Assembly (NCBI GenBank): GCA_001603275.1
Contig: LUYM01000006.1
Coordinates: 186,001-250,000, forward strand
Direction: 5' to 3'
Length of the DNA: 64,000 bases
Source: Actinomycetales bacterium Actino_02
GTDB lineage: Bacteria > Actinomycetota > Actinomycetes > Propionibacteriales > Propionibacteriaceae
The notes under the pieces were generated by a model that was not told the origin of the DNA, searched no databases, and worked only from the letters and a program-made list of their open reading frames with translations. Of the stretch, positions 1 through 64,000 are shown in pieces. Each line of letters starts with the position of its first letter. Position 1 is the stretch's first letter. A program made the translations under genes and the position numbers.

Positions 1-171
1 CAGGGGGCCGTGCCTGTGCAGCCAGATGAGGACGTCCAGGCTGGTGTCGCCGAGGCTGCCGCCCGGGCGTTCGCTGCGGAAGCGGCGATAGAGCCGCGCC
101 ACCGTGGGCCTCACCTGAGTGCCGAGGCCGACCCCGTCGAGGGCGTCGACGTCCGCGCTCCCGGATGCTGA
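1..171 (-). CDS. MarR-like regulator, N-terminal fragment (runs off left edge)
   Basis: The reverse strand is open to the window edge. It reads ...QVRPTVARLYRRFRSERPGG followed by SLGDTSLDVLIWLHRHGPL. This matches the first helices of MarR-family winged-helix regulators, where an LYRRFRxER-type helix is followed by LxxLxRxGP leading into the HTH. Only about 50 codons are present, so the DNA-binding domain is cut off. No ATG lies in frame; the nearest in-frame start is GTG at 112-114, which leaves a short N-terminus, so the start is unsure. It lies directly downstream of corA on the same strand and could be cotranscribed. Confidence 0.5.
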
Positions 172-173
172 AC

Positions 174-1295
174 CTAGAGCCAGCCCTGGCGCCGGAAGGT
201 GCGGTACAGCAGCAGGCAGACGGTCGCCATCCCGATCAGCACCGCCGGGTAGCCCCACGGGCTGGCCAGCTCGGGCATGAACTGGAAGTTCATCCCGTAG
301 ATGCCGGCGATCATCGTCGGGACGGCCGCAATCGCCACCCAGGCCGAGATCTTGCGCATGTCCTCGTTCTCCGAGACCGAGAGTCGGGCGACGGCGGCCT
401 GCAGGATCGACGACATCACTTCGTCGTAGCCGCCCACCTGCTCACGGACCTGTTCGAGGTGATCGTGCACGTCCAGGAAGTACTGCCGCAAGTCGCGGTC
501 GCCCTGCTGGTCGGCGAGCTTGCGCAGCGGGCCGCCGAGCGGACCGACCGTCCGCTTCATCTCGACCAGGTCTCGCTTGAGCTGGTAGATGCGCTCGACC
601 TGTGGCGTGCCGCCGGGGGCGAACACGTGGCTCTCGATCTCGTCGACGTCCTCGCCCACCTCGTCCGCGACGCGCAGATAGTTGTCCACCACGCTGTCGA
701 TCACGCCGTGCAACACCGCGATCGGGCCGAGGCGCAGCTGCTCGGGGCGAGACTCGAGGGTTCGGCGCACCTGACCCAGCGGTGCGAGCTGCCCGTGTCG
801 CACCGACAGGGCGTACCACGAGCCGACCAGGACGGTCGCCGTTCCGGTTTGGACGATCTCGCCGCCCTCGCTGCGGACGTCGCTGTCGATGTAGCCCAGG
901 GTGCGCATCGAAAGGAACGTGGTGCCGTCGTCGTGGCGCTCGAGCTTGGGACGCTGCCGCGAGTTGCCCGCGTCCTCCACCGCCAGCGGGTGCAGGTCGA
1001 ACACGTGACGCAGGGCGTCCAGCTGTTCGGGGGTCGGCTCGAACAGGCCCAGCCAGACGAAGCCGTTCCCGGCTGCTGCCGCGCGGCAGGCTGCCGGGAA
1101 TTCCGCGGCGGGCTGGCGCTCGCCGTCGACGTAGTGTGCCCAGTCGACCGCTGCGAGCAGGGGGTCGCTCGCTGGGCGCGCGGCGACCAGCTCGGGTTCG
1201 ATCAGGCGGACGGGTGTCGCCCGCCTCCGGGCGACCATGGGGCGCAGGCCAGTCGGCAGGCCCAGGCGTGGGTAGATCGGGGTGTTGGAGTTCAT
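174..1295 (-). CDS. corA: CorA-family magnesium/divalent cation transporter
   Basis: The 373-aa protein has the CorA layout: a long cytoplasmic alpha/beta domain, a stalk helix (about residues 230-300) and two C-terminal membrane segments. The signature YGMNF ends the first segment (AAVPTMIAGIYGMNF) and a short basic tail follows the second (LLLYRTFRRQGWL). CorA forms a pentameric channel importing Mg2+ (also Co2+ or Ni2+) down the membrane potential. The length is normal for actinobacterial members. The ATG at 1295 has a GGAGC Shine-Dalgarno at 1301-1305. The 5' leader is unusual: it holds a proline-rich upstream ORF and hairpins, one of which could cover this ribosome binding site (separate entries), suggesting Mg2+-dependent expression. 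Specificity for Mg2+ is inferred from the family. Confidence 0.93.
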   Translation of the reverse strand: MNSNTPIYPRLGLPTGLRPMVARRRATPVRLIEPELVAARPASDPLLAAVDWAHYVDGERQPAAEFPAACRAAAAGNGFVWLGLFEPTPEQLDALRHVFDLHPLAVEDAGNSRQRPKLERHDDGTTFLSMRTLGYIDSDVRSEGGEIVQTGTATVLVGSWYALSVRHGQLAPLGQVRRTLESRPEQLRLGPIAVLHGVIDSVVDNYLRVADEVGEDVDEIESHVFAPGGTPQVERIYQLKRDLVEMKRTVGPLGGPLRKLADQQGDRDLRQYFLDVHDHLEQVREQVGGYDEVMSSILQAAVARLSVSENEDMRKISAWVAIAAVPTMIAGIYGMNFQFMPELASPWGYPAVLIGMATVCLLLYRTFRRQGWL

Positions 1296-1300
1296 GCGTT

Positions 1301-1359
1301 GCTCCTTCAGGTGGAGCCCGCAGCAGTCTGACGCAGTCAGCTCACAAAGGTGCTGCGGG
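1301..1359 (-). promoter_or_regulatory. corA leader hairpins, possible attenuator/RBS switch
   Basis: In the corA leader RNA, CCCGCAGCA inside the leader ORF (1351-1359) pairs perfectly with TGCTGCGGG (1317-1325). The loop contains a second hairpin, CTGAC-TGC-GTCAG (1328-1340), spanning the leader ORF stop codon. Just downstream GCTCC (1313-1317) can pair with GGAGC (1301-1305), the corA Shine-Dalgarno. The arms at 1317 touch, so the two structures compete at their boundary. A ribosome paused on the proline codons or released early would change which hairpin forms. There is no U-tract, so an RBS switch or Rho-dependent control is more likely than an intrinsic terminator. Confidence 0.55.
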
Positions 1360-1399
1360 AGGTCGGCGGGATGGGTATCAGGGGACTACCAGGTGACAT
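1337..1399 (-). CDS. Proline-rich leader peptide upstream of corA
   Basis: A 20-codon ORF begins ATG at 1397-1399 and stops TGA at 1337-1339, ending 41 bases before the corA start. Prolines are at positions 3, 6, 9, 11 and 12 (MSPGSPLIPIPP...). It has a near-ideal Shine-Dalgarno (AGGAGG at 1408-1413, 8 bases from the ATG), stronger than that of corA itself. Short proline-rich leader peptides upstream of Mg2+ transporter genes are known from Salmonella (mgtL, and a leader ORF for corA), where ribosome stalling or drop-off at low Mg2+ or low Pro-tRNA changes leader RNA folding. The ORF was found by reading the leader; its regulatory role here is inferred. Confidence 0.7.
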   Translation of the reverse strand: MSPGSPLIPIPPTSRSTFVS

Positions 1400-1414
1400 C
1401 CGCCTCACCTCCTT

Positions 1415-1988
1415 CATTCGAGCGCCACGGCGCATGACCGCGTGATCCAGGAGAAGGCTAGACCTCCGCGACGGCGGACGAAAACCGTCCGCCGGTCCCG
1501 AGGATGAGCCGCGATCATGCAGGTGAGCCCGATCTCGGCGCCCACGGGAACAGCCGGGTGAGCAGGGCGTAGATCAGGGCGACGCTGACCGTGACCTGGT
1601 TGGCCTCAAGGGCGGGAACCAGTGGGAGCGCGCCGACAGGCCGTCCACTGCCACCCGGCAAGGGCCGTCCGAATGAGGGTGGAGGCCGCCGTCGTCGTCC
1701 ACCCGCAGACGGCGATCACGTCCGAGCCACGAACCCCCCACGCTGAGCCACTGCCCGGACGGAGAGTGGGCTTCATTTCGGGGTGGGCGAGCTGGCACAT
1801 TCGTGGCGAGGTCTTGCTCGATCGTGCCGCCCTGAGCTTGGCGGCCCGAGCCGATGGTTGAATCACGTCGGTCTGACGGGGCGCCGCACGACTCGGCTCG
1901 TCCGCCGCCGTCCGCCCGAGCGAAGGGATTGGTGAGCCGAGTGGCTACGGGAAGTGGCGGTGAGCGCACACGGTTCCTCGGACTGGCG
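1415..1988. other. Intergenic stretch without a supported gene
   Basis: Between the corA leader and the LtrA remnant I see no convincing gene. On the reverse strand an open frame ending at the TGA at 1515-1517 encodes a hydrophobic tail (QVTVSVALIYALLTRLFPW) that could be the last membrane helix of a decayed membrane protein, but no family signature is visible upstream. Other open frames here are rich in Arg, Ser and Pro and look like GC-driven shadows. Together with the neighbouring LtrA fragment this looks like eroded DNA. Confidence 0.4.
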
Positions 1989-2177
1989 ATGAGCCAGGAG
2001 GGGCATCGGGCCACCCGGCTCGAGCTGTTCTTCGATCTGGCCTTCGTGTTCGCCTTCACTCAGCTCAGTCGGTTGATGGCGCTTCAGCACAACGCGGACG
2101 CCGGGGCGCCGACCGGCCTGGGCCGATCCGCGCCCCGGACGCCGCCTCCCGATGGCGGTCAGGAGGCGGCGCGGTGA
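1989..2177 (+). pseudogene. Low temperature requirement protein A (LtrA) N-terminal remnant
   Basis: The frame contains ATRLELFFDLAFVFAFTQLS, matching the strongly conserved N-terminal helix of LtrA membrane proteins (LELFFDLxFVFAxTQ). LtrA proteins are about 400 residues with many membrane helices. Here the similarity stops after about 35 residues and the frame ends in a low-complexity Pro/Gly/Arg tail at 2177. The open frame continues upstream of the ATG at 1989, so the ancestral start is unclear. The next real gene runs the other way from 2216. I read this as a truncated, non-functional fragment. Confidence 0.6.
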
Positions 2178-2206
2178 GGGGCCGAGAGGAGTAGCTCCCT
2201 CACCGC
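2171..2206 (-). terminator. Hairpin terminator for the GH35 operon
   Basis: A perfect 10-bp inverted repeat (GCGGTGAGGG at 2171-2180, CCCTCACCGC at 2197-2206) encloses a 16-base loop, starting 9 bases after the stop of the minus-strand gene at 2216. It lacks a strong U-tract, as is common for terminators in high-GC Gram-positives. It overlaps the tail of the LtrA remnant on the other strand. Confidence 0.5.
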
Positions 2207-2215
2207 ATTCGACTC

Positions 2216-2989
2216 CTAGCGCTCGCTGATGGTCAGCGACTCGCCCAGCAGGGCCCGAGCAGCCCGCTTGTCGTCGGCGGCGAGGAAGGCCTTCGCCGCC
2301 TCCAGCGTGGCTTCCACCACCAGGCAGACGTTGCCCTCGCGGCCCTCCGCGAACCGCACCAGCCGCTCCATGACCTCCGAGCGTGAGCCGTGGATGTTCA
2401 CCAGGCTCGGGTCAGCCGTGCCGATCGAGACGATCTTGAGCTCCTCATCGAAGCGAAGGATCAGGCTCGTCCACAGCTTCTTGCCGTCGTGGACTGCGAG
2501 CACGACGGTCGAAGACGGCTCGACCATGGTCTGCACCGCAGCTTCGACCTGCTCGTAGCTGGCGCCCAGTCGCCACTGGAGGCCCAGGTTGTCGCGCGCG
2601 CGTCCGGGGTAGGTGACGATGGAATCGGCGTAGTCGTCGAGGCTGCGGTAGGTCCGTCGGACGAAGGCATCGAGATCTTCGTCGGCGGTCCAGGCCTGCT
2701 GGAAGGCGGCGAAGTAGTCATCGGCCGCATCCCGCTCCATGACGAGGACGAAGTCGGTGTCCTCGCGATTCGCCTCGTACAACGCCTGGGCGGCAGCGTC
2801 CAGGTCATCGATCTGCTGCGGTGCCTCGAGCACGGCACGCCCCGAGGTGTGCCGGCACTTCACCACCTTGCCGGCTTCCAGCAGGACGATCACCCGCCGG
2901 GCCTCCTTGGCTGAGCGCAGGACGAGGTCCTGAGCATTTCGCCACTGGTCGACATCGAGGTCGGCCATCAAAACATCACCGTGAAGCAT
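2216..2989 (-). CDS. Uncharacterised protein of the beta-galactosidase operon
   Basis: A 257-aa acidic, soluble protein with no signal peptide or membrane segment and no motif I recognise. It follows the GH35-like gene by 12 bases on the same strand, and the ATG at 2989 has a GGAAG ribosome binding site just after that gene's stop; an internal ATG (MADLDVDQW, 2968) is the alternative start. Repeating alpha/beta character, with strands such as VIVLLEAG, FVLVMER and VCLVVEA, suggests a compact mixed fold. Position implies a role with the galactoside operon, but no function can be assigned. Confidence 0.75.
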   Translation of the reverse strand: MLHGDVLMADLDVDQWRNAQDLVLRSAKEARRVIVLLEAGKVVKCRHTSGRAVLEAPQQIDDLDAAAQALYEANREDTDFVLVMERDAADDYFAAFQQAWTADEDLDAFVRRTYRSLDDYADSIVTYPGRARDNLGLQWRLGASYEQVEAAVQTMVEPSSTVVLAVHDGKKLWTSLILRFDEELKIVSIGTADPSLVNIHGSRSEVMERLVRFAEGREGNVCLVVEATLEAAKAFLAADDKRAARALLGESLTISER

Positions 2990-3001
2990 GTCGGCTTCCT
3001 T

Positions 3002-5053
3002 TCAGGCCGTCTGGCACTCGTAGACATGGATGGAGTAGGGCTTCATCGAGCAAGCGATGACATCTCCGACCGGGGACGCCGCCTCGCCGCTCCAGAGTTC
3101 GGTGGCCGAGGCGAGCTCAGCCCCGACCGAGACGCGCGCTTCGATGGCTTCGGCCGTCGGGTTCACCACGAACACCACCTTCCGCGTGGCGTCCTCGCGA
3201 TCCGAGTGCACGATGACGTCGAGTCGCTGGTCGTTCTTCCCGATGGTCGCCACCCCTGCTTGGGCGCAGGCCCGCATCACGATGGCCGAGGCGTCCTCGG
3301 TCGTGGAAGCCAGGTGGATGCGCTCGGCGCCGGCAGCGATGGCGTCGGCCAAGATGGTGCACGGCCGCATGATGCTGTCCAGCCGGGGAGCCCTCGGGCC
3401 GACCACCACTGTGCCTCCCGTCGCCGCGTAGGCGACCAGCGCACGCTGGAGGTCGGCGTCGAGGTAGTCCAGCGTGGTGAGAACGACGACCTTGAAGTCG
3501 CCCCATCGCTGCGGATCGAGCGCGGTGTCGGACAGGACGAAGTCGTGACCGCTGGAGACCAGCGAGCCGTGGAAGCGGGTGAACCACTCAGACTTCTCCA
3601 GCTGCGGAGCCTTCTCGAACCCCAGGGTGTCCTCGCTGATGGTCAGCGGGTTGGCGTACTCCGAGAAACCGGACGGGGTCTCGAGGAAGTCACCGGGGAA
3701 GGACACCAGCACGCTGGCAGCCTCGAGCCGGTCGTACTCCCGGTTGGCCAGCAGCAGCACCGAGGAGTCGCGGTGCAGATCGGCGAAGCGACCGGCGACC
3801 TGCATCCGATTGGCGGCCCCGAACATCGCCGCGTGATCCTCGCGGACCCGTCCGTCGCGCCGGACCGGCGAGTCCAGCCAGCGATCCCGTTCCACCAGCA
3901 TGTAGCGGCTGAAGCCCTTGATGCCCTGTGCCAGCGCGGCCTTGGTCACGAACTCCTCGTCGTACAGTTCGCCCGGGTGCAGGTACCACGGCCACACGCC
4001 GGCGATGAACTCCGGAATGTAGGGGTACCGGCTGGTGCCGACCACGTAGCTGCCCACGGTCTTGACGTGGCCGTAGAGCTCCTTGCGGGAGTAGATGTCG
4101 AAGCCGACGAAGTCGAGCTTCTCCTCCAGCTTGGCGATGTTGAACGGCGTGGTGAAGCCCGACGCCGCCCCGCCCGGCCCCAGCGGATGTGGGTAGTTGT
4201 GGAACAGCGCGATCTGATCCAGACCACGCTCGCGCATCATCGATGCGAGGCGCTCCATCGAGTCGATCAGGTAGGTCTCCCGGTACTCGATCCAGTCGGC
4301 GTACTGAGGAACCTGCTCGGCGGCGTCCGCGGAGAAGCGGCGCGGCGGATCAATCTCGTCCAGGCCGGCGACGTCAATGCGGTGAGCGGCCTTCACCGCC
4401 TCGAGCGAGCCGTACTTGCCAAGGAGGAAGGTGCGGTAGTTCTTCAACGACGCCTCGCTGAAGTCCGCGGCGTAGGCGTTGATGCAGAAGAAGTAGGCCA
4501 TCTCGTTGTCGACCTGTGCCGCGACCAGCCCTCCGTTGGGGTAGGCGTGCTTGGCCAGGATCGCGCAGATCGCGTCGTACCACAGCGCCGTTTCCTCGAA
4601 GAACTCGTCGGCGGCGTAGTTCAGCGCCGGGATCGGCTTCGGCACCTGGGTGAGGACGGTGCGTCCGCCCTTGGCGTTGCGCGCATGCAGGCGCTCGTTC
4701 TCCAAGATCCGCTTGGGGTATCCGAACCAGGTGAGCTCGGAGTTGATCTGCGGACCGGGGCGGGCCACGATCGCCAACCCCTTCTCCTCGCACAGAGTCA
4801 TGAAGGCGTCGATGTCCTTGTTGCCGCTGAAGTCGAACTCGCCCTTGGCCACCTCGTGGATCTCCCACGGCATGTAGATGGAGATCATGTTGAAGCCCAT
4901 CGACTTCACCGAGTCGAGGATGGAACTCCACTTGTCGCGATCGAGCCGCCAGTAGTGGACGGCGCCGCCGTACAGGTTGCGGCGCTCGCCGCCGACGACG
5001 AACCGGCCGTCACCGACCGCGATCTGGCGCCTGGTTGTATTGGTCATGTTCAT
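3002..5053 (-). CDS. GH35-like beta-galactosidase
   Basis: A 683-aa cytoplasmic enzyme (no signal peptide) of the GH35 / clan GH-A type. It opens with GGAVHYWRLDRDKWSSIL, the start of the (beta/alpha)8 barrel in GH35, and continues with the GFNMISIYMPWEIHE and GEFDFSGNKDIDAF segments. GGLVAAQVDNE holds the expected acid/base Glu (about residue 184; family motif GGPxxxxQxENE) and IPEF further on is a candidate nucleophile region. It would release terminal beta-galactose from imported glycosides. The EMA in place of EYG after the acid/base is divergent, so the substrate may not be lactose. It lies downstream of an RbsABC-type importer in one operon and starts after a GAAAGAA-like ribosome binding site. 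Confidence 0.75.
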   Translation of the reverse strand: MNMTNTTRRQIAVGDGRFVVGGERRNLYGGAVHYWRLDRDKWSSILDSVKSMGFNMISIYMPWEIHEVAKGEFDFSGNKDIDAFMTLCEEKGLAIVARPGPQINSELTWFGYPKRILENERLHARNAKGGRTVLTQVPKPIPALNYAADEFFEETALWYDAICAILAKHAYPNGGLVAAQVDNEMAYFFCINAYAADFSEASLKNYRTFLLGKYGSLEAVKAAHRIDVAGLDEIDPPRRFSADAAEQVPQYADWIEYRETYLIDSMERLASMMRERGLDQIALFHNYPHPLGPGGAASGFTTPFNIAKLEEKLDFVGFDIYSRKELYGHVKTVGSYVVGTSRYPYIPEFIAGVWPWYLHPGELYDEEFVTKAALAQGIKGFSRYMLVERDRWLDSPVRRDGRVREDHAAMFGAANRMQVAGRFADLHRDSSVLLLANREYDRLEAASVLVSFPGDFLETPSGFSEYANPLTISEDTLGFEKAPQLEKSEWFTRFHGSLVSSGHDFVLSDTALDPQRWGDFKVVVLTTLDYLDADLQRALVAYAATGGTVVVGPRAPRLDSIMRPCTILADAIAAGAERIHLASTTEDASAIVMRACAQAGVATIGKNDQRLDVIVHSDREDATRKVVFVVNPTAEAIEARVSVGAELASATELWSGEAASPVGDVIACSMKPYSIHVYECQTA

Positions 5054-5068
5054 TTCTTTCTTCTTGAG

Positions 5069-6040
5069 TTACTTCTGGCGTGCCAGCGCGACAGCGAGCA
5101 CGATGATGAGTCCCCGGATGATCTGTTGCTGGCTGGTATCCAGGCCGCCGAGAATCAGGCCGTAGTTGATGGTTGCCATGAGCAGTGCGCCGAAGAAGGT
5201 GCCGACGACGGAGCCGCGCCCACCGGAGAGGGCTGTGCCGCCGAGGATGACCGCAGCGATCGCGTTCATCTCGTCGCCCTGGCCCCACTGGAAGCGCCCG
5301 GACTGCAGGCGTCCGGCGTAGAGCATTCCGGCCAGCGCTGCGCCGATGGAGCAGATCAGCATCACCCGGAACTGGATCCAGCGGGTGGCGATCCCGGAGT
5401 ACTCCGCGGCCACCTTGTTGGCGCCGGTGGCCAGCACCTGCCGTCCGAAGCGCATCTTCTTCAGTACGACCGAGCCGATCACCACCGCGATCAGCATCCA
5501 GAAGATCAGGACCGGGATCGGCCCGATGTTGCCGCCGCCGAAGGCATTGTTGAAGGTCATGTCGAGGATCGGCTGCGGAGCTGAAGCGGTCGTCCACTGG
5601 GCGATGCCGAATGCGATGCCCATCATCGCCAGCGTGACCAGGAAGGACGGGATCTTCACGAAGGCGACCAGCGCGCCGTTGATCGCACCGACGGCCGCAC
5701 CCACCAGGAGGCCCGCGATGATTCCCGGAACCAGCCCGAAGGTCGAGATCGTCATCGCGGTGACCACGGACGCCAGGCCGGCGACCGATCCGACCGACAG
5801 GTCGATCTCGGCTGCGGCGATGACGTAGGTCATGCCCACCGCGATCACGGTGACGATGGCCGTCTGGCGCAGGATGTTCATCAGGCTCGTGGTCGAGACG
5901 AAACCCTGATCCCGCAGGATGATCGCAAAGACGACGACGACCGCGACGAAGCCGACATAGATGATGTCGCGCCGCCAGTCGAAGCTGAACTTCTTCTTGT
6001 GAACGGCGTCGGCCGTCGGACGGAATGATGAGTCGGTCAT
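5069..6040 (-). CDS. Sugar ABC transporter permease, RbsC family
   Basis: The 323-aa integral membrane protein has about eight to ten hydrophobic segments and the RbsC/BPD_transp_2 signatures AAEIDLSVGSVAGLASVV and GGTALSGGRGSVVGTFFGALLM. It forms the channel of a CUT2 sugar importer with the adjacent RbsA-type ATPase and lipoprotein receptor. The ATG at 6040 overlaps the ATPase stop by four bases (ATGA), so translation is coupled. The basic N-terminal tail (HKKKF) precedes the first helix. The gene lies between the ATPase and the GH35-like gene. Confidence 0.93.
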   Translation of the reverse strand: MTDSSFRPTADAVHKKKFSFDWRRDIIYVGFVAVVVVFAIILRDQGFVSTTSLMNILRQTAIVTVIAVGMTYVIAAAEIDLSVGSVAGLASVVTAMTISTFGLVPGIIAGLLVGAAVGAINGALVAFVKIPSFLVTLAMMGIAFGIAQWTTASAPQPILDMTFNNAFGGGNIGPIPVLIFWMLIAVVIGSVVLKKMRFGRQVLATGANKVAAEYSGIATRWIQFRVMLICSIGAALAGMLYAGRLQSGRFQWGQGDEMNAIAAVILGGTALSGGRGSVVGTFFGALLMATINYGLILGGLDTSQQQIIRGLIIVLAVALARQK

Positions 6041-7587
6041 GCTGCAACTCCCTGCACTTCGAGTTCTAGTGATTTCTCGTCACTGACTGCTGAACGGTCG
6101 ATCTCTCGCGCGATGGTGAAGTCACGCATCAGCAGCAGGCGATCGCTCATCGCAAGGAGTTCGGAGTACTCCGAGGAGATGACCAGGACGGCCATGCCCT
6201 TCTCGGCGAAAGACCGGACGGTGGCGATGATCTCCGCTTTGGTGCCGATATCGACCCCGGCCGTGGGTTCGTCCATGATCAGCACTCGCGGCTGCCGGCT
6301 GATCCACTTGGCGATCACGATCTTCTGCTGGTTCCCGCCCGAAAGCAGCTTGGTCGGCGCGGACGGGTCGGCGACCTTGATGCCGAACGTCTCGATCAGT
6401 CGACGAACCAGTGACGTGACCGCCTTGTCGTCGACGAACGGGCCGGAGAGCACGTCGTCGAGGTGCGGCAGTGCGAGATTGGCGGTCACCGAGTGGTCGA
6501 GGATCAGCCCCTGCTGGCGGCGGTCTTCGGGGATCAGGCAGATCCCGTGCTCGAGTGCCTGCGCCGGGGAGGTGATCGAAACGGGCTTGCCGTCGACGAG
6601 CACCGTCCCGCCGGTGATCTTGTCGATGCCGTACAGCGCACGCGCCAGCTCGCTTCGTCCCGAGCCCATCAACCCGGCCAATCCGACGACCTGGCCGGCT
6701 CGCAGGGTCAGGTCGACCTCGTGGAGTCCACCGACCGTCGACAGCGCCTGGGTCTGGAGAATGATCTCGCCGTCACCGCTCGCGGCGATCGCCGGCCCGG
6801 CGACTTCGACGGCCTTGCCGACGATGCCTTCCACGATCTGTGCGGCGGAGATCGAGGCCAGTGGCTTGGTCAACAGCCGCTTCCCGTTTCGCAGAATGGT
6901 GATCCGGTCGGCGATCTCGTACACCTCCTCCATTCGGTGGGAGATGTAGATGATCGAGATGCCCTCCTGCTTCAGGCGCCCGATCAGCTCGAACAGCGCC
7001 TTGGCCTCGTGCCGTGCGAGGGACGCCGTCGGCTCGTCCATGATCAACACCCGGGCGTCCTCATTGAGAGCCTTGGCGATCTCGGTGAGCTGCCAGTAGG
7101 CGGTGCTCATCGAACTCAGAGGAAGGTCGGCCGGAACCGGCGTCTGCATCCGCTCGAACAAGGCGGTCGCCCTGTCGATCATCTGTTTGTCGTCGATCAG
7201 GCCGCCACGGCGAGGTTCAGCGTTGAGGAAGACGTTCTGGGCAACGGTGAGGGTCGAGACCAGGCTGAACTCCTGGAAGACCATCCCGATTCCCGCAGCC
7301 TTCGCGTCGTGGATGGAGGCGAAGTTGACCGGAGTTCCATCGATCTCGATCGAGCCCGCGTCCTTGCCGTAGACCCCCTGGAGGATCTTCATCAAGGTCG
7401 ACTTGCCGGCACCGTTGCCACCGGCCAGTGCATGCACCTCGCCCGGCAGCACCTCGAAGTCCACGTCATCGAGCACCGAGACGGTGTTGAAAGACTTACA
7501 GATCCCCGTCATCCGCACCGCCGGAGTGACGGGGGGTGGCGCCGAGCCAACGGCTCGCCCGACGCCACCCTCCACCGACGAACTCAT
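6037..7587 (-). CDS. Sugar ABC transporter ATP-binding protein, RbsA family (two ABC domains)
   Basis: A 516-aa tandem ATPase. The N-terminal half has Walker A GGNGAGKSTLMK, Walker B VLIMDEPTASL and the H-loop in IYISHRMEEV, but a degenerate signature region (LSSMSTAYWQL). The C-terminal half has signature LSGGNQQKIVIAKW and Walker B VLIMDEPTAGVD, but the substituted P-loop GLMGSGRSELA, as usual for RbsA/MglA proteins. It energises CUT2 monosaccharide or short glycoside uptake. Start at 7587 overlaps the receptor stop (ATGA) and the stop overlaps the permease start. Confidence 0.94.
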   Translation of the reverse strand: MSSSVEGGVGRAVGSAPPPVTPAVRMTGICKSFNTVSVLDDVDFEVLPGEVHALAGGNGAGKSTLMKILQGVYGKDAGSIEIDGTPVNFASIHDAKAAGIGMVFQEFSLVSTLTVAQNVFLNAEPRRGGLIDDKQMIDRATALFERMQTPVPADLPLSSMSTAYWQLTEIAKALNEDARVLIMDEPTASLARHEAKALFELIGRLKQEGISIIYISHRMEEVYEIADRITILRNGKRLLTKPLASISAAQIVEGIVGKAVEVAGPAIAASGDGEIILQTQALSTVGGLHEVDLTLRAGQVVGLAGLMGSGRSELARALYGIDKITGGTVLVDGKPVSITSPAQALEHGICLIPEDRRQQGLILDHSVTANLALPHLDDVLSGPFVDDKAVTSLVRRLIETFGIKVADPSAPTKLLSGGNQQKIVIAKWISRQPRVLIMDEPTAGVDIGTKAEIIATVRSFAEKGMAVLVISSEYSELLAMSDRLLLMRDFTIAREIDRSAVSDEKSLELEVQGVAA

Positions 7588-8744
7588 TTCACGTAGGCCT
7601 TTTGAAGGTCTGCGGGAGCGTCGGAGTTGTAGACCTGCTTCCAGGCTTCGAGCACATTGCTGTGGTCGACCGGCAGCGCGTTCAGCGCGACGTAGGCCGG
7701 AGCCTTCTTGCCGATCAGTGCCCCGCCGGCGATGTCCGCCTCGGTGACGCCCTGCTGATAGGGCTGCTGGGCGCCGAGGCCGACCACGAGCTGGTTCTGA
7801 GCCAGCGCGATCGCGACGTTGGTGCCGAGATCCTCGGTGGCGATCTTCAGGTCGGTCCGACCGGCCGAGCGGGCTGCGGCCATGACGCCTTCAGCGGGCA
7901 CGTCCCAGACCGCCCAGATGCCGTTCAGGTCCGGGTTCTGGCTGAGCATGGCGTCGGCGACCTTCTGGGCGTCACCGGCGAAGTCCGGGCCGGCGATGCC
8001 TTGAGCCTTGACCACCGTGATGTCGGGGTAGTCCTTGGCGAGGGTCTCGGAGAAGCCCTGGTAACGCTGCTTGGTCACGAAGAAGTCGGCCTCGTGGTAG
8101 ATGACGCCGATCTTGCCAGTGCCACCCAGTGCCTTGGCCATGAGGTGGGCGGACACAACGCCATTGCCGTAGTTGTCGGCGGACACCACCGACTCGTAAT
8201 CCGTGCCGGCGGTCAGGCCGTTGGGCACGTTGTCCATGAAGACGAGCTTCACGCCCGCCGCCGCGGCCTTCTTGTAGGCGTCAGCGGTGGCGACCGGGTC
8301 GGTCGGGATCGACACGATGATGTCGGGCTTCTTGGCCAGGACGGTCTCGATGTTGGAGACCTGCTGCCCCGGGTTGAAGTTGGCGTCGGTCACGGCGACG
8401 ACCTCGATGCCCAGCCGGGCGAACTCGGTCTTCAGGCCGTTGATCTGGGCGTTCGCCCAGTCGTTGCCGGCGTAGTGCATCACGATGGCCGCCTTCGCTC
8501 CCTTCGCCTTGATCTGCTCCACCTCGGCGTCGGTCAGGGCGACCGTGTCGCGCGAGGACGGGTCCTCGCCGTGCGGGCCCTTGCTCAGCACCTTGCCCTG
8601 AATCTCCTTGAGCGCGGCGTCGGCCTTCGACGACACGTTGGCATTGCCGGACGTGGTGGCGGTGTTCGCACTGCTGCAGCCCGTCAGCCCCAGACTCAGA
8701 GCCAGTGCGATGGTCGCGGTGGACGCGACCCACTTGTTTCTCAT
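7584..8744 (-). CDS. Sugar ABC transporter substrate-binding lipoprotein, RbsB family
   Basis: A 386-aa periplasmic-binding-protein type 1 receptor. I start at the ATG at 8744 (MRNKWVASTATIALALSL) because it gives a lipoprotein signal peptide with lipobox LTGC and has GAAGGAGC 4 bases upstream; the open frame extends further but that part has no signal character. Mature motifs AAIVMHYAGNDWANAQI, PDIIVSIPTDPVAT and GIWAVWDVPAEGVM are typical of the RbsB/XylF fold. The ligand is unknown; operon linkage to a GH35 enzyme suggests a galactoside or a breakdown product. It is the first gene of the operon and diverges from the LacI gene. Confidence 0.92.
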   Translation of the reverse strand: MRNKWVASTATIALALSLGLTGCSSANTATTSGNANVSSKADAALKEIQGKVLSKGPHGEDPSSRDTVALTDAEVEQIKAKGAKAAIVMHYAGNDWANAQINGLKTEFARLGIEVVAVTDANFNPGQQVSNIETVLAKKPDIIVSIPTDPVATADAYKKAAAAGVKLVFMDNVPNGLTAGTDYESVVSADNYGNGVVSAHLMAKALGGTGKIGVIYHEADFFVTKQRYQGFSETLAKDYPDITVVKAQGIAGPDFAGDAQKVADAMLSQNPDLNGIWAVWDVPAEGVMAAARSAGRTDLKIATEDLGTNVAIALAQNQLVVGLGAQQPYQQGVTEADIAGGALIGKKAPAYVALNALPVDHSNVLEAWKQVYNSDAPADLQKAYVK

Positions 8745-8849
8745 TGACGCTCCTTCGGCGTTCGACGATGAAATCCGATTTCGACACTTATGGAGATGCG
8801 GCTCCACTCGCTGGGCCACCTGCTCTCCGCTCGCGACCGAACACTGCGA

Positions 8850-8887
8850 TGTGAACGTTCGCGTAACCTGAGTGTGAACGTTGACAC
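8850..8887. promoter_or_regulatory. Paired LacI-type operators
   Basis: Two palindromic sites share the core AACGTT. The better is GTGTGAACGTTGACAC (8872-8887), symmetric except for one position per half. The second is TGTGAACGTTCGCG (8850-8863). Their centres are 23 bp apart, about two helical turns. They lie between the divergent binding-protein and LacI genes. A CpG-centred palindrome is characteristic of LacI-family operators, so the adjacent regulator is the expected ligand and would control both directions. Confidence 0.65.
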
Positions 8888-8893
8888 GGCAGG

Positions 8894-8930
8894 CTGTCAA
8901 TACCCCAAACCATCGGCTACGCTGCGTTTC
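8894..8930 (+). promoter_or_regulatory. Leaderless promoter for the LacI gene
   Basis: TACGCT at 8918-8923 is a -10 hexamer placed 7 bases before the GTG at 8931, which fits a leaderless transcript; no Shine-Dalgarno precedes the GTG. CTGTCA at 8894-8899 is a candidate -35 with an 18-base spacer. The better operator at 8872-8887 lies just upstream of the -35. Confidence 0.45.
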
Positions 8931-9959
8931 GTGGCGTCCACCCCTGAGCGACGACCCAGCCTGCATGACGTGGCGAAACTGGCTGGCTGCTCCTACCAAA
9001 CCGTGTCCCGTGTGGTGAACGCCGATCCGCATGTGAGCGAAGAGACACGGGCCCGCGTACTGGCCGTGATCGCCGAAACCGGCTACCGCCGCAATGGCGC
9101 AGCCCGCGCGCTGGTCAAGGCTCGCACCGGCGCCATCGGCGTCGTCACCGACGGTTCGTGGCGCTACGGCCCGATGGGGGCGCTCTACGGTGTGGAGGAG
9201 GCGGCTCGCAAGGCGGGCTACTCGGTCCTCCTGACCGTGAGCGAGCGCAACTCGTTCAGCTCACTGGAGACCAACCTGCAATCCTTCGCGGATGCCTTCG
9301 TCGACGGCATCGTGGTGATCGCCCCACTGCAGGCGGAGGCCGCCGTCACTCGTGAGGTCGCCGGGTCCTGGGCGCATGGGTTGCCGGTGGTCATGCTGGC
9401 CCCCGACCCGACACCGGCCCAGGGCGTGCGGGTGGTCTCCGAGGATCAGCATCTGGGTGCCCGCCTGGCGACTCGCCACCTGATCCGCCTGGGCCACCGG
9501 TCGATCGTCCATCTCGCCGGCAACCAGAACTGGCTCGACGGCAGCGTGCGGCTGGAGGGCTGGCAGCAGGAGCTGCTCGCTCACGGGCTGGAGGTCCCTG
9601 AGCCGATCCTGGGCAAGTGGACGGGGCAGAGCGGCTACGAGGCCGGCAAGAAGCTGCTCGCATCCGGCCTGCCGGACGCCGTCTTCGCCGCCTCCGACCT
9701 GATGGCGCTCGGCATGATGCGCGCCTTCGCCGAGGCCGGCGTCCGCGTGCCGCAGGACATCAGCGTCGTCGGTTTCGACGACCACGAGTTCGCTCGGCAG
9801 TTCTCACCGCCGCTGACCACGGTCCGCCAGGATTTCCGCGCACTTGGCAATCGCTGCCTCGAGGTCCTGCTCAACCAGGAGATCGAGCCGTCACTTCTCG
9901 AACCCATCCGTCCGCGGCTATTGGTGCGGCAGAGCACGACGCCGGCCACTGGACGCTAG
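8931..9959 (+). CDS. LacI-family transcriptional regulator of the galactoside operon
   Basis: A 342-aa regulator with an N-terminal LacI HTH (SLHDVAKLAGCSYQTVSRVVN, hinge ARALV) followed by a periplasmic-binding-protein-like sensor domain (TGAIGVVTDGSWRYGPMGAL, VVGFDDHEFARQFSPPLTTVRQD). The frame is open from 8790, but homology begins at RRPSLHDVAKLAG, and GTG 8931 sits 7 bases after a -10 element. It diverges from the RbsBAC/GH35 operon and two AACGTT-centred palindromes lie between them, so local repression relieved by an imported sugar is expected. The effector is unknown. Confidence 0.9.
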   Translation: MASTPERRPSLHDVAKLAGCSYQTVSRVVNADPHVSEETRARVLAVIAETGYRRNGAARALVKARTGAIGVVTDGSWRYGPMGALYGVEEAARKAGYSVLLTVSERNSFSSLETNLQSFADAFVDGIVVIAPLQAEAAVTREVAGSWAHGLPVVMLAPDPTPAQGVRVVSEDQHLGARLATRHLIRLGHRSIVHLAGNQNWLDGSVRLEGWQQELLAHGLEVPEPILGKWTGQSGYEAGKKLLASGLPDAVFAASDLMALGMMRAFAEAGVRVPQDISVVGFDDHEFARQFSPPLTTVRQDFRALGNRCLEVLLNQEIEPSLLEPIRPRLLVRQSTTPATGR

Positions 9960-10332
9960 CCGGGTGAAGACTCCGGCGCGGGCCGAGGCCGACCAGTTCG
10001 TCGCCGACGCCCGGCCGGCCAGGTTCTTCCTAGTCGCTACCCTCGTGGCCGTCGACGCCGAGCGATCGCCACTTCCCCAGGATAGGATTCGCCCGGCGAT
10101 GCAGCGTTCAATGGTGTGCCGGTAGGCGGAGTCCCGCATCGCGGGCCTACGGATGCCGGTGCACCGCCCTCGTAGGTTAGGTACCTGAGGGGAACGGGGC
10201 CGGTTGACGCACCCACCCGTGGCACGCGGCCGCGATGTCCCCACAGCTGCCTGAATGCGCCGCCGCCGGTGCCAATTGAGGCCTCTAGGCGCGGCTCTCA
10301 TCCAACAGCAGAGTGTTGCGACTGGAGGGACC
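9960..10332. other. Intergenic region, one stem-loop
   Basis: No supported gene. GTAGGC (10132-10137) and GCCTAC (10145-10150 after an inner CCCGC/GCGGG stem) form a stem-loop that could terminate the lacI transcript, although there is no U-tract. Short open frames here are compositionally random. The last 10 bases hold the GGAGGGACC ribosome binding site of the next gene. Confidence 0.4.
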
Positions 10333-11401
10333 ATGCTGGAGCAGCGGGGGGTTGCGGCTGCCTTCGAGCAGCTTCGGCGGCACGCCGAGGAGTGCTTCGC
10401 GAGCGGGGACTACGCGGCAGCAGACGCCGCCTACGAGGAATTGCATCAACAAGGTGGCCTGGCGCAGGCCGACGTCGGCCGGTGGCTGCGTGCGTTGCGG
10501 TCCTTGGGTGGCAGCCGGACGCAGCCGAGCCTGCGCGAGTTGCTGGCGAGCTTCCCCGACGACCAGGACATCCTCGAGTTCGTCGCGGCCGAACTGTGGC
10601 AGCGCGCCGAGAGTCGTGCCGAGCAGACCGGGGTGGCCGAGGACGACGATCTGGCCCGCCAGGCCTGGACGGCAGCCCCGCGGATGGCAGGCCCCGTGCC
10701 GGAGACCGACGCGGACGGCGTCCGCCTGATCAGTCTGCTCGACCGCTTCTTCCAGGCAGGACGCCGCCAGCGCACCCCGGTCGGGAGCTATCCGGAGTTC
10801 GAGCAGGCCCTGTACCGGTTCGCGGCAGCCGGTCCGGAGTCGACGCTGCGGGCCGCCGACCTGTTGGCCGCCGAGAGTCTCATGCTCGCCCTCGAGCTGG
10901 TGGCCGGGCTCGAGCCAGACAGCGGCGTCCCTGCTGGTGCGGGCGGTGGCGTCCGCCGAACTGGACGACTTCGCCACTGCATCCCGGCTGTTCGACGAAC
11001 TCAACGCCCGCTTCGGCGTCCGCGTGACCGACCTGGACGTCGAGGGCCGCTCGCGCTGGATCCAGGCGATGACCGACGTGGGCCGGTTCGCCGACGCCGA
11101 GGAGGCGTGCCTGGCGACGATCGCTGCGGTCGAGGGCGCCGAGGGCGGCGGGCTCACCCAAGGGGTCGGTGCGGAATCCACCGAGCACTGGCGCCACGTC
11201 TACCTGCTGCTGGTCTACCGGCTCGCGGCGCAGCAGGGCCACTACCGCGCTGCCTGGGACCACCTGCGCGCGTCCGTCGAGGTGGACGACACCGGCCTGC
11301 CGGACGACCTGCGCCGCTCGATCCTGCGGGTGCGGCTGCTGTTGGCGAAGCTGCTCGAGGAGCCGGTGCCCCAGGCCCGCAGTCGCCACGCATCCGAATA
11401 G
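10333..11401 (+). pseudogene. Uncharacterised helical protein with a frameshift
   Basis: ATG 10333 has GGAGGG 4 bases upstream. The frame reads a helical, Ala/Glu/Leu-rich protein resembling tetratricopeptide-type repeats (FASGDYAAADAAYEELHQQG, then TASRLFDELNARFG in the second part). Around 10905-10930 the sense moves to the next frame: frame one ends its coherent sequence near LELVAGL, while frame two continues as SLLVRAVASAELDDFATAS and runs to the stop at 11399-11401. Joining them needs a single one-base indel and gives about 356 residues. It is either a recent pseudogene or a sequencing error. Function unknown. Confidence 0.6.
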
Positions 11402-11471
11402 CTGATGCCGCGACGCGGATAATGACGGCCTCGGCAGTTAATGAAGGCGAGCGTTGGGTCGTCCCCCTAAT

Positions 11472-11536
11472 GGGCGACAATTAATCGCCCAGCCCTGAGG
11501 AATGTCCCCCTTCGGGTGCCACCCAGGGGGGTGGCA
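11472..11536. other. Two stem-loops in the leader before the histidine kinase gene
   Basis: GGGCGA (11472-11477) pairs with TCGCCC (11485-11490) around CAATTAA, and TGCCACC (11517-11523) pairs with GGTGGCA (11530-11536) around CAGGGG. They follow the frameshifted gene's stop and precede the kinase start by about 130 bases. The first could end the upstream transcript; the second has no obvious role. Confidence 0.4.
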
Positions 11537-11666
11537 AGCGGTAATGGTTGACCTGCTTTGATGAGCAGATTTGCCTGATGTGTCGGCAAGCGGTGTTTCA
11601 AGTCGCGCTTTTCCACAGTAGTATTCGGGTCAAGGCAACCCTTCAAGAATTTCGAGGAACGCAATT

Positions 11667-12440
11667 GTGACCGCCATCACATCTGCGCGGCTCCCGGCCC
11701 ACACTGGGCGCGAGACCGTCCCGTCCGACCTCGCTGACCTCAGTCACGAGATGCGAACGCCGCTCAATGCGGTCATCGGGTTTTCGACGATCCTGGCCCG
11801 CGAGGTCTACGGACCGCTCACGGGCAAACAGTCCGAGCTCGTCGCCCAGATCGAAGCCAGCGGCAGGCATCTGCTCGCGGTGGTCGCCAATATCCTCGAC
11901 CTTGCGAAGGTTGATGCCGACAGCATGCTCCTCGACATCGTGGATGAGGTCCGTATCCCCGTGCTGGTGAGCGAGGCCGTTGCGATGGTGGAGATGCAAG
12001 CTAAGGAGAAGCGGATCACGATCGCAGTCAACATCCCAGCAACGATCGCGTCCTTCACGGCCGACCCGCAGCGCGCGCGGCAGGTCCTGATCAACTTGCT
12101 CTCCAACGCCGTGAAATTCACCGACGAGGGCGGCTCAGTAGGCATCGAGGCTCGCCAAATCGGCGACATGGTCGCGTTCGAGGTCTGGGACACCGGGATC
12201 GGTATCCCCGAAGAAGATCAAGAGAGCATCTTCCGTCCCTTCACGCAGGTTGATCCCTCGCTCGGCCGCCGGCACTCCGGCACGGGGCTGGGGCTCACGC
12301 TGAGCCGCAGGATTACCGAGCTGCACGGGGGCACGCTAGAAGTGCGCAGCGTCGAAGGTATGGGGTCGCTGTTTACCGCAACGTTCCCCCGTTCCGGCTC
12401 CGGGCGGCGCGCCGACCGCCGCCTTCTGAGTGCGAGGTGA
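11667..12440 (+). CDS. Soluble sensorless histidine kinase
   Basis: A 257-aa kinase consisting almost only of a HisKA dimerisation domain and an HATPase_c domain. The H-box DLSHEMRTPLNAVIGF puts the phosphorylatable His near residue 27. The N-box is NLLSNAVKFTDEG, with ATP-lid boxes DTGIGIPEED and HSGTGLGLTLS. There is no membrane segment, PAS, GAF or HAMP domain, so the signal must arrive through a partner. GTG 11667 has GAGGA at 11654-11658. No response regulator is adjacent; a STAS protein follows 158 bases later. It resembles orphan or hybrid-kinase cores rather than a complete two-component sensor. Confidence 0.85.
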   Translation: MTAITSARLPAHTGRETVPSDLADLSHEMRTPLNAVIGFSTILAREVYGPLTGKQSELVAQIEASGRHLLAVVANILDLAKVDADSMLLDIVDEVRIPVLVSEAVAMVEMQAKEKRITIAVNIPATIASFTADPQRARQVLINLLSNAVKFTDEGGSVGIEARQIGDMVAFEVWDTGIGIPEEDQESIFRPFTQVDPSLGRRHSGTGLGLTLSRRITELHGGTLEVRSVEGMGSLFTATFPRSGSGRRADRRLLSAR

Positions 12441-12598
12441 CGCCGCCGACTCAAGTGGCCAAGGTGGGGGCGCTGAGGGGCGGTGCCTGGCCGACGACAT
12501 TCAAGCTGTGCGCGACGCGAGGCCGACCGGCGTCCCGGACCCAACCGTGGCCGTGGGCAGCCTGCCCTTCGCGCAAACGATGACGAGGAAGAGAGAGC

Positions 12599-12931
12599 AT
12601 GGCGGAGTACCAGATCTGTGACCTCGGTGACGATGTCGCCGCTATCACGATGGAAGGTCGTCTCAACGCGGTCGCAGGCCCAGGGCTACGTGACGCGGTG
12701 GCTCACGCTCTTCAGGTCGGGAAGGCCCGGCTGGTGATCGACCTCGCCAAGGTGGAGTTCATGGATTCGTCCGGTCTGGGCGCGCTCATCGGTGCACTCA
12801 AGTCCGCAAGGAAAGCGGGAGGCGACCTTCGCATCGCCTCGGCCAACGAGCAGGTCAAACTCGTCTTGGCCTTGTCGAATGTCGAGCGGATCTTGAAGCC
12901 CCGCGACGATGCGGCCGCAGCCTTCAGCTGA
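12599..12931 (+). CDS. STAS-domain protein, anti-sigma factor antagonist type
   Basis: A 110-aa single STAS domain like SpoIIAA/RsbV. The motif VIDLAKVEFMDSSGLGALIGAL holds the serine that anti-sigma kinases phosphorylate (DSSGLG). In these partner-switching systems the unphosphorylated antagonist binds an HATPase-type anti-sigma factor and frees a sigma factor. No RsbW-like gene is next door, but a soluble histidine kinase lies just upstream on the same strand. ATG 12599 follows a purine-rich GGAAGAGAGAG. Partner and sigma factor unknown. Confidence 0.88.
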   Translation: MAEYQICDLGDDVAAITMEGRLNAVAGPGLRDAVAHALQVGKARLVIDLAKVEFMDSSGLGALIGALKSARKAGGDLRIASANEQVKLVLALSNVERILKPRDDAAAAFS

Positions 12932-13148
12932 CGGGCTCAGTGCGGACGGGCGACGGGGGGAAGCTGGTGCTGCAGTCGAGACAGGAGGGCTTCGCGAACC
13001 GAGGGACGCAGCACCCAGCTTGCTGCGGGAGGACGGACGCTCGCGCCGACCTTCGCCGCGCGCTAGTACACCTCGTCTCCCACGCGGAAGCAAGGTGCGC
13101 ACCGGCAGGCGCTGATCGCGAAAAGGGCCGCCACGCTTGACGGCTCGG

Positions 13149-14879
13149 CTACGTGTCGGAGTCCGCCGGCAGGATCTCCAGGCGCGGGTATTCCGGTTTC
13201 CACATCCGCTGATAGATGTCGGCGATCGGGTTGGTGAGTGGACGCCGGGCCAGGCCTTGGGCCTCGGCCGTCTCGGCCACGGCCTTGGCGATGGTGGCGG
13301 CCACGACGCGCAGGTCGCTCATCGAGGGCAGCAGTGAGGCGCCGGGACGGTACTCGTTCATGAGTCCGGCCAGGGCGTCCGCTGCGGCGTAGATCATCTC
13401 GGCGGTGACCCGTTCGGCGCGGACCACCGAAACGCCCAGGCCCAGGCCGGGGAAGATCAGGGCGTTATTGGCTTGGGCGATGGTGTGGTAGATCTCGCCG
13501 TGCCGGATGGTGCCGAACGGGCTGCCGGTGGCGATCAGCGCCTGCCCGTCCGTCCATTCCAGGAGGTCGGACGGCTGCGCCTCGGCGCGGCTGGTCGGGT
13601 TCGACAGCGGCATGATGATCGGCTGCTCGCAGTGCTCGGCCATGGCCCGAACCACGTCCTCGCTGAAGGCGCCATGCTGGGCGGACGTCCCGATCAGGAT
13701 CGTCGGCTTCACCTCGCGGACGGCCTCAGCCAGGCTGATCCGGGCCGGGTCGGCGACCGTCCAGTCGGCCACGTCGGCACGGGCTCGGGCGTAGGGACGC
13801 TGGAAGTCGCGGACGCCCTCGCCGTCTTCGAGGATCAATCCGCGGCTGTTGAAGGCCCAGAACTGCCGGTAGGAGTCTTCGTCCGACACTCCGGCCCGAC
13901 GGACGGCCTCGCGGATCAGGTCGGCCACTCCGACACCGGCGGTGCCGGCCCCATAGATCATCACCCGATGCTCGGCCAGCGGCATCCCGGTCAGCCGGAC
14001 GGCCGCCAGCACGGCGGCCAGCACGACGGCCGCCGTCCCCTGAATGTCGTCGTTGAAGGTGCAGATCTGGTCGGTGTAGCGGTTGAGGATTCGGTGCGCG
14101 TTGCCGGCCCCGAAGTCCTCCCAGTGCAGCATCGCGTTCGGGAACAGCCGGGTCACGGTCTGGACGAACAGGTCGATGAACTCGTCGTAGCGCTCGCCGC
14201 GAACCCGGGCATGCCGCTCGCCCAGGTACAGGTCGCTGTTCAGCAGGCCCAGGTTGTCGGTGCCCACGTCCAGCACGATCGGGATCGCTCGCCGCGGGTG
14301 GATGCCGGCCGCCGCGGTGTAGACGCCGAGCTTGCCCAAGGCGATTTGGACGCCGCCGATCCCCTGATCGCCGATCCCGAGAATGCCTTCCGAGTCGGTG
14401 ACCACGACCAGGTCGACGTCCTCAGCGTCCAGCTCGAAGTCGCGCAGCGACTGCTCGACCAGCTCGGGGTGGTCGATGGAGAGGAACACCGCCCGCGCGC
14501 CGGTGTACTCGTGGCTGAACCGCTCGATGGCCTCGCCGATGGTCGGGGTGTAGATGATCGGCAGCATCTCCTCCAGGTGCTCGCTGAGCAGCCGGTAGAA
14601 CAGCACCTCGTTGCGGTCGCGCAGCTGGGTGAGCTGGATGAACTTGGCCAGCGGCGATGGCGAGCGGCTGTACTGCGCGTACGTCCGACGCAGCTGCTCC
14701 TCGATCGTGGTCACCCGGCTCGGCAGCAGCCCCGACAAGCCCAGTTGCTCCCGCTCGTCCAGAGTGAAGGCGGTGCCGCGGTTGGCCATCGGATGCACCA
14801 GGACCAGTCGTCCTCGTGCGCCGATCTGCAGTACTGCGTCTCGAGAAGTGGTGTCCAGGTTGAATCCGACTTGCCGCAT
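13149..14879 (-). CDS. NAD-type malic enzyme (malate dehydrogenase, oxaloacetate-decarboxylating)
   Basis: A 576-aa enzyme of the large, eukaryote-like malic enzyme family (SfcA/MaeA, 540-600 aa) that converts malate to pyruvate and CO2 with NAD(P)H formation in the cytosol. Visible signatures are IIYTPTIGEAIERFSH with the catalytic Tyr, ILGIGDQG, HWEDFGAGNAHRIL, FNDDIQGTAAVVLAAVLAA with the metal-binding acids, and the Rossmann motif IYGAGTAGVGVADL. It stands alone on the minus strand with a lipoprotein gene upstream. Cofactor preference cannot be settled by eye; homologues are mostly NAD-linked. Confidence 0.93.
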   Translation of the reverse strand: MRQVGFNLDTTSRDAVLQIGARGRLVLVHPMANRGTAFTLDEREQLGLSGLLPSRVTTIEEQLRRTYAQYSRSPSPLAKFIQLTQLRDRNEVLFYRLLSEHLEEMLPIIYTPTIGEAIERFSHEYTGARAVFLSIDHPELVEQSLRDFELDAEDVDLVVVTDSEGILGIGDQGIGGVQIALGKLGVYTAAAGIHPRRAIPIVLDVGTDNLGLLNSDLYLGERHARVRGERYDEFIDLFVQTVTRLFPNAMLHWEDFGAGNAHRILNRYTDQICTFNDDIQGTAAVVLAAVLAAVRLTGMPLAEHRVMIYGAGTAGVGVADLIREAVRRAGVSDEDSYRQFWAFNSRGLILEDGEGVRDFQRPYARARADVADWTVADPARISLAEAVREVKPTILIGTSAQHGAFSEDVVRAMAEHCEQPIIMPLSNPTSRAEAQPSDLLEWTDGQALIATGSPFGTIRHGEIYHTIAQANNALIFPGLGLGVSVVRAERVTAEMIYAAADALAGLMNEYRPGASLLPSMSDLRVVAATIAKAVAETAEAQGLARRPLTNPIADIYQRMWKPEYPRLEILPADSDT

Positions 14880-14945
14880 GGGTTCAGTCTTCCACCCTTC
14901 GGTTCTGGCCCGGCTGATCGTTCGCCGCGCCGTTCCCGTGGGGCG

Positions 14946-15422
14946 CTACTTCCCGCTCTCGACAATCCAGGGCTGGCACAACTGCTCGCCGAGCACCGAA
15001 ACGAGCGCCTCCACTCCGCGCTGGCCCTCATTCCCGACGCTCACACCGAGGGCATCGCTGCCGTCCCAGTCGCAGGAGACCAGGGCGATCCTGCCCTGAT
15101 AGGTCACGAGCATCCCCGGGTGCCGCTGCGGACGAGAACCCTCGTAGGTGATCTCGGCTCCCACGAGCGCGCGCCCGTGGGGAAGGTCGTAGGTGTAGGC
15201 CGGGTCATCGACCTGCAAGAGACCGAGATTCGTCAGCGCGACGCGTTCGGCCTCGGTGGCTGCGCGAAGGCCGAGCTGTGCGATGGCGCTCGCCCCAGGG
15301 CTCGCCGGGTTGACCGGAGCCACCGGAGGGCGATCCGGAGTGTTGATGAGACTGCATCCCGACAGCGCCACAGCGACGCCGACGATGCCGGCAACCAGAT
15401 AGGAGCGCGCTGGCTTGCCCAT
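14946..15422 (-). CDS. Hypothetical lipoprotein
   Basis: A 158-aa protein with a lipoprotein signal peptide (VAGIVGVAVALSGC; lipidated Cys near residue 22) and a Pro/Ala-rich linker, then about 110 residues of mixed character containing RIALVSCDWDGSDALGVSV and ending GEQLCQPWIVESGK. Two cysteines in the mature domain could form a disulfide. No family recognised. It is 66 bases upstream of the malic enzyme gene on the same strand. Confidence 0.7.
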   Translation of the reverse strand: MGKPARSYLVAGIVGVAVALSGCSLINTPDRPPVAPVNPASPGASAIAQLGLRAATEAERVALTNLGLLQVDDPAYTYDLPHGRALVGAEITYEGSRPQRHPGMLVTYQGRIALVSCDWDGSDALGVSVGNEGQRGVEALVSVLGEQLCQPWIVESGK

Positions 15423-15478
15423 GAACTCACTGTAGGGACCTTGCTCTCGTCCCGCTGCTGGTTGGCTCAGTCGGGTGA

Positions 15479-16464
<986 letters not shown>

Positions 16465-16468
<4 letters not shown>

Positions 16469-16866
16469 GAAGCCATTTCAGATGCTGGAGTGCGCTCCAT
16501 GTCAAGCCTGGCCTCGTAGATGCCAATCTTGCGATCGATGGCACCCAGGTGCTCGGTAGTCTGCCTGAGCTGCTCCAGGACCCGCTGACGGTGCGCGCGA
16601 AGCAGTTCCAGTCGTTCGGCCTCGTTCCCGGTTCCGGCGCGCACCAGCTCGGCGTACCGGGCGATATCCCGTAGCGGCAGGCCTGTCGCCCGAAGCTTGT
16701 TGAGAAACTCAATCCAGCTCAGGTCCTGCGGCTCGTAGCGACGATGCCCGGCTGAACTGCGCGGCACCGGACGTAGCAGCAGACCGTCTCTCTCGTAGAA
16801 GCGCAGGGTGTCGGTGCTGAGGCCGGTTGTGTCGGCCGCTTCAGCGATGGTGAGTCCGGAGCTCAT
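16465..16866 (-). CDS. MerR-family transcriptional regulator
   Basis: A 133-aa regulator with the N-terminal winged helix [26 protein letters not shown] and [14 protein letters not shown], then the coiled-coil dimer helix ([21 protein letters not shown]). It has no cysteine, so it is not a thiol or metal sensor of the NmlR/SoxR type and probably binds an organic effector or an aldehyde by another route. It is encoded with the reductase it likely controls; related palindromes (GGAGTGAACTCC and GGAGCGCACTCC) lie in front of merR and of the reductase. Confidence 0.92.
16469..16505 (-). promoter_or_regulatory. MerR-type promoter for the aldo/keto reductase, inside merR
   Basis: On the minus strand TTGACA (16500-16505) and TGAAAT (16475-16480) are separated by exactly 19 bases, the overlong spacer typical of MerR-activated promoters. 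The spacer holds the palindrome GGAGC-GC-ACTCC. The predicted start of transcription falls at the reductase ATG (16468), giving a leaderless mRNA. The element lies within the last codons of the merR gene itself. Confidence 0.65.
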
Positions 16867-17342
16867 AGCTCAGTGTGACACTTGGAGTGAACTCCAGCAA
16901 CGGGTGCCGTGGGGCACAGGCCGTGTTCGAATGCGAGAAGCCAGCACGAGCATGGAAGGGAGCCGAGTCCGCCGTAGCGACCGCCCTCGGGCATCCGGCA
17001 CTGATCGCTCGCGCCCGGCATCAGATGCCGGTTTGCCGCGACCCAGCGGTAGACGCCGCGGGCCAGCACCCGAAGGCCGGGCAGGGCTAGCAGTACACCG
17101 AGCGGACGCATCCTGATCGCGCCCTCGCGCAAGGCCCGGCCGATCCCGTCGCTTCCCCAATGCAGACTGCCGTCGAACGCGACGTACCAGGACGCCTCAT
17201 GGCACTGCTGCGGGGTCAGGCCGATGGCTGCCAGATCGACGCTCTGCCACGGCACGACGGAATAGATGCCCTTCGCGGACTCGCGATCCAGCAGCCGGGC
17301 GCACCGGACACAGAAGCCGCAGTCGGCGTCGAAGAGGAACAC
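16863..17342 (-). CDS. DCC-family thiol-disulfide oxidoreductase-like protein (DUF393/YuxK)
   Basis: The N-terminus MFLFDADCGFCVRCARLLDRE has the DxxCGFC motif of DCC1/YuxK proteins, a thioredoxin-like family of about 120-130 aa. The core extends to RHLMPGASDQCRMPE. After that come about 40 residues with several Cys and Pro but no family similarity, and the frame stops only at 16863, overlapping the merR start (ATGA) and crossing the merR operator. The tail may therefore be read-through of an ancestral intergenic region. Start is GTG 17342 just after an in-frame TAG; GGAGAG lies too close to it, so initiation may be weak or leaderless. Confidence 0.7.
   Translation of the reverse strand: MFLFDADCGFCVRCARLLDRESAKGIYSVVPWQSVDLAAIGLTPQQCHEASWYVAFDGSLHWGSDGIGRALREGAIRMRPLGVLLALPGLRVLARGVYRWVAANRHLMPGASDQCRMPEGGRYGGLGSLPCSCWLLAFEHGLCPTAPVAGVHSKCHTEL
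16882..16897. promoter_or_regulatory. MerR operator upstream of merR
   Basis: TTGGAGTGAACTCCAG carries the palindrome GGAGT-GA-ACTCC (16884-16895), 18 bases before the merR start. It matches the spacer palindrome of the reductase promoter in all but one position, pointing to autoregulation. It lies inside the open frame of the upstream DCC-type gene. Confidence 0.6.
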
Positions 17343-17439
17343 CTCTCCAGGCTAATCGGTGGTGTCTGTGGGCCTGTTCGAGCCGAGGTCGTCGACGACG
17401 AGTGTGCCCGGCCGCGACGGCCGCAGGTGACCATCCGGG

Positions 17440-17802
17440 TCAGGCGCGGGAGTGCAAGGTGAGCTGGTAGCCGTCGGGGTCGACGAAGGTGAACGTGCGT
17501 CCGAAGGGTCCATCGATCGGGTCGGACGCGATCGTTACCCCGTCGGCCAGCATGGCGTCATGGATCTGCTGCGCGTCGGGAGCGTGCAGCCACAGCCCGA
17601 TGCCGGCACCAAGCGGGGCGGCGTCCAGGTTGTTCCCGGGGACGCGCTCGCGGACGGCGAGGGTTGTCGGTGCGGTGTCGAAGACGACGGCGTGCGGCGG
17701 GCCATCCTGCCTCGTGAGGCCGAGGTACTTGGCGTAGAAGGCGGCGGACGCCTCGAGATCGCGGACCTGGAGTGAGATGAAATCGGGACCAGAGACAGGC
17801 AT
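17440..17802 (-). CDS. VOC-superfamily (glyoxalase/bleomycin-resistance-like) protein
   Basis: A 120-aa single-module VOC protein with paired beta-alpha-beta-beta-beta units: DFISLQVRDLEASAAFYAKYLGL at the start and GRTFTFVDPDGYQLTLHSRA at the end. Such proteins bind metals and act as dioxygenases, isomerases or drug-binding proteins; the substrate is unknown. It is divergent from a MarR-family gene, with two TGTCAG palindromes between, which suggests induction by a xenobiotic or metabolite sensed by MarR. ATG 17802 has GAAGGAGC upstream. Confidence 0.88.
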   Translation of the reverse strand: MPVSGPDFISLQVRDLEASAAFYAKYLGLTRQDGPPHAVVFDTAPTTLAVRERVPGNNLDAAPLGAGIGLWLHAPDAQQIHDAMLADGVTIASDPIDGPFGRTFTFVDPDGYQLTLHSRA

Positions 17803-17818
17803 GGTGCTCCTTCGTTGA

Positions 17819-17859
17819 TGTCAGTTATCTGACATTGAGAGTATGTCAGAATACTGACA
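17819..17859. promoter_or_regulatory. Twin MarR operators
   Basis: Two perfect palindromes share six-base arms: TGTCAG-TTAT-CTGACA (17819-17834) and TGTCAG-AATA-CTGACA (17844-17859). Their centres are 25 bp apart. The first is 16 bases before the VOC start; the second ends on the A of the marR ATG. This placement would let one regulator block both divergent genes. Confidence 0.75.
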
Positions 17860-18323
17860 TGCGTCAAGACTCTCGCGTCGATCTGCCCACCTCGCTGGGC
17901 TACTTGCTGAAGGAGGCGTCGGCCGCGCTGCGGACGTCAATGGAGGCAGTGCTACGTCCGCTCGGGATGACCGTCACCCACTACGCGTGCCTGGAACTGC
18001 TTGCGCAACGTCCCGGCCTCTCCAACTCCGAACTTGCGCGCGGCACCTTCGTCACCCGCCAGTCGATGAACGTCCTGCTGCAAGCCCTTGAGGAGGACGG
18101 CGTGGTGACTCGGCCCGCGCAGCCGGCATCGGGACGGACGCTGCCCACCGCGCTGACCGCGCACGGTCGGCGGCAACTGGAGGCAGCCAGCGCCGCGGTG
18201 CGGGCGGTCGAGCTGCAGATGATCTCCGGGCTCACCCTCGACGAGCAGGATCACCTGCGTGCCCTACTCTCGCGATGTGTCAGCGGCCTGGGGGCGGGCA
18301 CCCGTCCGCCGACATCGGCATAG
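17859..18323 (+). CDS. MarR-family transcriptional regulator
   Basis: A 154-aa winged-helix regulator. The DNA-binding unit is visible as MTVTHYACLELLAQRPGLSNSELARGTFVTRQSMNVLLQALEEDGVV with the wing RPAQPASGRTLPTALTAHGRR, followed by the C-terminal dimer helix. I start at ATG 17859, which removes a short upstream extension made of operator sequence. It is divergent from the VOC gene; the operator at 17844-17859 overlaps its own start codon, so tight autorepression is expected. Ligand unknown. Confidence 0.9.
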   Translation: MRQDSRVDLPTSLGYLLKEASAALRTSMEAVLRPLGMTVTHYACLELLAQRPGLSNSELARGTFVTRQSMNVLLQALEEDGVVTRPAQPASGRTLPTALTAHGRRQLEAASAAVRAVELQMISGLTLDEQDHLRALLSRCVSGLGAGTRPPTSA

Positions 18324-18357
18324 GGTTCCCGCCGCTAGCACGGGGGAGCAGACCCAC

Positions 18358-18966
18358 CTAGACCGACGCCCCGGGCCGTCGGACGGGGTAGCGAAGGTGG
18401 GTCACGCCGACGCCGGCGACGACGCTCGGTGTGCCCAGCCTCGCTGGGGTCGGAGCGAGACCGTCGAGCAGTCGGGTTCCGGAGCCGAGCAGGGTCGCTG
18501 CGAGGTCGATGCTCAGCTCGTCCAGCAGCCCGGCGTCGAGCAACTGCCGGATCGTGTCCGCGCCGTGCACGCCGACCGCTTTCTCTCCGGCGGCAGCCTT
18601 GGCTTGGCTTACTGCACTCTCCAGGCCGTCGGTGACGAAATGGACGCTCGAGCCGGCCCGCGGCCAGCCCGGCGGGACCTCGTGGGTGACGACGAAGGCG
18701 GGACCCCAGGCGTGGTTCCCGCCCCAGCCCTGCGCCACCTCGAAGGTGCGTCGCCCGGTGAGCACCGCGCCCAGCTCGCCGATCAGACTTCGGACGTGCT
18801 GGGCGCTCGCCGACGACATCCGGAAGGTCATCGGGTCCGAGCCTCCAGTGTGGATCTCATCTTCGCCAGAGCTGAAGTACCAGTCGAAGACGTCCGAGAC
18901 GTCGTCGTTGGGGCCGGCGACGTAGCCGTCCAGAGACATGGACATGATGGCGATGAGTTTCGACAT
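18358..18966 (-). CDS. RibD C-terminal / dihydrofolate reductase-fold protein
   Basis: A 202-aa protein of the RibD_C/YwjB-like family: MSKLIAIMSMSLDGYVAGPNDDVSDVFDW, AVLTGRRTFEVAQGWGG, and a C-terminal DELSIDLAATLLGSGTRLLDG. These proteins share the DHFR-like NADPH-binding fold but usually have no proven reaction. I start at ATG 18966, which has GAGGAGAACTG upstream, rather than at the in-frame ATG 15 bases earlier. It follows the sugar-dehydrogenase gene by 40 bases on the same strand. Confidence 0.88.
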   Translation of the reverse strand: MSKLIAIMSMSLDGYVAGPNDDVSDVFDWYFSSGEDEIHTGGSDPMTFRMSSASAQHVRSLIGELGAVLTGRRTFEVAQGWGGNHAWGPAFVVTHEVPPGWPRAGSSVHFVTDGLESAVSQAKAAAGEKAVGVHGADTIRQLLDAGLLDELSIDLAATLLGSGTRLLDGLAPTPARLGTPSVVAGVGVTHLRYPVRRPGASV

Positions 18967-19006
18967 CAGTTCTCCTCTCACGCGGGTCGGTGATGGGTGG
19001 AACTGC

Positions 19007-20194
19007 TCAGCCCGGCGGGCTCAGTCGCAGCAGGCGTCCGCTGGGGGCGTCCTCGAGGAGCCAGATCGTGCCATCCGGGGCTTGCTCGACCTCGCGGATG
19101 CGCGCGTTGAGCCCCCAAGTGTCGGCGAGTGTGGCCGTCGTGCCGTCGAGGTCGATCCGGATCAGAGCCTCGCCGGAGAGGGCTCCGATGAAGGCGTCGC
19201 CCTGCCACTGCGGGAAGGCCGAACCGGAGTAGATCATCAGGCTGCTCGGCGAGATGCTGGGGTTCCAGAAGACGGCCGGCGCGGCGAACCCGTCGCCGGC
19301 GCGATGGTCGGGAATGTCGCGTCCGTCGTAGTGGGAGCCGTTGGACGCCTTCGGCCAGCCGTAGTTGTTGCCGGGCTCGATCAGGTTGAGTTCGTCGCCA
19401 CCACGCGGCCCCATCTCACTCGACCACAGGTTGCCGGCTGCGTCGAAAGCCAGCCCGAGTGGGTTGCGGTGGCCGTGGCTCCACAGCTGGGCGGTGACCC
19501 CGCCCCTGTCGGCCCAGGGATTACCGGGTGCGGGCGTCCCATCGGGGGTGAGCCGGACGATCTTGCCCAGGTTGGTGCCCAGATCCTGCGCCGGGTCGAA
19601 CTTCTGCCGTTCGCCGGAGCTGACGAACAGGTACTGCCCGTCCGAGCTGAACGCCAGCCGATGCCCGAAGTGGCCCGAGCCGCTGGTCTTGGGCTGCTGT
19701 CGCCAGATCACCTTCAGGCCGGCGAGTGCCGGCGCGTCCGGGGTGCCGGTGAGTTCGGCTCGTCCGACAGCCGCTCCGGTGCCGCCCTCGCCGCGCTCGA
19801 CCCAGCTGAGGTAGACGAGCCGATCCATCGCGAAGCCGGGGGAGGCGATGACGTCGCCGAGCCCGCCCTGTCCGTCATGGACGACCTTCGGCACCCCGCC
19901 TACGCTGAGCGTCTTCCCGTCGGGCTCGCGCAGCTTCAGCACTCCGTGGCGCTCAGTCACCAGCAGCTCACCGGCGGGAAGGAATGTCATCGCCCACGGC
20001 TCGTCGAAGCTGCCGAGCTTGTCGATGACGAACGGGCGTCCGTCCGGCGCAACCGTCGGGACTGCGGACGCGGTCGGCGTCGTCCCCGCTGAGGTTGCTG
20101 CCGCCGCCGACGCGGACGGGCTCGGCGAGACGGCCGGCGCCGAGCAGCCGGCCAGCAGCATCATGGCCATAGCGAGGGAGAAGGTGCGTCCCAT
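19007..20194 (-). CDS. PQQ-dependent sugar dehydrogenase-like lipoprotein (GSDH family)
   Basis: A 395-aa exported lipoprotein (MGRTFSLAMAMMLLAGC, then a Ser/Ala/Pro linker) with the six-bladed propeller of soluble glucose/aldose sugar dehydrogenases. Motifs include PWAMTFLPAGELLVTERHG, FGHRLAFSSDGQYLFVSSGER, SHGHRNPLGLAFD and MGPRGGDELNLIEPGNNYGWP, which contain the His and acidic residues used for PQQ and Ca2+ in the family. It would oxidise aldoses outside the membrane if PQQ is available. No PQQ synthesis genes are in this window. Confidence 0.88.
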   Translation of the reverse strand: MGRTFSLAMAMMLLAGCSAPAVSPSPSASAAAATSAGTTPTASAVPTVAPDGRPFVIDKLGSFDEPWAMTFLPAGELLVTERHGVLKLREPDGKTLSVGGVPKVVHDGQGGLGDVIASPGFAMDRLVYLSWVERGEGGTGAAVGRAELTGTPDAPALAGLKVIWRQQPKTSGSGHFGHRLAFSSDGQYLFVSSGERQKFDPAQDLGTNLGKIVRLTPDGTPAPGNPWADRGGVTAQLWSHGHRNPLGLAFDAAGNLWSSEMGPRGGDELNLIEPGNNYGWPKASNGSHYDGRDIPDHRAGDGFAAPAVFWNPSISPSSLMIYSGSAFPQWQGDAFIGALSGEALIRIDLDGTTATLADTWGLNARIREVEQAPDGTIWLLEDAPSGRLLRLSPPG

Positions 20195-20352
20195 TAGCCG
20201 AGGCTACCCGCCCCGATCTCAGCCGGCGTCCATGTCCTTAGCGCCGCTTCAGCCGGTCGGGCTGAGCCGTCCTATTCGCCGAGGCCTGCCCGTCGGGGCA
20301 TCGCCATCGAGGCTGCCGCCTCGACGTCACCGCGCAGTCGGCAGTGGGTAGC

Positions 20353-22755
20353 TCAGTTGTTCTTCCAGCACTCGATTGGCCCCGCAGCTGTGCGGCCGCA
20401 GGTCTGGTCGGCGTCGATCGCAACCTCGGTGAAGCGAGAGGAATCTGCAGGAGCCGACTTCAGGCCCGTGCTGAAAGTCTCGCTGTCGCTGCAGCGCAGA
20501 TCGCCGCCAACGCCAAGGGCACAAGTCTTCGAGTCGGTCATGGCGAGCATTGCGATACCCGACTCGAGGGCGGGGACGGTGACAACCTCGGGCGACCTGT
20601 CCGAACCTCCCCAGCACCGCACGCCTCCCGACTGGGTTACGGCGCACGTGTTCCATCCTCCGGAGTAGAGGGAAACCACGGGCGAATCGAGGCCGTCCAC
20701 CTTCACTGGCGCGGAGGACTCAGAGGGGTCGGAGGCACCCAACTGTCCATCGGAGTTGCTCCCCCAACACATCACGTCGCCACTGTCGACCACTGCGCAG
20801 GCATGCTCGTAGCCCACCGTGACAGCCGTGGCGTTGCGGATCCCCTTGACGGTGACTGGTTTGCTGCTGGTCTCGGCCGTCGAACCGCTGCCGAGACTCC
20901 CTGACCAGTTGGTGCCCCAGCACTTGACGGCACCGTCCGAGGTGACGGCGCAGGAGAACTTCGCAAGCGAGGCGATCTGAACGACGCCGGATGAGAGCCC
21001 GACGACGTCGACTGGTCGGCTGCTGTCCTTCAGCGTGCCGTTGCCGAGTCGTCCGTAGATGTTCGTGCCCCAGCACTTGACTCCGCCCTTATCGGTGAGC
21101 GCGCAGGTGTGGTAAGTCCCTGCCGCGAGTGCGCGGACTCCCGTACCCAGGCCCGTCACCGCCACGGGCTTGCTGCTGGACTTTTTCGAGCCATTCCCCA
21201 GTTGGCCATACTCGTTCGCTCCCCAGCACGTGACTCCGCCGGAGTCGTTCACCGAACAGAAGTGCTCGCCGCCCGCCACCAAAGTCGGGGTAGTGCCGCT
21301 GATGGCGGCCTCGGAGCTTGCGGGGGTTGGCTCGCTCGACGCGGAGGTTGAGGCCGGCGGCGTCAGCGCCGACTGCGGCTGACTCCCACTCGGCGTCGCG
21401 GTGGACGTAGCGCTGTGGGCGGAGTTCATTGCGACTGCAACCGCAACACCTCCGCCGATCAGGACTATCGCGATCAGGCTGAGCGCCAGCACCGTGATCT
21501 TCGACCCGCGGGTAGGACTCGTCCGGGGAAGCGCTTCGTCCGCAACTTCGCTTGGTCGCTGGGCGCCGGCGGCCGGCGCGGATGGCGGGGTGTCGGCCGG
21601 CCTTGCCCCCGGCGCGAAGCTCGCCGCGTTCGACTTGGCCGAGTCAATGTCGGTGGCGCTGGCAGGGGTGGGCTCCTCGATGGCTGCGTGGGAAGGGGCC
21701 CGAGTCACAGTCAGCGCGACGTCGTCGACCTGGCTGGCGTCGCCCAGCGCCGGCGAACGTGTGGTGCCGTGATCCTCGGCGGTCTGCTGCTCGGCCGAGG
21801 GCCGGGTCGCCGCAATCGTGTCGTCCGGAAGCTTGAGCCTGGTCCGATCGTCCGGCACCGAGTCAGGCAGCTCGGTGCTGCCGGCGTCTGCCACTCCACT
21901 CCGAGTTGTCCCGTCGCCGGCGGGCGTTTCAACGTGAGCCGCGACGCTGAGCGCGGCCAGTTGCCGCTGCAGTTCGCCAGCCGAAGGGCGAGCTTTGGGA
22001 TCTTGATCGAGCATCCGGGCGAGCAACTTCGCCGATGGACCGGCATGCACGGCTGGTGGTGCAGGTTGCGAGATGAGGCGCACCAGGGTCCGCATGCCGT
22101 TCGTCGGCTCGGCTGCATCGATAAACGGCGCATGACCTTCGGTGGCGGCGTAGAGAGTGCAGCCCAGCGAGAAGATGTCTGCTGCCGGCGACGCCGGCTC
22201 GCCTTTGGCGACTTCTGGTGCCATGAATGCAATCGAGCCGATCAGCATGCCGGTGCCAGTCAGGGTGGAATCCTCTGACCCGCGGGCGATGCCGAAGTCG
22301 GCGAGCTTCGCATTACCGGCCGCGTCGATCAGGATGTTGGACGGCTTGACGTCCCTATGGATAATGCCCGATCGATGCGCGGCCTCCAGCGCTCCCGCCA
22401 CCTGGCTGCCGATCCGCGCCACGGTCGTCGGGTCCAGTCGAGTTTGGGTGCGGATCATCTCCGCCAATGACTGAGCCTCCAAATACTCCATGACGATGTA
22501 GGTCTGCCCGCTTTCGACGATCAGGTCGTGCACGGCTACCACATGCGGGTGTTGAATGCCGGCGGCAAGCCGGGCCTCGCGGATCAGGCGCTCGACAGAG
22601 ACCGGGTCCAGCCCGCTATCACGCCCACTGAGGATCTCTTTGATCGCGACTCGGCGCTGCAGCAACTGATCCTGGGCGAGGAAGACTTCGCCCATTCCGC
22701 CGCGTCCCAGCGAAATCTGGATCGCGTATCGACCCGCGATTACCCTGCTCATCAC
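20353..22755 (-). CDS. Membrane Ser/Thr protein kinase with extracellular RCC1-like propeller
   Basis: An 800-aa protein. Residues 8-270 are a PknB-type kinase: GRGGMGEVF, VAIKEIL, catalytic HRDVKPSNIL, DFGIARG and an APE-type MAPEV. A Ser/Pro/Ala-rich juxtamembrane linker follows, then one membrane helix near 420-445 (ITVLALSLIAIVLIGGGVAVAVA). A second low-complexity linker leads to about 300 residues of seven RCC1-like repeats, each with a Cys pair around the blade (HTCALTDKGGVKCWG). RCC1-type blades bind proteins or ligands, so this half is a likely sensor outside the cell. Start ATG 22755 (or the next ATG) follows GAGGGG. No phosphatase or FHA gene is adjacent. Confidence 0.93.
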   Translation of the reverse strand: MMSRVIAGRYAIQISLGRGGMGEVFLAQDQLLQRRVAIKEILSGRDSGLDPVSVERLIREARLAAGIQHPHVVAVHDLIVESGQTYIVMEYLEAQSLAEMIRTQTRLDPTTVARIGSQVAGALEAAHRSGIIHRDVKPSNILIDAAGNAKLADFGIARGSEDSTLTGTGMLIGSIAFMAPEVAKGEPASPAADIFSLGCTLYAATEGHAPFIDAAEPTNGMRTLVRLISQPAPPAVHAGPSAKLLARMLDQDPKARPSAGELQRQLAALSVAAHVETPAGDGTTRSGVADAGSTELPDSVPDDRTRLKLPDDTIAATRPSAEQQTAEDHGTTRSPALGDASQVDDVALTVTRAPSHAAIEEPTPASATDIDSAKSNAASFAPGARPADTPPSAPAAGAQRPSEVADEALPRTSPTRGSKITVLALSLIAIVLIGGGVAVAVAMNSAHSATSTATPSGSQPQSALTPPASTSASSEPTPASSEAAISGTTPTLVAGGEHFCSVNDSGGVTCWGANEYGQLGNGSKKSSSKPVAVTGLGTGVRALAAGTYHTCALTDKGGVKCWGTNIYGRLGNGTLKDSSRPVDVVGLSSGVVQIASLAKFSCAVTSDGAVKCWGTNWSGSLGSGSTAETSSKPVTVKGIRNATAVTVGYEHACAVVDSGDVMCWGSNSDGQLGASDPSESSAPVKVDGLDSPVVSLYSGGWNTCAVTQSGGVRCWGGSDRSPEVVTVPALESGIAMLAMTDSKTCALGVGGDLRCSDSETFSTGLKSAPADSSRFTEVAIDADQTCGRTAAGPIECWKNN

Positions 22756-23081
22756 AACCCCTCACCGGCCGATTTCATCGAGAACGATATTGGACGGCGA
22801 GCTAGCCAGGGGAAGAATTGACTGATCTGGGCAAGAGTGACCCGTGACGGGCATCTGCCGAGTGAGGTCGTGGTCAAGCACTGCGCGGCGTTGCGACCCC
22901 TCCGCCGACCTACCCCACATTCCGGCGAGAGTGAGGGTTCGGCGATCTGGTGCATGCTGCTGATGGGCGGCGTTCATCCTGGGTGATCCCTGCACGGGGG
23001 CGACGGTTCCAGAGCACGGACGGACGTCGCCTTCGAGGCACCGACGAGCGCGTTAGTCGCGCGCAGTGAGCGCTGCCTCGG
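22756..23081. other. Intergenic region with no supported gene
   Basis: It separates the kinase start from the CLC stop, both on the minus strand. Small open frames on the reverse strand are Arg/Ser-rich and start without ribosome binding sites. It presumably holds the kinase promoter, but I could not pick a convincing -35/-10 pair. Confidence 0.4.
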
Positions 23082-24515
23082 TCATTGCGTGGGATCTTCC
23101 CTCGGCTCGGCCTGCGCGGTCCAGGGCAGTCGGCGCGCGATCAGCGCTGTGCCCCAGGCGACCACCAAAAGCACCCCCAACATGGCGATGGACGGTCGGG
23201 CCAACTCCCAACCGAACACGGCGGCGAACCAGGGGGCTCGCTGGGTTGCGGCCAGCACCCCGACCGCAGCGACAAGGGTGAAGGTGGCCACCGGCCAGTC
23301 CTGGCCCGCCGACGACCCGGCCATGGCGACCGTGGCACCCAGTGCCGCCCCGGTGCCCAGGGCGGGGGTGAGGAAGCCGCCGTCCACGCCGCTGCCGGCC
23401 GTGACCGCGGTGGCGATGGGTTTGAGCACCAGCAGGAGCGCGAAGCTGAGCGCGGTGGCGCCGCCGGCCAAGCCGAGTTGGACGATGCCCTTGCCGTTCC
23501 CGGGCAGGCTCGGCCACCAGATCGCGGCCGCCCCGACAGCCAGACCGGCCAGTGCCGTGGCCACCGGCAGCCGCCAGGTGGGTTGCGGACGCCACCGTCC
23601 GCACCAGCGGACGAGTCGGTCGAACCCGGCCCCGACCAGGGCACACAGCGGAGCCGCGGCCAGAGCCCAGACCAGGGTGGCCGGATCGAGGGCGCTGGAC
23701 GGCAGCTGGTAGACCGACTCCATGCCGAGCACCGGCCAGGAGATGGCCACCGCCACCAGGCTGACCGGGACGAAGACCGCCAGTCCGCTCAGCCCGAAGC
23801 CGCCGGCCAACACTTCGGCGCCGAAGATCACCCCGCTCAGCGGGACGTTGTAGACCACGGCCAAGCCAGCTCCGGCACCGGCGATGACCAGTCGGCGGCG
23901 CAGGTCTCGTCCGATGCCGAGCAGGCTGCTGAGCACCGAGGCGAGGGCGGCGCCGATCTGACGAGGAGCGCGCTCCCGGCCGATCGAGGCGCCAGCGCCG
24001 ACCGCCAGGATTTGGACGAGCGCGTCGGCGGTCGTCCGGCCCAGCGGCAGTCGGCGGGCCTTCGGGCCGCAGGCCTCGCTCACCTGCGGCAACCGACGGC
24101 GTCGCAGCCACATCCAGGCCAGGCCGGCCAGGCCGAGACCGAGGGTCGGGGCGATCACCCGTCGCAGTGGATCGGCGTGTTCGACGCCCAGCAGGAAGGT
24201 GTCTTGGCTGTAGCCATAGGCGACGTGCTGGATCAGATGCAGCAGCATCGTGACCAGGGTTGCCGCCACTCCGACGCTTAGCCCGGTGGCGCCCACCCCG
24301 ACGACCACCCGGATCGGCATCGGCCAGGTCCTGGTGTGGCGGCGCACGCTGGTCAGCAGGCTGCGCCAGTTCGCGTGGTCTCTGTGATGACGAGTCGTGG
24401 GTGTCATCCCTTCGAGAGGTGGCTCGCTCGACCGCGATCGGTGCATCCTGGTGGCGGACGCCCGTGACTCCCGGCTGCTGAACGTGGCCAGATCGATCGG
24501 ACTCGGGACGTCCAT
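23082..24515 (-). CDS. CLC-type chloride channel/transporter
   Basis: A 477-aa integral membrane protein with about ten hydrophobic segments. YNVPLSGVIFGAEVLAGG is the conserved helix after the pore in CLC proteins, and SIGRERAP corresponds to the G(K/R)EGP pore motif with the gating Glu kept but the following Gly replaced by Arg. The usual first selectivity motif (GSGIP) is not recognisable near SEACGPKARRLP. It probably moves Cl- or another anion, perhaps with altered selectivity. ATG 24515 has GAGG 8 bases upstream; the ATG at 24407 (MTPTTRHH) is an alternative with a poorly spaced site. No partner gene. Confidence 0.85.
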   Translation of the reverse strand: MDVPSPIDLATFSSRESRASATRMHRSRSSEPPLEGMTPTTRHHRDHANWRSLLTSVRRHTRTWPMPIRVVVGVGATGLSVGVAATLVTMLLHLIQHVAYGYSQDTFLLGVEHADPLRRVIAPTLGLGLAGLAWMWLRRRRLPQVSEACGPKARRLPLGRTTADALVQILAVGAGASIGRERAPRQIGAALASVLSSLLGIGRDLRRRLVIAGAGAGLAVVYNVPLSGVIFGAEVLAGGFGLSGLAVFVPVSLVAVAISWPVLGMESVYQLPSSALDPATLVWALAAAPLCALVGAGFDRLVRWCGRWRPQPTWRLPVATALAGLAVGAAAIWWPSLPGNGKGIVQLGLAGGATALSFALLLVLKPIATAVTAGSGVDGGFLTPALGTGAALGATVAMAGSSAGQDWPVATFTLVAAVGVLAATQRAPWFAAVFGWELARPSIAMLGVLLVVAWGTALIARRLPWTAQAEPREDPTQ

Positions 24516-24580
24516 CCCGTCGGCCTCAACCCTACCGGCGCCCGTGCTGGTCTCACGCCTGGACGGCCCCGCTGCCGGCC

Positions 24581-24613
24581 CGCAGATAAAGGGGACTGTC
24601 CCCTTTATCTGCG
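24581..24613. repeat. 33-bp palindrome, REP-like
   Basis: CGCAGATAAAGGGGAC (24581-24596), one base, then its exact reverse complement (24598-24613). Palindromes with GGGGAC/GTCCCC ends are common dispersed repeats in bacterial genomes. It lies between the divergent CLC and ABC genes, 66 bases upstream of the CLC start, so it is not a terminator of either gene. Confidence 0.7.
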
Positions 24614-24883
24614 CGGATGCACTGACGGGCTAGCGGTAGGTGATCTGTCGGTGCAAGCGGTGCAGCCGCGGGGCGATTCACGCTGCGATTCTTGACCGCG
24701 TCGCGCCTGCGGGGCCTACGCTGGCCGGTAGGCGGAAGTCCAATTTGCGGTGCATCCTGCCTTGCCATTGGCGAGGAGAGGGCCCGGAGCCATCCGGTGC
24801 GGGCGAAGCAGGACGAATGCCCCCGTTCGACGGTGAACCGGGAAGCTGGTGCCGTCGCCCCCGGACCCCCTCGGAGGTGCCTG
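24614..24883 (+). promoter_or_regulatory. Upstream region of the ABC exporter operon
   Basis: No gene is supported here. TTGACC (24692-24697) and TACGCT (24717-24722) form a possible promoter for the ABC operon, with an overlong 19-base spacer. The region ends in GGAGGTGCCTG before the ATG at 24884. An open frame continues upstream of that ATG but lacks any ATPase similarity. Confidence 0.35.
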
Positions 24884-25801
24884 ATGTCGGAGCCGGCCAC
24901 CATCCCGGCCGCGTCCGCGCACGCCGCTGCCGACGACCAGCTGATCGTCTGCGAGAGCGTCGTCCGGATCTACCAGCACGGGCCGATCGAGGTGCAGGCC
25001 TTGCAGGGCCTCGACCTACACGTCACCAAGGGCGAGATGATCGCGGTCGTCGGGCCGTCCGGAGCCGGGAAGTCGACCCTGCTGTCGATCCTGGCCGGAG
25101 CCGATTCGCCGACCGCCGGCACTGTCCGGGTGGCTGGCTGGGATCTGGCCAAGCTGCCGGCCAACCAGCGGGTCGGCTACCGGCGCAGCGTGGTCGGCCT
25201 GGTCCAGCAGCAGACTTCGCGCAACCTGATCCCCTATCTGAACGCCGCCGACAACGTGGTCGTCCCACTCAGCCTGGCCTCCTACCCGCGGCGCAAACGG
25301 GCCGCGCGGGCTGCCGAACTGCTCGACAGGTTCGGGGTCGGCTACTGCGCCCGGCGGCTGCCCGGTGAAATGTCCGGCGGCGAACAGCAGCGGGTGGCGA
25401 TCGCGGTGGCCATGGCCAACGAACCGCCGCTGCTGCTGGCCGACGAGCCGACCGGCGAGCTCGACACGGCCACCTCCCACGAGATCTTCGAAACCCTGCG
25501 GGCCACCAGCGCCGAGGACGGGGTCACCGTGGTGGTGGTCACCCACGACCCCACGGTCAGCGGCCAGGTCGGACGCACGGTGGCCATCCGCGATGGACGA
25601 ACCAGCTCCGAGGTGCTGCGGCACACCGAGGAACTCGAGGACGGCCAGCAGCGGATCGTCGCCCAGGAGTATGCGGTGATGGATCGGGCCGGCCGCGTCC
25701 AGGTGCCCAGAGAGTTCCGCGAAGCCCTCGAACTCACCCGCCGCGTCCGGCTCACCCTGGAAGCCAATCACCTCGAACTGTGGCCGGACGGCCGCCGATG
25801 A
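24884..25801 (+). CDS. ABC transporter ATP-binding protein, LolD/MacB type (1)
   Basis: A 305-aa ATPase with Walker A VVGPSGAGKSTLLSIL, signature MSGGEQQRVAIAVAMA, Walker B LLLADEPTGELD and H-loop VVVTHDPTVS. It has the LolD/MacB/FtsE style and carries an extra C-terminal 60-70 residues with an AbrB/SpoVT-like look (DRAGRVQVPREFREALEL). It works with the second ATPase and two FtsX-type permeases downstream in a coupled operon. The ATG at 24884 is preceded by GGAGGTG. Likely an exporter or mechanotransmission complex rather than an importer, as no binding protein is present. Confidence 0.93.
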   Translation: MSEPATIPAASAHAAADDQLIVCESVVRIYQHGPIEVQALQGLDLHVTKGEMIAVVGPSGAGKSTLLSILAGADSPTAGTVRVAGWDLAKLPANQRVGYRRSVVGLVQQQTSRNLIPYLNAADNVVVPLSLASYPRRKRAARAAELLDRFGVGYCARRLPGEMSGGEQQRVAIAVAMANEPPLLLADEPTGELDTATSHEIFETLRATSAEDGVTVVVVTHDPTVSGQVGRTVAIRDGRTSSEVLRHTEELEDGQQRIVAQEYAVMDRAGRVQVPREFREALELTRRVRLTLEANHLELWPDGRR

Positions 25802-26490
25802 GCACCTCCCGCTACCAGCTGATGGTCGACGTCCGCTCCGTCCAGCGCACCTATGGCTCGGGGCACTCGGCCGTGACCGCTCTGCACGATGTCTCGCTGC
25901 AGGTCGCCGAAGGCGAACTCGTCGCGCTGGCCGGACGCTCCGGCTCGGGCAAGACGACCCTGCTGAACATCATCGGCGGCCTGGACCGTCCCGATCATGG
26001 CGAAGTGATCGTGGCCGGCACCGACCTGGTCGCGATGGACGAGGCCGGGCTCGAGGCCGTCCGCCGGGACACGGTGGCCTTCATCTTCCAGGGCTTCGGG
26101 CTAGTGCCCGAGCTGACTGCGGCCGAGAACGTCGGCCTGCCGCTACGGCTGCGGCGCACCCCGGCCGACGTCCGCGAACAGCGCGCCGCCCTGCTGCTGG
26201 AGCTGGTCGGGCTCGCCGAGCACGGAGCGCATCGCCCCGACGAGATGTCCGGCGGCCAGATGCAGCGGGTGGCGATCGCTCGGGCGCTGGCCGGCTCGCC
26301 GCGACTGCTGATCGCCGACGAACCCACCGGCCAACTCGACACCGAGACCGGCCTGGCCGTGATGGCCCTGATCCGAGGCGTGGTCGAGGCCGAAGGAATG
26401 ACGGCGATCATCTCCACCCACGATCCGGTGATGATGGCCTTGGCCGACCGGGTGCTGCGGATCGAGGACGGCAGGCTGGTCGATGCCTGA
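25798..26490 (+). CDS. ABC transporter ATP-binding protein, LolD/MacB type (2)
   Basis: A 230-aa ATPase with Walker A LAGRSGSGKTTLLNIIGGLD, signature MSGGQMQRVAIARALA, Walker B LLIADEPTGQLD and H-loop IISTHDPVMM. The ATG at 25798 overlaps the stop of the first ATPase (ATGA) and its own stop overlaps the start of the large permease by 8 bases. The two ATPases are distinct in sequence, so the complex may use a heterodimer, or each may serve one permease. Confidence 0.94.
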   Translation: MSTSRYQLMVDVRSVQRTYGSGHSAVTALHDVSLQVAEGELVALAGRSGSGKTTLLNIIGGLDRPDHGEVIVAGTDLVAMDEAGLEAVRRDTVAFIFQGFGLVPELTAAENVGLPLRLRRTPADVREQRAALLLELVGLAEHGAHRPDEMSGGQMQRVAIARALAGSPRLLIADEPTGQLDTETGLAVMALIRGVVEAEGMTAIISTHDPVMMALADRVLRIEDGRLVDA

Positions 26491-29400
26491 TCCGGCGCCG
26501 CCGGGTGCCGCGGTCGGATCCGGAGGGCTCCGGCCGGCCCGCCGCGGCCTGCGCCGGGCCGTCTTCCAGGCCGGACTGATCGGCGCCCTGCTGGCCGTGT
26601 TCGTGCTGTGTTCGGCTGCGGCCGGAACCGGTGCCCTGCTGCTGACCACCGGCAACGACCGGGCCCTGTCGGCTGCCATCAGCGCTGCCGACGGCACCGA
26701 ACGCACCAGCGGCGTCGACATCGCCTCGGTGTTGGTCACTGCGGACGCTCCGGAGAAGGACGTTGCACAGACCCGCGCGGCCAGCCTGGTCCCGCTGGTT
26801 CGATCGACGCTGACCGAGGCCGCCGCACCGTACCGGGCGCAGGTGTCCACCTGGACCCGGACTCCGATGCTCTTCCTCGGTGGTCAGGACGTCCGGGCCG
26901 GCTACCTGATGGACGCCGACAACCTCAGCGACAATGCCACGCTCACCGCCGGCGCCTGGCCGGCGACCACCGCCCCCGGGGCCAGGCTGCCGGTGGCGAT
27001 TCCGGCCAATACGGCCGCCGCTCTCGGCATCGGAGTCGGTGCCGAGCTGCGGCTGTCGCGGGACCTGCCGGGCACGGCGGGCCCGCTGGCCAGCTACGAC
27101 CTGGTGGTCACCGGCATCTTCACCGCGTCCCGGACTCCGGCCTGGACTCGCGATCCGTTGCGCGGCGTCGGCTACGAGCCGAGCTATCTGCGGCTGCCCA
27201 CCTATGGCCCCTTCGTGGTGGCGCCGGGCACCTTGGAACGCCTGGACGCCCCAGTCGAACGGGTCGCCGCAGTGCTGGATCCCGAGCTGGCCGGCAACGC
27301 CACCGGCATCCCCGGGCTGGCCGGACGGGTCGGCGGCATCCCCGAGATCCTGAAGGATCGGCTCGGCTCGGCGATCACCCCGGTCTCGGTGACCTCGCGG
27401 CTGGGCTGGGAGTTCAACCGGATGCTGGCCGAGCTCGCCGTGACAAATGCCCTGGTGCTGGCGGTATTCATTCTGGTGCTGGCACTCGGGGTGGCCACCG
27501 CGGCGTTGGTGGCTCGGGTGCTGGTCGGACGACGCGCCACCGAGTCCACCCTGCTCCGCGACCGCGGCGCCGGAACCGGCCAACTGATGCGCAGTGCGGC
27601 CGCCGAGGCCGCGCTGATCGCGCTGGTGGCCGTGCTGCTGGCCGCTCCACTGACCCTGGCCGGCTACGGGATGATCGCGCCGGCAGCGGTCGCCGGGACG
27701 TCCTGGCTACCCGGGGTGCCGATCGGCTGGTTCGCCGTGGCGCTGCTGGCCGGGGCTGCGCTGCCGGCGATGGTGATGGTGCTCAGTGCGCTGCCGGAAC
27801 GTCCCCGCCGAGCCCGGCAGGTGATCGCCGGTCCGCTGGCCCGCTCGGGCATCGACGTGATGCTGGCCGCCCTCGCCGTCCTGGCTTATCTGCAGCTGCG
27901 CACCCACGTGGTCACTCCCGGCGTCGTCGATCCGCTGCTGGTGGTGGCGCCGGCCTTGGCCGTCTTGGCCGTGGCCGCCCTGGTCACCCGGCTGTTGCCG
28001 GTGATTGCCCGGCTCGCCGAGCTGTCGGCGGGCCGCAGCCGCGGGTTGGTCTTCCCGATGGCCGGCTGGCAGCTGTCCCGCGGAGGCGCCACCCAGGGCA
28101 CTTTCCTGCTGGTGCTCGCCGCCGCCGTCGGCACCCTCGGGGTGAGCTTCGTGGGCACCTGGACCCAGTCGCAGGCCGACCAGGCCGCCGCCCAGGTCGG
28201 GGCCGAGCTGGTGGTCACCGGCCCGGACAGCCCGGCCGCCGTCGCCGAACTGGCCACCGTGGCCGGCGGCACCATGACTCCGGTCGGCGACCACGCCGTG
28301 GTGCTCGGCAGCCGTCCGTCCGGGGTGAAGATGCTGGCCCTGGACGCCCGGCTGGCCGACCAGATGATCACCAGCCGTCCACCGACCGGCCACACCTGGT
28401 CGCAGGTGATGGCACCGCTCGTCCCTGCTGAGCCGGGGACGCCGCTGGCCGTCACCGGCGGGCCGCTGCGGATCAGCTTCACCGGCAGCCTGAAGATCGT
28501 CGACGCTCCCGCCGAGACGGTTCCGAAGGCGGCGGCGACCCCGACCCTGGTATTCCAGGAGAAGTCCGGCTCCACCACGACCATGACCGGCACCGAACTG
28601 GCTCTGGACGGTCGTCCGCATGAGCTGACGCTGCCGCTGCCCGGCCAGCCGGCGCTGCCGCCCGGCGACTGGCAGATCGTGGCCATCGATCTGCTGCTCG
28701 CTGATCACAGCGTCGGCGACCTGATCGGTGGGGCCAATGATTCGGCAGCGGTGAGCGCGAGCCTTCGCGTCGACGGAGCCTCCGCGCCCGTGGACGGAGC
28801 CTGGGGTGCGTTCGGCTCGGCCGGCGTCAGCGCGGTGGTGGCCGACACGGTGGGCGTCAAGGGAAACACGGTGGACGCTGACTTCACCTACTCGGTGCTC
28901 GGCCTGTCCTGGCAGCCGGCCCACCTCACCATGCTCAGCTTCCCGGCCTCGACCCAGGTGCCGGTGGCGATGACAGAGGAGTTGGCCGCTGAACTCGGAC
29001 TCACGGTCGGCGACCGGATCGCCATGGCCTGGGAGACCAACCAGCTGGAGGCGGTGCTGGTGCGGACCGTCCCGTACGTCCCGGCGCACCCCGGCGAGGC
29101 CGCGATGATGACCGACCTGACCTCGCTGCGTCGAGCCATGCTGAGCTCCGGGCAGCTGGCCCCCGTCCTCGACCGCTGGTGGGTCAGCGCGCCCCGGCCC
29201 GGGGCGGCCGCCGCGATCCGCAACGCCGGGCTGGGCAGTGTGATGGACCGCGCCGAGACCGTCCTCACGCTGCGGGACGGACCTCTGCGGGCCCCGCTGC
29301 AGTTCGCCTGGCTGCTGGCCGTGATCGTGGCCGTCGGCCTGGCCATCACCGGTTCGGCAGCGCAGGCCGCAGCCCAGGCGCAGCGGCGCGGGATCACCAT

Positions 29401-29722
29401 CGCCCGGCTGCGGGCGATCGGCGCCTCCCGTCCGGAGATGCTCACCGGCCAGCTGGTCCAGCACGCCGCGGTGACCGCTGTGGGCGTCCTGCTCGGTGCC
29501 GGCTGCGGCACTGTGCTCACTGTCGTGCTGGTGCCGTTGCTGGTGGTGGCCCCCACCGGGGCGCGCGCGGTGCCTGATCCGACCCTGATCTGGTCGCCTG
29601 CGATGCTGGCCGTCAGCCTGGGGGCGATCCTGCTCGGCGGCCTGCTGGCCGGCATCCCGGCCGCGTTGTCGGTGGTGCGCCGCTCGACCGTGGCCGCGCT
29701 GCGGGCAGGGGAGGCGGCATGA
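26483..29722 (+). CDS. Large FtsX-type ABC permease (1)
   Basis: A 1079-aa membrane protein with an N-terminal helix (AVFQAGLIGALLAVFVLCSAAAGTGALL), a large extracellular domain, a block of helices in the middle (about 320-520) and three helices at the C-terminus around ARLRAIGASRPEMLTGQLVQHA, the FtsX signature (RAIGASR) of the coupling region. This doubled FtsX layout is typical of actinobacterial MacB-like permeases. It starts inside the end of the second ATPase gene and its stop overlaps the next permease (ATGA). Substrate unknown; lipid, lipoprotein, peptide or drug export is possible. Confidence 0.88.
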   Translation: MPDPAPPGAAVGSGGLRPARRGLRRAVFQAGLIGALLAVFVLCSAAAGTGALLLTTGNDRALSAAISAADGTERTSGVDIASVLVTADAPEKDVAQTRAASLVPLVRSTLTEAAAPYRAQVSTWTRTPMLFLGGQDVRAGYLMDADNLSDNATLTAGAWPATTAPGARLPVAIPANTAAALGIGVGAELRLSRDLPGTAGPLASYDLVVTGIFTASRTPAWTRDPLRGVGYEPSYLRLPTYGPFVVAPGTLERLDAPVERVAAVLDPELAGNATGIPGLAGRVGGIPEILKDRLGSAITPVSVTSRLGWEFNRMLAELAVTNALVLAVFILVLALGVATAALVARVLVGRRATESTLLRDRGAGTGQLMRSAAAEAALIALVAVLLAAPLTLAGYGMIAPAAVAGTSWLPGVPIGWFAVALLAGAALPAMVMVLSALPERPRRARQVIAGPLARSGIDVMLAALAVLAYLQLRTHVVTPGVVDPLLVVAPALAVLAVAALVTRLLPVIARLAELSAGRSRGLVFPMAGWQLSRGGATQGTFLLVLAAAVGTLGVSFVGTWTQSQADQAAAQVGAELVVTGPDSPAAVAELATVAGGTMTPVGDHAVVLGSRPSGVKMLALDARLADQMITSRPPTGHTWSQVMAPLVPAEPGTPLAVTGGPLRISFTGSLKIVDAPAETVPKAAATPTLVFQEKSGSTTTMTGTELALDGRPHELTLPLPGQPALPPGDWQIVAIDLLLADHSVGDLIGGANDSAAVSASLRVDGASAPVDGAWGAFGSAGVSAVVADTVGVKGNTVDADFTYSVLGLSWQPAHLTMLSFPASTQVPVAMTEELAAELGLTVGDRIAMAWETNQLEAVLVRTVPYVPAHPGEAAMMTDLTSLRRAMLSSGQLAPVLDRWWVSAPRPGAAAAIRNAGLGSVMDRAETVLTLRDGPLRAPLQFAWLLAVIVAVGLAITGSAAQAAAQAQRRGITIARLRAIGASRPEMLTGQLVQHAAVTAVGVLLGAGCGTVLTVVLVPLLVVAPTGARAVPDPTLIWSPAMLAVSLGAILLGGLLAGIPAALSVVRRSTVAALRAGEAA

Positions 29723-32415
29723 GCGTCCCGGGGGTCGCGGTGCGCCAGTCGCGGCGAGGCGGTCTGCCCTGGCGTGCGAACTGGCGGCAGTCCCGCCGTG
29801 ACCTGGCCGCCCTGATCGTGGGCATGATCGTGATCGCGTCCGCCACCTGCGGCGCCGCGATCGTCCCGCAGCTGCTGGACTCGGTCGCCACCGCCACAGT
29901 CCGGGCTGCGGTGAGTGACCCGGCCCATCCGGCCAACATCGTCGTCTCGGTGCCGATCGACTTGGGCGTCGGCTCCGACATCGCCGCCAACGCCGCCTAC
30001 GTCCGTGGCCAGGTGGAGGCCGGGATGCCGGCCCAGATTCGCGGCGTCCTCGGTGCGCCGATCACCTCGCTCACCGGGCCGGAGCTGAAGGCCGGTTCGA
30101 TCGCCGGACGGCCTGGACGCGTCCGCTTCATCTACCTGGCCAGCGACACCGGTCCCGGCCTGACCTGGGTCGACGGACGGGCGCCCGGCGCGTCCGTCGA
30201 CCAGCCCGGCGTCTGGGACGGGGAGACCCTGCCGCCGGTCGAAGTGGGCTTGGCGGAGGCTGCCGCCCAGCTGATGGGTGTGCAGGTCGGGCAGCGGATC
30301 GGAGTGCAAGGCGCCAGCGGCACTCCGCTGGACGTCTGGCTCACCGGCATCTACCGGCCCGCCGACGCCGCCGACCCGGCCTGGGCCGTCGAGCCGACCT
30401 TGATCACGCCGCAATTGGTGGACGGCTCGGCTGCCGTGGCCTCGGTGGGGCTGCTGGTCACCGCCGCCTCGGTGCCGGCCGCGGAGATGGCCGGCTACCC
30501 GCCGGACATGACCCAGAACTTCACCTATCCCGTGCTGGCTGATCGGCTGACCGCCCAGAACGCGGCCGAGCTGGAAACCCAGGTGCGCGGTCTGGCTTCG
30601 GGCCGCAAGACCTTCGATCTGGCCGGCAGCACGCCGACGGTGAACACCCGGCTGGACCGGTTCCTCCACAACGCCATGGCCATGGTGGCGGCGGCTTCTG
30701 CGCAGGCCTCGGTGCTGCTGATCGGCCTGCTGGCCACCGCGATGCTGGTCGAGCTGCTGATCGCAGCGGTGATCGTGGAGCGACGGACCCCGGTGCTGCG
30801 GCAGCTCCGCTCCCGCGGGGCGACCCTGCCGGCCATCATGGCGGCGAATCTGGCGGAGTCGGCCGCCCTTTCCCTTGTCGCAGGGGTGATCGGGGTGGTG
30901 GTCAGCTGGCTGGTGACCCGCGGCCTGCCACCGCTGGCCTGGGTGCTGCCACCGGTGATCGCAGCCGTCCTGCCGCAGCCGATCCTGGCCGTCCGGGCGG
31001 CTCGCGGGCCCGCAGTGCCGGCCTCGCTCCCCGCGGGACGGCGCCGGGCCCGGACCGCGGCTCAGCTGCGTCGGCTGGGCACCGAGATCGGCCTGGTGGT
31101 GCTGGCGGCAGCGGCGTTGGCCACCTTGGTGGTGCGCGGCGCCGTTTCGTCCGCCGATTCGGTGTGGTCGGACGCCGTGGTGCTGGCGGCGCCGGTGCTG
31201 GTGGCCGTGGCCGTGGCTCTGGGGCTGATCCGGCTCCAGCCGCGGGTGGCCGCGCTGGCTCGCGCGCTCGCCGCCCGACGGCGTGGAGTGGTGCCGCTGT
31301 TGGCGGCGTCCCGGGTGCGTCGTGGGGCGGTGGCCATGACCGCCTTGGTGGTGGCCGCCGCGGTCGCGGCCATCTCGGCGAACGCCGCTGCCACGGTGGC
31401 GCAGGGCCGAATCGGGGCTTCCTGGGACGCGGTGGGTGCGGACGCGTCCGCGCTCACCACGGCGACGGCCGGAATGCCGGCGGCGGTCACTGCCCTGGAC
31501 GGCACCGACGGGCTGAATGTGGCCACAGCCGTGACCATCTCGAATGCGCAACTCCTCGGGTCCGGTGTGGATCGGTCGGTCACCGTGTTGGCCGTCGACT
31601 CCCCGGCCATGGCCCGGCTGCTGGCCGCGACCCCCTCCGGCCCGGTCGCGGCACTGTCCGGGCTGAGCGCGGCAGGAGCGGACGGGGTGGCGGTGCTGGT
31701 CTCCGGCGTGCCCGAACTCGCGTCGGCCAATCTGCGCTGGGGGGACGAGTCCGTGCCGGTGCGCAGTGTGGGCGATGCTGCGGGACTGCCGGTGCGGCTG
31801 GCCCTCGATGATGGCCCGACCGTGGTGGTGGATCGTCAGGCGCTGGGCGTGGCGCTGGGCAGGGACGTCCCGGCCAGCTGGGCGTGGGCCGTCGGGCCGA
31901 ATGCCGGCGATCGGCTGTCGGTCGCACTGCAGGGACTGGACGCACGCATCGTGACCCGGACCGGCTGGCTGGACGCGCAGGCGTCCGCGCCGCTGCCGGA
32001 CGCCCTGGACCGGCTGTTCGTCGGAGCCTGGGCGGTGGCCGCCATGCTGGCCGCCCTGGCGGTGATGCTGCTGGCCGCGTCCGGTGCCGGCGAGCGGACC
32101 CGGGCCGGTGCCCAACTGCGGGTCCTGGGCACGTCCCGGGCGGATGCGGCGCGCATCTCCGGGCTGGAGACGACGGTTCCGGTGGTATTGGCCAGCCTGG
32201 TCGGTCTGGCGGTGGGGGTGGGCCTGTCCGCGCTACTGGTCGGTGCCCTGGAGTTGCGCTCGGTGACCGGCGGACGGGCGGCCCCCGCGCTAGTCGTCGA
32301 CTGGTGGGTCTTCGTGCTGCCGGTCGTCCTCGGCGTCGTGGCTCGGCTGGCGGTGGTCGTGGCGGACCTGTCCGGACGTCGGATGCCGCTCGGCCCGCTG
32401 ATGCGGCTCAGCTGA
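29719..32415 (+). CDS. Large FtsX-type ABC permease (2)
   Basis: An 898-aa partner permease. It has an N-terminal helix (LIVGMIVIASATCGAAIVPQLLD), an extracellular domain, helices near 330-430, 450-550 and at the C-terminus, with FtsX-like coupling segments TPVLRQLRSRGATLPAIMAA and RAGAQLRVLGTSRADAAR. It is the last gene of the four-gene operon and is followed within 25 bases by hairpin repeat copy A. Both permeases have long loops outside the membrane that would contact substrate or an unidentified partner. Confidence 0.85.
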   Translation: MSVPGVAVRQSRRGGLPWRANWRQSRRDLAALIVGMIVIASATCGAAIVPQLLDSVATATVRAAVSDPAHPANIVVSVPIDLGVGSDIAANAAYVRGQVEAGMPAQIRGVLGAPITSLTGPELKAGSIAGRPGRVRFIYLASDTGPGLTWVDGRAPGASVDQPGVWDGETLPPVEVGLAEAAAQLMGVQVGQRIGVQGASGTPLDVWLTGIYRPADAADPAWAVEPTLITPQLVDGSAAVASVGLLVTAASVPAAEMAGYPPDMTQNFTYPVLADRLTAQNAAELETQVRGLASGRKTFDLAGSTPTVNTRLDRFLHNAMAMVAAASAQASVLLIGLLATAMLVELLIAAVIVERRTPVLRQLRSRGATLPAIMAANLAESAALSLVAGVIGVVVSWLVTRGLPPLAWVLPPVIAAVLPQPILAVRAARGPAVPASLPAGRRRARTAAQLRRLGTEIGLVVLAAAALATLVVRGAVSSADSVWSDAVVLAAPVLVAVAVALGLIRLQPRVAALARALAARRRGVVPLLAASRVRRGAVAMTALVVAAAVAAISANAAATVAQGRIGASWDAVGADASALTTATAGMPAAVTALDGTDGLNVATAVTISNAQLLGSGVDRSVTVLAVDSPAMARLLAATPSGPVAALSGLSAAGADGVAVLVSGVPELASANLRWGDESVPVRSVGDAAGLPVRLALDDGPTVVVDRQALGVALGRDVPASWAWAVGPNAGDRLSVALQGLDARIVTRTGWLDAQASAPLPDALDRLFVGAWAVAAMLAALAVMLLAASGAGERTRAGAQLRVLGTSRADAARISGLETTVPVVLASLVGLAVGVGLSALLVGALELRSVTGGRAAPALVVDWWVFVLPVVLGVVARLAVVVADLSGRRMPLGPLMRLS

Positions 32416-32439
32416 GCGGGCTGCGTCCGCTCTGAGAGT

Positions 32440-32490
32440 CGCAAAGTGGACACTCCTTCGCCGTCCGAGCGTAGAGATGTCCACTTTGCG
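32440..32490. repeat. Hairpin repeat family, copy A
   Basis: CGCAAAGTGGACA (32440-32452) and its exact reverse complement (32478-32490) flank a 25-base loop that includes TTCGCCGTC. It lies 25 bases after the permease stop and upstream of the next same-strand operon, so it may also end transcription. Three further copies occur at 35826, 48330 and 52926. The loop differs from copies B and C, where the stem extends further. Confidence 0.8.
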
Positions 32491-32643
32491 GCTTTGGTTG
32501 TCCTGTGGACACGCGGTCGGGCCACTTTACGAAGGTTTGAGGTTGACCTGAGCCTGGCATAGCGCGGTCGACAGTCTTCGCACAGATAACGCTGTGAACC
32601 TTGTGAGTACAAGCCCGAACCGCCGCGAGACAAGGACCTGCGC

Positions 32644-32961
32644 ATGCGTACAACGGCACTAGGCAAGACCGCCCTGACTCTCAGTGCCCTGCTGGCCACC
32701 GGCACAGCAGCAACCGCTGGCCTCTTCGTGACCTTGGCGAATGCTGCCGCAGCCAAGGAGGACGACTCCGCAGCTGCCGCGAGCGATCAGCTGACCGACC
32801 CGCAGCCGAGTGACCCCACGACAGCCGGGAACCAGCGGGCCCAGGACTCGGGAGCTCGGACCAGCCCGAGCGCGACCAGCAAGCCGCGTTCGTCCTTCAG
32901 CGCCACGCCCACGCCGCAGAAGACCAGCGCGCCGGTGCACACCAAGACCAAAGGCTCCTGA
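32644..32961 (+). CDS. Small exported Ser/Thr/Pro-rich protein
   Basis: A 105-aa protein with an N-terminal hydrophobic segment (LTLSALLATGTAATAGLFVTLANAAAA; cleavage after ANA plausible) and a charged, disordered Ser/Thr/Pro-rich tail. It is the first gene of the ApbE/ferric-reductase-like/NuoF-like/ferredoxin operon and ends 2 bases before apbE. In similar operons this slot often holds an FMN-binding domain protein that ApbE modifies; no FMN-binding fold or flavinylation motif is visible here. ATG 32644 follows AAGGACC. Function unknown. Confidence 0.65.
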   Translation: MRTTALGKTALTLSALLATGTAATAGLFVTLANAAAAKEDDSAAAASDQLTDPQPSDPTTAGNQRAQDSGARTSPSATSKPRSSFSATPTPQKTSAPVHTKTKGS

Positions 32962-32963
32962 TC

Positions 32964-33932
32964 ATGCTGACTCTGCAGACCGCCGGGACGGTGTGGGCTC
33001 CGACCGACGCCGAACCGTCCGCCGCCAGCTTCGCGGCCATCGGCACCACCCATCACATCCTGGCCACCCGGGCCGATGTGCTGGACGACGCCGTCGGCAT
33101 CGCCAAGGGCCATCTGGACGCCCTCGATCGGGCCTGCTCCCGGTTTCGACCCGACTCGGAGGTGAGTCGGCTGGCCGCCGCTGCAGCGACCGAGCCCGCC
33201 TCCTTCGTCGGCTCGCCGATGCTGGTCGACTACCTCGAAGCCGCCCGCTTCGCCGCGCGGATCAGCGGCGGCCTGGTCGACTTCACCGTCGGCTCGGCCG
33301 TGATCAGCTCCGGCTACGACGCCGACCTGGACGAGGTCCGGGCCCGCACTGAGTTCCGGCAGAGCGTCCCTGGTGTGGTCGCCGGCTGGCAGAGCGTGGA
33401 CCTGGCCGGAAGCAGGATCACCACGCCGGCCGGAGTCGTCCTCGACTTCGGGGCCACCGCGAAGGCGCACGCCGCCGACATGATCGCTCGGCTGCTGGCC
33501 CTGCAACTGCCCGGCAGCTTCCTGGTGAACCTCGGTGGCGACCTGGCCACCTCCGGGCCCACCCCGGACGGCGGCTGGCGGGTCGGCGTCGAAGCTGCCG
33601 ACGGCTCAATCCGCCAGGTGATCTCGATCACGAATCAGGCGGTGGCCACCTCGTCCACGCAGCTGCGCACCTGGGCCACCGACACCGGACGAGCCCATCA
33701 CATCATTGATCCGCGAACCGGCCAGACGGCAGTGCCAGCATGGAGCCAGGTGACCTGCGTGGCCGTGACCGCCCTGGAAGCGAACACGGCCTCCACCGCA
33801 GCCATCGTGCTCGGCGAGGATGCCGTTGCCTGGCTGAGCGACAACGGCGTGGCCGCACGCCTGGAACGTCCGGACGGCTCGGTGGCCTACACCACCGGCT
33901 GGCCCGAACCCGCCAGTTCGGAGGTGCAGTGA
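32964..33932 (+). CDS. apbE: ApbE-type FAD:protein FMN transferase
   Basis: A 322-aa ApbE domain. It shows the SRFRPDSEVSRL region, LDFGATAKAHAAD (variant of the family's GGIAKG motif), GSFLVNLGGDLATSG and the HHIIDPRTG segment with metal-binding residues. ApbE transfers FMN from FAD to a Thr of flavoprotein subunits. There is no signal peptide or lipobox, so it looks cytoplasmic, whereas many ApbE proteins are exported lipoproteins. It lies between a small exported protein and a membrane cytochrome-like protein, whose ATG overlaps its stop by one base. No target motif (DGxxGAT-like) was found in the neighbours. Confidence 0.9.
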   Translation: MLTLQTAGTVWAPTDAEPSAASFAAIGTTHHILATRADVLDDAVGIAKGHLDALDRACSRFRPDSEVSRLAAAAATEPASFVGSPMLVDYLEAARFAARISGGLVDFTVGSAVISSGYDADLDEVRARTEFRQSVPGVVAGWQSVDLAGSRITTPAGVVLDFGATAKAHAADMIARLLALQLPGSFLVNLGGDLATSGPTPDGGWRVGVEAADGSIRQVISITNQAVATSSTQLRTWATDTGRAHHIIDPRTGQTAVPAWSQVTCVAVTALEANTASTAAIVLGEDAVAWLSDNGVAARLERPDGSVAYTTGWPEPASSEVQ

Positions 33933-34501
33933 TGCTTGATGGATCTGCCTTGTGGTACCTGTCCCGCGCCACCGGAGTGGTGACGGTCGTCTTGTTCACC
34001 GTGGTGTTCTGCCTGGGAGTGATCACCGCCGGGCGGCGTCGTCCGCAGGGGCATGCCGCGACGATCGTGATGGGGGTGCACCGCTGGTTGTCCTTGGGGA
34101 TGCTGGTGTTCCTGGCCGTCCACATCATTACCGCGATCGTCGACGGCTACGTCTCGATCAGCTGGCTGGCTGTGGTGCTGCCGTTCGTGTCGGACTACCA
34201 GCCGCTGTTGGTCGGCTTGGGCACGCTGGCTGTCGACTTGCTGATCGTGGTGATGGTGACCAGCTACCTGCGCCACCGGATCCCCGAGCGAATCTGGCGC
34301 GGCCTGCACTGGGTCTCCTACGCCATGTGGCTGGTGGCCATCGTCCACGGCTTCATGATGGGCACCGCCGATCAGCCGGGGCTGCGGCTGACCACCTTGG
34401 CCTGTGGGGTGATCGGTGGCGCCGCAGTGGTCTGGCGGACGATCGTCACTCATGCCGACCGGGATCGCCGGGAACTGATCAACGCACAGGAGTGGTCATG
34501 A
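33932..34501 (+). CDS. Ferric-reductase-like / cytochrome b-type membrane protein
   Basis: A 189-aa membrane protein with five or six helices. Histidines lie in pairs at the helices (HRWLSLGMLVFLAVHIITAIVDGY and IWRGLHWVSYAMWLVAIVHGFMMGT), the pattern for two b hemes in ferric-reductase-like/YedZ-type proteins. It lacks a flavin or NAD domain; the downstream NuoF-like protein and ferredoxin could supply electrons from the cytoplasm. ATG 33932 overlaps the apbE stop, and the stop overlaps the next start (ATGA). Confidence 0.85.
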   Translation: MLDGSALWYLSRATGVVTVVLFTVVFCLGVITAGRRRPQGHAATIVMGVHRWLSLGMLVFLAVHIITAIVDGYVSISWLAVVLPFVSDYQPLLVGLGTLAVDLLIVVMVTSYLRHRIPERIWRGLHWVSYAMWLVAIVHGFMMGTADQPGLRLTTLACGVIGGAAVVWRTIVTHADRDRRELINAQEWS

Positions 34502-35586
34502 CCGAACTTGCTCAGCTTCTGGAGGACGCCGGCCTGACCGGACGCGGTGGGGCGGCCTTCCCGACCGCGATCAAGATCCGGGCCGCCATTGAGAAGCGGG
34601 CCCGGCTGATCGTCAACGTCTGCGACGGTGAACTGGGTGCGGCCAAGGACGGCTGGATCGTCGAGCATCACCTCGATGAACTGCTCGATGGGGTCCGGCT
34701 GGTCGCCGGGATCAGCCCGCACACCCGGTTCGCTGCCCATCGCGGCTCGGCGACCGCGGCCCGGCTGGCGGCGGCCGGGTTGCCGGTGCTCGAAACCCCG
34801 GACCGCTATGTCTCCTCGGAGGAGACCTCACTGATCTCGCTGGCCCATGGGGGCCAGGCCCGTCCGATGACCAAACGGACCCCGTTCGTCTACGGCGGAC
34901 GCGACCCGCAGGGACGCCGGGTGAAGCCGACCGTGGTGCTGAATGCCGAAACCCTGTGGCGGATCAGCCAGATCAATCAGCACGGCGCGCAGTGGTTCCG
35001 CTCGTTCGGCACCCAGGCCGAGCCCGGCCCTCGGCTGGTGGCGATCGGCGGCTACGTGGCTCGTCCGGGCGTCTATGAGTCGGCAGCGGGGACGCCGCTG
35101 GCCGAAGTGATTGCCCTTGCCGGCGGCATGACTCAGGACGTCCGCCATCTCGGGATCGGCGGCCTGGGCGGGATCGTGATGACCGCGGCCGAGGCCCGCT
35201 ATGCGATCTGGGACACCCCGGGAATGAAGATCTACGGCGGCTCGATCGGTCCGGGCATCATCACCATCTGGAACCCGGCCGAAGACCCGGTCGACACCGT
35301 CAATCGGATGCTCAACTACGGGGCGGCCGAGTCGGCCGGACAATGCGGGCCATGCATGTTCGGACTGCCGGCCCTGGCCGAGGACTGGCGTCGATATGTC
35401 GACCTGCCGAGCGGCACGTCGGCCCGCCGGCTGACCGACCGGGTGGCGCTGCTCAACGGCCGCGGCGCCTGCGCCCATCCGATGGGGGTGGCTCGGTTCG
35501 CCACTTCGGCGCTGCGCGTCCTCGAACCCGAACTCACCGGACGCGCGGTCGGCCGCCGCTACCTGGAAGGAGCCACCCGTGGCTAG
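34498..35586 (+). CDS. NuoF-like NADH/flavin oxidoreductase with SLBB and 4Fe-4S domains
   Basis: A 362-aa protein matching the FMN-SLBB-4Fe4S layout of the 51-kDa complex I subunit and RnfC-like proteins. The N-terminus LTGRGGAAFPTAIK is the FMN-binding GRGGAGFP-type motif. An SLBB-like stretch follows (GGYVARPGVYE...PLAEVIALAGG), then AESAGQCGPCMFG, three of the four ligands of a 4Fe-4S cluster, with the fourth in GRGACAHPMG. The glycine-rich NADH loop is less clear, so the donor may be NAD(P)H or ferredoxin. It is coupled by overlap to the membrane protein before it and the ferredoxin after it. Confidence 0.88.
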   Translation: MTELAQLLEDAGLTGRGGAAFPTAIKIRAAIEKRARLIVNVCDGELGAAKDGWIVEHHLDELLDGVRLVAGISPHTRFAAHRGSATAARLAAAGLPVLETPDRYVSSEETSLISLAHGGQARPMTKRTPFVYGGRDPQGRRVKPTVVLNAETLWRISQINQHGAQWFRSFGTQAEPGPRLVAIGGYVARPGVYESAAGTPLAEVIALAGGMTQDVRHLGIGGLGGIVMTAAEARYAIWDTPGMKIYGGSIGPGIITIWNPAEDPVDTVNRMLNYGAAESAGQCGPCMFGLPALAEDWRRYVDLPSGTSARRLTDRVALLNGRGACAHPMGVARFATSALRVLEPELTGRAVGRRYLEGATRG

Positions 35587-35779
35587 CTCGCTGGATGTCG
35601 CCAAGATCGCCGTCGACCGGGTCCGCTGCACCGGGCACGGGATTTGCGCCCAGACCCTGCCCGACTCGATCACCCTGGACGAGTGGGGCTACCCGATCGT
35701 CACCGACGACCAGGCCGACCCCGACGAGGCCAAGCTGGCCGTCAAGCTCTGCCCGGCCCGCGCGCTGTACCTGCGCTGA
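35579..35779 (+). CDS. Small ferredoxin, 3Fe-4S type
   Basis: A 66-aa ferredoxin with Cys in VRCTGHGICAQTLP and KLCPARAL. The spacing (C-x5-C ... C-P) has three ligands rather than four, typical of the 3Fe-4S ferredoxins (SoyB-like) of Actinomycetota that serve P450s and other oxidoreductases. GTG 35579 overlaps the NuoF-like gene by 8 bases and follows GGAAGGAG. As the last gene of the operon it is probably the electron carrier exchanging with the NuoF-like protein. Confidence 0.9.
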   Translation: MASSLDVAKIAVDRVRCTGHGICAQTLPDSITLDEWGYPIVTDDQADPDEAKLAVKLCPARALYLR

Positions 35780-35825
35780 CCGGGGCTGGGGCCGTCCTCT
35801 CCCGCCCTCGGCCCCACTCAACAGT

Positions 35826-35876
35826 CGCAAAGTGGACAGTTCTTCGCCGTCAGGCCGAAGAACTGTCCACTTTGCG
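35826..35876. repeat. Hairpin repeat family, copy B
   Basis: A perfect 21-bp inverted repeat: left arm 35826-35846 (CGCAAAGTGGACAG...CTTCG), right arm 35856-35876, with the 9-base loop CCGTCAGGC. It sits between the convergent ferredoxin and GH18 genes and is well placed as a bidirectional terminator. It is nearly identical to copy C at 48330. Confidence 0.85.
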
Positions 35877-35891
35877 TCTTTCACCGGCGGC

Positions 35892-37016
35892 CTAGGAGCC
35901 GGCGCCGGCGGTGGCCGCCTGCCAGAAGCTGGCGTCCTCCTGGCCCATGGCATACATGGCGAAGCCGGCCAGCTTGTACTTCGGGACGAAGCTGGTCTTG
36001 GCCTGAATGCTCTTGGTGTTCTCGAACCAGGCTTCGTGCTTGTGGCCCTTCAGGGTGTAGGTCACCGAGGGCGACAGGGACGTGTCGTTCCAGTGCTCGA
36101 CGGCACCGGGCACCGTCAGCCAGTCGGAGAACTTGGTCCAGGCCACGAACGACGACGGGTAGGTGCCGGTCTTCTTGTGTGCGGTCAGGTCCCAGTCGTA
36201 GCCGTAGGCGCCCAGCCCCATCAGCAGCTTGGACGGGTCGACCACCGAGGTGGCGTAGGCCAGGCAGGATTCGACCCAGTCGGCGCCGGCCACCGGACCC
36301 GGGTCGCTCCAGTCGGGGCCGTTCTGGTCGTAGGTCATCAGCTGGAGCAGGTCGGCCACCTTGCCGATGGCGGCGTAGTCGAACGGGTAGGACCAGTCGT
36401 CCGTCTTGTCGTCGGCCGGCTTGGCCGGGACGCTCAATACCAGGGTGAGTCCCTCGGCGTGCAGCTTGGTGGCCAGCGCGGTGACGAAGGCGGTGTAGGC
36501 GTCGCGGTCGGCGACGTCGAGCGCCTCGAAGTCCAGATTCAGGCCGTCGTAGCCGCCGTCCTTGGCCAGCGTGACCAGGCTGGCGATCATCTTGTCCTTG
36601 TTAGTCACCATGGCGGTGTGGGCCAGCTTGCCGTCGAAGCCGTTGCCGGCCGAGTCGTAGACCCCGGCATAGGTGCGGATGTTGTGCGCCTTGTCGAAGG
36701 GCAGGAGCTCGGAGTTCGGCAGGGTGCCGGTCACTTCGCCCTTGTCATTGATCTCGAACCGGGCTGCCGACACCGCGTTGATCGAGGAGGTGAACGACGT
36801 CACCGACTTGTAGACGATCGGGTCGTCCCCGGCGTAGTAGCCCAGGGCGATCTTCCCGGTGGCCGGGGTGGGAATGGTGGCGCTGGTCGAAGCGCTGGCG
36901 GTTGGGCTGGACGCCGCGGACGGGATCGATGCCGGCGCCGTGCAGCCGCTGCTCAGCAGCAAGCCGACGGCCAGGACGACACCGGCCAGTGGCACGGCGG
37001 TAGTGCGATTTCTCAT
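35892..37016 (-). CDS. GH18-family exported lipoprotein (YaaH/chitinase-like)
   Basis: A 374-aa lipoprotein (VVLAVGLLLSSGC) with a GH18 barrel. GGYDGLNLDFEAL is the catalytic DxxDxDxE-type motif; here the acid Glu is kept and the second position is Asn. LLQLMTYDQNGPDWSDPGPVAG and LLMGLGAYGYDWDL are conserved GH18 segments. The closest style is YaaH/SleL-like peptidoglycan or chitooligosaccharide hydrolases. ATG 37016 follows GAGGAG. It closes the chitin/chitosan island and is separated by 96 bases from the chitosanase gene on the same strand. Substrate (chitin, chitosan or cell wall) is not settled. Confidence 0.85.
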   Translation of the reverse strand: MRNRTTAVPLAGVVLAVGLLLSSGCTAPASIPSAASSPTASASTSATIPTPATGKIALGYYAGDDPIVYKSVTSFTSSINAVSAARFEINDKGEVTGTLPNSELLPFDKAHNIRTYAGVYDSAGNGFDGKLAHTAMVTNKDKMIASLVTLAKDGGYDGLNLDFEALDVADRDAYTAFVTALATKLHAEGLTLVLSVPAKPADDKTDDWSYPFDYAAIGKVADLLQLMTYDQNGPDWSDPGPVAGADWVESCLAYATSVVDPSKLLMGLGAYGYDWDLTAHKKTGTYPSSFVAWTKFSDWLTVPGAVEHWNDTSLSPSVTYTLKGHKHEAWFENTKSIQAKTSFVPKYKLAGFAMYAMGQEDASFWQAATAGAGS

Positions 37017-37112
37017 GTGGTGACGCTCCTCGTGGATGTGGGCAAAGCCGGTCGTCGGCAATGACGGCCGTTCCGAGGACTCCGCGGCCAGGGGTGCGCC
37101 GCCCTTGGAAGA

Positions 37113-38003
37113 TCAGGGGATTCGGTAGGTGTCGCCGTAGGTCTTCCAGACCAGCGGCGGATCGAGATTCAGGTTGCCGGCGGCCAGGAACACCCGTTGG
37201 GCGTCATCGATCCGGGACGTATCGGCGTGCGCCTCCTCGGTCTTCATCACCGCGATCCGGGCGGTGAAGAAGGCCAGCAGATACGTCTTCTCGTCCCCGC
37301 CCTGGCTCGGTGGCAACGCCTTCTTCATGGCTGCAGTGCGAATGCCGCCGAAGCTGGCTGCATCGTCGCCGGGGCCGTGCATGACCATGGCGTCGTAGTA
37401 GACGAACTGGCCCAGCGTGCCCAGTCCGTCCGCCTTGGCCCGGGCAACGGCCGGATCGAAGTAGACCCGGTCCCGCTCGGCGTCCTGGGCCTGCTGGAAG
37501 ATCGGATCGGCCGCAGCCGCCTTCCAGGCCTTCTCGAAGCCGGCGCCCAGCCCGGCGTGGGAGGCCGAGCCGTTCACCTTCTTCAGAGCCGGCAGGTAGG
37601 CCGCCAGTGCTGCGGCCGTGGCATCGTCCGGCCCTGCTGCTGCCTGGTAGGACTGCACCAGTTCGAGCATGTCGCCGGTTCCGGAGCAGAAGCCGATGAT
37701 GCCGCCGGTGTAGCCGCGTCCGTCCTTGATGTCCTCCAGGTAGGCGTACTGCGCCTTCCAGTCCAGGGTGGAGTTCTCCGCGCTGGAGACCAGCTCCATG
37801 GCGATCTCCTTCTTGGCCGGATCGTCCAGACCGGGTGCAGTGGACGGGGTCGCGCTCGCGGATGCGTCCGAGGCCGTGGTGGCCGCGGGCGAACCCGAGG
37901 ACCCGCCACTGGTCGGGGCCGAGGCGCCCGGTCCGGCGGTGCAGGCGGCCAGCGCCAGCACACAGGCGAGACCAGCGGCCAATGCGGTGGCTTCGGTCTT
38001 CAT
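37113..38003 (-). CDS. GH46 chitosanase, exported lipoprotein
   Basis: A 296-aa protein with a lipobox signal (LACVLALAAC), a Ser/Ala/Thr linker, then a GH46 domain of about 230 residues. KKEIAMELVSSAENSTLDW includes the catalytic Glu and YLEDIKDGRGYTGGIIGFC the second acidic residue, both as in Streptomyces CsnN174. Retention at the membrane as a lipoprotein is less usual than free secretion. It cleaves chitosan to short glucosamine oligomers. It starts 36 bases downstream of the kinase gene and is probably the distal gene of the Opp/GH4 operon. Confidence 0.93.
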   Translation of the reverse strand: MKTEATALAAGLACVLALAACTAGPGASAPTSGGSSGSPAATTASDASASATPSTAPGLDDPAKKEIAMELVSSAENSTLDWKAQYAYLEDIKDGRGYTGGIIGFCSGTGDMLELVQSYQAAAGPDDATAAALAAYLPALKKVNGSASHAGLGAGFEKAWKAAAADPIFQQAQDAERDRVYFDPAVARAKADGLGTLGQFVYYDAMVMHGPGDDAASFGGIRTAAMKKALPPSQGGDEKTYLLAFFTARIAVMKTEEAHADTSRIDDAQRVFLAAGNLNLDPPLVWKTYGDTYRIP

Positions 38004-38039
38004 TCTGCTTCTCTCCTGTCGGGCCGACCCCGGCCGTTG

Positions 38040-39002
38040 TTACAGCTGTGACAAGGCCTGTTGTGCGGTGTCGAGGGCCGCCTGAGTGGCTTGCACCCGG
38101 CTCAGGGTGAGCAGTGCCGCACCGATCACCGGCAGGCTCGGAACCACCACCGGACGGGCCTTCGGGGCGGACGCCGCCAGCCCGGCGCGCACTGCGTCCA
38201 TCAGTCGGCGGTAGCCGGCCGCGAGGATCCCGCCGCCCAGCACCACCGGAACCGAATGGTTGAGGAGGTTGAGACGACGCAGGCAGGACGTGGCCATCGC
38301 CACGATCTCGCTGGCTTGGCGATCGACCAGCCCGGCAGCAACCTGGTCGGTGTCGGCCAGTGCGAAGACCGCCGGGGCGAGGGCGTTGAGCTCCTCATAG
38401 TCACGCTCACCGAAGTGCAGCTGGGCGATCAGCTCATCGACCGTGGCTAGCCCGAACTGGGCCTTGACGGCATCGGTCAGCGCCGTCTGCGGCCCGCGTC
38501 CATCGCCGGCCCGCGCCACATGCCACAGCACCTCACCGCCCAGGCCGGAGCCGCCGCCCCAGTCGCCGGAGATGTGGCCCAGCGCCGGGAAGCGGATCTT
38601 CGCCCCATCGGCGCGCACGCCCACGGCATTGATGCCGGTGCCGCAGATCACGGCGACCGCGTCCGGCTCGGCAGTCCCGGTGCGCAGCAGCGCGAACAGG
38701 TCGTTGTCGATCACCGCGTTGGCTGCCCACGAGTGGCCCTGGATGGCGGCACTCATCGCGTCCAGCTCGCGCGGCAGATCCAGCCCGGACAGGTACAAGC
38801 CAGCCGCCTGCACCGGGGCACCGCCGGACGCCTCGGCGACCAGGTCGTCGAGCAGCGCCACCGAGGTGGCCAGACCGATCACCTGCGGGTTCGAGCCACC
38901 GCCGCGGACTCGTCCGACGAGCTCGCCGTCGGGCCGCAACGCGACCACATCGGTCTTGGTGCCGCCGCCGTCGACGGCGATCACCACCGGACTCAGGCCC
39001 AT
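38040..39002 (-). CDS. BadF/BadG-family amino-sugar kinase (GlcNAc or glucosamine kinase)
   Basis: A 320-aa ASKHA-fold kinase. It shows the phosphate-1 motif VIAVDGGGTKTDVVAL, the adenosine motif VPVVLGGGILAAGYRRL and the central AVICGTGINAVGVR and GHISGDWGGGSGLGGE segments typical of the BcrAD/BadFG N-acetylglucosamine kinases and of Vibrio GspK glucosamine kinase. It would phosphorylate the imported mono- or disaccharide with ATP. Its start overlaps the GH4 stop by 10 bases. The pairing with a GH4 enzyme suggests that it may act on a disaccharide. Confidence 0.88.
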   Translation of the reverse strand: MGLSPVVIAVDGGGTKTDVVALRPDGELVGRVRGGGSNPQVIGLATSVALLDDLVAEASGGAPVQAAGLYLSGLDLPRELDAMSAAIQGHSWAANAVIDNDLFALLRTGTAEPDAVAVICGTGINAVGVRADGAKIRFPALGHISGDWGGGSGLGGEVLWHVARAGDGRGPQTALTDAVKAQFGLATVDELIAQLHFGERDYEELNALAPAVFALADTDQVAAGLVDRQASEIVAMATSCLRRLNLLNHSVPVVLGGGILAAGYRRLMDAVRAGLAASAPKARPVVVPSLPVIGAALLTLSRVQATQAALDTAQQALSQL

Positions 39003-40249
39003 GGCAGGAACCCTCGGTTGGCGGCCAGCAGCAGGTCGGCCAGCTTGTCGGCGCGCTCATGCTGGAGCACCAGCGGGTGCGCACGCAGGGCCCGGACCAC
39101 CCGATCCCGGCCACCGTTGACGGCCGCGTCCAGGGCCAGCCGCTCGTAGGCGGCCACCGCCCCGATCAGGCCGCTGATGTCGTCGGGTAGCGGGGCGACC
39201 GGCTCGGCCACGAAGCGGCCATCGACGAACCGGGCCGGCACCTCGACCACATGGTCGTCGGGCAGGAACGGCAGCAGGCCGTCGTTGCGCATGTTCACCA
39301 CTCGCGGCGGGGTGTCGGCGCCCTGCATGGACGCCATCAGCTCGACCGCGGACTCGGAGTAGAACGCGCCGCCGCGCCGCTCCAGCGCCTCAGGCTTGGT
39401 GTCCACGCTCGGGTCGGCGTACAGCGCGAGCAGCTCATGCTCGACCTCCCGGACGGCCTCGGCCCGGGTCGGCTCATGCAGCTGCTCGGCCAGCACCTGG
39501 TCGTGGTCGTAGTAGTAGTGCAGGTAGTAGGACGGCACCATGCCCAGCTGGGCCAAGACGTCCGGGGCAGACTCCACCTCTTCGGCCAGCTCACCGAGGC
39601 GCTCGGCGAGCAGCTGGGGCAGCAGATCCTTGCCGTCGACGGTGATGCTGCGCTCCCAGGTCAGGTGGTTCAGCCCGACGTGGCCGAGCTGGACGTCCTC
39701 GTGCCCGACGCCGAGCAGCCCGGCGAAGCGACGCTGGAAGCCGATGGCCACATTGCACAGACCGACCGCGCGATGGCCGGCCTGGAGCAGCGCCCGGGTG
39801 ACGATGCCGACCGGGTTGGTGAAGTCGATGATCCAGGCGTCCGGCTTGGCGTGGGTGCGGATGGTCTCGGCGATGCCGAGCATGACCGGGACGGTGCGCA
39901 GCGCCTTGGCGAAGCCGCCTGGCCCGGTGGTCTCCTGGCCGATGCAGTGCACCTCGTGCGGCCAGGTCTCGTCCTGCTGACGAGCGTCCTGCCCGCCGAT
40001 CCGCAGCTGGATCAGCACCACGTCGGCGCCGTCCACACCGGCGACCAGGTCGGAGGTCGCCACGATCCTGATCGGGCAACCGGCCCGGGCCAGCATCCGG
40101 CGACCCATCCCGGCGACCAGTTCCAGCCGATGCTGGTCGGGGTCGACCAGGTGGATCTCGGTCAGCGGCAGCACGGCGTGATAGCGCGCAAATCCGTCGA
40201 TCAGTTCGGGGGTGTAGGTCGAGCCGCCGCCGACAATGGCGAGCTTCAT
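38993..40249 (-). CDS. GH4-family 6-phospho-beta-glycosidase
   Basis: A 418-aa NAD+- and Mn2+-dependent glycosidase. It has the N-terminal Rossmann motif MKLAIVGGGSTYTPEL, IDFTNPVGIVTRAL, VGLCNVAIGFQRRFAG (metal-binding Cys) and LGHVGLNHLTWER (metal-binding His). GH4 enzymes of this subgroup (LicH, CelF/ChbF) cut 6-phospho-beta-glucosides, including chitobiose-6-phosphate. No PTS gene is nearby, so the 6-phospho substrate would come from the adjacent ATP-dependent kinase. Start overlaps the ROK gene stop (ATGA). Confidence 0.92.
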   Translation of the reverse strand: MKLAIVGGGSTYTPELIDGFARYHAVLPLTEIHLVDPDQHRLELVAGMGRRMLARAGCPIRIVATSDLVAGVDGADVVLIQLRIGGQDARQQDETWPHEVHCIGQETTGPGGFAKALRTVPVMLGIAETIRTHAKPDAWIIDFTNPVGIVTRALLQAGHRAVGLCNVAIGFQRRFAGLLGVGHEDVQLGHVGLNHLTWERSITVDGKDLLPQLLAERLGELAEEVESAPDVLAQLGMVPSYYLHYYYDHDQVLAEQLHEPTRAEAVREVEHELLALYADPSVDTKPEALERRGGAFYSESAVELMASMQGADTPPRVVNMRNDGLLPFLPDDHVVEVPARFVDGRFVAEPVAPLPDDISGLIGAVAAYERLALDAAVNGGRDRVVRALRAHPLVLQHERADKLADLLLAANRGFLPWA

Positions 40250-41418
40250 GATTCTCCTTCGGTTTCCATCTCGATCGACTGGCTGATTCGCGCCTCGAGC
40301 TGTTCGCGCAGGGTCGTGATCAGCAGGCCGCGGGCACCGAGCAGCACCGGCTGGTCGCCGACTCCGCTCAGTTCCACCCGTAGCCCGGGGTAGGTGGCGG
40401 CCATTCGCTCAGCCACCTGGGAAGCAAGGGACGCGCCCGCAGCCACACAGGTCGGGCCGCCGAGGACGACCAGTCCGGGGTCCAGCACGGCGCAGGTCGG
40501 CTGCAGGGCCAGCGCGATCCGGTCGGCCAGGCCGGCGATCAGGTCCGGGCGCTCAGCCAGCAGCGGCAGGGCGTGCTCGAGGCTGTCCTGCTCGCGACCG
40601 AGCACAGCGAGCATGCTCGGCCCACCGAGCAGGTCGGTGAAGTCGTCGGCGTCCGGGTCGAGCCGAGCTGCCGAACCGGGTGTCTCCAGGTAGCCGATCT
40701 CGCCGGCGCTCCCGGTGGCCCCCCGGTGCACGACCCCGCCCAGGTCGATGCCGAGCCCGATGCCGTGGCCGACCCACAGGTAGGTGAAGGCCTCGGCGCT
40801 GCCGGCCACTCCCATCACCCGCTCGGCCATGGTGGCCAGGTTCACGTCGTTCTCCAGGATCACGGTGAGCCCGGTGGCGGCCTCGATCTCGGCCCGTGCA
40901 CCTTGGGCCGGCCAGCCGGGCAGGGTGTCGGTCAGCGACAGGGAGTCGGCGGCTTCGTCCACGGCGGCCTGGACGCCGATCGCCACCACGGAGACGCTGT
41001 CGTGGCGCACGGCTGCGGCTGCGCAGGCTGCGCCGACGGCGGCAGTGACGTCCGCGGCCGGCGAGCGGTGCCGTCCGGCCGTGGAAATCTCGACCACTTC
41101 ATGCTCGGTGCCGGTGGGATCGACCAGGACGGCCTGGATGCCGTCGGCCAGCATGCTGATCGCCACCCCGGTGATCGAGTCGGGACGGACGCCGTAAGCC
41201 ACCGCATTCGGTCCGCGTTGGCCGGTGACCTGGCCGACCGGGGCGATCAGTCCGATCCTCTCCAGTCGGGCCACCATCTGCCGGGCGGTCGGCTTGGACA
41301 TCCCGGACAGCTCGCCGAGCTGGGCACGGCTCAGCGGGCCGTGGTCCAGCAGCAGCCGCAGGGCGGCCCGATCGTTGTGGGCGCGCAGCCAGGATTGGGT
41401 GCCCGGATCAGTCTTCAT
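40246..41418 (-). CDS. ROK-family transcriptional regulator (NagC/XylR-like)
   Basis: A 390-aa protein with an N-terminal winged HTH (LLLDHGPLSRAQLGELSGMSKPTARQMVARLERIGLI) and a C-terminal ROK kinase-like domain (GHGIGLGIDLGGVVHRGATGSAGEIGYL). The second half lacks the usual ROK Zn-binding cysteine cluster. ROK repressors bind amino sugars or sugar phosphates. It is inside the Opp/GH4/kinase operon and overlaps both neighbours, so it is probably the local regulator, and the GGAAAGA/TCTTTCC palindromes in front of the operon are its likely sites. Confidence 0.9.
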   Translation of the reverse strand: MKTDPGTQSWLRAHNDRAALRLLLDHGPLSRAQLGELSGMSKPTARQMVARLERIGLIAPVGQVTGQRGPNAVAYGVRPDSITGVAISMLADGIQAVLVDPTGTEHEVVEISTAGRHRSPAADVTAAVGAACAAAAVRHDSVSVVAIGVQAAVDEAADSLSLTDTLPGWPAQGARAEIEAATGLTVILENDVNLATMAERVMGVAGSAEAFTYLWVGHGIGLGIDLGGVVHRGATGSAGEIGYLETPGSAARLDPDADDFTDLLGGPSMLAVLGREQDSLEHALPLLAERPDLIAGLADRIALALQPTCAVLDPGLVVLGGPTCVAAGASLASQVAERMAATYPGLRVELSGVGDQPVLLGARGLLITTLREQLEARISQSIEMETEGES

Positions 41419-42247
41419 GGGTGCCTCCTGGCTGCTCGGCGCGAACCTCGTCGCGGAGCCGTCCGAGCCGGTCCGGATCGGCGGCCGCTTCGCGCAATGC
41501 CTTGGTGTACTCGTGTTGCGGATTCAGGATGACGTCATCGGCCGGTCCCCGCTCGACAATCACGCCGCGATGCATCACCAGAATCTCGTCGGAGAAGTGC
41601 CGGGCCGTGGCCAGATCGTGGGTGATGTACAGCACACCCAGCCCCTCGGATCGCTGCAGTTCGGCCAGCAGATTCAGCACTCCGACCCGGATCGACACGT
41701 CCAGCATCGACACCGGCTCGTCGGCGATGATGAAGCGGGCCCCCGGGGCCAGCGCCCGGGCGATGGCGACCCGCTGCCGCTGCCCGCCGGACAGCTCGTG
41801 CGGCCGCCGCTCGAGGTAGGCCGCCCCCAGCTGCACCTTCTCCAGCAACTCGGCGGCCCGCCGGCGTACCTCGGCCGTACTGAGCTCGGGGTGGTGGATC
41901 CGCAGTGGCCGCTCGATGTGATGGGCGATGCTGTGGAATGGGTTCAGCGAGGCGAACGGGTCCTGGAACACCATCTGCACCTGGCGGCGGTAGCCGGCCA
42001 GTTTGGCGCCGGAGAAGTTGGTGGCAGCACCGTCCAGCAGAACCTCACCGCTGGTCGGGGTCTCCAACTTGGCGATGATCCGGGCGATCGTCGACTTGCC
42101 CGAGCCGCTCTCCCCGACCAGGGCGACGGTGTGCCCGGGTTCGAGGACGAAGTTGGCGTCGGCCACCGCGTGCAGGGTGTCGAAGTGCACCCCGCGACGC
42201 AGCCGGAAGTCCTTGCAGAGGTGACGCACCTCGAGGCTGTTGCTCAC
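41408..42247 (-). CDS. Opp/Dpp-type ABC transporter ATP-binding protein (OppF-like)
   Basis: A 279-aa ATPase with Walker A LVGESGSGKSTIARII, signature LSGGQRQRVAIARALA, Walker B FIIADEPVSMLD, H-loop LYITHDLATAR and the C-terminal oligopeptide-transporter tail (VILNPQHEYTKALREAA). It pairs with the OppD-like ATPase upstream. In this operon of glycoside genes the cargo is more likely chito-oligosaccharide than peptide. Start overlaps the OppD-like stop (ATGA). Confidence 0.93.
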   Translation of the reverse strand: MSNSLEVRHLCKDFRLRRGVHFDTLHAVADANFVLEPGHTVALVGESGSGKSTIARIIAKLETPTSGEVLLDGAATNFSGAKLAGYRRQVQMVFQDPFASLNPFHSIAHHIERPLRIHHPELSTAEVRRRAAELLEKVQLGAAYLERRPHELSGGQRQRVAIARALAPGARFIIADEPVSMLDVSIRVGVLNLLAELQRSEGLGVLYITHDLATARHFSDEILVMHRGVIVERGPADDVILNPQHEYTKALREAAADPDRLGRLRDEVRAEQPGGTHED

Positions 42248-43131
42248 TGGGCACCTCCGCGGACGAAGCCGCCGCGCGCCCCGGTCAGGCTCGGGAAGCT
42301 GGACAGCAGCTGCTTGGTGTAGGGCTGGCTGGGGTTGTGGTAGATCTCGTCCGCCGTGCCCTGTTCGATGATCCGGCCGTCGCGCATGATGGCGATCCGA
42401 TCGCTGATCTCGATCAGCAGCGGCAGGTCGTGGGTGATGAAGATCACCGCGAAGCCGAGCCGCTCGCGCAGCCGCATCAGCTCGCGGATGATGCCGCGCT
42501 GGACTAGAACGTCCAGGGCTGTGGTCGGCTCATCCATGATCATCACCTGCGGGTCCAGGGCCAGCGCCATGGCGATCATCACCCGCTGCCGCATGCCGCC
42601 GGACAGCTCGTGCGGGAATGCGGCCAGCCGTCCGGGGTCCACCCCCACCAGTGCGAGCAGGTCGCGGCTGCGCTGTTCGCGCTCGCCGCGGCTCATCTGC
42701 GGCCGATGGGTGGTGAACACGTCGTGCAACTGCTTGCGGACGTTCATCACCGGGTTCAGTGAGTTCATCGACCCCTGGAAGACCATCGACACCTTGTCCC
42801 AGCGGAAGCGACGTAGCTGCTCGCCGCTGAGCGCGGTGACGTCAATGTCGGTGCCGTCGACGTCGTGGAAGATCACCTGGCCAGAGGTCATCACGGCCGG
42901 TGCCTTGAGTAGGCGGTTCACCCCGTAGGCGAAGGTGGTCTTGCCGCAGCCGGATTCGCCGGCCAGGCCGAGAATCTCGCCGCGATGCAGGGTGAGGCTG
43001 ACCTCGCGGACGGCGTCGACCGGCGGCTCGACGGCATAGGTGATCGAGACATTGGTCGCCGTCAGGACGGCTTCGCCGCGAGTCCGGCGAAGGGCTTCGT
43101 CCTGAGCCTGTCGAAGGGGAGTGCCGCTCAC
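42244..43131 (-). CDS. Opp/Dpp-type ABC transporter ATP-binding protein (OppD-like)
   Basis: A 295-aa ATPase: Walker A LAGESGCGKTTFAYGV, signature LSGGMRQRVMIAMALA, Walker B VMIMDEPTTALD, H-loop IFITHDLPLLI, and the tail YHNPSQPYTKQLLSSFPS. The start is GTG 43131, overlapping the upstream permease stop (GTGA). The first 25 codons include TPLRQAQDEALRRTRGEAV, which is not ATPase sequence but a translated REP-like element (separate entry); the domain proper begins at LTATNVSITY. The frame is also open farther upstream inside the permease gene, but without similarity. Confidence 0.9.
   Translation of the reverse strand: MSGTPLRQAQDEALRRTRGEAVLTATNVSITYAVEPPVDAVREVSLTLHRGEILGLAGESGCGKTTFAYGVNRLLKAPAVMTSGQVIFHDVDGTDIDVTALSGEQLRRFRWDKVSMVFQGSMNSLNPVMNVRKQLHDVFTTHRPQMSRGEREQRSRDLLALVGVDPGRLAAFPHELSGGMRQRVMIAMALALDPQVMIMDEPTTALDVLVQRGIIRELMRLRERLGFAVIFITHDLPLLIEISDRIAIMRDGRIIEQGTADEIYHNPSQPYTKQLLSSFPSLTGARGGFVRGGAQ
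43088..43119. repeat. REP-like element within the oppD-like coding sequence
   Basis: The minus strand reads CCCCTTCGACAGGCTCAGG followed by ACGAAGCCCTTCG. CTTCGACAGGCTCAG is a dispersed palindromic repeat word found in many bacterial genomes, with CTTCG-type ends able to fold back. Here it lies in frame near the 5' end of the ATPase gene, adding about 11 codons without a stop. Confidence 0.6.
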
Positions 43132-44075
43132 GCGAACGCACCTCCTCCGGCCACGCCACGTCCGGCCTTGGTGGCCCGGCGCTGCCGACGGGCGGCCTGC
43201 GGGGCCAGCCGCAGCTTCGGGTTGACGATCTCGTCGATGGCGAAGTTGACCAGCGCCAATCCGGTGCCGAGGAGGGCGATCACCGCACCGGGCGGGACGA
43301 ACCACCACCACGCCCGGGAACCGACCGCCTGGCCGGTCTGGGCGTCGTTCAGCATGGTGCCCAGCGTGATCGAGTTCGTCGGGCCCAGGCCGAGGTAGCT
43401 CAGTCCGGCCTCGCCCAGGACGGCGGCCATCACCCCGAAGATCAGTTGGGCCGCGATCAGCGGAACCAGGTTCGGCAGGATCTCGACGAAGATGATCCGC
43501 AATCCGTGCTCGCCGGCCACCCGGGCGGCGGCCACATACTCGCGGGTGCGCAGTGAACGGGCCTGGGCGCGCAGCACGACGGCCGATCCGGCCCAGCCGG
43601 TCACCCCCAGGATCAGTGCGACTAGCGTCGAACTGCGGGCGAACTCGCCCAAGCCCTCGGTGTTCTGGACGTAGGCGGCGATTACCATCACCAGCGGCAG
43701 GCCGGGGATGACCAGCATGATGTTGGTGATCAGCATCAGAATCTCGTCCAGCCATCCGCCGAAGTAGCCGGCCAGAATCCCGAACAGGATGGCCAGCAGC
43801 ATGGCCGAGATGCCGCCGAGCAGCCCGACGTACAGCGAGCCGCGGGTACCGGTGGCCAACTGGGAGAACACGTCGTAGCCGAGTTTGGTGGTGCCCAGCA
43901 GATGGCTGCCCGACGGCGGCAGCAGTCCCTTGTTGCTGGAGTCCCGCGGATCGGCCGCGAACAGCGGCGCGACCAGGCCGAACGCAATGATCAGGCCGAC
44001 CATGATCAGGCCGGTGCCGAGCTTGCCCGACCAGCGGGGGAGCAGGTAGCGAATCCCTGCGAGACGGTCAGCCAT
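43128..44075 (-). CDS. Opp/Dpp-type ABC permease (OppC-like)
   Basis: A 315-aa permease with about six membrane helices. The N-terminal helix (GLIMVGLIIAFGLVAPLFA) is followed by the BPD_transp_1 core with the EAA loop EYVAAARVAGEHGLRIIFVEILPNL. LGEAGLSYLGLGPTNSITLGTMLNDAQ is the conserved C-terminal region of OppC/DppC proteins. It forms the channel with the OppB-like permease, whose gene overlaps by 8 bases. The extended basic tail (RLAPQAARRQRRATKAGRG) is longer than usual. Confidence 0.93.
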   Translation of the reverse strand: MADRLAGIRYLLPRWSGKLGTGLIMVGLIIAFGLVAPLFAADPRDSSNKGLLPPSGSHLLGTTKLGYDVFSQLATGTRGSLYVGLLGGISAMLLAILFGILAGYFGGWLDEILMLITNIMLVIPGLPLVMVIAAYVQNTEGLGEFARSSTLVALILGVTGWAGSAVVLRAQARSLRTREYVAAARVAGEHGLRIIFVEILPNLVPLIAAQLIFGVMAAVLGEAGLSYLGLGPTNSITLGTMLNDAQTGQAVGSRAWWWFVPPGAVIALLGTGLALVNFAIDEIVNPKLRLAPQAARRQRRATKAGRGVAGGGAFA

Positions 44076-45072
44076 TGGTACGCACCCTCGGATCGATCAG
44101 CCCGTAGAACAGGTCCATCAAGAAGTTGGCGGCGAGCACGGTCAGCGTGATCACCAGGAAGACGCCCTGCATCAGCGCGTAGTCCAGCCCCTGCACCGAC
44201 TGGATCATCAGCTTGCCGATGCCGGGGTAGCTGAACACCTGCTCGGTGACGATCGAGCCGGCCACCACGAAGGCCAGCGCGATGCTGAACCCGGCCAGGC
44301 TCGGGATCGCCGCGTTGCGGGCCGCGTAGCGATCCCGAATCCGGCGTGGGGTCAGGCCCTTGGCCTCAGCGGTGAGCACATAGTCCTCGCTCATCGTGGA
44401 GACCATCATGTTGCGCATCCCGAGCAGCCAGCCGCCCACCGACGAGACCACGATGGTCACCGCCGGAAGGAAGGCATGGACGATCGTGTCGGCCGCGAAC
44501 GCCCAACTGGCCTGTGGTCCTGATGGATAGGTGAAGGGGTCGTAGGCCCCCACGATCGGCAACCAGTGCAGTTGCACCGAGAAGATCGCCACCAGCACCA
44601 GAGCCAGCCAGAAGTAGGGAATCGACTGCAGCAGCGAGGTGGCCGGGACGAGCTGGTCGACCCAGGTGCCACGCCGCCAACCGACCCACGCGCCGATCCC
44701 GATGCCCAGGGCGAACGAGATCACCGTGGCCAGGCCGACCATGAACAGCGTCCAGGGCAGGGCATTGCCGATCAGCGTCGCCACCGGGTACGGGTAGCGG
44801 GTGGACGAGATGCCCAAGTCACCGTGCAGCAGGCGCACCCAATAGGCCAGGTACTGATCCCACAGCGAGGTGCTCTTGTCCGCACCGAGCAGGGCGTAGA
44901 TGCCCTTGATCGTCTCGTCCGACAGCTGGCGTCCGCCGCTGGCGCGGCGCAACTTGCCGATCATGATCGCGGCGGGATCGCCCGGCATCATTCGGGGCAG
45001 CAGGAAGTTCAACGAAATCGCTGCCCAGAAGGTGACGATGTAGAAGGCGACCCGCCGCAGATAGAACCTCAT
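44068..45072 (-). CDS. Opp/Dpp-type ABC permease (OppB-like)
   Basis: A 334-aa permease with the typical OppB N-terminus (RRVAFYIVTFWAAISLNFLLPRMMPGDPA), six helices, and the conserved EAA-type loop DYVLTAEAKGLTPRRIRDRYAARNA. The end reads NFLMDLFYGLIDPRVR, the family's DxxYxxxDPRVR. Located 24 bases after the binding-protein stop, it is the second gene of the operon. Substrate as for the operon, probably amino-sugar oligomers. Confidence 0.94.
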   Translation of the reverse strand: MRFYLRRVAFYIVTFWAAISLNFLLPRMMPGDPAAIMIGKLRRASGGRQLSDETIKGIYALLGADKSTSLWDQYLAYWVRLLHGDLGISSTRYPYPVATLIGNALPWTLFMVGLATVISFALGIGIGAWVGWRRGTWVDQLVPATSLLQSIPYFWLALVLVAIFSVQLHWLPIVGAYDPFTYPSGPQASWAFAADTIVHAFLPAVTIVVSSVGGWLLGMRNMMVSTMSEDYVLTAEAKGLTPRRIRDRYAARNAAIPSLAGFSIALAFVVAGSIVTEQVFSYPGIGKLMIQSVQGLDYALMQGVFLVITLTVLAANFLMDLFYGLIDPRVRTNG

Positions 45073-45096
45073 CAGTCGACTCCCTGCGGCCGGGGT

Positions 45097-46791
45097 TTAG
45101 CCGGCCGGCTTGAGGTTGAGCAGGATCAGCTCCGGCGCCACCGAGATGTAGGGCAGCGGATCGGCGTACAGGTTGGCGTCCGTCGGCCAGCCGGTGAAGT
45201 CCTTGGTGTTGTAGAAGGCCTGGGAGGCATTCAGCACCACAGGAATGTAGGGCAAGTCGGTCGCGATCTGGGCCTGGATCTTGGCGTACTCGGTCTTCTT
45301 GATGGCCGGATCGTTGGTTGCCGCTGCGGCCTGGATCGCCGCATCGACGTCCGGATTGGCGTAGCGGGAGTAGTTCTGACCGTGTCCGGGGGCGTCCCCG
45401 ACGTTGGCGGTGGACTTGCCCGAGAAGTACTGCTCGTAGTTGCTGTACGGGTCGGCCACGATCGACTGGGTCAGGCCGTACATGGCCAGCTGGAAGTCGC
45501 CGTTGGTGACCGGGGTCCAGTACTCGGCTTCGGAGACCGTCCGTGCGGTGACCTTGATGCCGGCCTTGCCGGCCTCCTCCGCGATCAGCTTGGCCGCGTC
45601 GTTGTAGTCGGTCCAGCCATCGGGGGAGAACAGGTCGAGGTCGATCTGCTTGCCGTCCTTGCCGTAGAAGCCCTTCGCGTCCTTGGTGTAGCCGGCCGCC
45701 TGAAGGATCTGCTCGGCTTGGGCGATGTTGGCTGCCTGCGGGCTGGCGGCCAGGCTCTGGTCGGTCAGCCACTGCTGGTCGCGGGGTAGCAGGACGAAGG
45801 CCGGGTTGGCCTGACCGACCAGGCCGGCCCACGCCTTCTCAGCCAGCGCCGGACGGTCGATGGCCAGGTTCAGCGCCTGCCGAACCGCCGGATCGGTCTG
45901 CGCGCCCTTGCAGCCCTTGGCTGCGTTGGCGCAGGTGACCACGACCGTCGGGTCCTGCTGCTGGTTCATGGTGCTGATCGCACCGGTGCCGGTGACCGAG
46001 TCGGGGTTCGCGATGAACATGCCGGTCCAGTCGATCTGGCCGGTGCTGAGCATGTCCTGGCCGGACTGGTTGGAGTCCAAGCCGATCCACTGGACCTCGG
46101 TGACGGCCGGGGCCGGATCCCGGAAGTTGGTGTTGAAGGTGAAGGTGTAGGACGCGTCCGAGGTGGTCTTGACCGTGTAGGGGCCCGAGCCGACCGGCTT
46201 GGCGTTGGTCTGCGCCTGGTAGTCGCTGATCTTCGACCAGACGTGCTTGGGGACGATCATGGTGGCGCCGAGCAGCTGCGGTGCAGAGGTGAACTGCGGC
46301 TTGCTGTACTTCAGGACGATCGTGGTGGCGTCCGGTGCCGTTGCGGAGAGCAGCTGGTCGGTCTTGTTGGGCCCGTAGCCGAAGGTGAAGATCACGTCAT
46401 CGGCGGTCAGCGGCTGTCCGTCGCTCCACTTCAGATTCGGCTTGAGCTTGATGGTGATGGTCTTGCCGTCGGAGCTGAACTCGTAGGAATCACCGAGCAG
46501 CGGCTTGGCCGCATCTGCGGACAGCTGGTTGAAGAAGAACAGCGGCTCGTAGATCGGCCCGTAGGTGCCGTAGAGCGCCGTGTCGACGTGGAACGGGTTG
46601 AAGTCGACCGAGATCGGTGTGGTGCTGCCCGCCCAGACCCGCAGCGCGCGGGCCGGTGTGGTGGACGTGCCTGACTGCGAGCCGCTGGCGCTGGCTTGCG
46701 GCGAATCGGTGATCGGTGCGCTGCACGCGGTCAGTGCGGTCGCCAGGGCAATCACCCCGGTGGCAATGGTGGCAATGGCCCTGCGTTTCAT
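45097..46791 (-). CDS. Opp/Dpp-type ABC solute-binding lipoprotein (OppA-like)
   Basis: A 564-aa cluster C receptor (SBP_bac_5). ATG 46791 gives a lipoprotein signal (AIATIATGVIALATALTAC) and has GAGGAGGAAC upstream; the frame extends 16 codons further without need. KLKPNLKWSDGQPLTADDVIFTF is the family signature, and WTDYNDAAKLIAEEAGKAGI matches later conserved parts. Cluster C proteins bind peptides, nickel, or oligosaccharides such as chitobiose and cellobiose; the neighbouring GH46, GH18, GH4 and Nag genes favour chito-oligosaccharides. It heads the eight- or nine-gene operon. Confidence 0.93.
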   Translation of the reverse strand: MKRRAIATIATGVIALATALTACSAPITDSPQASASGSQSGTSTTPARALRVWAGSTTPISVDFNPFHVDTALYGTYGPIYEPLFFFNQLSADAAKPLLGDSYEFSSDGKTITIKLKPNLKWSDGQPLTADDVIFTFGYGPNKTDQLLSATAPDATTIVLKYSKPQFTSAPQLLGATMIVPKHVWSKISDYQAQTNAKPVGSGPYTVKTTSDASYTFTFNTNFRDPAPAVTEVQWIGLDSNQSGQDMLSTGQIDWTGMFIANPDSVTGTGAISTMNQQQDPTVVVTCANAAKGCKGAQTDPAVRQALNLAIDRPALAEKAWAGLVGQANPAFVLLPRDQQWLTDQSLAASPQAANIAQAEQILQAAGYTKDAKGFYGKDGKQIDLDLFSPDGWTDYNDAAKLIAEEAGKAGIKVTARTVSEAEYWTPVTNGDFQLAMYGLTQSIVADPYSNYEQYFSGKSTANVGDAPGHGQNYSRYANPDVDAAIQAAAATNDPAIKKTEYAKIQAQIATDLPYIPVVLNASQAFYNTKDFTGWPTDANLYADPLPYISVAPELILLNLKPAG

Positions 46792-46834
46792 CCTGCAGTT
46801 CCTCCTCGGTCGGTGGAAGCACCCGTCGTTGGAT

Positions 46835-46984
46835 GCCATGGCGACACGTTACTGGAAAAAAGGTAATCGGAAAGAGTCTTTCCAGTTACAGTCTGATCAC
46901 AGCCGCACCGGACCCGCCTCGCGCGGGTAGCACCGTTTGCGGCTGTGGCGGCGGTGATCGAAAACCGGAGAGAGCTCTTTCCGG
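46835..46984. promoter_or_regulatory. Divergent control region of the chitin/chitosan operons
   Basis: Two related palindromes lie between the oppA-like operon and the GH18 chitinase gene: GGAAAGA-G-TCTTTCC (46869-46883) and CCGGAGAGAGCTCTTTCCGG (46965-46984, one mismatch per arm). They share AAAGAG/CTCTTT. On the minus strand TTTCCG (46864-46869), a 16-base spacer and TAACGT form a possible promoter whose -35 overlaps the first palindrome, so binding there would block the opp operon. The second palindrome lies 83 bases before the chitinase start. Confidence 0.6.
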
Positions 46985-47067
46985 TGCAGATCGCCGCGAC
47001 TAGCTTCACCGACCACCACCAGCGGGTCGTCGCCGCACGGACGTCGACCTGAGACGAGGAGAATGTG

Positions 47068-48306
47068 ATGAAATCTCGGACGCCAGTCCTTGGCGCGGTC
47101 ATGGCCGCTGTCATGGTGCTTGGCATGATCGTGCCGCTACCACCGGTGGCGGCGGCACGTCCGACGGCCACCCCCGCCACGACGGGCGGCGACCTGCGTA
47201 CGACGCTTGAGCAGCAGGCTCTCGCTGCAGCGAAGAAGGCGAAGGGGAAGGGAAAGCGGCTTGTCGCGGACTACAACACCCCGGCGCGTCAGTCGGGCGA
47301 CGTGAAGTACACCGCCGCCCAGATCCCCTACTCCAGCCTCACCGACATCATTCACGTCGGCATCTCCTTGACCAAGAGCGGCGGCCTCAGCATCCCGTCC
47401 GGCTTCTATGAGAAGGCCCTGGTGAAGAACGCCCATCGCGCTCACGCCCGGGTCATTCTGCTGATCGGCGGTGAATTGCCGGCCCTGTCGAAGGCCAGCA
47501 AGAAGGTGCAGAAGCGAGCTGCTCACAACGTGGCGCAGTGGGTGAAGAAGCATCACTACGACGGGGTCGACATCGATTGGGAGTACCCCGAGACCAAGGC
47601 CGAGCGGACCTTCCTGGTGAACACGTTCAGCCGGCTGCGCAAGGAGTTGGGCAAGAAGGCGATCCTGTCCGAGGACGTGGCACCGTGGACGGTCGCGTCC
47701 TACGAGGTGCGCACGTTGTCCAAGATCATCAACTGGTTCAACGTGATGACCTACGACTGCGCCGGCCCGTGGACCGGGCACGGCCAGCTCAACGAGCCGA
47801 TCCTGAAGGTGCCCAGCGACACCTCGTCCGACGAGTGCTCGCCCGGCCAGAGCGACCAGGAGTCGGTGCAGATCATGCTGAAGGCCGGGGCCAAGCGCAA
47901 GCAGCTCAACCAGGGGACGCCCTTCTACGGCTACTGGTACCAGACGGTGTCGGCGCTGTACGGCGCCTGCCCGGAGGCGGCCACGTCCGAGGACGGCAGC
48001 TGTGGGGACGCCGTGGTGCCGTCCCTGGATTACGCGACCGGGATCCTGCCCAAGCTGGCCAGTGGCGAGTGGCAGACCTATCGGGATCCGGAGGGGCTGG
48101 TGCCGTATCTGCTGCGCAAGGACGGCCAGCCGGGCTTCATCACCTACGACGATCCGTTGTCCACCTACGACCGGGTGCTCTACTCCGACTGGGTGCAGAA
48201 CCTCGGCGGCAGCTTCATGTGGGCGCTCGAGCTGGACTGGACCGGGCACGACCAGCCGCTGCTGGCGGCCATGCATGCGGCCACCAAGGGCAAGGTGCTC
48301 GGCTGA
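47068..48306 (+). CDS. GH18 chitinase-like exported protein
   Basis: A 412-aa enzyme with a Sec signal peptide (AVMAAVMVLGMIVPLPPVAAA) and a Lys-rich segment, then a GH18 barrel. HHYDGVDIDWEYPE is the complete DxxDxDxE catalytic motif. VMTYDCAGPWTGHG and SFMWALELDWTGHD, with the Trp at the base of the substrate cleft, are also typical of chitinases of the ChiA type. No carbohydrate-binding domain is present. I chose ATG 47068 over the GTG just upstream because AGGAG at 47057-47061 is better spaced. It is divergent from the Opp operon and shares its palindromes. Confidence 0.92.
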   Translation: MKSRTPVLGAVMAAVMVLGMIVPLPPVAAARPTATPATTGGDLRTTLEQQALAAAKKAKGKGKRLVADYNTPARQSGDVKYTAAQIPYSSLTDIIHVGISLTKSGGLSIPSGFYEKALVKNAHRAHARVILLIGGELPALSKASKKVQKRAAHNVAQWVKKHHYDGVDIDWEYPETKAERTFLVNTFSRLRKELGKKAILSEDVAPWTVASYEVRTLSKIINWFNVMTYDCAGPWTGHGQLNEPILKVPSDTSSDECSPGQSDQESVQIMLKAGAKRKQLNQGTPFYGYWYQTVSALYGACPEAATSEDGSCGDAVVPSLDYATGILPKLASGEWQTYRDPEGLVPYLLRKDGQPGFITYDDPLSTYDRVLYSDWVQNLGGSFMWALELDWTGHDQPLLAAMHAATKGKVLG

Positions 48307-48329
48307 CCTCGCCACGCCCACTGAACAGT

Positions 48330-48380
48330 CGCAAGGTGGACAGTTCCTCGCCGTCAGGCCGAAGGACTGTCCACCTTGCG
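48330..48380. repeat. Hairpin repeat family, copy C
   Basis: Same architecture as copy B: 21-base arms (48330-48350, 48360-48380) around the identical CCGTCAGGC loop, preceded by CTGAACAGT. The arm has CGCAAGGTGGACAG where B has CGCAAAGTGGACAG, and the opposite arm changes from CTTTGCG to CCTTGCG, so an A-T pair became G-C with pairing kept. It lies between the convergent chitinase and nagA genes. Confidence 0.85.
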
Positions 48381-48395
48381 TTTGTCGCCGGTGGG

Positions 48396-49517
48396 CTAGG
48401 AGTCCAGCCAGGCGCCGCGGAACAGGATCCGGGTGACCTGCAGCTCGTCGTCCAGGACGAGCAGGTCGGCTCGCTTGCCCGGGGCCAGTCGTCCGACGTC
48501 GGCGAGGGAGAGGTAGTCGGCGGCCTGTTGGGTGGCGGCTCGAACCGCCACCGGCAGCGGGACGCCGGCACCTACTGCGACCCGGACCGCCCGGTCCAGG
48601 GTGAGCGTGGAACCGGCGATGGTGTTCGTCCCGGCCACCAGGGCGACGCCGTCGCGCACCTCGACCGGCAGCTCGCCGAGCAGGTAATCCCCGTCCGGGC
48701 CGGCCGCGGCGGCCATGGCGTCGGTGACGAAGACCACCCGTCCGGGCGCGATGGACGCGATGAAGGCGGCCAACTCCGGACGCAGATGGACGCCGTCCAC
48801 GATCAGTTCCAGGACCACCCGCGGGTCCTCGAGGAGAGCCAGGATCGGGCCTGGCTCCCGGTGCCGCAGCGGAGCCATGGCATTGAACAGGTGCGTGGAG
48901 CCGGTGGCACCGGCCGCGATCGCGGCCCGGGCCTGCTCGAAGGTGGCATTGGTGTGCCCGATCGCCGCCACCACGCCGTGCGCCGCCATCAGCTCGATCG
49001 AGGCGATGGCGCCCTCCCGCTCGGGGGCGATGGTGACCATCTTCACCGCGCCTTCGCCGGCCTCCAGAAGTTCGGTGACTCGGCCGACCAGTGGCTCGGT
49101 GAGCAGTGGGATCGGGTGCGCGCCGTGGAACTCCGGCGCCAGCCAGGGGCCCTCCAGGTGGATACCGGCGATCTCGCCCGAGCGGTACAACTCGGCAAGG
49201 CAGCGGACCTGAGCCTCCAGGTCGGCGGTGGCGCCGGTGACCAGCGAGGTGACCATCGTGGTGGTGCCGCGGCGACGATGGGCGGCCAGGGCGGTGCGGG
49301 CCTCGTCGGGATCGGTGGTGACGAAAGAGGCGCCGCCACCGCCGTGCGAGTGGACGTCCACGTAGCCCGGTACGACCAGGCCGTCCAGGTGCTCATCAGC
49401 CGGCCGAGGAGCGGTGCCCAGGCCGGTGGCCACGATCCGATCACCATCGAGCTCCAGCCAGCCCGGCTGCGGGGCGTCCGCGTCGGGGAACAGGATCCGG
49501 TCGCCGGCGAGCAGCAT
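48396..49517 (-). CDS. nagA: N-acetylglucosamine-6-phosphate deacetylase
   Basis: A 373-aa amidohydrolase. VPGYVDVHSHGGGGASF carries the first metal-binding site and GIHLEGPWLAPEFHGAH the Glu. AAIGHTNATFEQA and GSTHLFNAMAPLRHREPG give the His ligands, and VTDAMAAAAGPDGDY the catalytic Asp. It deacetylates GlcNAc-6-P to GlcN-6-P in the cytosol, feeding NagB. Start ATG 49517 overlaps the nagB stop by one base (TGATG); a GTG three bases earlier is possible. Last gene of the gntR-nagB-nagA operon. Confidence 0.96.
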   Translation of the reverse strand: MLLAGDRILFPDADAPQPGWLELDGDRIVATGLGTAPRPADEHLDGLVVPGYVDVHSHGGGGASFVTTDPDEARTALAAHRRRGTTTMVTSLVTGATADLEAQVRCLAELYRSGEIAGIHLEGPWLAPEFHGAHPIPLLTEPLVGRVTELLEAGEGAVKMVTIAPEREGAIASIELMAAHGVVAAIGHTNATFEQARAAIAAGATGSTHLFNAMAPLRHREPGPILALLEDPRVVLELIVDGVHLRPELAAFIASIAPGRVVFVTDAMAAAAGPDGDYLLGELPVEVRDGVALVAGTNTIAGSTLTLDRAVRVAVGAGVPLPVAVRAATQQAADYLSLADVGRLAPGKRADLLVLDDELQVTRILFRGAWLDS

Positions 49518-50308
49518 CACAGCTCCACCCGCTGCCAGTCGGGGAGGTTGGTGTAGGTCTGCCGGAAGTAGTCGGCCAGCTGCAGCTCGGCTGCGGCGGC
49601 CTCGTCCACCACGATCGTGGCGTGCTGGTGCAGCTGCAGCACCGAGCCGGGGAACATCGCGGTCACCGGGCCCTCGACAACCTGGGCGATGGCGTGCGCC
49701 TTGGTGGCGCCGGTGGCAACCAGGATCACGTTGTGGGCGTCCATGATCGTGCCCAGGCCCTGGGTCAGGCAGTGCCGCGGCACCTCGTCGATGGACGCGA
49801 AGAACCGGGCGTTGTCCTGCCGGGTTCGCTCGGCCAGGGTCTTGATCCGGGTTCGCGAGGTCAGCGAGGAGGTCGGCTCGTTGAAGCCGATGTGGCCGTT
49901 GGTGCCGACACCGAGGAACTGGATGTCCACGCCGCCGGCCGCGACGATCGCGGCCTCATACTCGAGGCAGGCTGCGGCCAGGTCGTCGGCGAAGCCGTTG
50001 GGGACGTGCACCCGCTCCGGATCCAGGCCCATCGGCTCGGTGACGGTCTTGCGGATGATCTCGTGATAGCTCTCCGGATGCCCCGGGGCGATGCCGACGT
50101 ACTCGTCCAGGGCGAAGGCGGACGCCTGGGACAGATCGAGCTCTCCGGATCGGGCCAGCCGAGCCAGCTCGGCGAAGGTCTGCACGGGCGAGGAGCCGGT
50201 GGCCACGCCGAGGACCACTCGCGGTCCGACGACGGCGGCGAGCTTGGCGGCCTTGGCGGCGGCGACTCGTCCGACGCGCTCGGTGTCGGGGCAGATGATG
50301 ACTTCCAC
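49517..50308 (-). CDS. nagB: Glucosamine-6-phosphate deaminase
   Basis: A 263-aa NagB with LGVATGSSPVQTFAELARLA (phosphate loop), SAFALDEYVGIAPGHPESYHEII with the catalytic Asp, and FLGVGTNGHIGFNEPTSSLTSRT with the catalytic His region, then LGTIMDAHNVILVATGATKAHA. It converts GlcN-6-P to fructose-6-P and ammonia. The length is normal. It lies 10 bases after the gntR stop and is translationally coupled to nagA. Confidence 0.97.
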   Translation of the reverse strand: MEVIICPDTERVGRVAAAKAAKLAAVVGPRVVLGVATGSSPVQTFAELARLARSGELDLSQASAFALDEYVGIAPGHPESYHEIIRKTVTEPMGLDPERVHVPNGFADDLAAACLEYEAAIVAAGGVDIQFLGVGTNGHIGFNEPTSSLTSRTRIKTLAERTRQDNARFFASIDEVPRHCLTQGLGTIMDAHNVILVATGATKAHAIAQVVEGPVTAMFPGSVLQLHQHATIVVDEAAAAELQLADYFRQTYTNLPDWQRVEL

Positions 50309-50318
50309 TCTCAGTTCC

Positions 50319-51068
50319 TCACTTCGAATACTCGGTGCGAGCGTTGGGTTGCTCGCGGGTCAAGGTCATGTGCACCTGGTAGCGGTCGCCGCGGTAGTGC
50401 GAGACGACGTACTCCACCGGCACTCCGGCTGCGCTGGACAGTCGCTGGAACACCAGCAGCGGGCTGCCTTCGTCGGCGGCCAGCCGGGTGGCCAGCTCGG
50501 GGGTGGCCGGCTCCGTCCACACGGTCTGCTCGGCGTTGTCGATCCATAATCCGTAGTCCTGGCCGAGAAGTTGGTACAGCGAGGCGTCGGCCAACGGGCG
50601 GCGCTCCAGGTCGGGCAGCAGCGCGGACGGGTACCAGCCGTCCTCGTGGGCGATCGGGACGCCGTCGGCCAGCCGGACCCGCACCAGCCGCCAGGCCGGT
50701 TCGTCGTCGGCCAGGCCGAGCCAATCGATGGCCGGGGCCGGCGGCTGCTCCAGGCCGATCGAGACGATTCGAGTGGCTGGGCTGAGGCCACGCCGACGCA
50801 TGTCCTGGCTGAACGAGGCCAGGTGCAGGTTGGTCTCCAGCCGCGGACGGACCGCGAAGGTGCCCAGGCCCTGGGTGCGCTGCAGGAGTCCGTCGGCCAC
50901 CAGCCCGTCGATGGCCTTGCGGACGGTGGCGCGCGAGACCTGATAGCGGCCCATCAGGTCGCGCTCGGAGGGGATCGGTTGTCCGGGCACAGCGATCCCG
51001 ATCAGCAGCTCGCGCAACTGCTGGTGCTTGGGCTGCGGGCCGTCAGCAAGGGGAGTCCCCGCGATCAT
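50319..51068 (-). CDS. GntR/HutC-family regulator, DasR/NagR-like
   Basis: A 249-aa regulator with the N-terminal winged helix (GQPIPSERDLMGRYQVSRATVRKAIDGLVADGLLQRTQGLGTFAV) and a C-terminal UTRA effector domain (LVRVRLADGVPIAHEDGWYP, YVVSHYRGDRYQVHMTLTRE). In Streptomyces and Bacillus, DasR/NagR of this type bind GlcN-6-P or GlcNAc-6-P and repress nag and chitinase genes at dre sites. It is cotranscribed with nagB and nagA, and a perfect 16-bp dre-like palindrome lies 20 bases upstream of its start. Confidence 0.93.
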   Translation of the reverse strand: MIAGTPLADGPQPKHQQLRELLIGIAVPGQPIPSERDLMGRYQVSRATVRKAIDGLVADGLLQRTQGLGTFAVRPRLETNLHLASFSQDMRRRGLSPATRIVSIGLEQPPAPAIDWLGLADDEPAWRLVRVRLADGVPIAHEDGWYPSALLPDLERRPLADASLYQLLGQDYGLWIDNAEQTVWTEPATPELATRLAADEGSPLLVFQRLSSAAGVPVEYVVSHYRGDRYQVHMTLTREQPNARTEYSK

Positions 51069-51088
51069 CTGACTCCAAACTGGTTCGC

Positions 51089-51104
51089 ACTGGTACGTAC
51101 CAGT
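51089..51104. promoter_or_regulatory. dre-like operator for the DasR-type regulator
   Basis: ACTGGTACGTACCAGT is a perfect 16-bp palindrome whose arms match the dre consensus (A-C/G-TGGTCTAGACCA-G/C-T) apart from the central CTAG/ACGT bases. A further half-site, ACTGGT (51079-51084), lies 4 bases away. It is 20 bases upstream of the gntR start, so autoregulation of gntR-nagB-nagA is expected. Confidence 0.75.
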
Positions 51105-51169
51105 AACTGTGGCCTCAGCGGGCCCCCGTCGTCAACTGCCCCCACTTTCGCGCCCGCGATTCTCACCGA

Positions 51170-51191
51170 CGCCCGCGAAGATTCGCGGGCG
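51170..51191. repeat. Small GC-rich palindrome
   Basis: CGCCCGCGAA (51170-51179), two bases, and its exact reverse complement (51182-51191), between the divergent gntR operon and the YchJ-like gene end. A further TTCGCGCCCGCGA copy of the arm lies just upstream (51147-51159). Function unknown; a terminator for the YchJ-like gene on the minus strand is possible. Confidence 0.45.
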
Positions 51192-51287
51192 AAAAGGCAA
51201 TTCGGGGGCGTGTGTGGAGGGCTGGGGGCGTTTGCGTAGAGGGGCACTCGGTTCGGGTGGGACGTTAGCCGGGTCAGCCGTGGCCGG

Positions 51288-51632
51288 TCAGTGGTCCGTC
51301 CCGGGTGTGCTCACGGCGTCCAGGTAGTACCAACGTCCATCCTCGCGGACGAAGCGAGACCGCTCTTGGAGGAACTCGACTCCGTCGGGAGTCAGGTAGG
51401 TCGCCCGGAACTCGACGATGCCGGTGTCGTCGGTCTCACCGCCGTCGACGACGTCGAGGATCTGTAGTCCTCGCCAGCGCGGGTTGTCGCGCAGATCCAG
51501 GCGTCGGGGACGGGTCGATGGATGCCACGACGCCAACAGCCAGCCGGCGTCGGCGTCCCGGAAGGCTTCGAAGCGGGAGCGCATCAGGGCTTCAGCCGTG
51601 TCTGGCCACGTCCGTCCGTCCGGTCTGGTCAT
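51288..51632 (-). CDS. YchJ-like (UPF0225) NTF2-fold protein without SEC-C motif
   Basis: A 114-aa protein with TAEALMRSRFEAFRDADAGWLLASWHPSTRP and GIVEFRATYLTPDGVEFLQERSRFVREDGRWYYLDA, the NTF2-like core of YchJ. Full-length YchJ proteins begin and often end with Cys-rich SEC-C zinc motifs, absent here, so this is the core-only form. No biochemical role is established. It stands alone between divergent neighbours. Confidence 0.85.
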   Translation of the reverse strand: MTRPDGRTWPDTAEALMRSRFEAFRDADAGWLLASWHPSTRPRRLDLRDNPRWRGLQILDVVDGGETDDTGIVEFRATYLTPDGVEFLQERSRFVREDGRWYYLDAVSTPGTDH

Positions 51633-51811
51633 GGCTGCAGTCTGCCGCAGCGCCGTCCAGCGGACGAGCCGTGCGCAGGAGCGAGTGGTGCCGCCGGTGG
51701 CCGCTGCCCGGCATGTTCGCCCTGGGCCGAAGAGGTTCGCTCAGGAAGCGGGCATATCGAGCGGCCAGGGTGCGTTCCATCGACAAGCACCGAGATGAGA
51801 GGTCTATTGAC

Positions 51812-52906
51812 GTGGCTGACAAGCCGATTTTGTGGGAACCGTTCGAACTCGGCAGGATCCAGCTGAAACATCGCCTGGCGCTCGCGCCGATGACCCGCAG
51901 TCGGGCCAATGCCGACGGGACGCCCGGGGCGCAGGCCGCGCTGTACTACCGGCAGCGAGCCTCGTTGGGCCTACTGATCACCGAGGGCACCCAGCCGTCC
52001 GCGGACGGGCAGGGCTACCTGACCACACCGGGCATTTACACCCAGGCCCATATCGACGGCTGGCGTGCGGTCACTGATGCCGTCCATGCCGAGGGTGCGG
52101 CGCTGTTCATTCAGCTGATGCACGCGGGCCGGATCTCGCACCCGGACAACACCGAGCATCACCGCCAGCCGGTGGCACCATCGCCGATCGCCCCCGGCAC
52201 GAAGATCGTCACGCCGAGCGGGCTCCAGGACGTCCCGACACCGCGAGCCCTCAGCACCGATGAGATCGCCGCCACCGTCGCCGATTTCCGGCACGCCGCG
52301 GCCAGTGCCATCGCCGCCGGGGCCGACGGGGTGGAGATCCATGCAGCCAACGGCTATCTGCCCAACCAGTTCCTCTCGCCCAACGCCAACCAGCGCACCG
52401 ACTCCTATGGGGGCAGTGTCGAGAACAGGGCGCGCTTCGTGATCGAGGTCGCCGACGCCATCGTCGCCGAGATCGGGGCCGACCGCACCGGCATCCGGAT
52501 CTCGCCTGGGACGAAGGCCGGCGGGCTCGATGAGGGGTCGCGCGAGGACATCCACGCCCAGTACGAGTATCTGGTGGCCGAGTTGGCCCGGCGGAATCTG
52601 GCCTACCTGCACATCAACCACGCCGGCGACGACGAGTTGCTGGCCAGCTTGCGCCGGCTGTGGCCGTCCGCGCTGCTGCTGGTGCGTCCGGGACGGCCCC
52701 GCGAACAGCTCGGCGACGACATCGAAGCCGGCCTCGCCGACGTCCTGCCGCTGGGCCGCTGGGCGTTGGCAAACCCGGACGTCGTCGAGCGGCTGCGCAG
52801 CGGTGCAGAGTTCAACGAGCCGGACCAGCCCTCGTTCTACAGCGGAGGCGATCACGGGTACATCGACTACCCCACCTTGGCTGAGGTTGCCGCGTCCCGA
52901 CGCTGA
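51812..52906 (+). CDS. Old Yellow Enzyme family alkene reductase (NemA-like)
   Basis: A 364-aa FMN-dependent oxidoreductase of the classical OYE type. It shows LALAPMTRSRA at the FMN site, FIQLMHAGRISHP, and GVEIHAANGYLPNQFLSPNANQRTDSYGGSVENRARF, with the His/Asn pair (HxxN) that binds the substrate carbonyl or nitro group, and the C-terminal GYIDYPTL. It reduces activated C=C bonds, quinones or nitro-esters with NAD(P)H. GTG 51812 follows AGAGG; the frame is open upstream without similarity. Hairpin copy D follows its stop. Confidence 0.94.
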   Translation: MADKPILWEPFELGRIQLKHRLALAPMTRSRANADGTPGAQAALYYRQRASLGLLITEGTQPSADGQGYLTTPGIYTQAHIDGWRAVTDAVHAEGAALFIQLMHAGRISHPDNTEHHRQPVAPSPIAPGTKIVTPSGLQDVPTPRALSTDEIAATVADFRHAAASAIAAGADGVEIHAANGYLPNQFLSPNANQRTDSYGGSVENRARFVIEVADAIVAEIGADRTGIRISPGTKAGGLDEGSREDIHAQYEYLVAELARRNLAYLHINHAGDDELLASLRRLWPSALLLVRPGRPREQLGDDIEAGLADVLPLGRWALANPDVVERLRSGAEFNEPDQPSFYSGGDHGYIDYPTLAEVAASRR

Positions 52907-52925
52907 TCGCTGACCACTGAACAGT

Positions 52926-52976
52926 CGCACAGTGGACACTCCTGCGACCAGACAGCGAAGAGAGGTCCACTTTGCG
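52926..52976. repeat. Hairpin repeat family, copy D
   Basis: CGCACAGTGGAC (52926-52937) pairs with GTCCACTTTGCG (52965-52976) with one mismatch, preceded by CTGAACAGT as in copy C. The loop is divergent. It follows the OYE stop by about 20 bases and precedes another same-strand gene, so it may work as a terminator. It is the most diverged of the four copies. Confidence 0.75.
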
Positions 52977-53120
52977 ACTTGTCGGGGGCGGCGGACGGCG
53001 CTGCGGAGGCGGGCGTGTACGCCGTCAGACCTACTCAATATTGCCTAGTTCAGGTGGGTAGGTGAGCGTGCGGAAACCCGCAGCCTGCTAGTGGATGTGC
53101 GCAAGAGTGCTCACATCTTC

Positions 53121-53152
53121 TACTATTGACACCTGAATCATTGACGATTCAG
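53121..53152 (+). promoter_or_regulatory. Promoter region and palindrome before the membrane-protein gene
   Basis: TACTAT (53121-53126) is a good -10 candidate, and TTGACA (53126-53131) next to it could act as a -35. The palindrome CTGAATC-ATTGAC-GATTCAG (53133-53152) lies about 30 bases before the start codon and is placed like an operator or 5' leader hairpin. Confidence 0.4.
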
Positions 53153-53183
53153 CAAAAACCTCCCCGCGAAGGAAAAGGTAGAA

Positions 53184-53774
53184 ATGAAGCGCAGTGCTCT
53201 TGACCGTCTGGTCTCCTGGGTCGGTCTGGTCCTTGCGGCCGTCCTGCTCGTCGCCGGTGTCCTGCTCACCGTGGCCAGCTCGTTCATCAACAGCCAGGTG
53301 GCCACTCAGCTGTCCGCCCAGAAGATCACCATGCCGGTCGAGGCCGCCTACAGCACCCTCGCTCCCGAGCACCAGGCCGCTCTCGCGCCGTACGCCGGCC
53401 AGCCGATGACCACCGGCGCGCAGGCCGAGGCCTTCGCCGATCACTACATCCAGGCTCACATCGACGCCATGTCCGGCGGCAAGACCTACGAAGAGGTCAG
53501 CGGCGAGTTCATCAAGCTGAGCAAGGACGCCAATGCCGACCAGGCCAAGCTCAAGGAGCTCGGTGACCTGCGTCAGACCATGTTCATGGGTGCCACCCTG
53601 CGCGGCATGCTGCTGAACGCCTACGCCTTCGGCACCATGGCCCTGATCGCCGGCATCGCCGCGATCGCCGCCTACGTGGCCGCGGTCGTCTTCGCGGTGC
53701 TGAGCATCCTCGGCTTCCGTCACGCCAAGGCCGCCACCGGCGAGGCGCTGGTCGGCAAGACTGCCGCTGAGTGA
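53184..53774 (+). CDS. Hypothetical membrane protein
   Basis: A 196-aa protein with an N-terminal helix (WVGLVLAAVLLVAGVLLTVASSF), a roughly 100-residue Glu/Ala-rich outer domain, and two C-terminal helices (LLNAYAFGTMALIAGIAAIAAYVAAVVFAVLSIL). Homologues are common in Actinomycetota, sometimes mislabelled as ring-opening dioxygenase LigA, with no tested function. ATG 53184 follows AAGGAAAAGG. Codon use is strongly biased to GCC/CTC/AAG, consistent with high expression. A strong terminator follows. Confidence 0.8.
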   Translation: MKRSALDRLVSWVGLVLAAVLLVAGVLLTVASSFINSQVATQLSAQKITMPVEAAYSTLAPEHQAALAPYAGQPMTTGAQAEAFADHYIQAHIDAMSGGKTYEEVSGEFIKLSKDANADQAKLKELGDLRQTMFMGATLRGMLLNAYAFGTMALIAGIAAIAAYVAAVVFAVLSILGFRHAKAATGEALVGKTAAE

Positions 53775-53810
53775 TTGACCGGTGATCGATTGATCACCGT
53801 GCCTGACCTG

Positions 53811-53843
53811 ACGCCCGGTCCTGACTCGTTCAGGGCCGGGCGT
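53811..53843 (+). terminator. Hairpin terminator
   Basis: ACGCCCGGTCCTGA (53811-53824) pairs with TCAGGGCCGGGCGT (53830-53843) with one G-U pair and a 5-base loop, followed by TGTCGTTT. A smaller hairpin, GGTGATC-GATT-GATCACC (53781-53798), precedes it. Both follow the membrane-protein stop by less than 75 bases. Confidence 0.75.
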
Positions 53844-54141
53844 TGTCGTTTCGCTCGTCCAGCCTTGTCTGAGTGGCTGGCGGACGACTAGGCACTCCTA
53901 CCCGCCCGCTGGCGGATCGGTCGTGTCCAAACCGTTACCATTCGTTCGACTCCCCGCCGAATGGCGGTCCCGGCCCGGCGAACCGGGTTGCCCTGGCGGT
54001 TACCTCGGCGTCACCTGGCCGGTCAGGATTGTCGGGCAACGTCGGAGCCCCGCCAAGGGCTGCCGAACACATCGGCCCGCTGGGCTGGTGTCCGCTACGA
54101 GTCCCAGGCATCGTCCTGGGGTATCGCCAAAGGAGGCGAGA
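53844..54141 (+). other. Upstream region of the CUT1 sugar operon
   Basis: About 300 bases between the terminator and the GTG of the binding protein. It should contain the operon promoter, but no clear -35/-10 pair or palindrome stands out. The Shine-Dalgarno AAAGGAGG lies at its end. The open frame through it shows no protein similarity. Confidence 0.35.
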
Positions 54142-55503
54142 GTGACCCACAACTTGGCACGCAAGCGCACCGCATTGGTGGCGCTGGCTGCGTCCGGGGC
54201 TTTCCTGGTCAATGCCTGCAGTGCTCCTGGCACCACCACCGAGAGCACTCCGCAAGCTTCGACTCAGACGTCCTCTTCGGTGCAGATGACCTGTGGCACC
54301 GACAACATCACCATGAAGGGCTACTTCGAGACCGGCTTCCCGCTCCCGAAGGCGCTCACCGACGAGTTCACCAAGCAGTACCCCAACGTGACCTGGGATA
54401 TCCGTGAGGACCAGTTCGCCGTGATCACCCAGAACGCACTGCGGGTGCTCGCCGACGATCCGCCGGACCTGATGCGGCTCCCGTCCATCCAGCAGGCGGC
54501 CAAGGCCGGCGTCCTGCTGAACCTGGACGAGTACGCCACCGCCTACGGCTGGGACAAGTGGCCGGCCTCCCAGCTGGAGCAGCTGCGGGTCAACTCCGCC
54601 GGTGCTCGCGGCGACGGCTCGCTGTACGCCCAGGGCTTGAACTACAGCCTGACCGGCATCTTCTACAACAAGGAGCTGGCCGCCAAGATCGGCATGACCG
54701 AGGCTCCGAAGACCCTCGCCGAGCTGGACGACGCTCTGGCCAAGGCCAAGGCGGCCGGCATCACCGGCATCGCTCAGTTCAACGGTGGTGCCACCGGTGG
54801 CCTGGCCTTCCCGCTGCAGAACCTGATGGCCGCCTACGGTGAGACCGCTCCGATCAACGACTGGATCTTCCAGAAGTCGGGCGCGACCATCAACACCGAT
54901 TCCAACCTGAAGGCTGTGCAGCACCTGCAGCAGTGGATCAAGGCCGGCTACTTCGCCGACGACGTCAACTCGCTGGATTACGCGGCCATGATGTCCCGGT
55001 TCACCAGCGGCAAGAGCCTGTTCATCTTCGACGGTGACTGGGAGTCGGGCAACTTCGACAAGACCATGGCCGGCAAGGTCGGCTTCTTCCTGATGCCTCC
55101 GCTCGAAGCCGGCGGCAAGCAGGCAGCCATGTCGGCTCCGCTCACCTTCGGGGTCAGCGCCAAGGCGGCCCACCCGGCCTGTGCGGCGTTCTTCCTGAAC
55201 TGGGTTGCCACCAACGAGACGGCCCGCAAGATCACCGTCGAGGTCGGCGGTTCACACCCGATGGGCGCACAGGATGCGTACATGCCGGAGGTGGACGCCA
55301 ACACGGTCACTGGTCAGACCCTGGCCGCAGGCACCAAGATCGGCGTCGACAACGGCGGCATGGACTTCATCGCCAATGCCACCTCGTCGATCTACCCGAA
55401 GAGCTGGACGCCCAACTTGCAGAAGCTGGTCGCCGGCGAGGTGGAACCGGACGCTCTGCTGAAGTCCGTCCAGACCGACTACGAGAGCCAGATCAAGGGC
55501 TGA
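54142..55503 (+). CDS. CUT1-type sugar ABC transporter binding lipoprotein
   Basis: A 453-aa receptor of the SBP_bac_1 (MalE-like) family. GTG 54142 has AAAGGAGG 6 bases upstream and gives a lipoprotein signal (LVALAASGAFLVNAC). Conserved parts include FTKQYPNVTWDIREDQFA, PDLMRLPSIQQAAKAGVLLNLD, GIFYNKELAAKIGM, and GKSLFIFDGDWESGNF. Ligand unknown; CUT1 systems import oligosaccharides, sugar alcohols or glycerophosphates. First gene of a five-gene same-strand group with two permeases, an esterase and a regulator. Confidence 0.93.
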   Translation: MTHNLARKRTALVALAASGAFLVNACSAPGTTTESTPQASTQTSSSVQMTCGTDNITMKGYFETGFPLPKALTDEFTKQYPNVTWDIREDQFAVITQNALRVLADDPPDLMRLPSIQQAAKAGVLLNLDEYATAYGWDKWPASQLEQLRVNSAGARGDGSLYAQGLNYSLTGIFYNKELAAKIGMTEAPKTLAELDDALAKAKAAGITGIAQFNGGATGGLAFPLQNLMAAYGETAPINDWIFQKSGATINTDSNLKAVQHLQQWIKAGYFADDVNSLDYAAMMSRFTSGKSLFIFDGDWESGNFDKTMAGKVGFFLMPPLEAGGKQAAMSAPLTFGVSAKAAHPACAAFFLNWVATNETARKITVEVGGSHPMGAQDAYMPEVDANTVTGQTLAAGTKIGVDNGGMDFIANATSSIYPKSWTPNLQKLVAGEVEPDALLKSVQTDYESQIKG

Positions 55504-55509
55504 CCTGCC

Positions 55510-56484
55510 ATGAATCAACCGCCTGCACGATCCCACCCGAGCGCGGATCGGCCGTCTCCTCACTTCGGCTCGCGGGCGGTCAGCGCCCGGCGGGGCGGCG
55601 TCCATCGGACGTCGCTTCGCCGGGGGCGCTGGCTCGGCTACCTGTTCATCCTCCCCGCGCTCGCGTTCTACCTGCTGTTCGTGATCCGGCCGATCCTGCT
55701 GACCTTCCAGTACTCGATGTACGACTGGAACGGCGTCACCAAGGCGACCTGGGTCGGCTTCAACAACTACCTGAAGGTCTTCGCCGACCCGACCCTGTAC
55801 GGGCCGGTGCTCAACGCCTTCGAGTTGATCATCTTCTTCAGCTTCATCCCGATCGTCCTCGGTCTGGTCACCGCCGCCACGGTGCGCCGGATCGCCGAGT
55901 CCAGGCTGGCCGGACTGGCGCGCACTATCGTGTTCATCCCGCAGGTGATTCCGCTGGTGGCCGCCGGCATCATCTGGAGTTGGCTGCTGGCGTCCAACGG
56001 TCTGGTGAACCAGCTGCTCAGTGCCATCGGCCTGGGCGGCATCACCAAAGCCTGGCTCGGCGATTTTGGGACCGCCCTGCCGGCGGTCGGCATGATCGGG
56101 GCCTGGGTCCAGCTCGGCCTGTGCACGCTGCTGCTGCTGGCCGGCATGTCCAAGATCGACGCCTCGCTGTATGAGGCTGCACGGCTGGACGGCGCCGGGC
56201 CGCTGCGCGAGTTCTTCTCGATCACGCTGCCCAGCCTGCGCCAGGAGATCGTCGTCTGCGTCACGGTCACCGTGATCGCCGCACTGTCCAGCTTCGACAT
56301 CATCTACATCTCCACCCAAGGCGGCCCGGGCAACGCGACCCTGGTGCCCGGCCTACAGATCTTCTACCTGGCCTTCTCCGAGAACCGAGTGGGCCTGGCC
56401 TCGGCCCTGGCCGTCACCTTGATGGTGCTGGTGCTGGCCGTCGTCCTGCCGATCCAGCTGCTCACGAAGGAGGAGAAGGCGTGA
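55510..56484 (+). CDS. CUT1 sugar ABC permease (MalF type)
   Basis: A 324-aa permease with a cytosolic basic N-terminus, six helices and the EAA loop ASLYEAARLDGAGPLREFFSITLPSL. The entry helix FILPALAFYLLFVIRPILLTFQYSMYDWNG is typical of MalF/UgpA-like proteins. It begins 6 bases after the receptor stop and overlaps the MalG-type gene by 4 bases. Confidence 0.95.
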   Translation: MNQPPARSHPSADRPSPHFGSRAVSARRGGVHRTSLRRGRWLGYLFILPALAFYLLFVIRPILLTFQYSMYDWNGVTKATWVGFNNYLKVFADPTLYGPVLNAFELIIFFSFIPIVLGLVTAATVRRIAESRLAGLARTIVFIPQVIPLVAAGIIWSWLLASNGLVNQLLSAIGLGGITKAWLGDFGTALPAVGMIGAWVQLGLCTLLLLAGMSKIDASLYEAARLDGAGPLREFFSITLPSLRQEIVVCVTVTVIAALSSFDIIYISTQGGPGNATLVPGLQIFYLAFSENRVGLASALAVTLMVLVLAVVLPIQLLTKEEKA

Positions 56485-57305
56485 TCACCTCCAAGCGCGA
56501 GAACCTGGTCGGACGGATCCTGCTGATCCTGCTGATGCTGTGGACGCTGATGCCTTTCGTCAGCCTGTTCGTCACGGCTCTGCACAAGTCCGGCAGCTAC
56601 CCGGCCGGCGTCGAATGGCCCGCCGACCCGCAGTGGGGCAACTTCGCTCTGGCCTTCCAGAGTGCGCAGATGGGGGCGCTGGTCTGGTCGAGCCTCCAGA
56701 TCGTCCTCGGCGTGGTGCCGGTCTCCCTGGTGATCGCCACCATGGCCGGCTACGCGATCGGCCACCTGCGCGTCCCGGGGCACCGGCTGTTGCTGCTGCT
56801 GTTCGTGTTCGGGCTGACCCTGCCCTTCGAGGGCATCATCACCCCGCTCTACTACCAGATTCGCGACTTCGGCCTGCTGAACACCCGGTGGGCCATCATC
56901 CTGCCGCTGATCGGGTTGTTCATGCCGTTCTCGGTGTACTGGATGCGGGCCCACTTCGTGAACATGCCGGCTGAGCTGTCCGAGGCCGCGCAGGTGGACG
57001 GAGCCAACCGCTGGCAGGTGTTCTGGCGGGTGCATGTGCCGCTGGCACGTCCGGCCTTGTCGTCGCTGGGCATCCTGCTGTTCTTGTGGACCTGGAACCA
57101 GTTCCTGCTCACCGTGGTGCTGGTCAACGACCCGCTGAAGCGGACCGCTGCCGGTGCCCTGGGCGCCTTCCAAGGGCAGTGGGGCACCGACATCCCGCTG
57201 CTGTGCGCGGGGGCGCTGCTGATCATGACCCCCACCTTGCTGGTCTTCTTCATCTTCCAGCGTCAGTTCGTGGCGGCCCTGCTGCAGGGCTCGATGAAGG
57301 GCTGA
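56481..57305 (+). CDS. CUT1 sugar ABC permease (MalG type)
   Basis: A 274-aa permease with six helices and the EAA loop AELSEAAQVDGANRWQVFWRVHVPLARPAL. With the MalF-type protein it forms the channel. No ATPase gene lies in this operon, so the system probably uses a shared MsiK/UgpC-type ATPase encoded elsewhere, as is usual in Actinomycetota. Start ATGA-like overlap (GTGATC) with the previous gene. Confidence 0.95.
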   Translation: MITSKRENLVGRILLILLMLWTLMPFVSLFVTALHKSGSYPAGVEWPADPQWGNFALAFQSAQMGALVWSSLQIVLGVVPVSLVIATMAGYAIGHLRVPGHRLLLLLFVFGLTLPFEGIITPLYYQIRDFGLLNTRWAIILPLIGLFMPFSVYWMRAHFVNMPAELSEAAQVDGANRWQVFWRVHVPLARPALSSLGILLFLWTWNQFLLTVVLVNDPLKRTAAGALGAFQGQWGTDIPLLCAGALLIMTPTLLVFFIFQRQFVAALLQGSMKG

Positions 57306-57383
57306 TTCGCTGATGCACCGTCGCTTTCTCTCGCGGTGGCTCGCTGTGGCCGTCCGCGTCTGCACAACCGTGAAGGACCCGAA

Positions 57384-58373
57384 ATGAACAGCCGCTTGGC
57401 CATTCCGAACGTCGACCCCGAGCTGGCGGCCGCGCTGGAGGTGGCCCTCGAGGGCTCGCCCTCACCGATCACCTTGGCCGACATCCCGTCCAAGCGCGCC
57501 CAGGACTGGGAGGCATCGCACGAGGCGCGCCGGGGCGTGGTCAGCCGCGGCGTCCGCGTGGAGGAGTTCGACATTCCCACCATCGATGGCCAGACCGTCC
57601 GACTGGACCTGCTCAGCGGCCCCAACCGCAGCGCAACCAGCCCGCTGGTGTACTACGTCCACGGCGGCGGAATGATGCTCGGCAATCGCTGGAGCGGGAT
57701 CGACGTGGTCGAGGACTGGATCCACCGATTCAATGCCGTGGTAGCCAGTGTGGAGTACCGGCTGGCCCCTGAGGCGCAATACCCCTTGCCGCAGGAGGAT
57801 TGCTACGCCGGTCTGAAGTGGATCGCCGACAACGAGCATCGGCTGGGCCTGAAGATCGGCTCCGGGATGATGGTCGGGATCAGCGCCGGCGGTGGCCTGG
57901 CGGCGTCCGTGGCGCTGATGGCGCGCGAGCGCGGCGGCCCGAAGCTGGCCGGGCTGATGCTGATTGCGCCGATGCTGGACAACCGGGACGACACCATCTC
58001 GGCCCAGCAGTACGCGGACGGGATGTGGTCGGTCGAGGAGAACACTCTCGGCTGGAACTCGCTGTTGGGGGATGCCGCCGATCACCTCGACGACCTGCCG
58101 GATTGGGTGGTCCCGGGACGCTGCGCCGACCTCAGCGACCTGCCGAACGCGTTCATCGAGGTGGGCACCGCCGACATCTTCCGCGACGACACCGTCGACT
58201 TCGCCAGTCGGATCTGGGCGGCCGGCGGACGGGCCGAGCTGCATGTCTGGGCGGGCGGCTTTCATGGCTTCGAGGTGCTCAGTCACACGCTGCTGGCGCA
58301 GTCGGCTGTGCACGCCCGCAGCAACTGGTTGCAGCGGCTGTTCGGAGTGCCGGAGAGTCCCGTCGTGCCGTGA
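57384..58373 (+). CDS. Alpha/beta hydrolase, hormone-sensitive-lipase family esterase
   Basis: A 329-aa intracellular hydrolase. It has the HSL oxyanion motif YYVHGGGMMLGN, the nucleophile elbow MVGISAGGGLAASVAL (Ser), ADIFRDDTVDFA for the Asp region and GGFHGFEVL for the His. It hydrolyses short acyl esters. Its place after a CUT1 importer suggests a role in removing acyl groups (for example acetyl) from imported sugars. ATG 57384 follows GAAGGACC, 78 bases after the permease stop. Confidence 0.92.
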   Translation: MNSRLAIPNVDPELAAALEVALEGSPSPITLADIPSKRAQDWEASHEARRGVVSRGVRVEEFDIPTIDGQTVRLDLLSGPNRSATSPLVYYVHGGGMMLGNRWSGIDVVEDWIHRFNAVVASVEYRLAPEAQYPLPQEDCYAGLKWIADNEHRLGLKIGSGMMVGISAGGGLAASVALMARERGGPKLAGLMLIAPMLDNRDDTISAQQYADGMWSVEENTLGWNSLLGDAADHLDDLPDWVVPGRCADLSDLPNAFIEVGTADIFRDDTVDFASRIWAAGGRAELHVWAGGFHGFEVLSHTLLAQSAVHARSNWLQRLFGVPESPVVP

Positions 58374-58446
58374 GCGTCCCTCTCGACAGGGGTCCGGCTT
58401 GGCCGGCGCAGGTACGATGGCCGCTTGGCGATGAACAAGGCGTCCC

Positions 58447-59478
58447 ATGCGTGAACTGATCCAGCGCCTCAGTGCGCTCGATGATGACGCGGCCTCGGCA
58501 ATGAAGATGGTCGCGCACTTCGACGCACTCCTGGCCCAGGGCGCCGGAATGACCGCCTTGGTCCGTGGCGCAGCCGTCCTGTCGGGTTGGCCGTGCGGGC
58601 TGCATCTTCCGCAGCACAGCATCTACGCCCGAGTGGACGCCCAGGGCCGCTCGATGAAGCCACCGTCCGACCCGGCCGCGATTCAGGCCTGGCCGCATCA
58701 GTACCTCGAGGACGGCTCGGACGGAGTGGTCTGGCTGGAGCGTCCCTCCGATCAGACTGGGGCCAGCGACACCCTGATCCTGGAGCGGCTGGCGGCAGGC
58801 ATCCACCTGACCATCGAGCGGGTCAGCCCGGCTGCCATCACCGACGACGCCGCGGCCATCGAGATCATCGCGTCGGCCTCGTCGCTGACCGCCCGTCGTA
58901 AGGCGGTGAAGCGGCTGCGGCTGAGCGAGTCCGCCATGGTGCGGTTGGCCGCCTTCCGGGCGTCCGATCCGGCGCCGCAGCGCTCGGCCGCCCTGGCCAG
59001 TGTGCTGGGTCCGATCCGGGTCGGCATCGTCGAGGACGGACACGATGCGCCGTCCGGGCCGGTCGGCCTCGGGCCGCAGGTGAACGTCTTGGACGCATTC
59101 CGGACCACCCAGCAGGCGGTGGCCGCGCTGGCGGTCAGTTCGCGGATCAACCCGGTGGTGACCTGGGACGAGTGGGGGCTGCTGGCCGACTTGGCGCTGA
59201 GCAGCCCGTCCCGGCATCCCGATGTGGAGCGGATCGCGGCGCTGGCGGACGAGCCCCAACTGCTGGACACCATCGAGGCGTTGACCATCACCGACACCGT
59301 CCGTGGGGCAGCCGGGCTGCTCGGCTTGCACCACTCGACCGTGCAGCAGCGCCAGACCCGGATCGAGTCGGTGCTCGGCTTCCGGCTGTCCGACCCGGTC
59401 GGACGCCTGCGCGGACTGGTGGCTCTGGCCGTCCATCGCATTCGCGAGGCCCGGGCTGCCGCCGAACCCGCCGAGTAG
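58447..59478 (+). CDS. PucR/CdaR-like helix-turn-helix regulator
   Basis: A 343-aa cytosolic protein. The C-terminus DTIEALTITDTVRGAAGLLGLHHSTVQQRQTRIESVLGFRLSDPVGRLRGLVALAVHR is the PucR-type HTH (HTH_30), where HHSTVQQR takes the place of the usual VHRNTLxYR. The N-terminal 250 residues resemble the sensor part of CdaR/PucR proteins without clear motifs. It follows the esterase by 73 bases and is the likely regulator of the sugar importer operon. Confidence 0.82.
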   Translation: MRELIQRLSALDDDAASAMKMVAHFDALLAQGAGMTALVRGAAVLSGWPCGLHLPQHSIYARVDAQGRSMKPPSDPAAIQAWPHQYLEDGSDGVVWLERPSDQTGASDTLILERLAAGIHLTIERVSPAAITDDAAAIEIIASASSLTARRKAVKRLRLSESAMVRLAAFRASDPAPQRSAALASVLGPIRVGIVEDGHDAPSGPVGLGPQVNVLDAFRTTQQAVAALAVSSRINPVVTWDEWGLLADLALSSPSRHPDVERIAALADEPQLLDTIEALTITDTVRGAAGLLGLHHSTVQQRQTRIESVLGFRLSDPVGRLRGLVALAVHRIREARAAAEPAE

Positions 59479-59506
59479 GCGGATCCGTTGCGCCCAACTC
59501 TGGGCC

Positions 59507-59616
59507 GGGTTGGGCGGACCATTCTCGAACTTGTCTCCACAGCTTGGTCGGTTGGCCGGCGGCAGGGTGGGGATTGGGTTCCAAGGGATAGGTTCTTCGA
59601 ACGGTCCGCCCAACCC
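59507..59616. repeat. Long-arm inverted repeat, element 1
   Basis: GGGTTGGGCGGACC (59507-59520) is repeated as its exact reverse complement at 59603-59616; similarity extends a few bases beyond each end with mismatches. The 110-base unit contains no open frame. It follows the PucR-like gene and abuts element 2. It could be a small non-autonomous element or a long terminator structure. Confidence 0.6.
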
Positions 59617-59646
59617 GACCTTCTGTGCAGGGAAACCCCGTTTGGT

Positions 59647-59806
59647 GGGGACGGTTCCATTACCGTCCAACTCTCTTGATCTCTCGAAGAGGGCCTTCCC
59701 GTTGCGGTCAGTTCCTCGGTGGCTAGCAAGCGCCCGGCTGCGGGGACGGTGCGAGGGCCGTCCATCAATGCGGCTAGCAAGGGTGGACGGTAATGGAACC
59801 GTCCCC
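59647..59806. repeat. Inverted-repeat element 2 (GGGGACGGTTCC family)
   Basis: A 23-bp arm starting GGGGACGGTTCCATTACC (59647-59669) returns as its perfect reverse complement at 59784-59806. The inner 114 bases hold a short direct repeat CTAGCAAG (twice). Repeats beginning GGGGACGGTTCC are seen in many bacterial genomes as REP-type or RAYT-mobilised elements; that link is established knowledge of the type, not shown here. No transposase gene lies nearby. Confidence 0.65.
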
Positions 59807-59810
59807 GGGG

Positions 59811-60686
59811 TTAGGAGGCCTGGCGGCCGGGGTTGAGTTCGGCGGCCAATGCTTGGGCGGCTGCCCCGATCGAGTGGCCCATCGGGCGACAAGCTGGCGT
59901 GGTCGCCTGCTGCATCGAGCCGCCGACCCAGACCGTGCTGCTCGGCCCGAGTGCCTCGGCCAGCCCCACGGCCAGGTGGGCGTCCCGCTTGCGGTGGGCG
60001 GCGGTCACCGAGTGACGCGCGCCCGCTTTGGCTGCGGCCCGGCACCAGTCGGCCGGCGGCACCTGGGTGCCCAGGTAGACCGTTGGGATCCCGGCCCGCC
60101 GGGCGGCGACGGCGAAAGCCATCAGGCCCAGTTCGTGCTCAACCCCGGACACCGCTCCGACAAGGATCGGTGCACCGGGCTGTAGCCGTCCGGCTGCGTC
60201 ATAGGCCGCCGAGAGTCGGCGCAGCACGATGTTGCTGACCAGGTGTTCTTCGGCGATGGTGAGCCGGCCGGCTGCCCACTCCTTGCCGAGCCGAACCAGC
60301 GCCGGCATCAGCCAGCCGTCCACCACGGACTCGTAGTCGGCGAGGGCGAACTGCTCGTCGATGATCCGGGAGACTGCGGCCGCGTCGAACTCCGCAGCGG
60401 CCTGGACGAGTGGAGCGAACGGGTCCGCAGCGGCTCCGGCCGCCCTGGCAAGACTCGGGACGGCTCGCGGCCGGCGGCTCAGTTCGTCCGCGGCGGCGCT
60501 GGGTGCCCATCCGCTGGCGACCAAAGCCTGCATGGCCCGGATCGAAGCCAGGGCGGCTTCGTCGTAGAGCCGATAGCCGGAGGCGGCCCTGACTGGGGTG
60601 AACAGCTGGTAGCGACGCTCCCAGGCGCGCAGGGTGTGCTCGGGCACTCCGGTGGCGCGGGCTGCTTCTCCGATGGTCATGTTCAC
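59811..60686 (-). CDS. CarH/LitR-type B12-dependent light-sensing repressor
   Basis: A 291-aa MerR-family protein: DNA-binding helix MTIGEAARATGVPEHTLRAWERRYQLFTPVR, then a four-helix bundle and a cobalamin-binding Rossmann domain. WAAGRLTIAEEH is the Wx9EH adenosylcobalamin motif (Trp about residue 137, His about 148) and SGVEHELG the ExHxxG motif whose His (about 184) is the lower axial ligand. CarH represses carotenoid genes in the dark; light breaks the Co-C bond and the tetramer. It is divergent from the carotenoid operon. GTG 60686 lies 7 bases after a TAGGCT -10, fitting a leaderless start; ATG 60680 is alternative. Confidence 0.92.
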   Translation of the reverse strand: MNMTIGEAARATGVPEHTLRAWERRYQLFTPVRAASGYRLYDEAALASIRAMQALVASGWAPSAAADELSRRPRAVPSLARAAGAAADPFAPLVQAAAEFDAAAVSRIIDEQFALADYESVVDGWLMPALVRLGKEWAAGRLTIAEEHLVSNIVLRRLSAAYDAAGRLQPGAPILVGAVSGVEHELGLMAFAVAARRAGIPTVYLGTQVPPADWCRAAAKAGARHSVTAAHRKRDAHLAVGLAEALGPSSTVWVGGSMQQATTPACRPMGHSIGAAAQALAAELNPGRQAS

Positions 60687-60693
60687 AGTGGGC

Positions 60694-60765
60694 AGCCTAG
60701 ACAAACCTTGTACGAAAGTGACCGAAGATACGCAGAATGTCTAAGGATCTGCCGTCAAACCTTGT
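60694..60765. promoter_or_regulatory. Light-control region: CarH sites between carH and the carotenoid operon
   Basis: The 10-mer CAAACCTTGT occurs twice in the same direction, at 60702-60711 and 60756-60765, with TTGTAC or TTGTTC following on. Known CarH operators consist of short direct repeats rather than palindromes. The first copy lies just upstream of the carH -10 (TAGGCT, minus strand 60694-60699); the second is 55 bases before the TspO-like start. One repressor could thus hold both directions in the dark. Confidence 0.6.
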
Positions 60766-60820
60766 TCAGGATGGGCGTGCTGGGCTTCACTCAGTACCAA
60801 GCGAAAGACAGGAGTGGATG

Positions 60821-61612
60821 ATGTCGGACCGAATTCGGCAGATGGTGGTGACCGCGGCTGCCATCTTCATGGTGGTGGGCACTCTCTTCGGGATCGGCCT
60901 GATCGGAACCCGCGTGGAAGAGAGCTCAGGGGGCAGCCTGTCGGCCACGGCGACGCTGCTGGCGCCGGCCGTACCGGCCTTCTCGATCTGGTCGGTGATC
61001 TACGCCGGGCTGATCGGCTACGTGATCTGGCAGTGGCTTCCGATGAACACCAGCTCATCCCGGGACCGCCGGATCGGCTGGCTGGCGGCGATCTCCATGG
61101 TGCTGAACGGCGGATGGCTGCTGGTCACCCAGGCCGGATGGCTGTGGGCCAGCGTCGGGGTCATCGTGGCGTTGGTGCTGAGCCTGGGTGAACTGATGCG
61201 GCGCCTGGCCGCAGACCCGGCCACGTCGATCACCGAGAAGGTGGTCGTGGACGGCACTTTCGGGCTCTACCTGGGCTGGTCGTCGGTGGCAACAGCCGCC
61301 AACATCACCGCCACGCTGGTCGCGTCCGGGGTGAACCCGGGCGGTATCGCCGCTGAGGTGCTTGGGGTCGTCGTCGTCCTCGTTGCCGCCGGTATCGGGG
61401 TCACGCTCGCCATCGTCTACGGCGGACGTTGGGCAGTCGCAGCCGCGATGGCCTGGGGGCTGTCCTGGATCGCGGTCGGACGACTGGCCGTCGAGCCCGA
61501 GTCCGGCCTGGTCGGCGGTGTGGCCCTGGCCGCAGCCGTGATCGTGCTCGGCGCAGCAGCACTCGTCCGGCTGCGAGCGCATCGATTGGTGCCGGTTCAT
61601 GTCGGGCGCTGA
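60821..61612 (+). CDS. TspO/MBR-related membrane protein
   Basis: A 263-aa integral protein with about seven helices. PAVPAFSIWSVIYAGLIGYVIWQWLP resembles the second helix of TspO/tryptophan-rich sensory proteins (PxWxFGxxWxxLY), but the protein is longer than typical TspO (150-160 aa) and poorer in Trp, so it belongs to a larger relative. TspO-like genes often sit with carotenoid or tetrapyrrole genes and affect pigment regulation. ATG 60821 has GGAG at 60811-60814 with 6 bases spacing; an ATG three bases earlier is possible. First gene of the operon, overlapping idi by 14 bases. Confidence 0.78.
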   Translation: MSDRIRQMVVTAAAIFMVVGTLFGIGLIGTRVEESSGGSLSATATLLAPAVPAFSIWSVIYAGLIGYVIWQWLPMNTSSSRDRRIGWLAAISMVLNGGWLLVTQAGWLWASVGVIVALVLSLGELMRRLAADPATSITEKVVVDGTFGLYLGWSSVATAANITATLVASGVNPGGIAAEVLGVVVVLVAAGIGVTLAIVYGGRWAVAAAMAWGLSWIAVGRLAVEPESGLVGGVALAAAVIVLGAAALVRLRAHRLVPVHVGR

Positions 61613-62144
61613 GGATCTGGTCGTCCTGCTCGACGACGCCGGACGACCGATCGGACAGGCCCCGCGGGAGGCCGTCCACGGCACCGACACCCCGCTACAT
61701 CTGGCCTTCTCCTGCTACCTGTTCGACGAAGCCGGACGCCTGCTGCTGACCCGCCGGGCGCTGTCGAAGCGCTCCTGGCCGGGGGTCTGGACGAACTCCT
61801 GCTGCGGCCATCCTCGCCCGGGCGAGGCCCCGGCCCAGGCGGTCACCCGACGGGTTGCCGATGAGCTCGGCGTGGCCGTCCGTGATCTGCGACTGGTGCT
61901 GCCGGAGTTCCGCTACCAGGCCGTTGACGCCTCCGGAATCGTCGAGAACGAGCTGTGCCCGGTCTGGATAGGCACTGTCGATGGACTGATCCAGCCTGAT
62001 CCGGACGAGGTGATGGAGGCCGACTGGGTGGATTGGGTAACGGTGGTTGACCTGGCCGCCGGAGCTCCGGGGCTGCTCAGCCCATGGAGTGCGGAGCAGA
62101 TTCCGCAACTGGCGCAGCAACTGGGAGAGGTGGGAGTGGCATGA
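61599..62144 (+). CDS. idi: Isopentenyl-diphosphate delta-isomerase, type I
   Basis: A 181-aa Nudix-fold isomerase. The active-site Cys lies in WTNSCCGHPRPGE, with the Nudix-like Glu/His pattern AVTRRVADELGV and the second catalytic Glu in IVENELCPVW. It interconverts IPP and DMAPP, supplying the starter for CrtE. Its ATG lies inside the end of the TspO-like gene and the stop overlaps the crtE start (ATGA). Confidence 0.96.
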   Translation: MSGAEDLVVLLDDAGRPIGQAPREAVHGTDTPLHLAFSCYLFDEAGRLLLTRRALSKRSWPGVWTNSCCGHPRPGEAPAQAVTRRVADELGVAVRDLRLVLPEFRYQAVDASGIVENELCPVWIGTVDGLIQPDPDEVMEADWVDWVTVVDLAAGAPGLLSPWSAEQIPQLAQQLGEVGVA

Positions 62145-63262
62145 CCCTCGTGGACACCGATCGGCACGGCCGTCACGGCCTGGCCCCGATCTCGGACGAC
62201 CAGACGGTGGCCGCCGTCGACCGGCTGATCGCCGACACCATGAGCCGGCTGCGCGCCGACTGGGCTGCATTGTCGGCCGCCGTGGTGCCGCGACCCGACG
62301 TCCTGCACACCGACTCGGTGCTGGAACTGCTGTCGGGGCTGTTGGCCACCGGTGGCAAGCGGTTCCGTCCCCGGATGGTGCACTGGGGCTGGCTGGCCGC
62401 CACCGGCGGGAACGATCCGGCCAGCTACCATCACGTGCCGCGGATCGGGGCGGCGCTGGAGCTGCTGCACGGCTTCGCACTGATCCACGACGACGTGATG
62501 GACGGCTCGGAGACCCGCCGCGGCTACCCGTCGGTGCACGCCCAGGCTCGCCAGCAGCACGTCCGCTGGGGCAGCTTCGGCGACCCGCAGCGCTACGGGG
62601 AGAACATCGCGATTCTGGCCGGCGACCTCGCCCACAGTGAGGCGTCGATGATCGCTGCCGAGCTGCCCGCGCACCTGCGGACGCTCTGGCGCACGCTGAG
62701 CGTCGAACTGATGATCGGCCAGGGCCGGGATCTGGTCGGAGCGGCCAATGGACGCCGCGACCTCGAGCATGCCCGGCAGGTGGCCCGGGCCAAGTCCGGC
62801 GCCTACACGGTGTGGCGTCCGCTGCAGCTGGGTGCCGCCGCCGGTGGGGGCAGCGCCGAGCTGTTTGACGCACTGGAGAGCTACGGCATCGCGGTCGGGG
62901 AGGCGTTCGCGCTGCGCGACGACATCCTCGGCGTGATCGGCGACGAGCGGGCCACCGGCAAGCCGGTCGGCGACGACCTGATCGCCGGCAAGCCGACCGT
63001 GCTGCTCGCCCTGGCCACCCAGCGGTTCTCGCCGAAGTGGCAGCGGCTGCTGGCCCGCACCGGCAGCGGTGAGCTGAGCTCCGAAGAGGTCGAGGGGCTG
63101 CGCCAGGAGCTGATCAACTCCGGGGTGATCGACGAGGTCGAGTCGATGATCTCCGCGGCAGTACAGCAGGCGTCCGCCGCGCTGGAGAGCCCGGCGGTGC
63201 ACCCGTCCGCTCGTGAGGGTCTGCTGCGGCTCGCGCATCGGGTGGCCTGGCGGTCTGCATGA
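62141..63262 (+). CDS. crtE: Polyprenyl (geranylgeranyl) diphosphate synthase
   Basis: A 373-aa trans-prenyltransferase with GGKRFRPRMV, the first Asp-rich motif LIHDDVMDGSETRRG (DDxxD) and the second LRDDILGVIGD. Residues before the first DDxxD favour a GGPP-type chain length, but this cannot be confirmed by eye. Between idi and crtI it is expected to make GGPP for carotenoids. Start ATG 62141 is coupled to idi; the stop overlaps the crtI start (ATGA). Confidence 0.94.
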   Translation: MTLVDTDRHGRHGLAPISDDQTVAAVDRLIADTMSRLRADWAALSAAVVPRPDVLHTDSVLELLSGLLATGGKRFRPRMVHWGWLAATGGNDPASYHHVPRIGAALELLHGFALIHDDVMDGSETRRGYPSVHAQARQQHVRWGSFGDPQRYGENIAILAGDLAHSEASMIAAELPAHLRTLWRTLSVELMIGQGRDLVGAANGRRDLEHARQVARAKSGAYTVWRPLQLGAAAGGGSAELFDALESYGIAVGEAFALRDDILGVIGDERATGKPVGDDLIAGKPTVLLALATQRFSPKWQRLLARTGSGELSSEEVEGLRQELINSGVIDEVESMISAAVQQASAALESPAVHPSAREGLLRLAHRVAWRSA

Positions 63263-64000
63263 GTCGGGTTGTCGTGGTCGGGGCTGGCCTGGCCGGGCTG
63301 GCCGCCGCCGCCCAGCTGGTTGGTGACGGCCATCAGGTGATCATCGCCGAGCGGGCCGACGAACCGGGCGGACGCTCCGGCACGCTGGCCGATGCCGGCT
63401 TCACTTTTGACGCCGGGCCGACCGTCTTCACGATGCCGCACCTGCTGGAGCGCGCCTTCGCCCGGCTCGGGCAGAAGATGGACGATCACGTGCACTTGAA
63501 GCGGCTGGATCCGGCCTACCGCGCCCAGTACGCCGACGGTTCGCAGATCCTGGTCCGGGCCGATCGGGACGATCAGCTGGAGGAGTTGCGGCGATCGGTC
63601 TCCGACCGTGATGCGGAGGCTTTCGTGGGCTTCGCCGACTGGGTCGAGAAGCTCTACGACGTCGAGATGCCGCACTTCATCGAGCGGAACTTCGATTCGG
63701 TCCTCGACCTGGTCAACCGTCCGATCGCCGCCGCGAAGCTGGTCGCCCTGGGTGGCTTCGGACGGCTCGGACGTGCCGTCGGCCGCCGGTTCTCCGACGA
63801 GCGACTGAGCCGGCTGTTCAGTTTCCAGGCGATGTATGCCGGGCTGGCGCCGTCCGACGCGCTGGCGATCTATGCGGTGATCACCTACATGGATTCGATC
63901 GCCGGGGTCTACTTCCCCGAGGGCGGCATGCATGCCGTGCCGCGAGCCCTTGCCGGTGCGCTGGCCGATGCCGGCGCCGAGGTGGCTTACTCCAGCCCGG
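63259..64000 (+). CDS. crtI: Phytoene desaturase-type oxidoreductase, N-terminal part (runs off right edge)
   Basis: The first 247 codons of a CrtI-family FAD enzyme. The dinucleotide-binding motif is VVVVGAGLAGLAAAAQLVGDGHQV with ERADEPGGRSGTL, followed by DAGPTVFTMPHLLERAFA and FSFQAMYAGLAPSDALAIYAVITYMD, typical of phytoene desaturases. It introduces the conjugated double bonds in the carotenoid backbone. The C-terminal FAD signature lies beyond the window. Start ATG 63259 overlaps the crtE stop. Confidence 0.93.
   Translation, partial: MSRVVVVGAGLAGLAAAAQLVGDGHQVIIAERADEPGGRSGTLADAGFTFDAGPTVFTMPHLLERAFARLGQKMDDHVHLKRLDPAYRAQYADGSQILVRADRDDQLEELRRSVSDRDAEAFVGFADWVEKLYDVEMPHFIERNFDSVLDLVNRPIAAAKLVALGGFGRLGRAVGRRFSDERLSRLFSFQAMYAGLAPSDALAIYAVITYMDSIAGVYFPEGGMHAVPRALAGALADAGAEVAYSSP

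Follow-up and report, generated by a model that had tools for sequence, protein, structure and literature searches.

Mg2+ leader peptides are an established type of control element, and those that we found in print are enterobacterial. In the parts of the reports that were accessible, ribosomes translating MgtL of Escherichia coli are described as dropping off at the destabilizing EPDP motif at low Mg2+, an effect countered by EttA (PMC11282234), E. coli corA as regulated by intracellular Mg2+ via corL translation and Rho (PMC11552253), and MgtQ of Salmonella mgtB as a translation-aborting upstream open reading frame (uORF) with acidic codons, which frees the Shine–Dalgarno sequence (SD) of the Mg2+ transporter gene (PMC8092293). 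As far as the available portions of the two surveys go, the corA motif has 325 representatives, from Gammaproteobacteria and metagenomic DNA only (PMC6429828), and the mgtE motif is confined to Thioalkalivibrio (PMC11109978). An actinobacterial case, the pe20 leader of Mycobacterium tuberculosis, combines an M-box with uORFs, rare codons, SD/anti-SD pairing and Rho, according to the accessible text (PMC12810186). Our search of the open-access literature, with subscription papers and preprints outside its scope, turned up no description of a corA leader in Actinobacteria.

The window, by which we mean the whole 64,000-nucleotide stretch of the Actinomycetales bacterium Actino_02 genome that was analysed, encodes a CorA-family protein in which the GMN motif can be read as YGMNF. 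An initial annotation of the letters had placed a short proline-rich ORF with its own ribosome binding site ahead of this gene, and re-reading the sequence found the 20 codons, the binding site and prolines 3, 6, 9, 11 and 12 where it had put them (Table 1). The leader stop lies 41 nt before the corA start. A consensus scan returned no sigma-70-type site; the possible −10 element of Table 1 was read by eye. Upstream of that element, at 1472–1494 on the minus strand, stands a 9-bp inverted repeat, CGGCGGACG-gtttt-CGTCCGCCG, of which a degenerate copy was seen by eye in L004 only, among the other leader-bearing genomes of the genus. Further out, a plus-strand ORF fragment (1854–2177, ...RLELFFDLAFVFAFTQLSRLM...) is cut short and is perhaps a gene remnant; we take it to resemble the start of an LtrA-like membrane protein.

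Table 1. Positions of corA, its leader and the associated signals and stems in the window (minus-strand features read from high to low coordinates).
Feature	Position	Strand	Description
corA	174..1295	−	Regulated gene; CorA-family Mg2+/divalent-cation transporter, 373 aa; Pfam PF01544, E 1.2e-51
corA Shine–Dalgarno	1302..1308	−	GAAGGAG
Leader ORF	1337..1399	−	Read 1399–1337; 20 codons + TGA, MSPGSPLIPIPPTSRSTFVS; frame and length the same in 6/6 window-clade genomes
Leader ORF Shine–Dalgarno	1405..1414	−	AAGGAGGTGA, read 1414–1405
40-nt conserved core	1373..1412	−	SD to codon 9; 2 variable columns in 6 genomes; kin in f4, f11 and f20
Possible −10 element	1455..1460	−	TAGCCT (TAnnnT), by eye only
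Stem A, 5′ side	1397..1412	−	SD (1412–1407) and GGATG (1401–1397), the latter including the start codon; minimum-energy fold
Stem A, 3′ side	1358..1373	−	CATCC (1373–1369) and ACCTCC (1363–1358), within the leader ORF
Stem B, 5′ arm	1351..1359	−	End of leader ORF, CCCGCAGCA; 9 bp, 1359–1351 with 1325–1317; 53/53 cells paired, two covarying pairs
Stem B, 3′ arm	1317..1325	−	TGCTGCGGG
Stem C, 5′ arm (anti-SD)	1313..1317	−	GCTCC; 5 bp, 1317–1313 with 1305–1301; 29/30 cells paired, 7-nt loop in 6/6
Stem C, 3′ arm	1301..1305	−	GGAGC, covers the corA SD

Orthologues of corA with at least 66% identity occur in nine genomes of the same genus, the window's included, and six of the nine carry a leader of 20 codons ending in TGA; these six, again counting the window's own, are referred to as the window clade. 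Among 30 genomes of the genus, strong matches to the leader (E ≤ 1e-10) were found in those six only, one apiece; a seventh match, in G002, is weak (E 0.007) and sits on a contig different from that of its corA. The leader model matches one site in the L001 genome, whose second CorA (G000:C6:627930–628811) is not preceded by a leader of this kind within the 500 nt that were read. The remaining three orthologues (L036–L038), all without the leader, form a sister clade in the corA tree. About 75–80 nt before their likely corA start stand repeats like GTTCACCTGAGGTTCA (the exact form is that of L037), which we take to resemble a PHO box; the same gene is perhaps under different control there.

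Aligning the upstream regions of the window clade, the check that the initial annotation had proposed, showed SD, start codon, 20 codons and an invariant stop in all six genomes, with compensatory changes at two pairs of stem B. The corA gene itself has drifted to a mean nucleotide identity of 0.80 (0.65 at third positions), and none of its 969 windows of 40 nt has as few as the two variable columns of the leader core. When the comparison is restricted to the first nine codons of the leader, 10 of 328 nine-codon corA windows are equally conserved. Codons 16–20 are 62% identical across the clade. By these counts the conservation of the leader is beyond chance.

Related leaders were found in other families, two of which, f4 and f20, we take by guess to be Actinopolymorphaceae and Streptosporangiaceae, respectively. 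In f4, a family of the same order whose corA is 52–54% identical, each of the eight genomes carries a uORF of 20 codons, with a strong SD and a GTG start (for example MKPACPCSTRVLRRPPTVSR), beginning 170–213 nt before corA and ending in TAG (six leaders) or TGA (two). No indels fall inside the window-clade or f4 leader ORFs, and several lie between stop and corA. Proline richness, prominent in the initial annotation, holds within the window clade, where all six leaders keep prolines 3, 6, 9 and 12 and have Pro or Leu at position 11, but not beyond it: f4 leaders carry 0 to 5 prolines, and a high proline content is not in itself what these alignments conserve. Related uORFs, 26–45 codons long, also occur in f20, and once in f11 (L209, from the same genome as L175, a fragmented assembly with 6% contamination; it was kept out of the f20 counts). 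GGAGGT of the leader SD is unvarying across the 27 leaders of alignment A4; 17 of 18 f20 leaders entered alignments A6 and A7 (L197 was omitted), and in the f20 leaders L255, L261 and L269, outside the 27, GGGGG replaces GGAGG.

A model built from all leaders (R1) gave 20 matches at E ≤ 1e-6 in 394 genomes of the class, which are those of the window's genome, 18 f20 genomes and f11, and all 20 stand before a CorA gene; at E ≤ 0.05 matches occur in 110 of the 394, with no CorA downstream of the weaker matches L212 and L213 or of the second copies L222–L226. An f20-only model recovered four of the eight f4 leaders and none of the six window-clade leaders at E ≤ 1, these six sites scoring E 0.09–2.6 when unfiltered. 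A model of f20 and f4 leaders, containing no window-clade sequences, found three of the six (the window, L033 and L039) at E of about 0.002 and L175 at 0.01; it missed L004, L034 and L035, and the leaderless control loci had no match at E ≤ 5. These scores support a single family comprising the f20, f4 and window-clade leaders, with an N-terminus of roughly M-x-[PST]-[GA]-x-P before corA, of which the window leader would be a divergent member, the whole being distributed over four actinobacterial families; the E-values that link the window leader to those of f20 as homologues are modest.

No leader was found in f2, f7, f21, f22, f31 and others with the same CorA subfamily among 65 sources, apart from the weak L158 (E 0.14); the model may have missed some there, because it missed diverged leaders in f20. 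A tree of 78 CorA proteins unites f4 and f2 with the window clade and its three sisters that lack the leader (90/94). Since f20 and f11 are placed elsewhere, the leader would be either old, with several losses, or spread. A 21-nt pattern allowed three mismatches matched 111 of 391 genomes of the order, exact matches being confined to four genomes of the same genus. Kribbella-like uORFs of the form M[VL]IV[VD]PL were rejected, since they read as the start of a divergent gene on the opposite strand. In genus g56 of f20, a second leader copy (MTSGSSPQP..., MSSGSSPQP...) stands before a hydrophobic small ORF of about 60 residues, not corA (L222:503–527 on the plus strand, L223:2048–2024 on the minus strand and L225:540–564 on the plus strand; also L224 and L226); the small ORF, MTITISVPFTLPQ... 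in L223, gave nothing significant in Pfam.

Across 150 f20 genomes there are 80 matches to the leader model (E ≤ 1e-5), and every one of them ends 181–361 nt upstream of a same-strand corA match. A leader-associated corA (E ≤ 1e-90) is present in 87 of the 150 genomes, and the other 63 have zero leader matches. For the seven corA genes that the model missed, a diverged leader was found by reading in each, with a weak SD in L255, and the leader thus precedes corA in 87 of 87 genomes (the loci fetched for reading were 20 of the 87, namely these seven and 13 divergent matches). Thirteen of the 87 contain a second, more distant corA match, at which there is no leader match. That the leader is an ordinary conserved 5′ UTR, without a regulatory role and alike through recent common ancestry, would fit a window clade consisting of one genus and the 10 corA stretches that match its first nine codons, yet it is contradicted by the comparison with 40-nt windows of the drifted corA and by the link of leader to corA in f20, as part of a leader found in four families; we give this explanation hardly any credence.

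Turning to the peptide, 35 f20 leaders have Gly at residue 4 (35/35), Asp or Glu at residue 5 (35/35) and Pro at residue 6 (34/35), written with three, three and four codons, respectively. One-step differences in codons 4–6 number 10 synonymous against 2 non-synonymous, where 25% synonymous is expected (P = 4e-5, in a test that ignores relatedness and for codons picked after seeing the data); the corresponding values are P = 0.007 for codons 2–9 and P = 0.59 for codons 10–12. Of the 35 leaders, 17 had been fetched as divergent or model-missed, and L255, L261 and L269, missed by the scan and outside the test, conform by eye. Because Gly4–Asp/Glu5–Pro6 is fixed while its codons vary synonymously, selection in f20 seems to act on the nascent peptide, whose motif is comparable to EPDP of enterobacterial MgtL. 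In the f4 leaders synonymous steps are not in excess (5 of 21, against 25% expected), and in codons 2–9 of the window clade both of two changes are synonymous, too few to tell. The window peptide has PGSP and further prolines and no acidic residue, and most f4 peptides are also without acid.

The same data bear on two other explanations. If the peptide acted in trans as a micropeptide, on CorA or on the membrane, the genomic link to corA and the conserved N-terminus would be accounted for, but not the poorly conserved C-terminal part, given the divergence of codons 16–20 in the window clade and the varying sequences and lengths in f20, and no hydrophobic membrane segment is apparent by eye; we regard this as very improbable. 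A role of the core as an RNA element, that is, a riboswitch or protein-binding site with conserved RNA structure and an incidental ORF, would be in keeping with a window-clade DNA that is nearly invariant even at synonymous sites, with the inclusion of SD and start codon in stem A, and with AGT at codon 8 in 33 of 35 f20 and 8 of 8 f4 leaders. Set against this, the core shared by f4 and f20 has no conserved fold (consensus energy −1.96 kcal/mol, no covarying pair), codons 4–6 drift synonymously in f20, frame, stop and length are kept in two clades, and Rfam gave no match in window 1100–2200 at E ≤ 5 and two weak, irrelevant matches only in eight related loci. We consider an RNA element improbable, and because that core has no conserved fold, translation is indicated rather than an aptamer.

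Rare codons open the window leader (TCA 1.5, CCT 2.0, AGT 3.4 and ATA 0.1 per thousand); TCA as codon 2, AGT as codon 5 and ATA as codon 8 are invariant in the six window-clade genomes. The low GC3 of codons 2–9 is equalled by 3 of the 29 ORFs of the window and is partly a general gene-start effect here. At 1383–1393 on the minus strand, the leader contains CCTGGTAGTCC, which we take to be an 11-nt stretch of the 790 loop (helix 24) of 16S rRNA; it is whole in three of six window-clade leaders, the f4 and f20 leaders share at most 6 nt of it, and the match is probably due to chance.

Three stems can be drawn in the window leader. In stem A, which the initial annotation did not include, the leader's own SD (1412–1407) pairs with its own codons 13–14 (1363–1358), and over the six genomes 40 of 42 cells are paired in the SD stem and 30 of 30 in the GGATG stem. 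The two hairpins that it did describe, B and C, are present where it placed them. Two pairs of stem B vary among A-U, G-U and G-C over the six genomes and one pair is lost in L033; an equally long helix arises in 15 of 500 shuffles of the window sequence and, in the other five genomes, in 16 to 96 of 500, which makes stem B only mildly unusual in a single sequence. With a z-score of −1.65, the leader does not fold with unusual stability. In f4, too, the ORF end has a 9-bp downstream partner: 97% of the cells pair, and in two pairs both bases have changed. The contrast with the controls is mild here: 21 to 59 of 500 shuffles score as high on the informative measures, with no slid version close, and in helix length five of eight leaders stand at 11–32 of 500 shuffles, the other three (85, 226 and 211 of 500) being not outstanding. 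A conserved pairing of the f20 uORF with the corA SD was dropped, as the pairing is not kept.

The proposal that B and C compete did not survive this analysis: they are not alternatives, because they share base 1317 only and both belong to the minimum-energy fold. We also modelled folding of the RNA without a ribosome or with one at six positions and read out the unpaired fraction of the corA SD. No consistent switch emerged at that SD; the window clade stays closed (mean unpaired 0.15–0.22), with means of 0.17–0.34 in f4 and 0.36–0.62 in f20, and in the model leader translation would have no alternative RNA folds to choose from in the window clade.

A rival explanation is that the uORF acts as a plain translational gate. 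Ribosomes recruited by it and ending their run shortly before corA would help to open stem C, or would re-initiate; corA would then follow general translation capacity with no specific sensing of Mg2+ or of the nascent peptide. The strong leader SD facing a corA SD closed in stem C speaks for such a gate, as do the conserved stop and the distance from stop to corA start, 41–58 nt in the six window-clade genomes and 46–84 nt in the 18 f20 leaders measured; the f4 distances of 107–150 nt do not. The gate would also fail to account for the retention of Gly-Asp/Glu-Pro as amino acids in f20 and for the much stronger conservation of the first nine codons compared with codons 16–20. We judge it unlikely, though with enough in its favour to be taken seriously.

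Taken together, the leader SD, start codon and N-terminal peptide are conserved and linked to corA in several families, with ORF length and stop also preserved in the window clade and f4; by comparison of these sequences, this is a conserved control element common to several actinobacterial families, whose action itself is predicted. The central idea of the initial annotation, a corA-regulating leader peptide of Actinobacteria unlike the enterobacterial RNA, is in this form strongly supported by comparison, its competing hairpins excepted. As to the action, we favour, with slightly better than even confidence, a translated uORF that controls corA in cis through ribosome slowing or drop-off at the N-terminus. 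Having initiated at the strong SD, the ribosome would slow down or lose stability while making the first 6 to 12 residues of the short ORF, a stretch that is proline-rich with rare codons in the window and contains Gly-Asp-Pro in f20. Progress of the ribosome through codons 3–12 would then decide whether the downstream leader is folded, ribosome-covered or open to Rho, and with it corA expression; in the window clade and f4 the end of the ORF can pair with the interval before corA, and the window clade additionally has a stem that covers the corA SD. Control at the level of translation or Rho is suggested because there is no terminator-like site in 1290–1700 and no M-box (RF00380) in the window's genome at E ≤ 0.001, a search that matched 2 of 14 control genomes (B. 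subtilis and L. lactis).

The likeliest signal would be low Mg2+, which weakens ribosomes, with incomplete translation of the leader turning corA on as for MgtL, CorL and MgtQ; both signal and direction of control are a guess by analogy. Specific Mg2+ sensing by the nascent chain, argued from the same analogy, has in our estimate somewhat less than an even chance. The window's genome encodes a protein above the cut-off of TIGR03719, which we take to be the EttA family. Following from this concept, Actinobacteria may have independently evolved a nascent-peptide Mg2+ sensor for corA that dispenses with the enterobacterial RNA folds, a suggestion that we advance tentatively and would lean a little against: an early [PST]-Gly-Asp/Glu-Pro or Pro-Gly-Ser-Pro would destabilize Mg2+-poor ribosomes, and drop-off would switch the transporter on. 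If true, the sensor would represent convergent evolution of intrinsic ribosome destabilization as a metal sensor, and a second widespread family of Mg2+ leaders would make the tying of uptake to the stability of translating ribosomes a general solution. The natural peptide series GDP, GEP, PGSP and PACP would make the sensing residues testable, as well as the action of EttA, EF-P or bL31 outside enterobacteria.

None of the described systems, whether MgtL, CorL and the corA motif, the mgtE motif, MgtQ or the pe20 leader, matches the actinobacterial element. The pe20 leader is likewise, in the accessible part of its description, an actinobacterial Mg2+ leader with uORFs, rare codons and SD/anti-SD pairing; it differs in being M-box-based and in controlling the pe20 operon rather than corA, with no M-box in the window's genome or locus. 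MgtQ, as far as its available description extends, has 8 residues and lies between two genes of an operon, and we saw no sequence relation between it and the leader. What the present leader has in common with MgtL and CorL is the arrangement read from the sequence, a short predicted uORF immediately before the gene for a Mg2+ transporter. CorL of E. coli and Salmonella shares the gene, since it too is a uORF before a corA with an SD that a stem is predicted to sequester, whereas peptide and structures differ and the actinobacterial leader has no Rfam match. MgtL of E. coli and Salmonella precedes mgtA, a P-type ATPase gene, rather than corA, no shared RNA is known, and unlike MgtL the window's own peptide lacks an acidic residue. 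Yet prolines within the first six residues are common to both and, in f20, an acidic residue followed by Pro falls within those six; the L012 peptide, MKPGYPPSTPVLRRRLAPMR, resembles MgtL by eye. The analogy suggested by this early acidic/proline motif is with MgtL.
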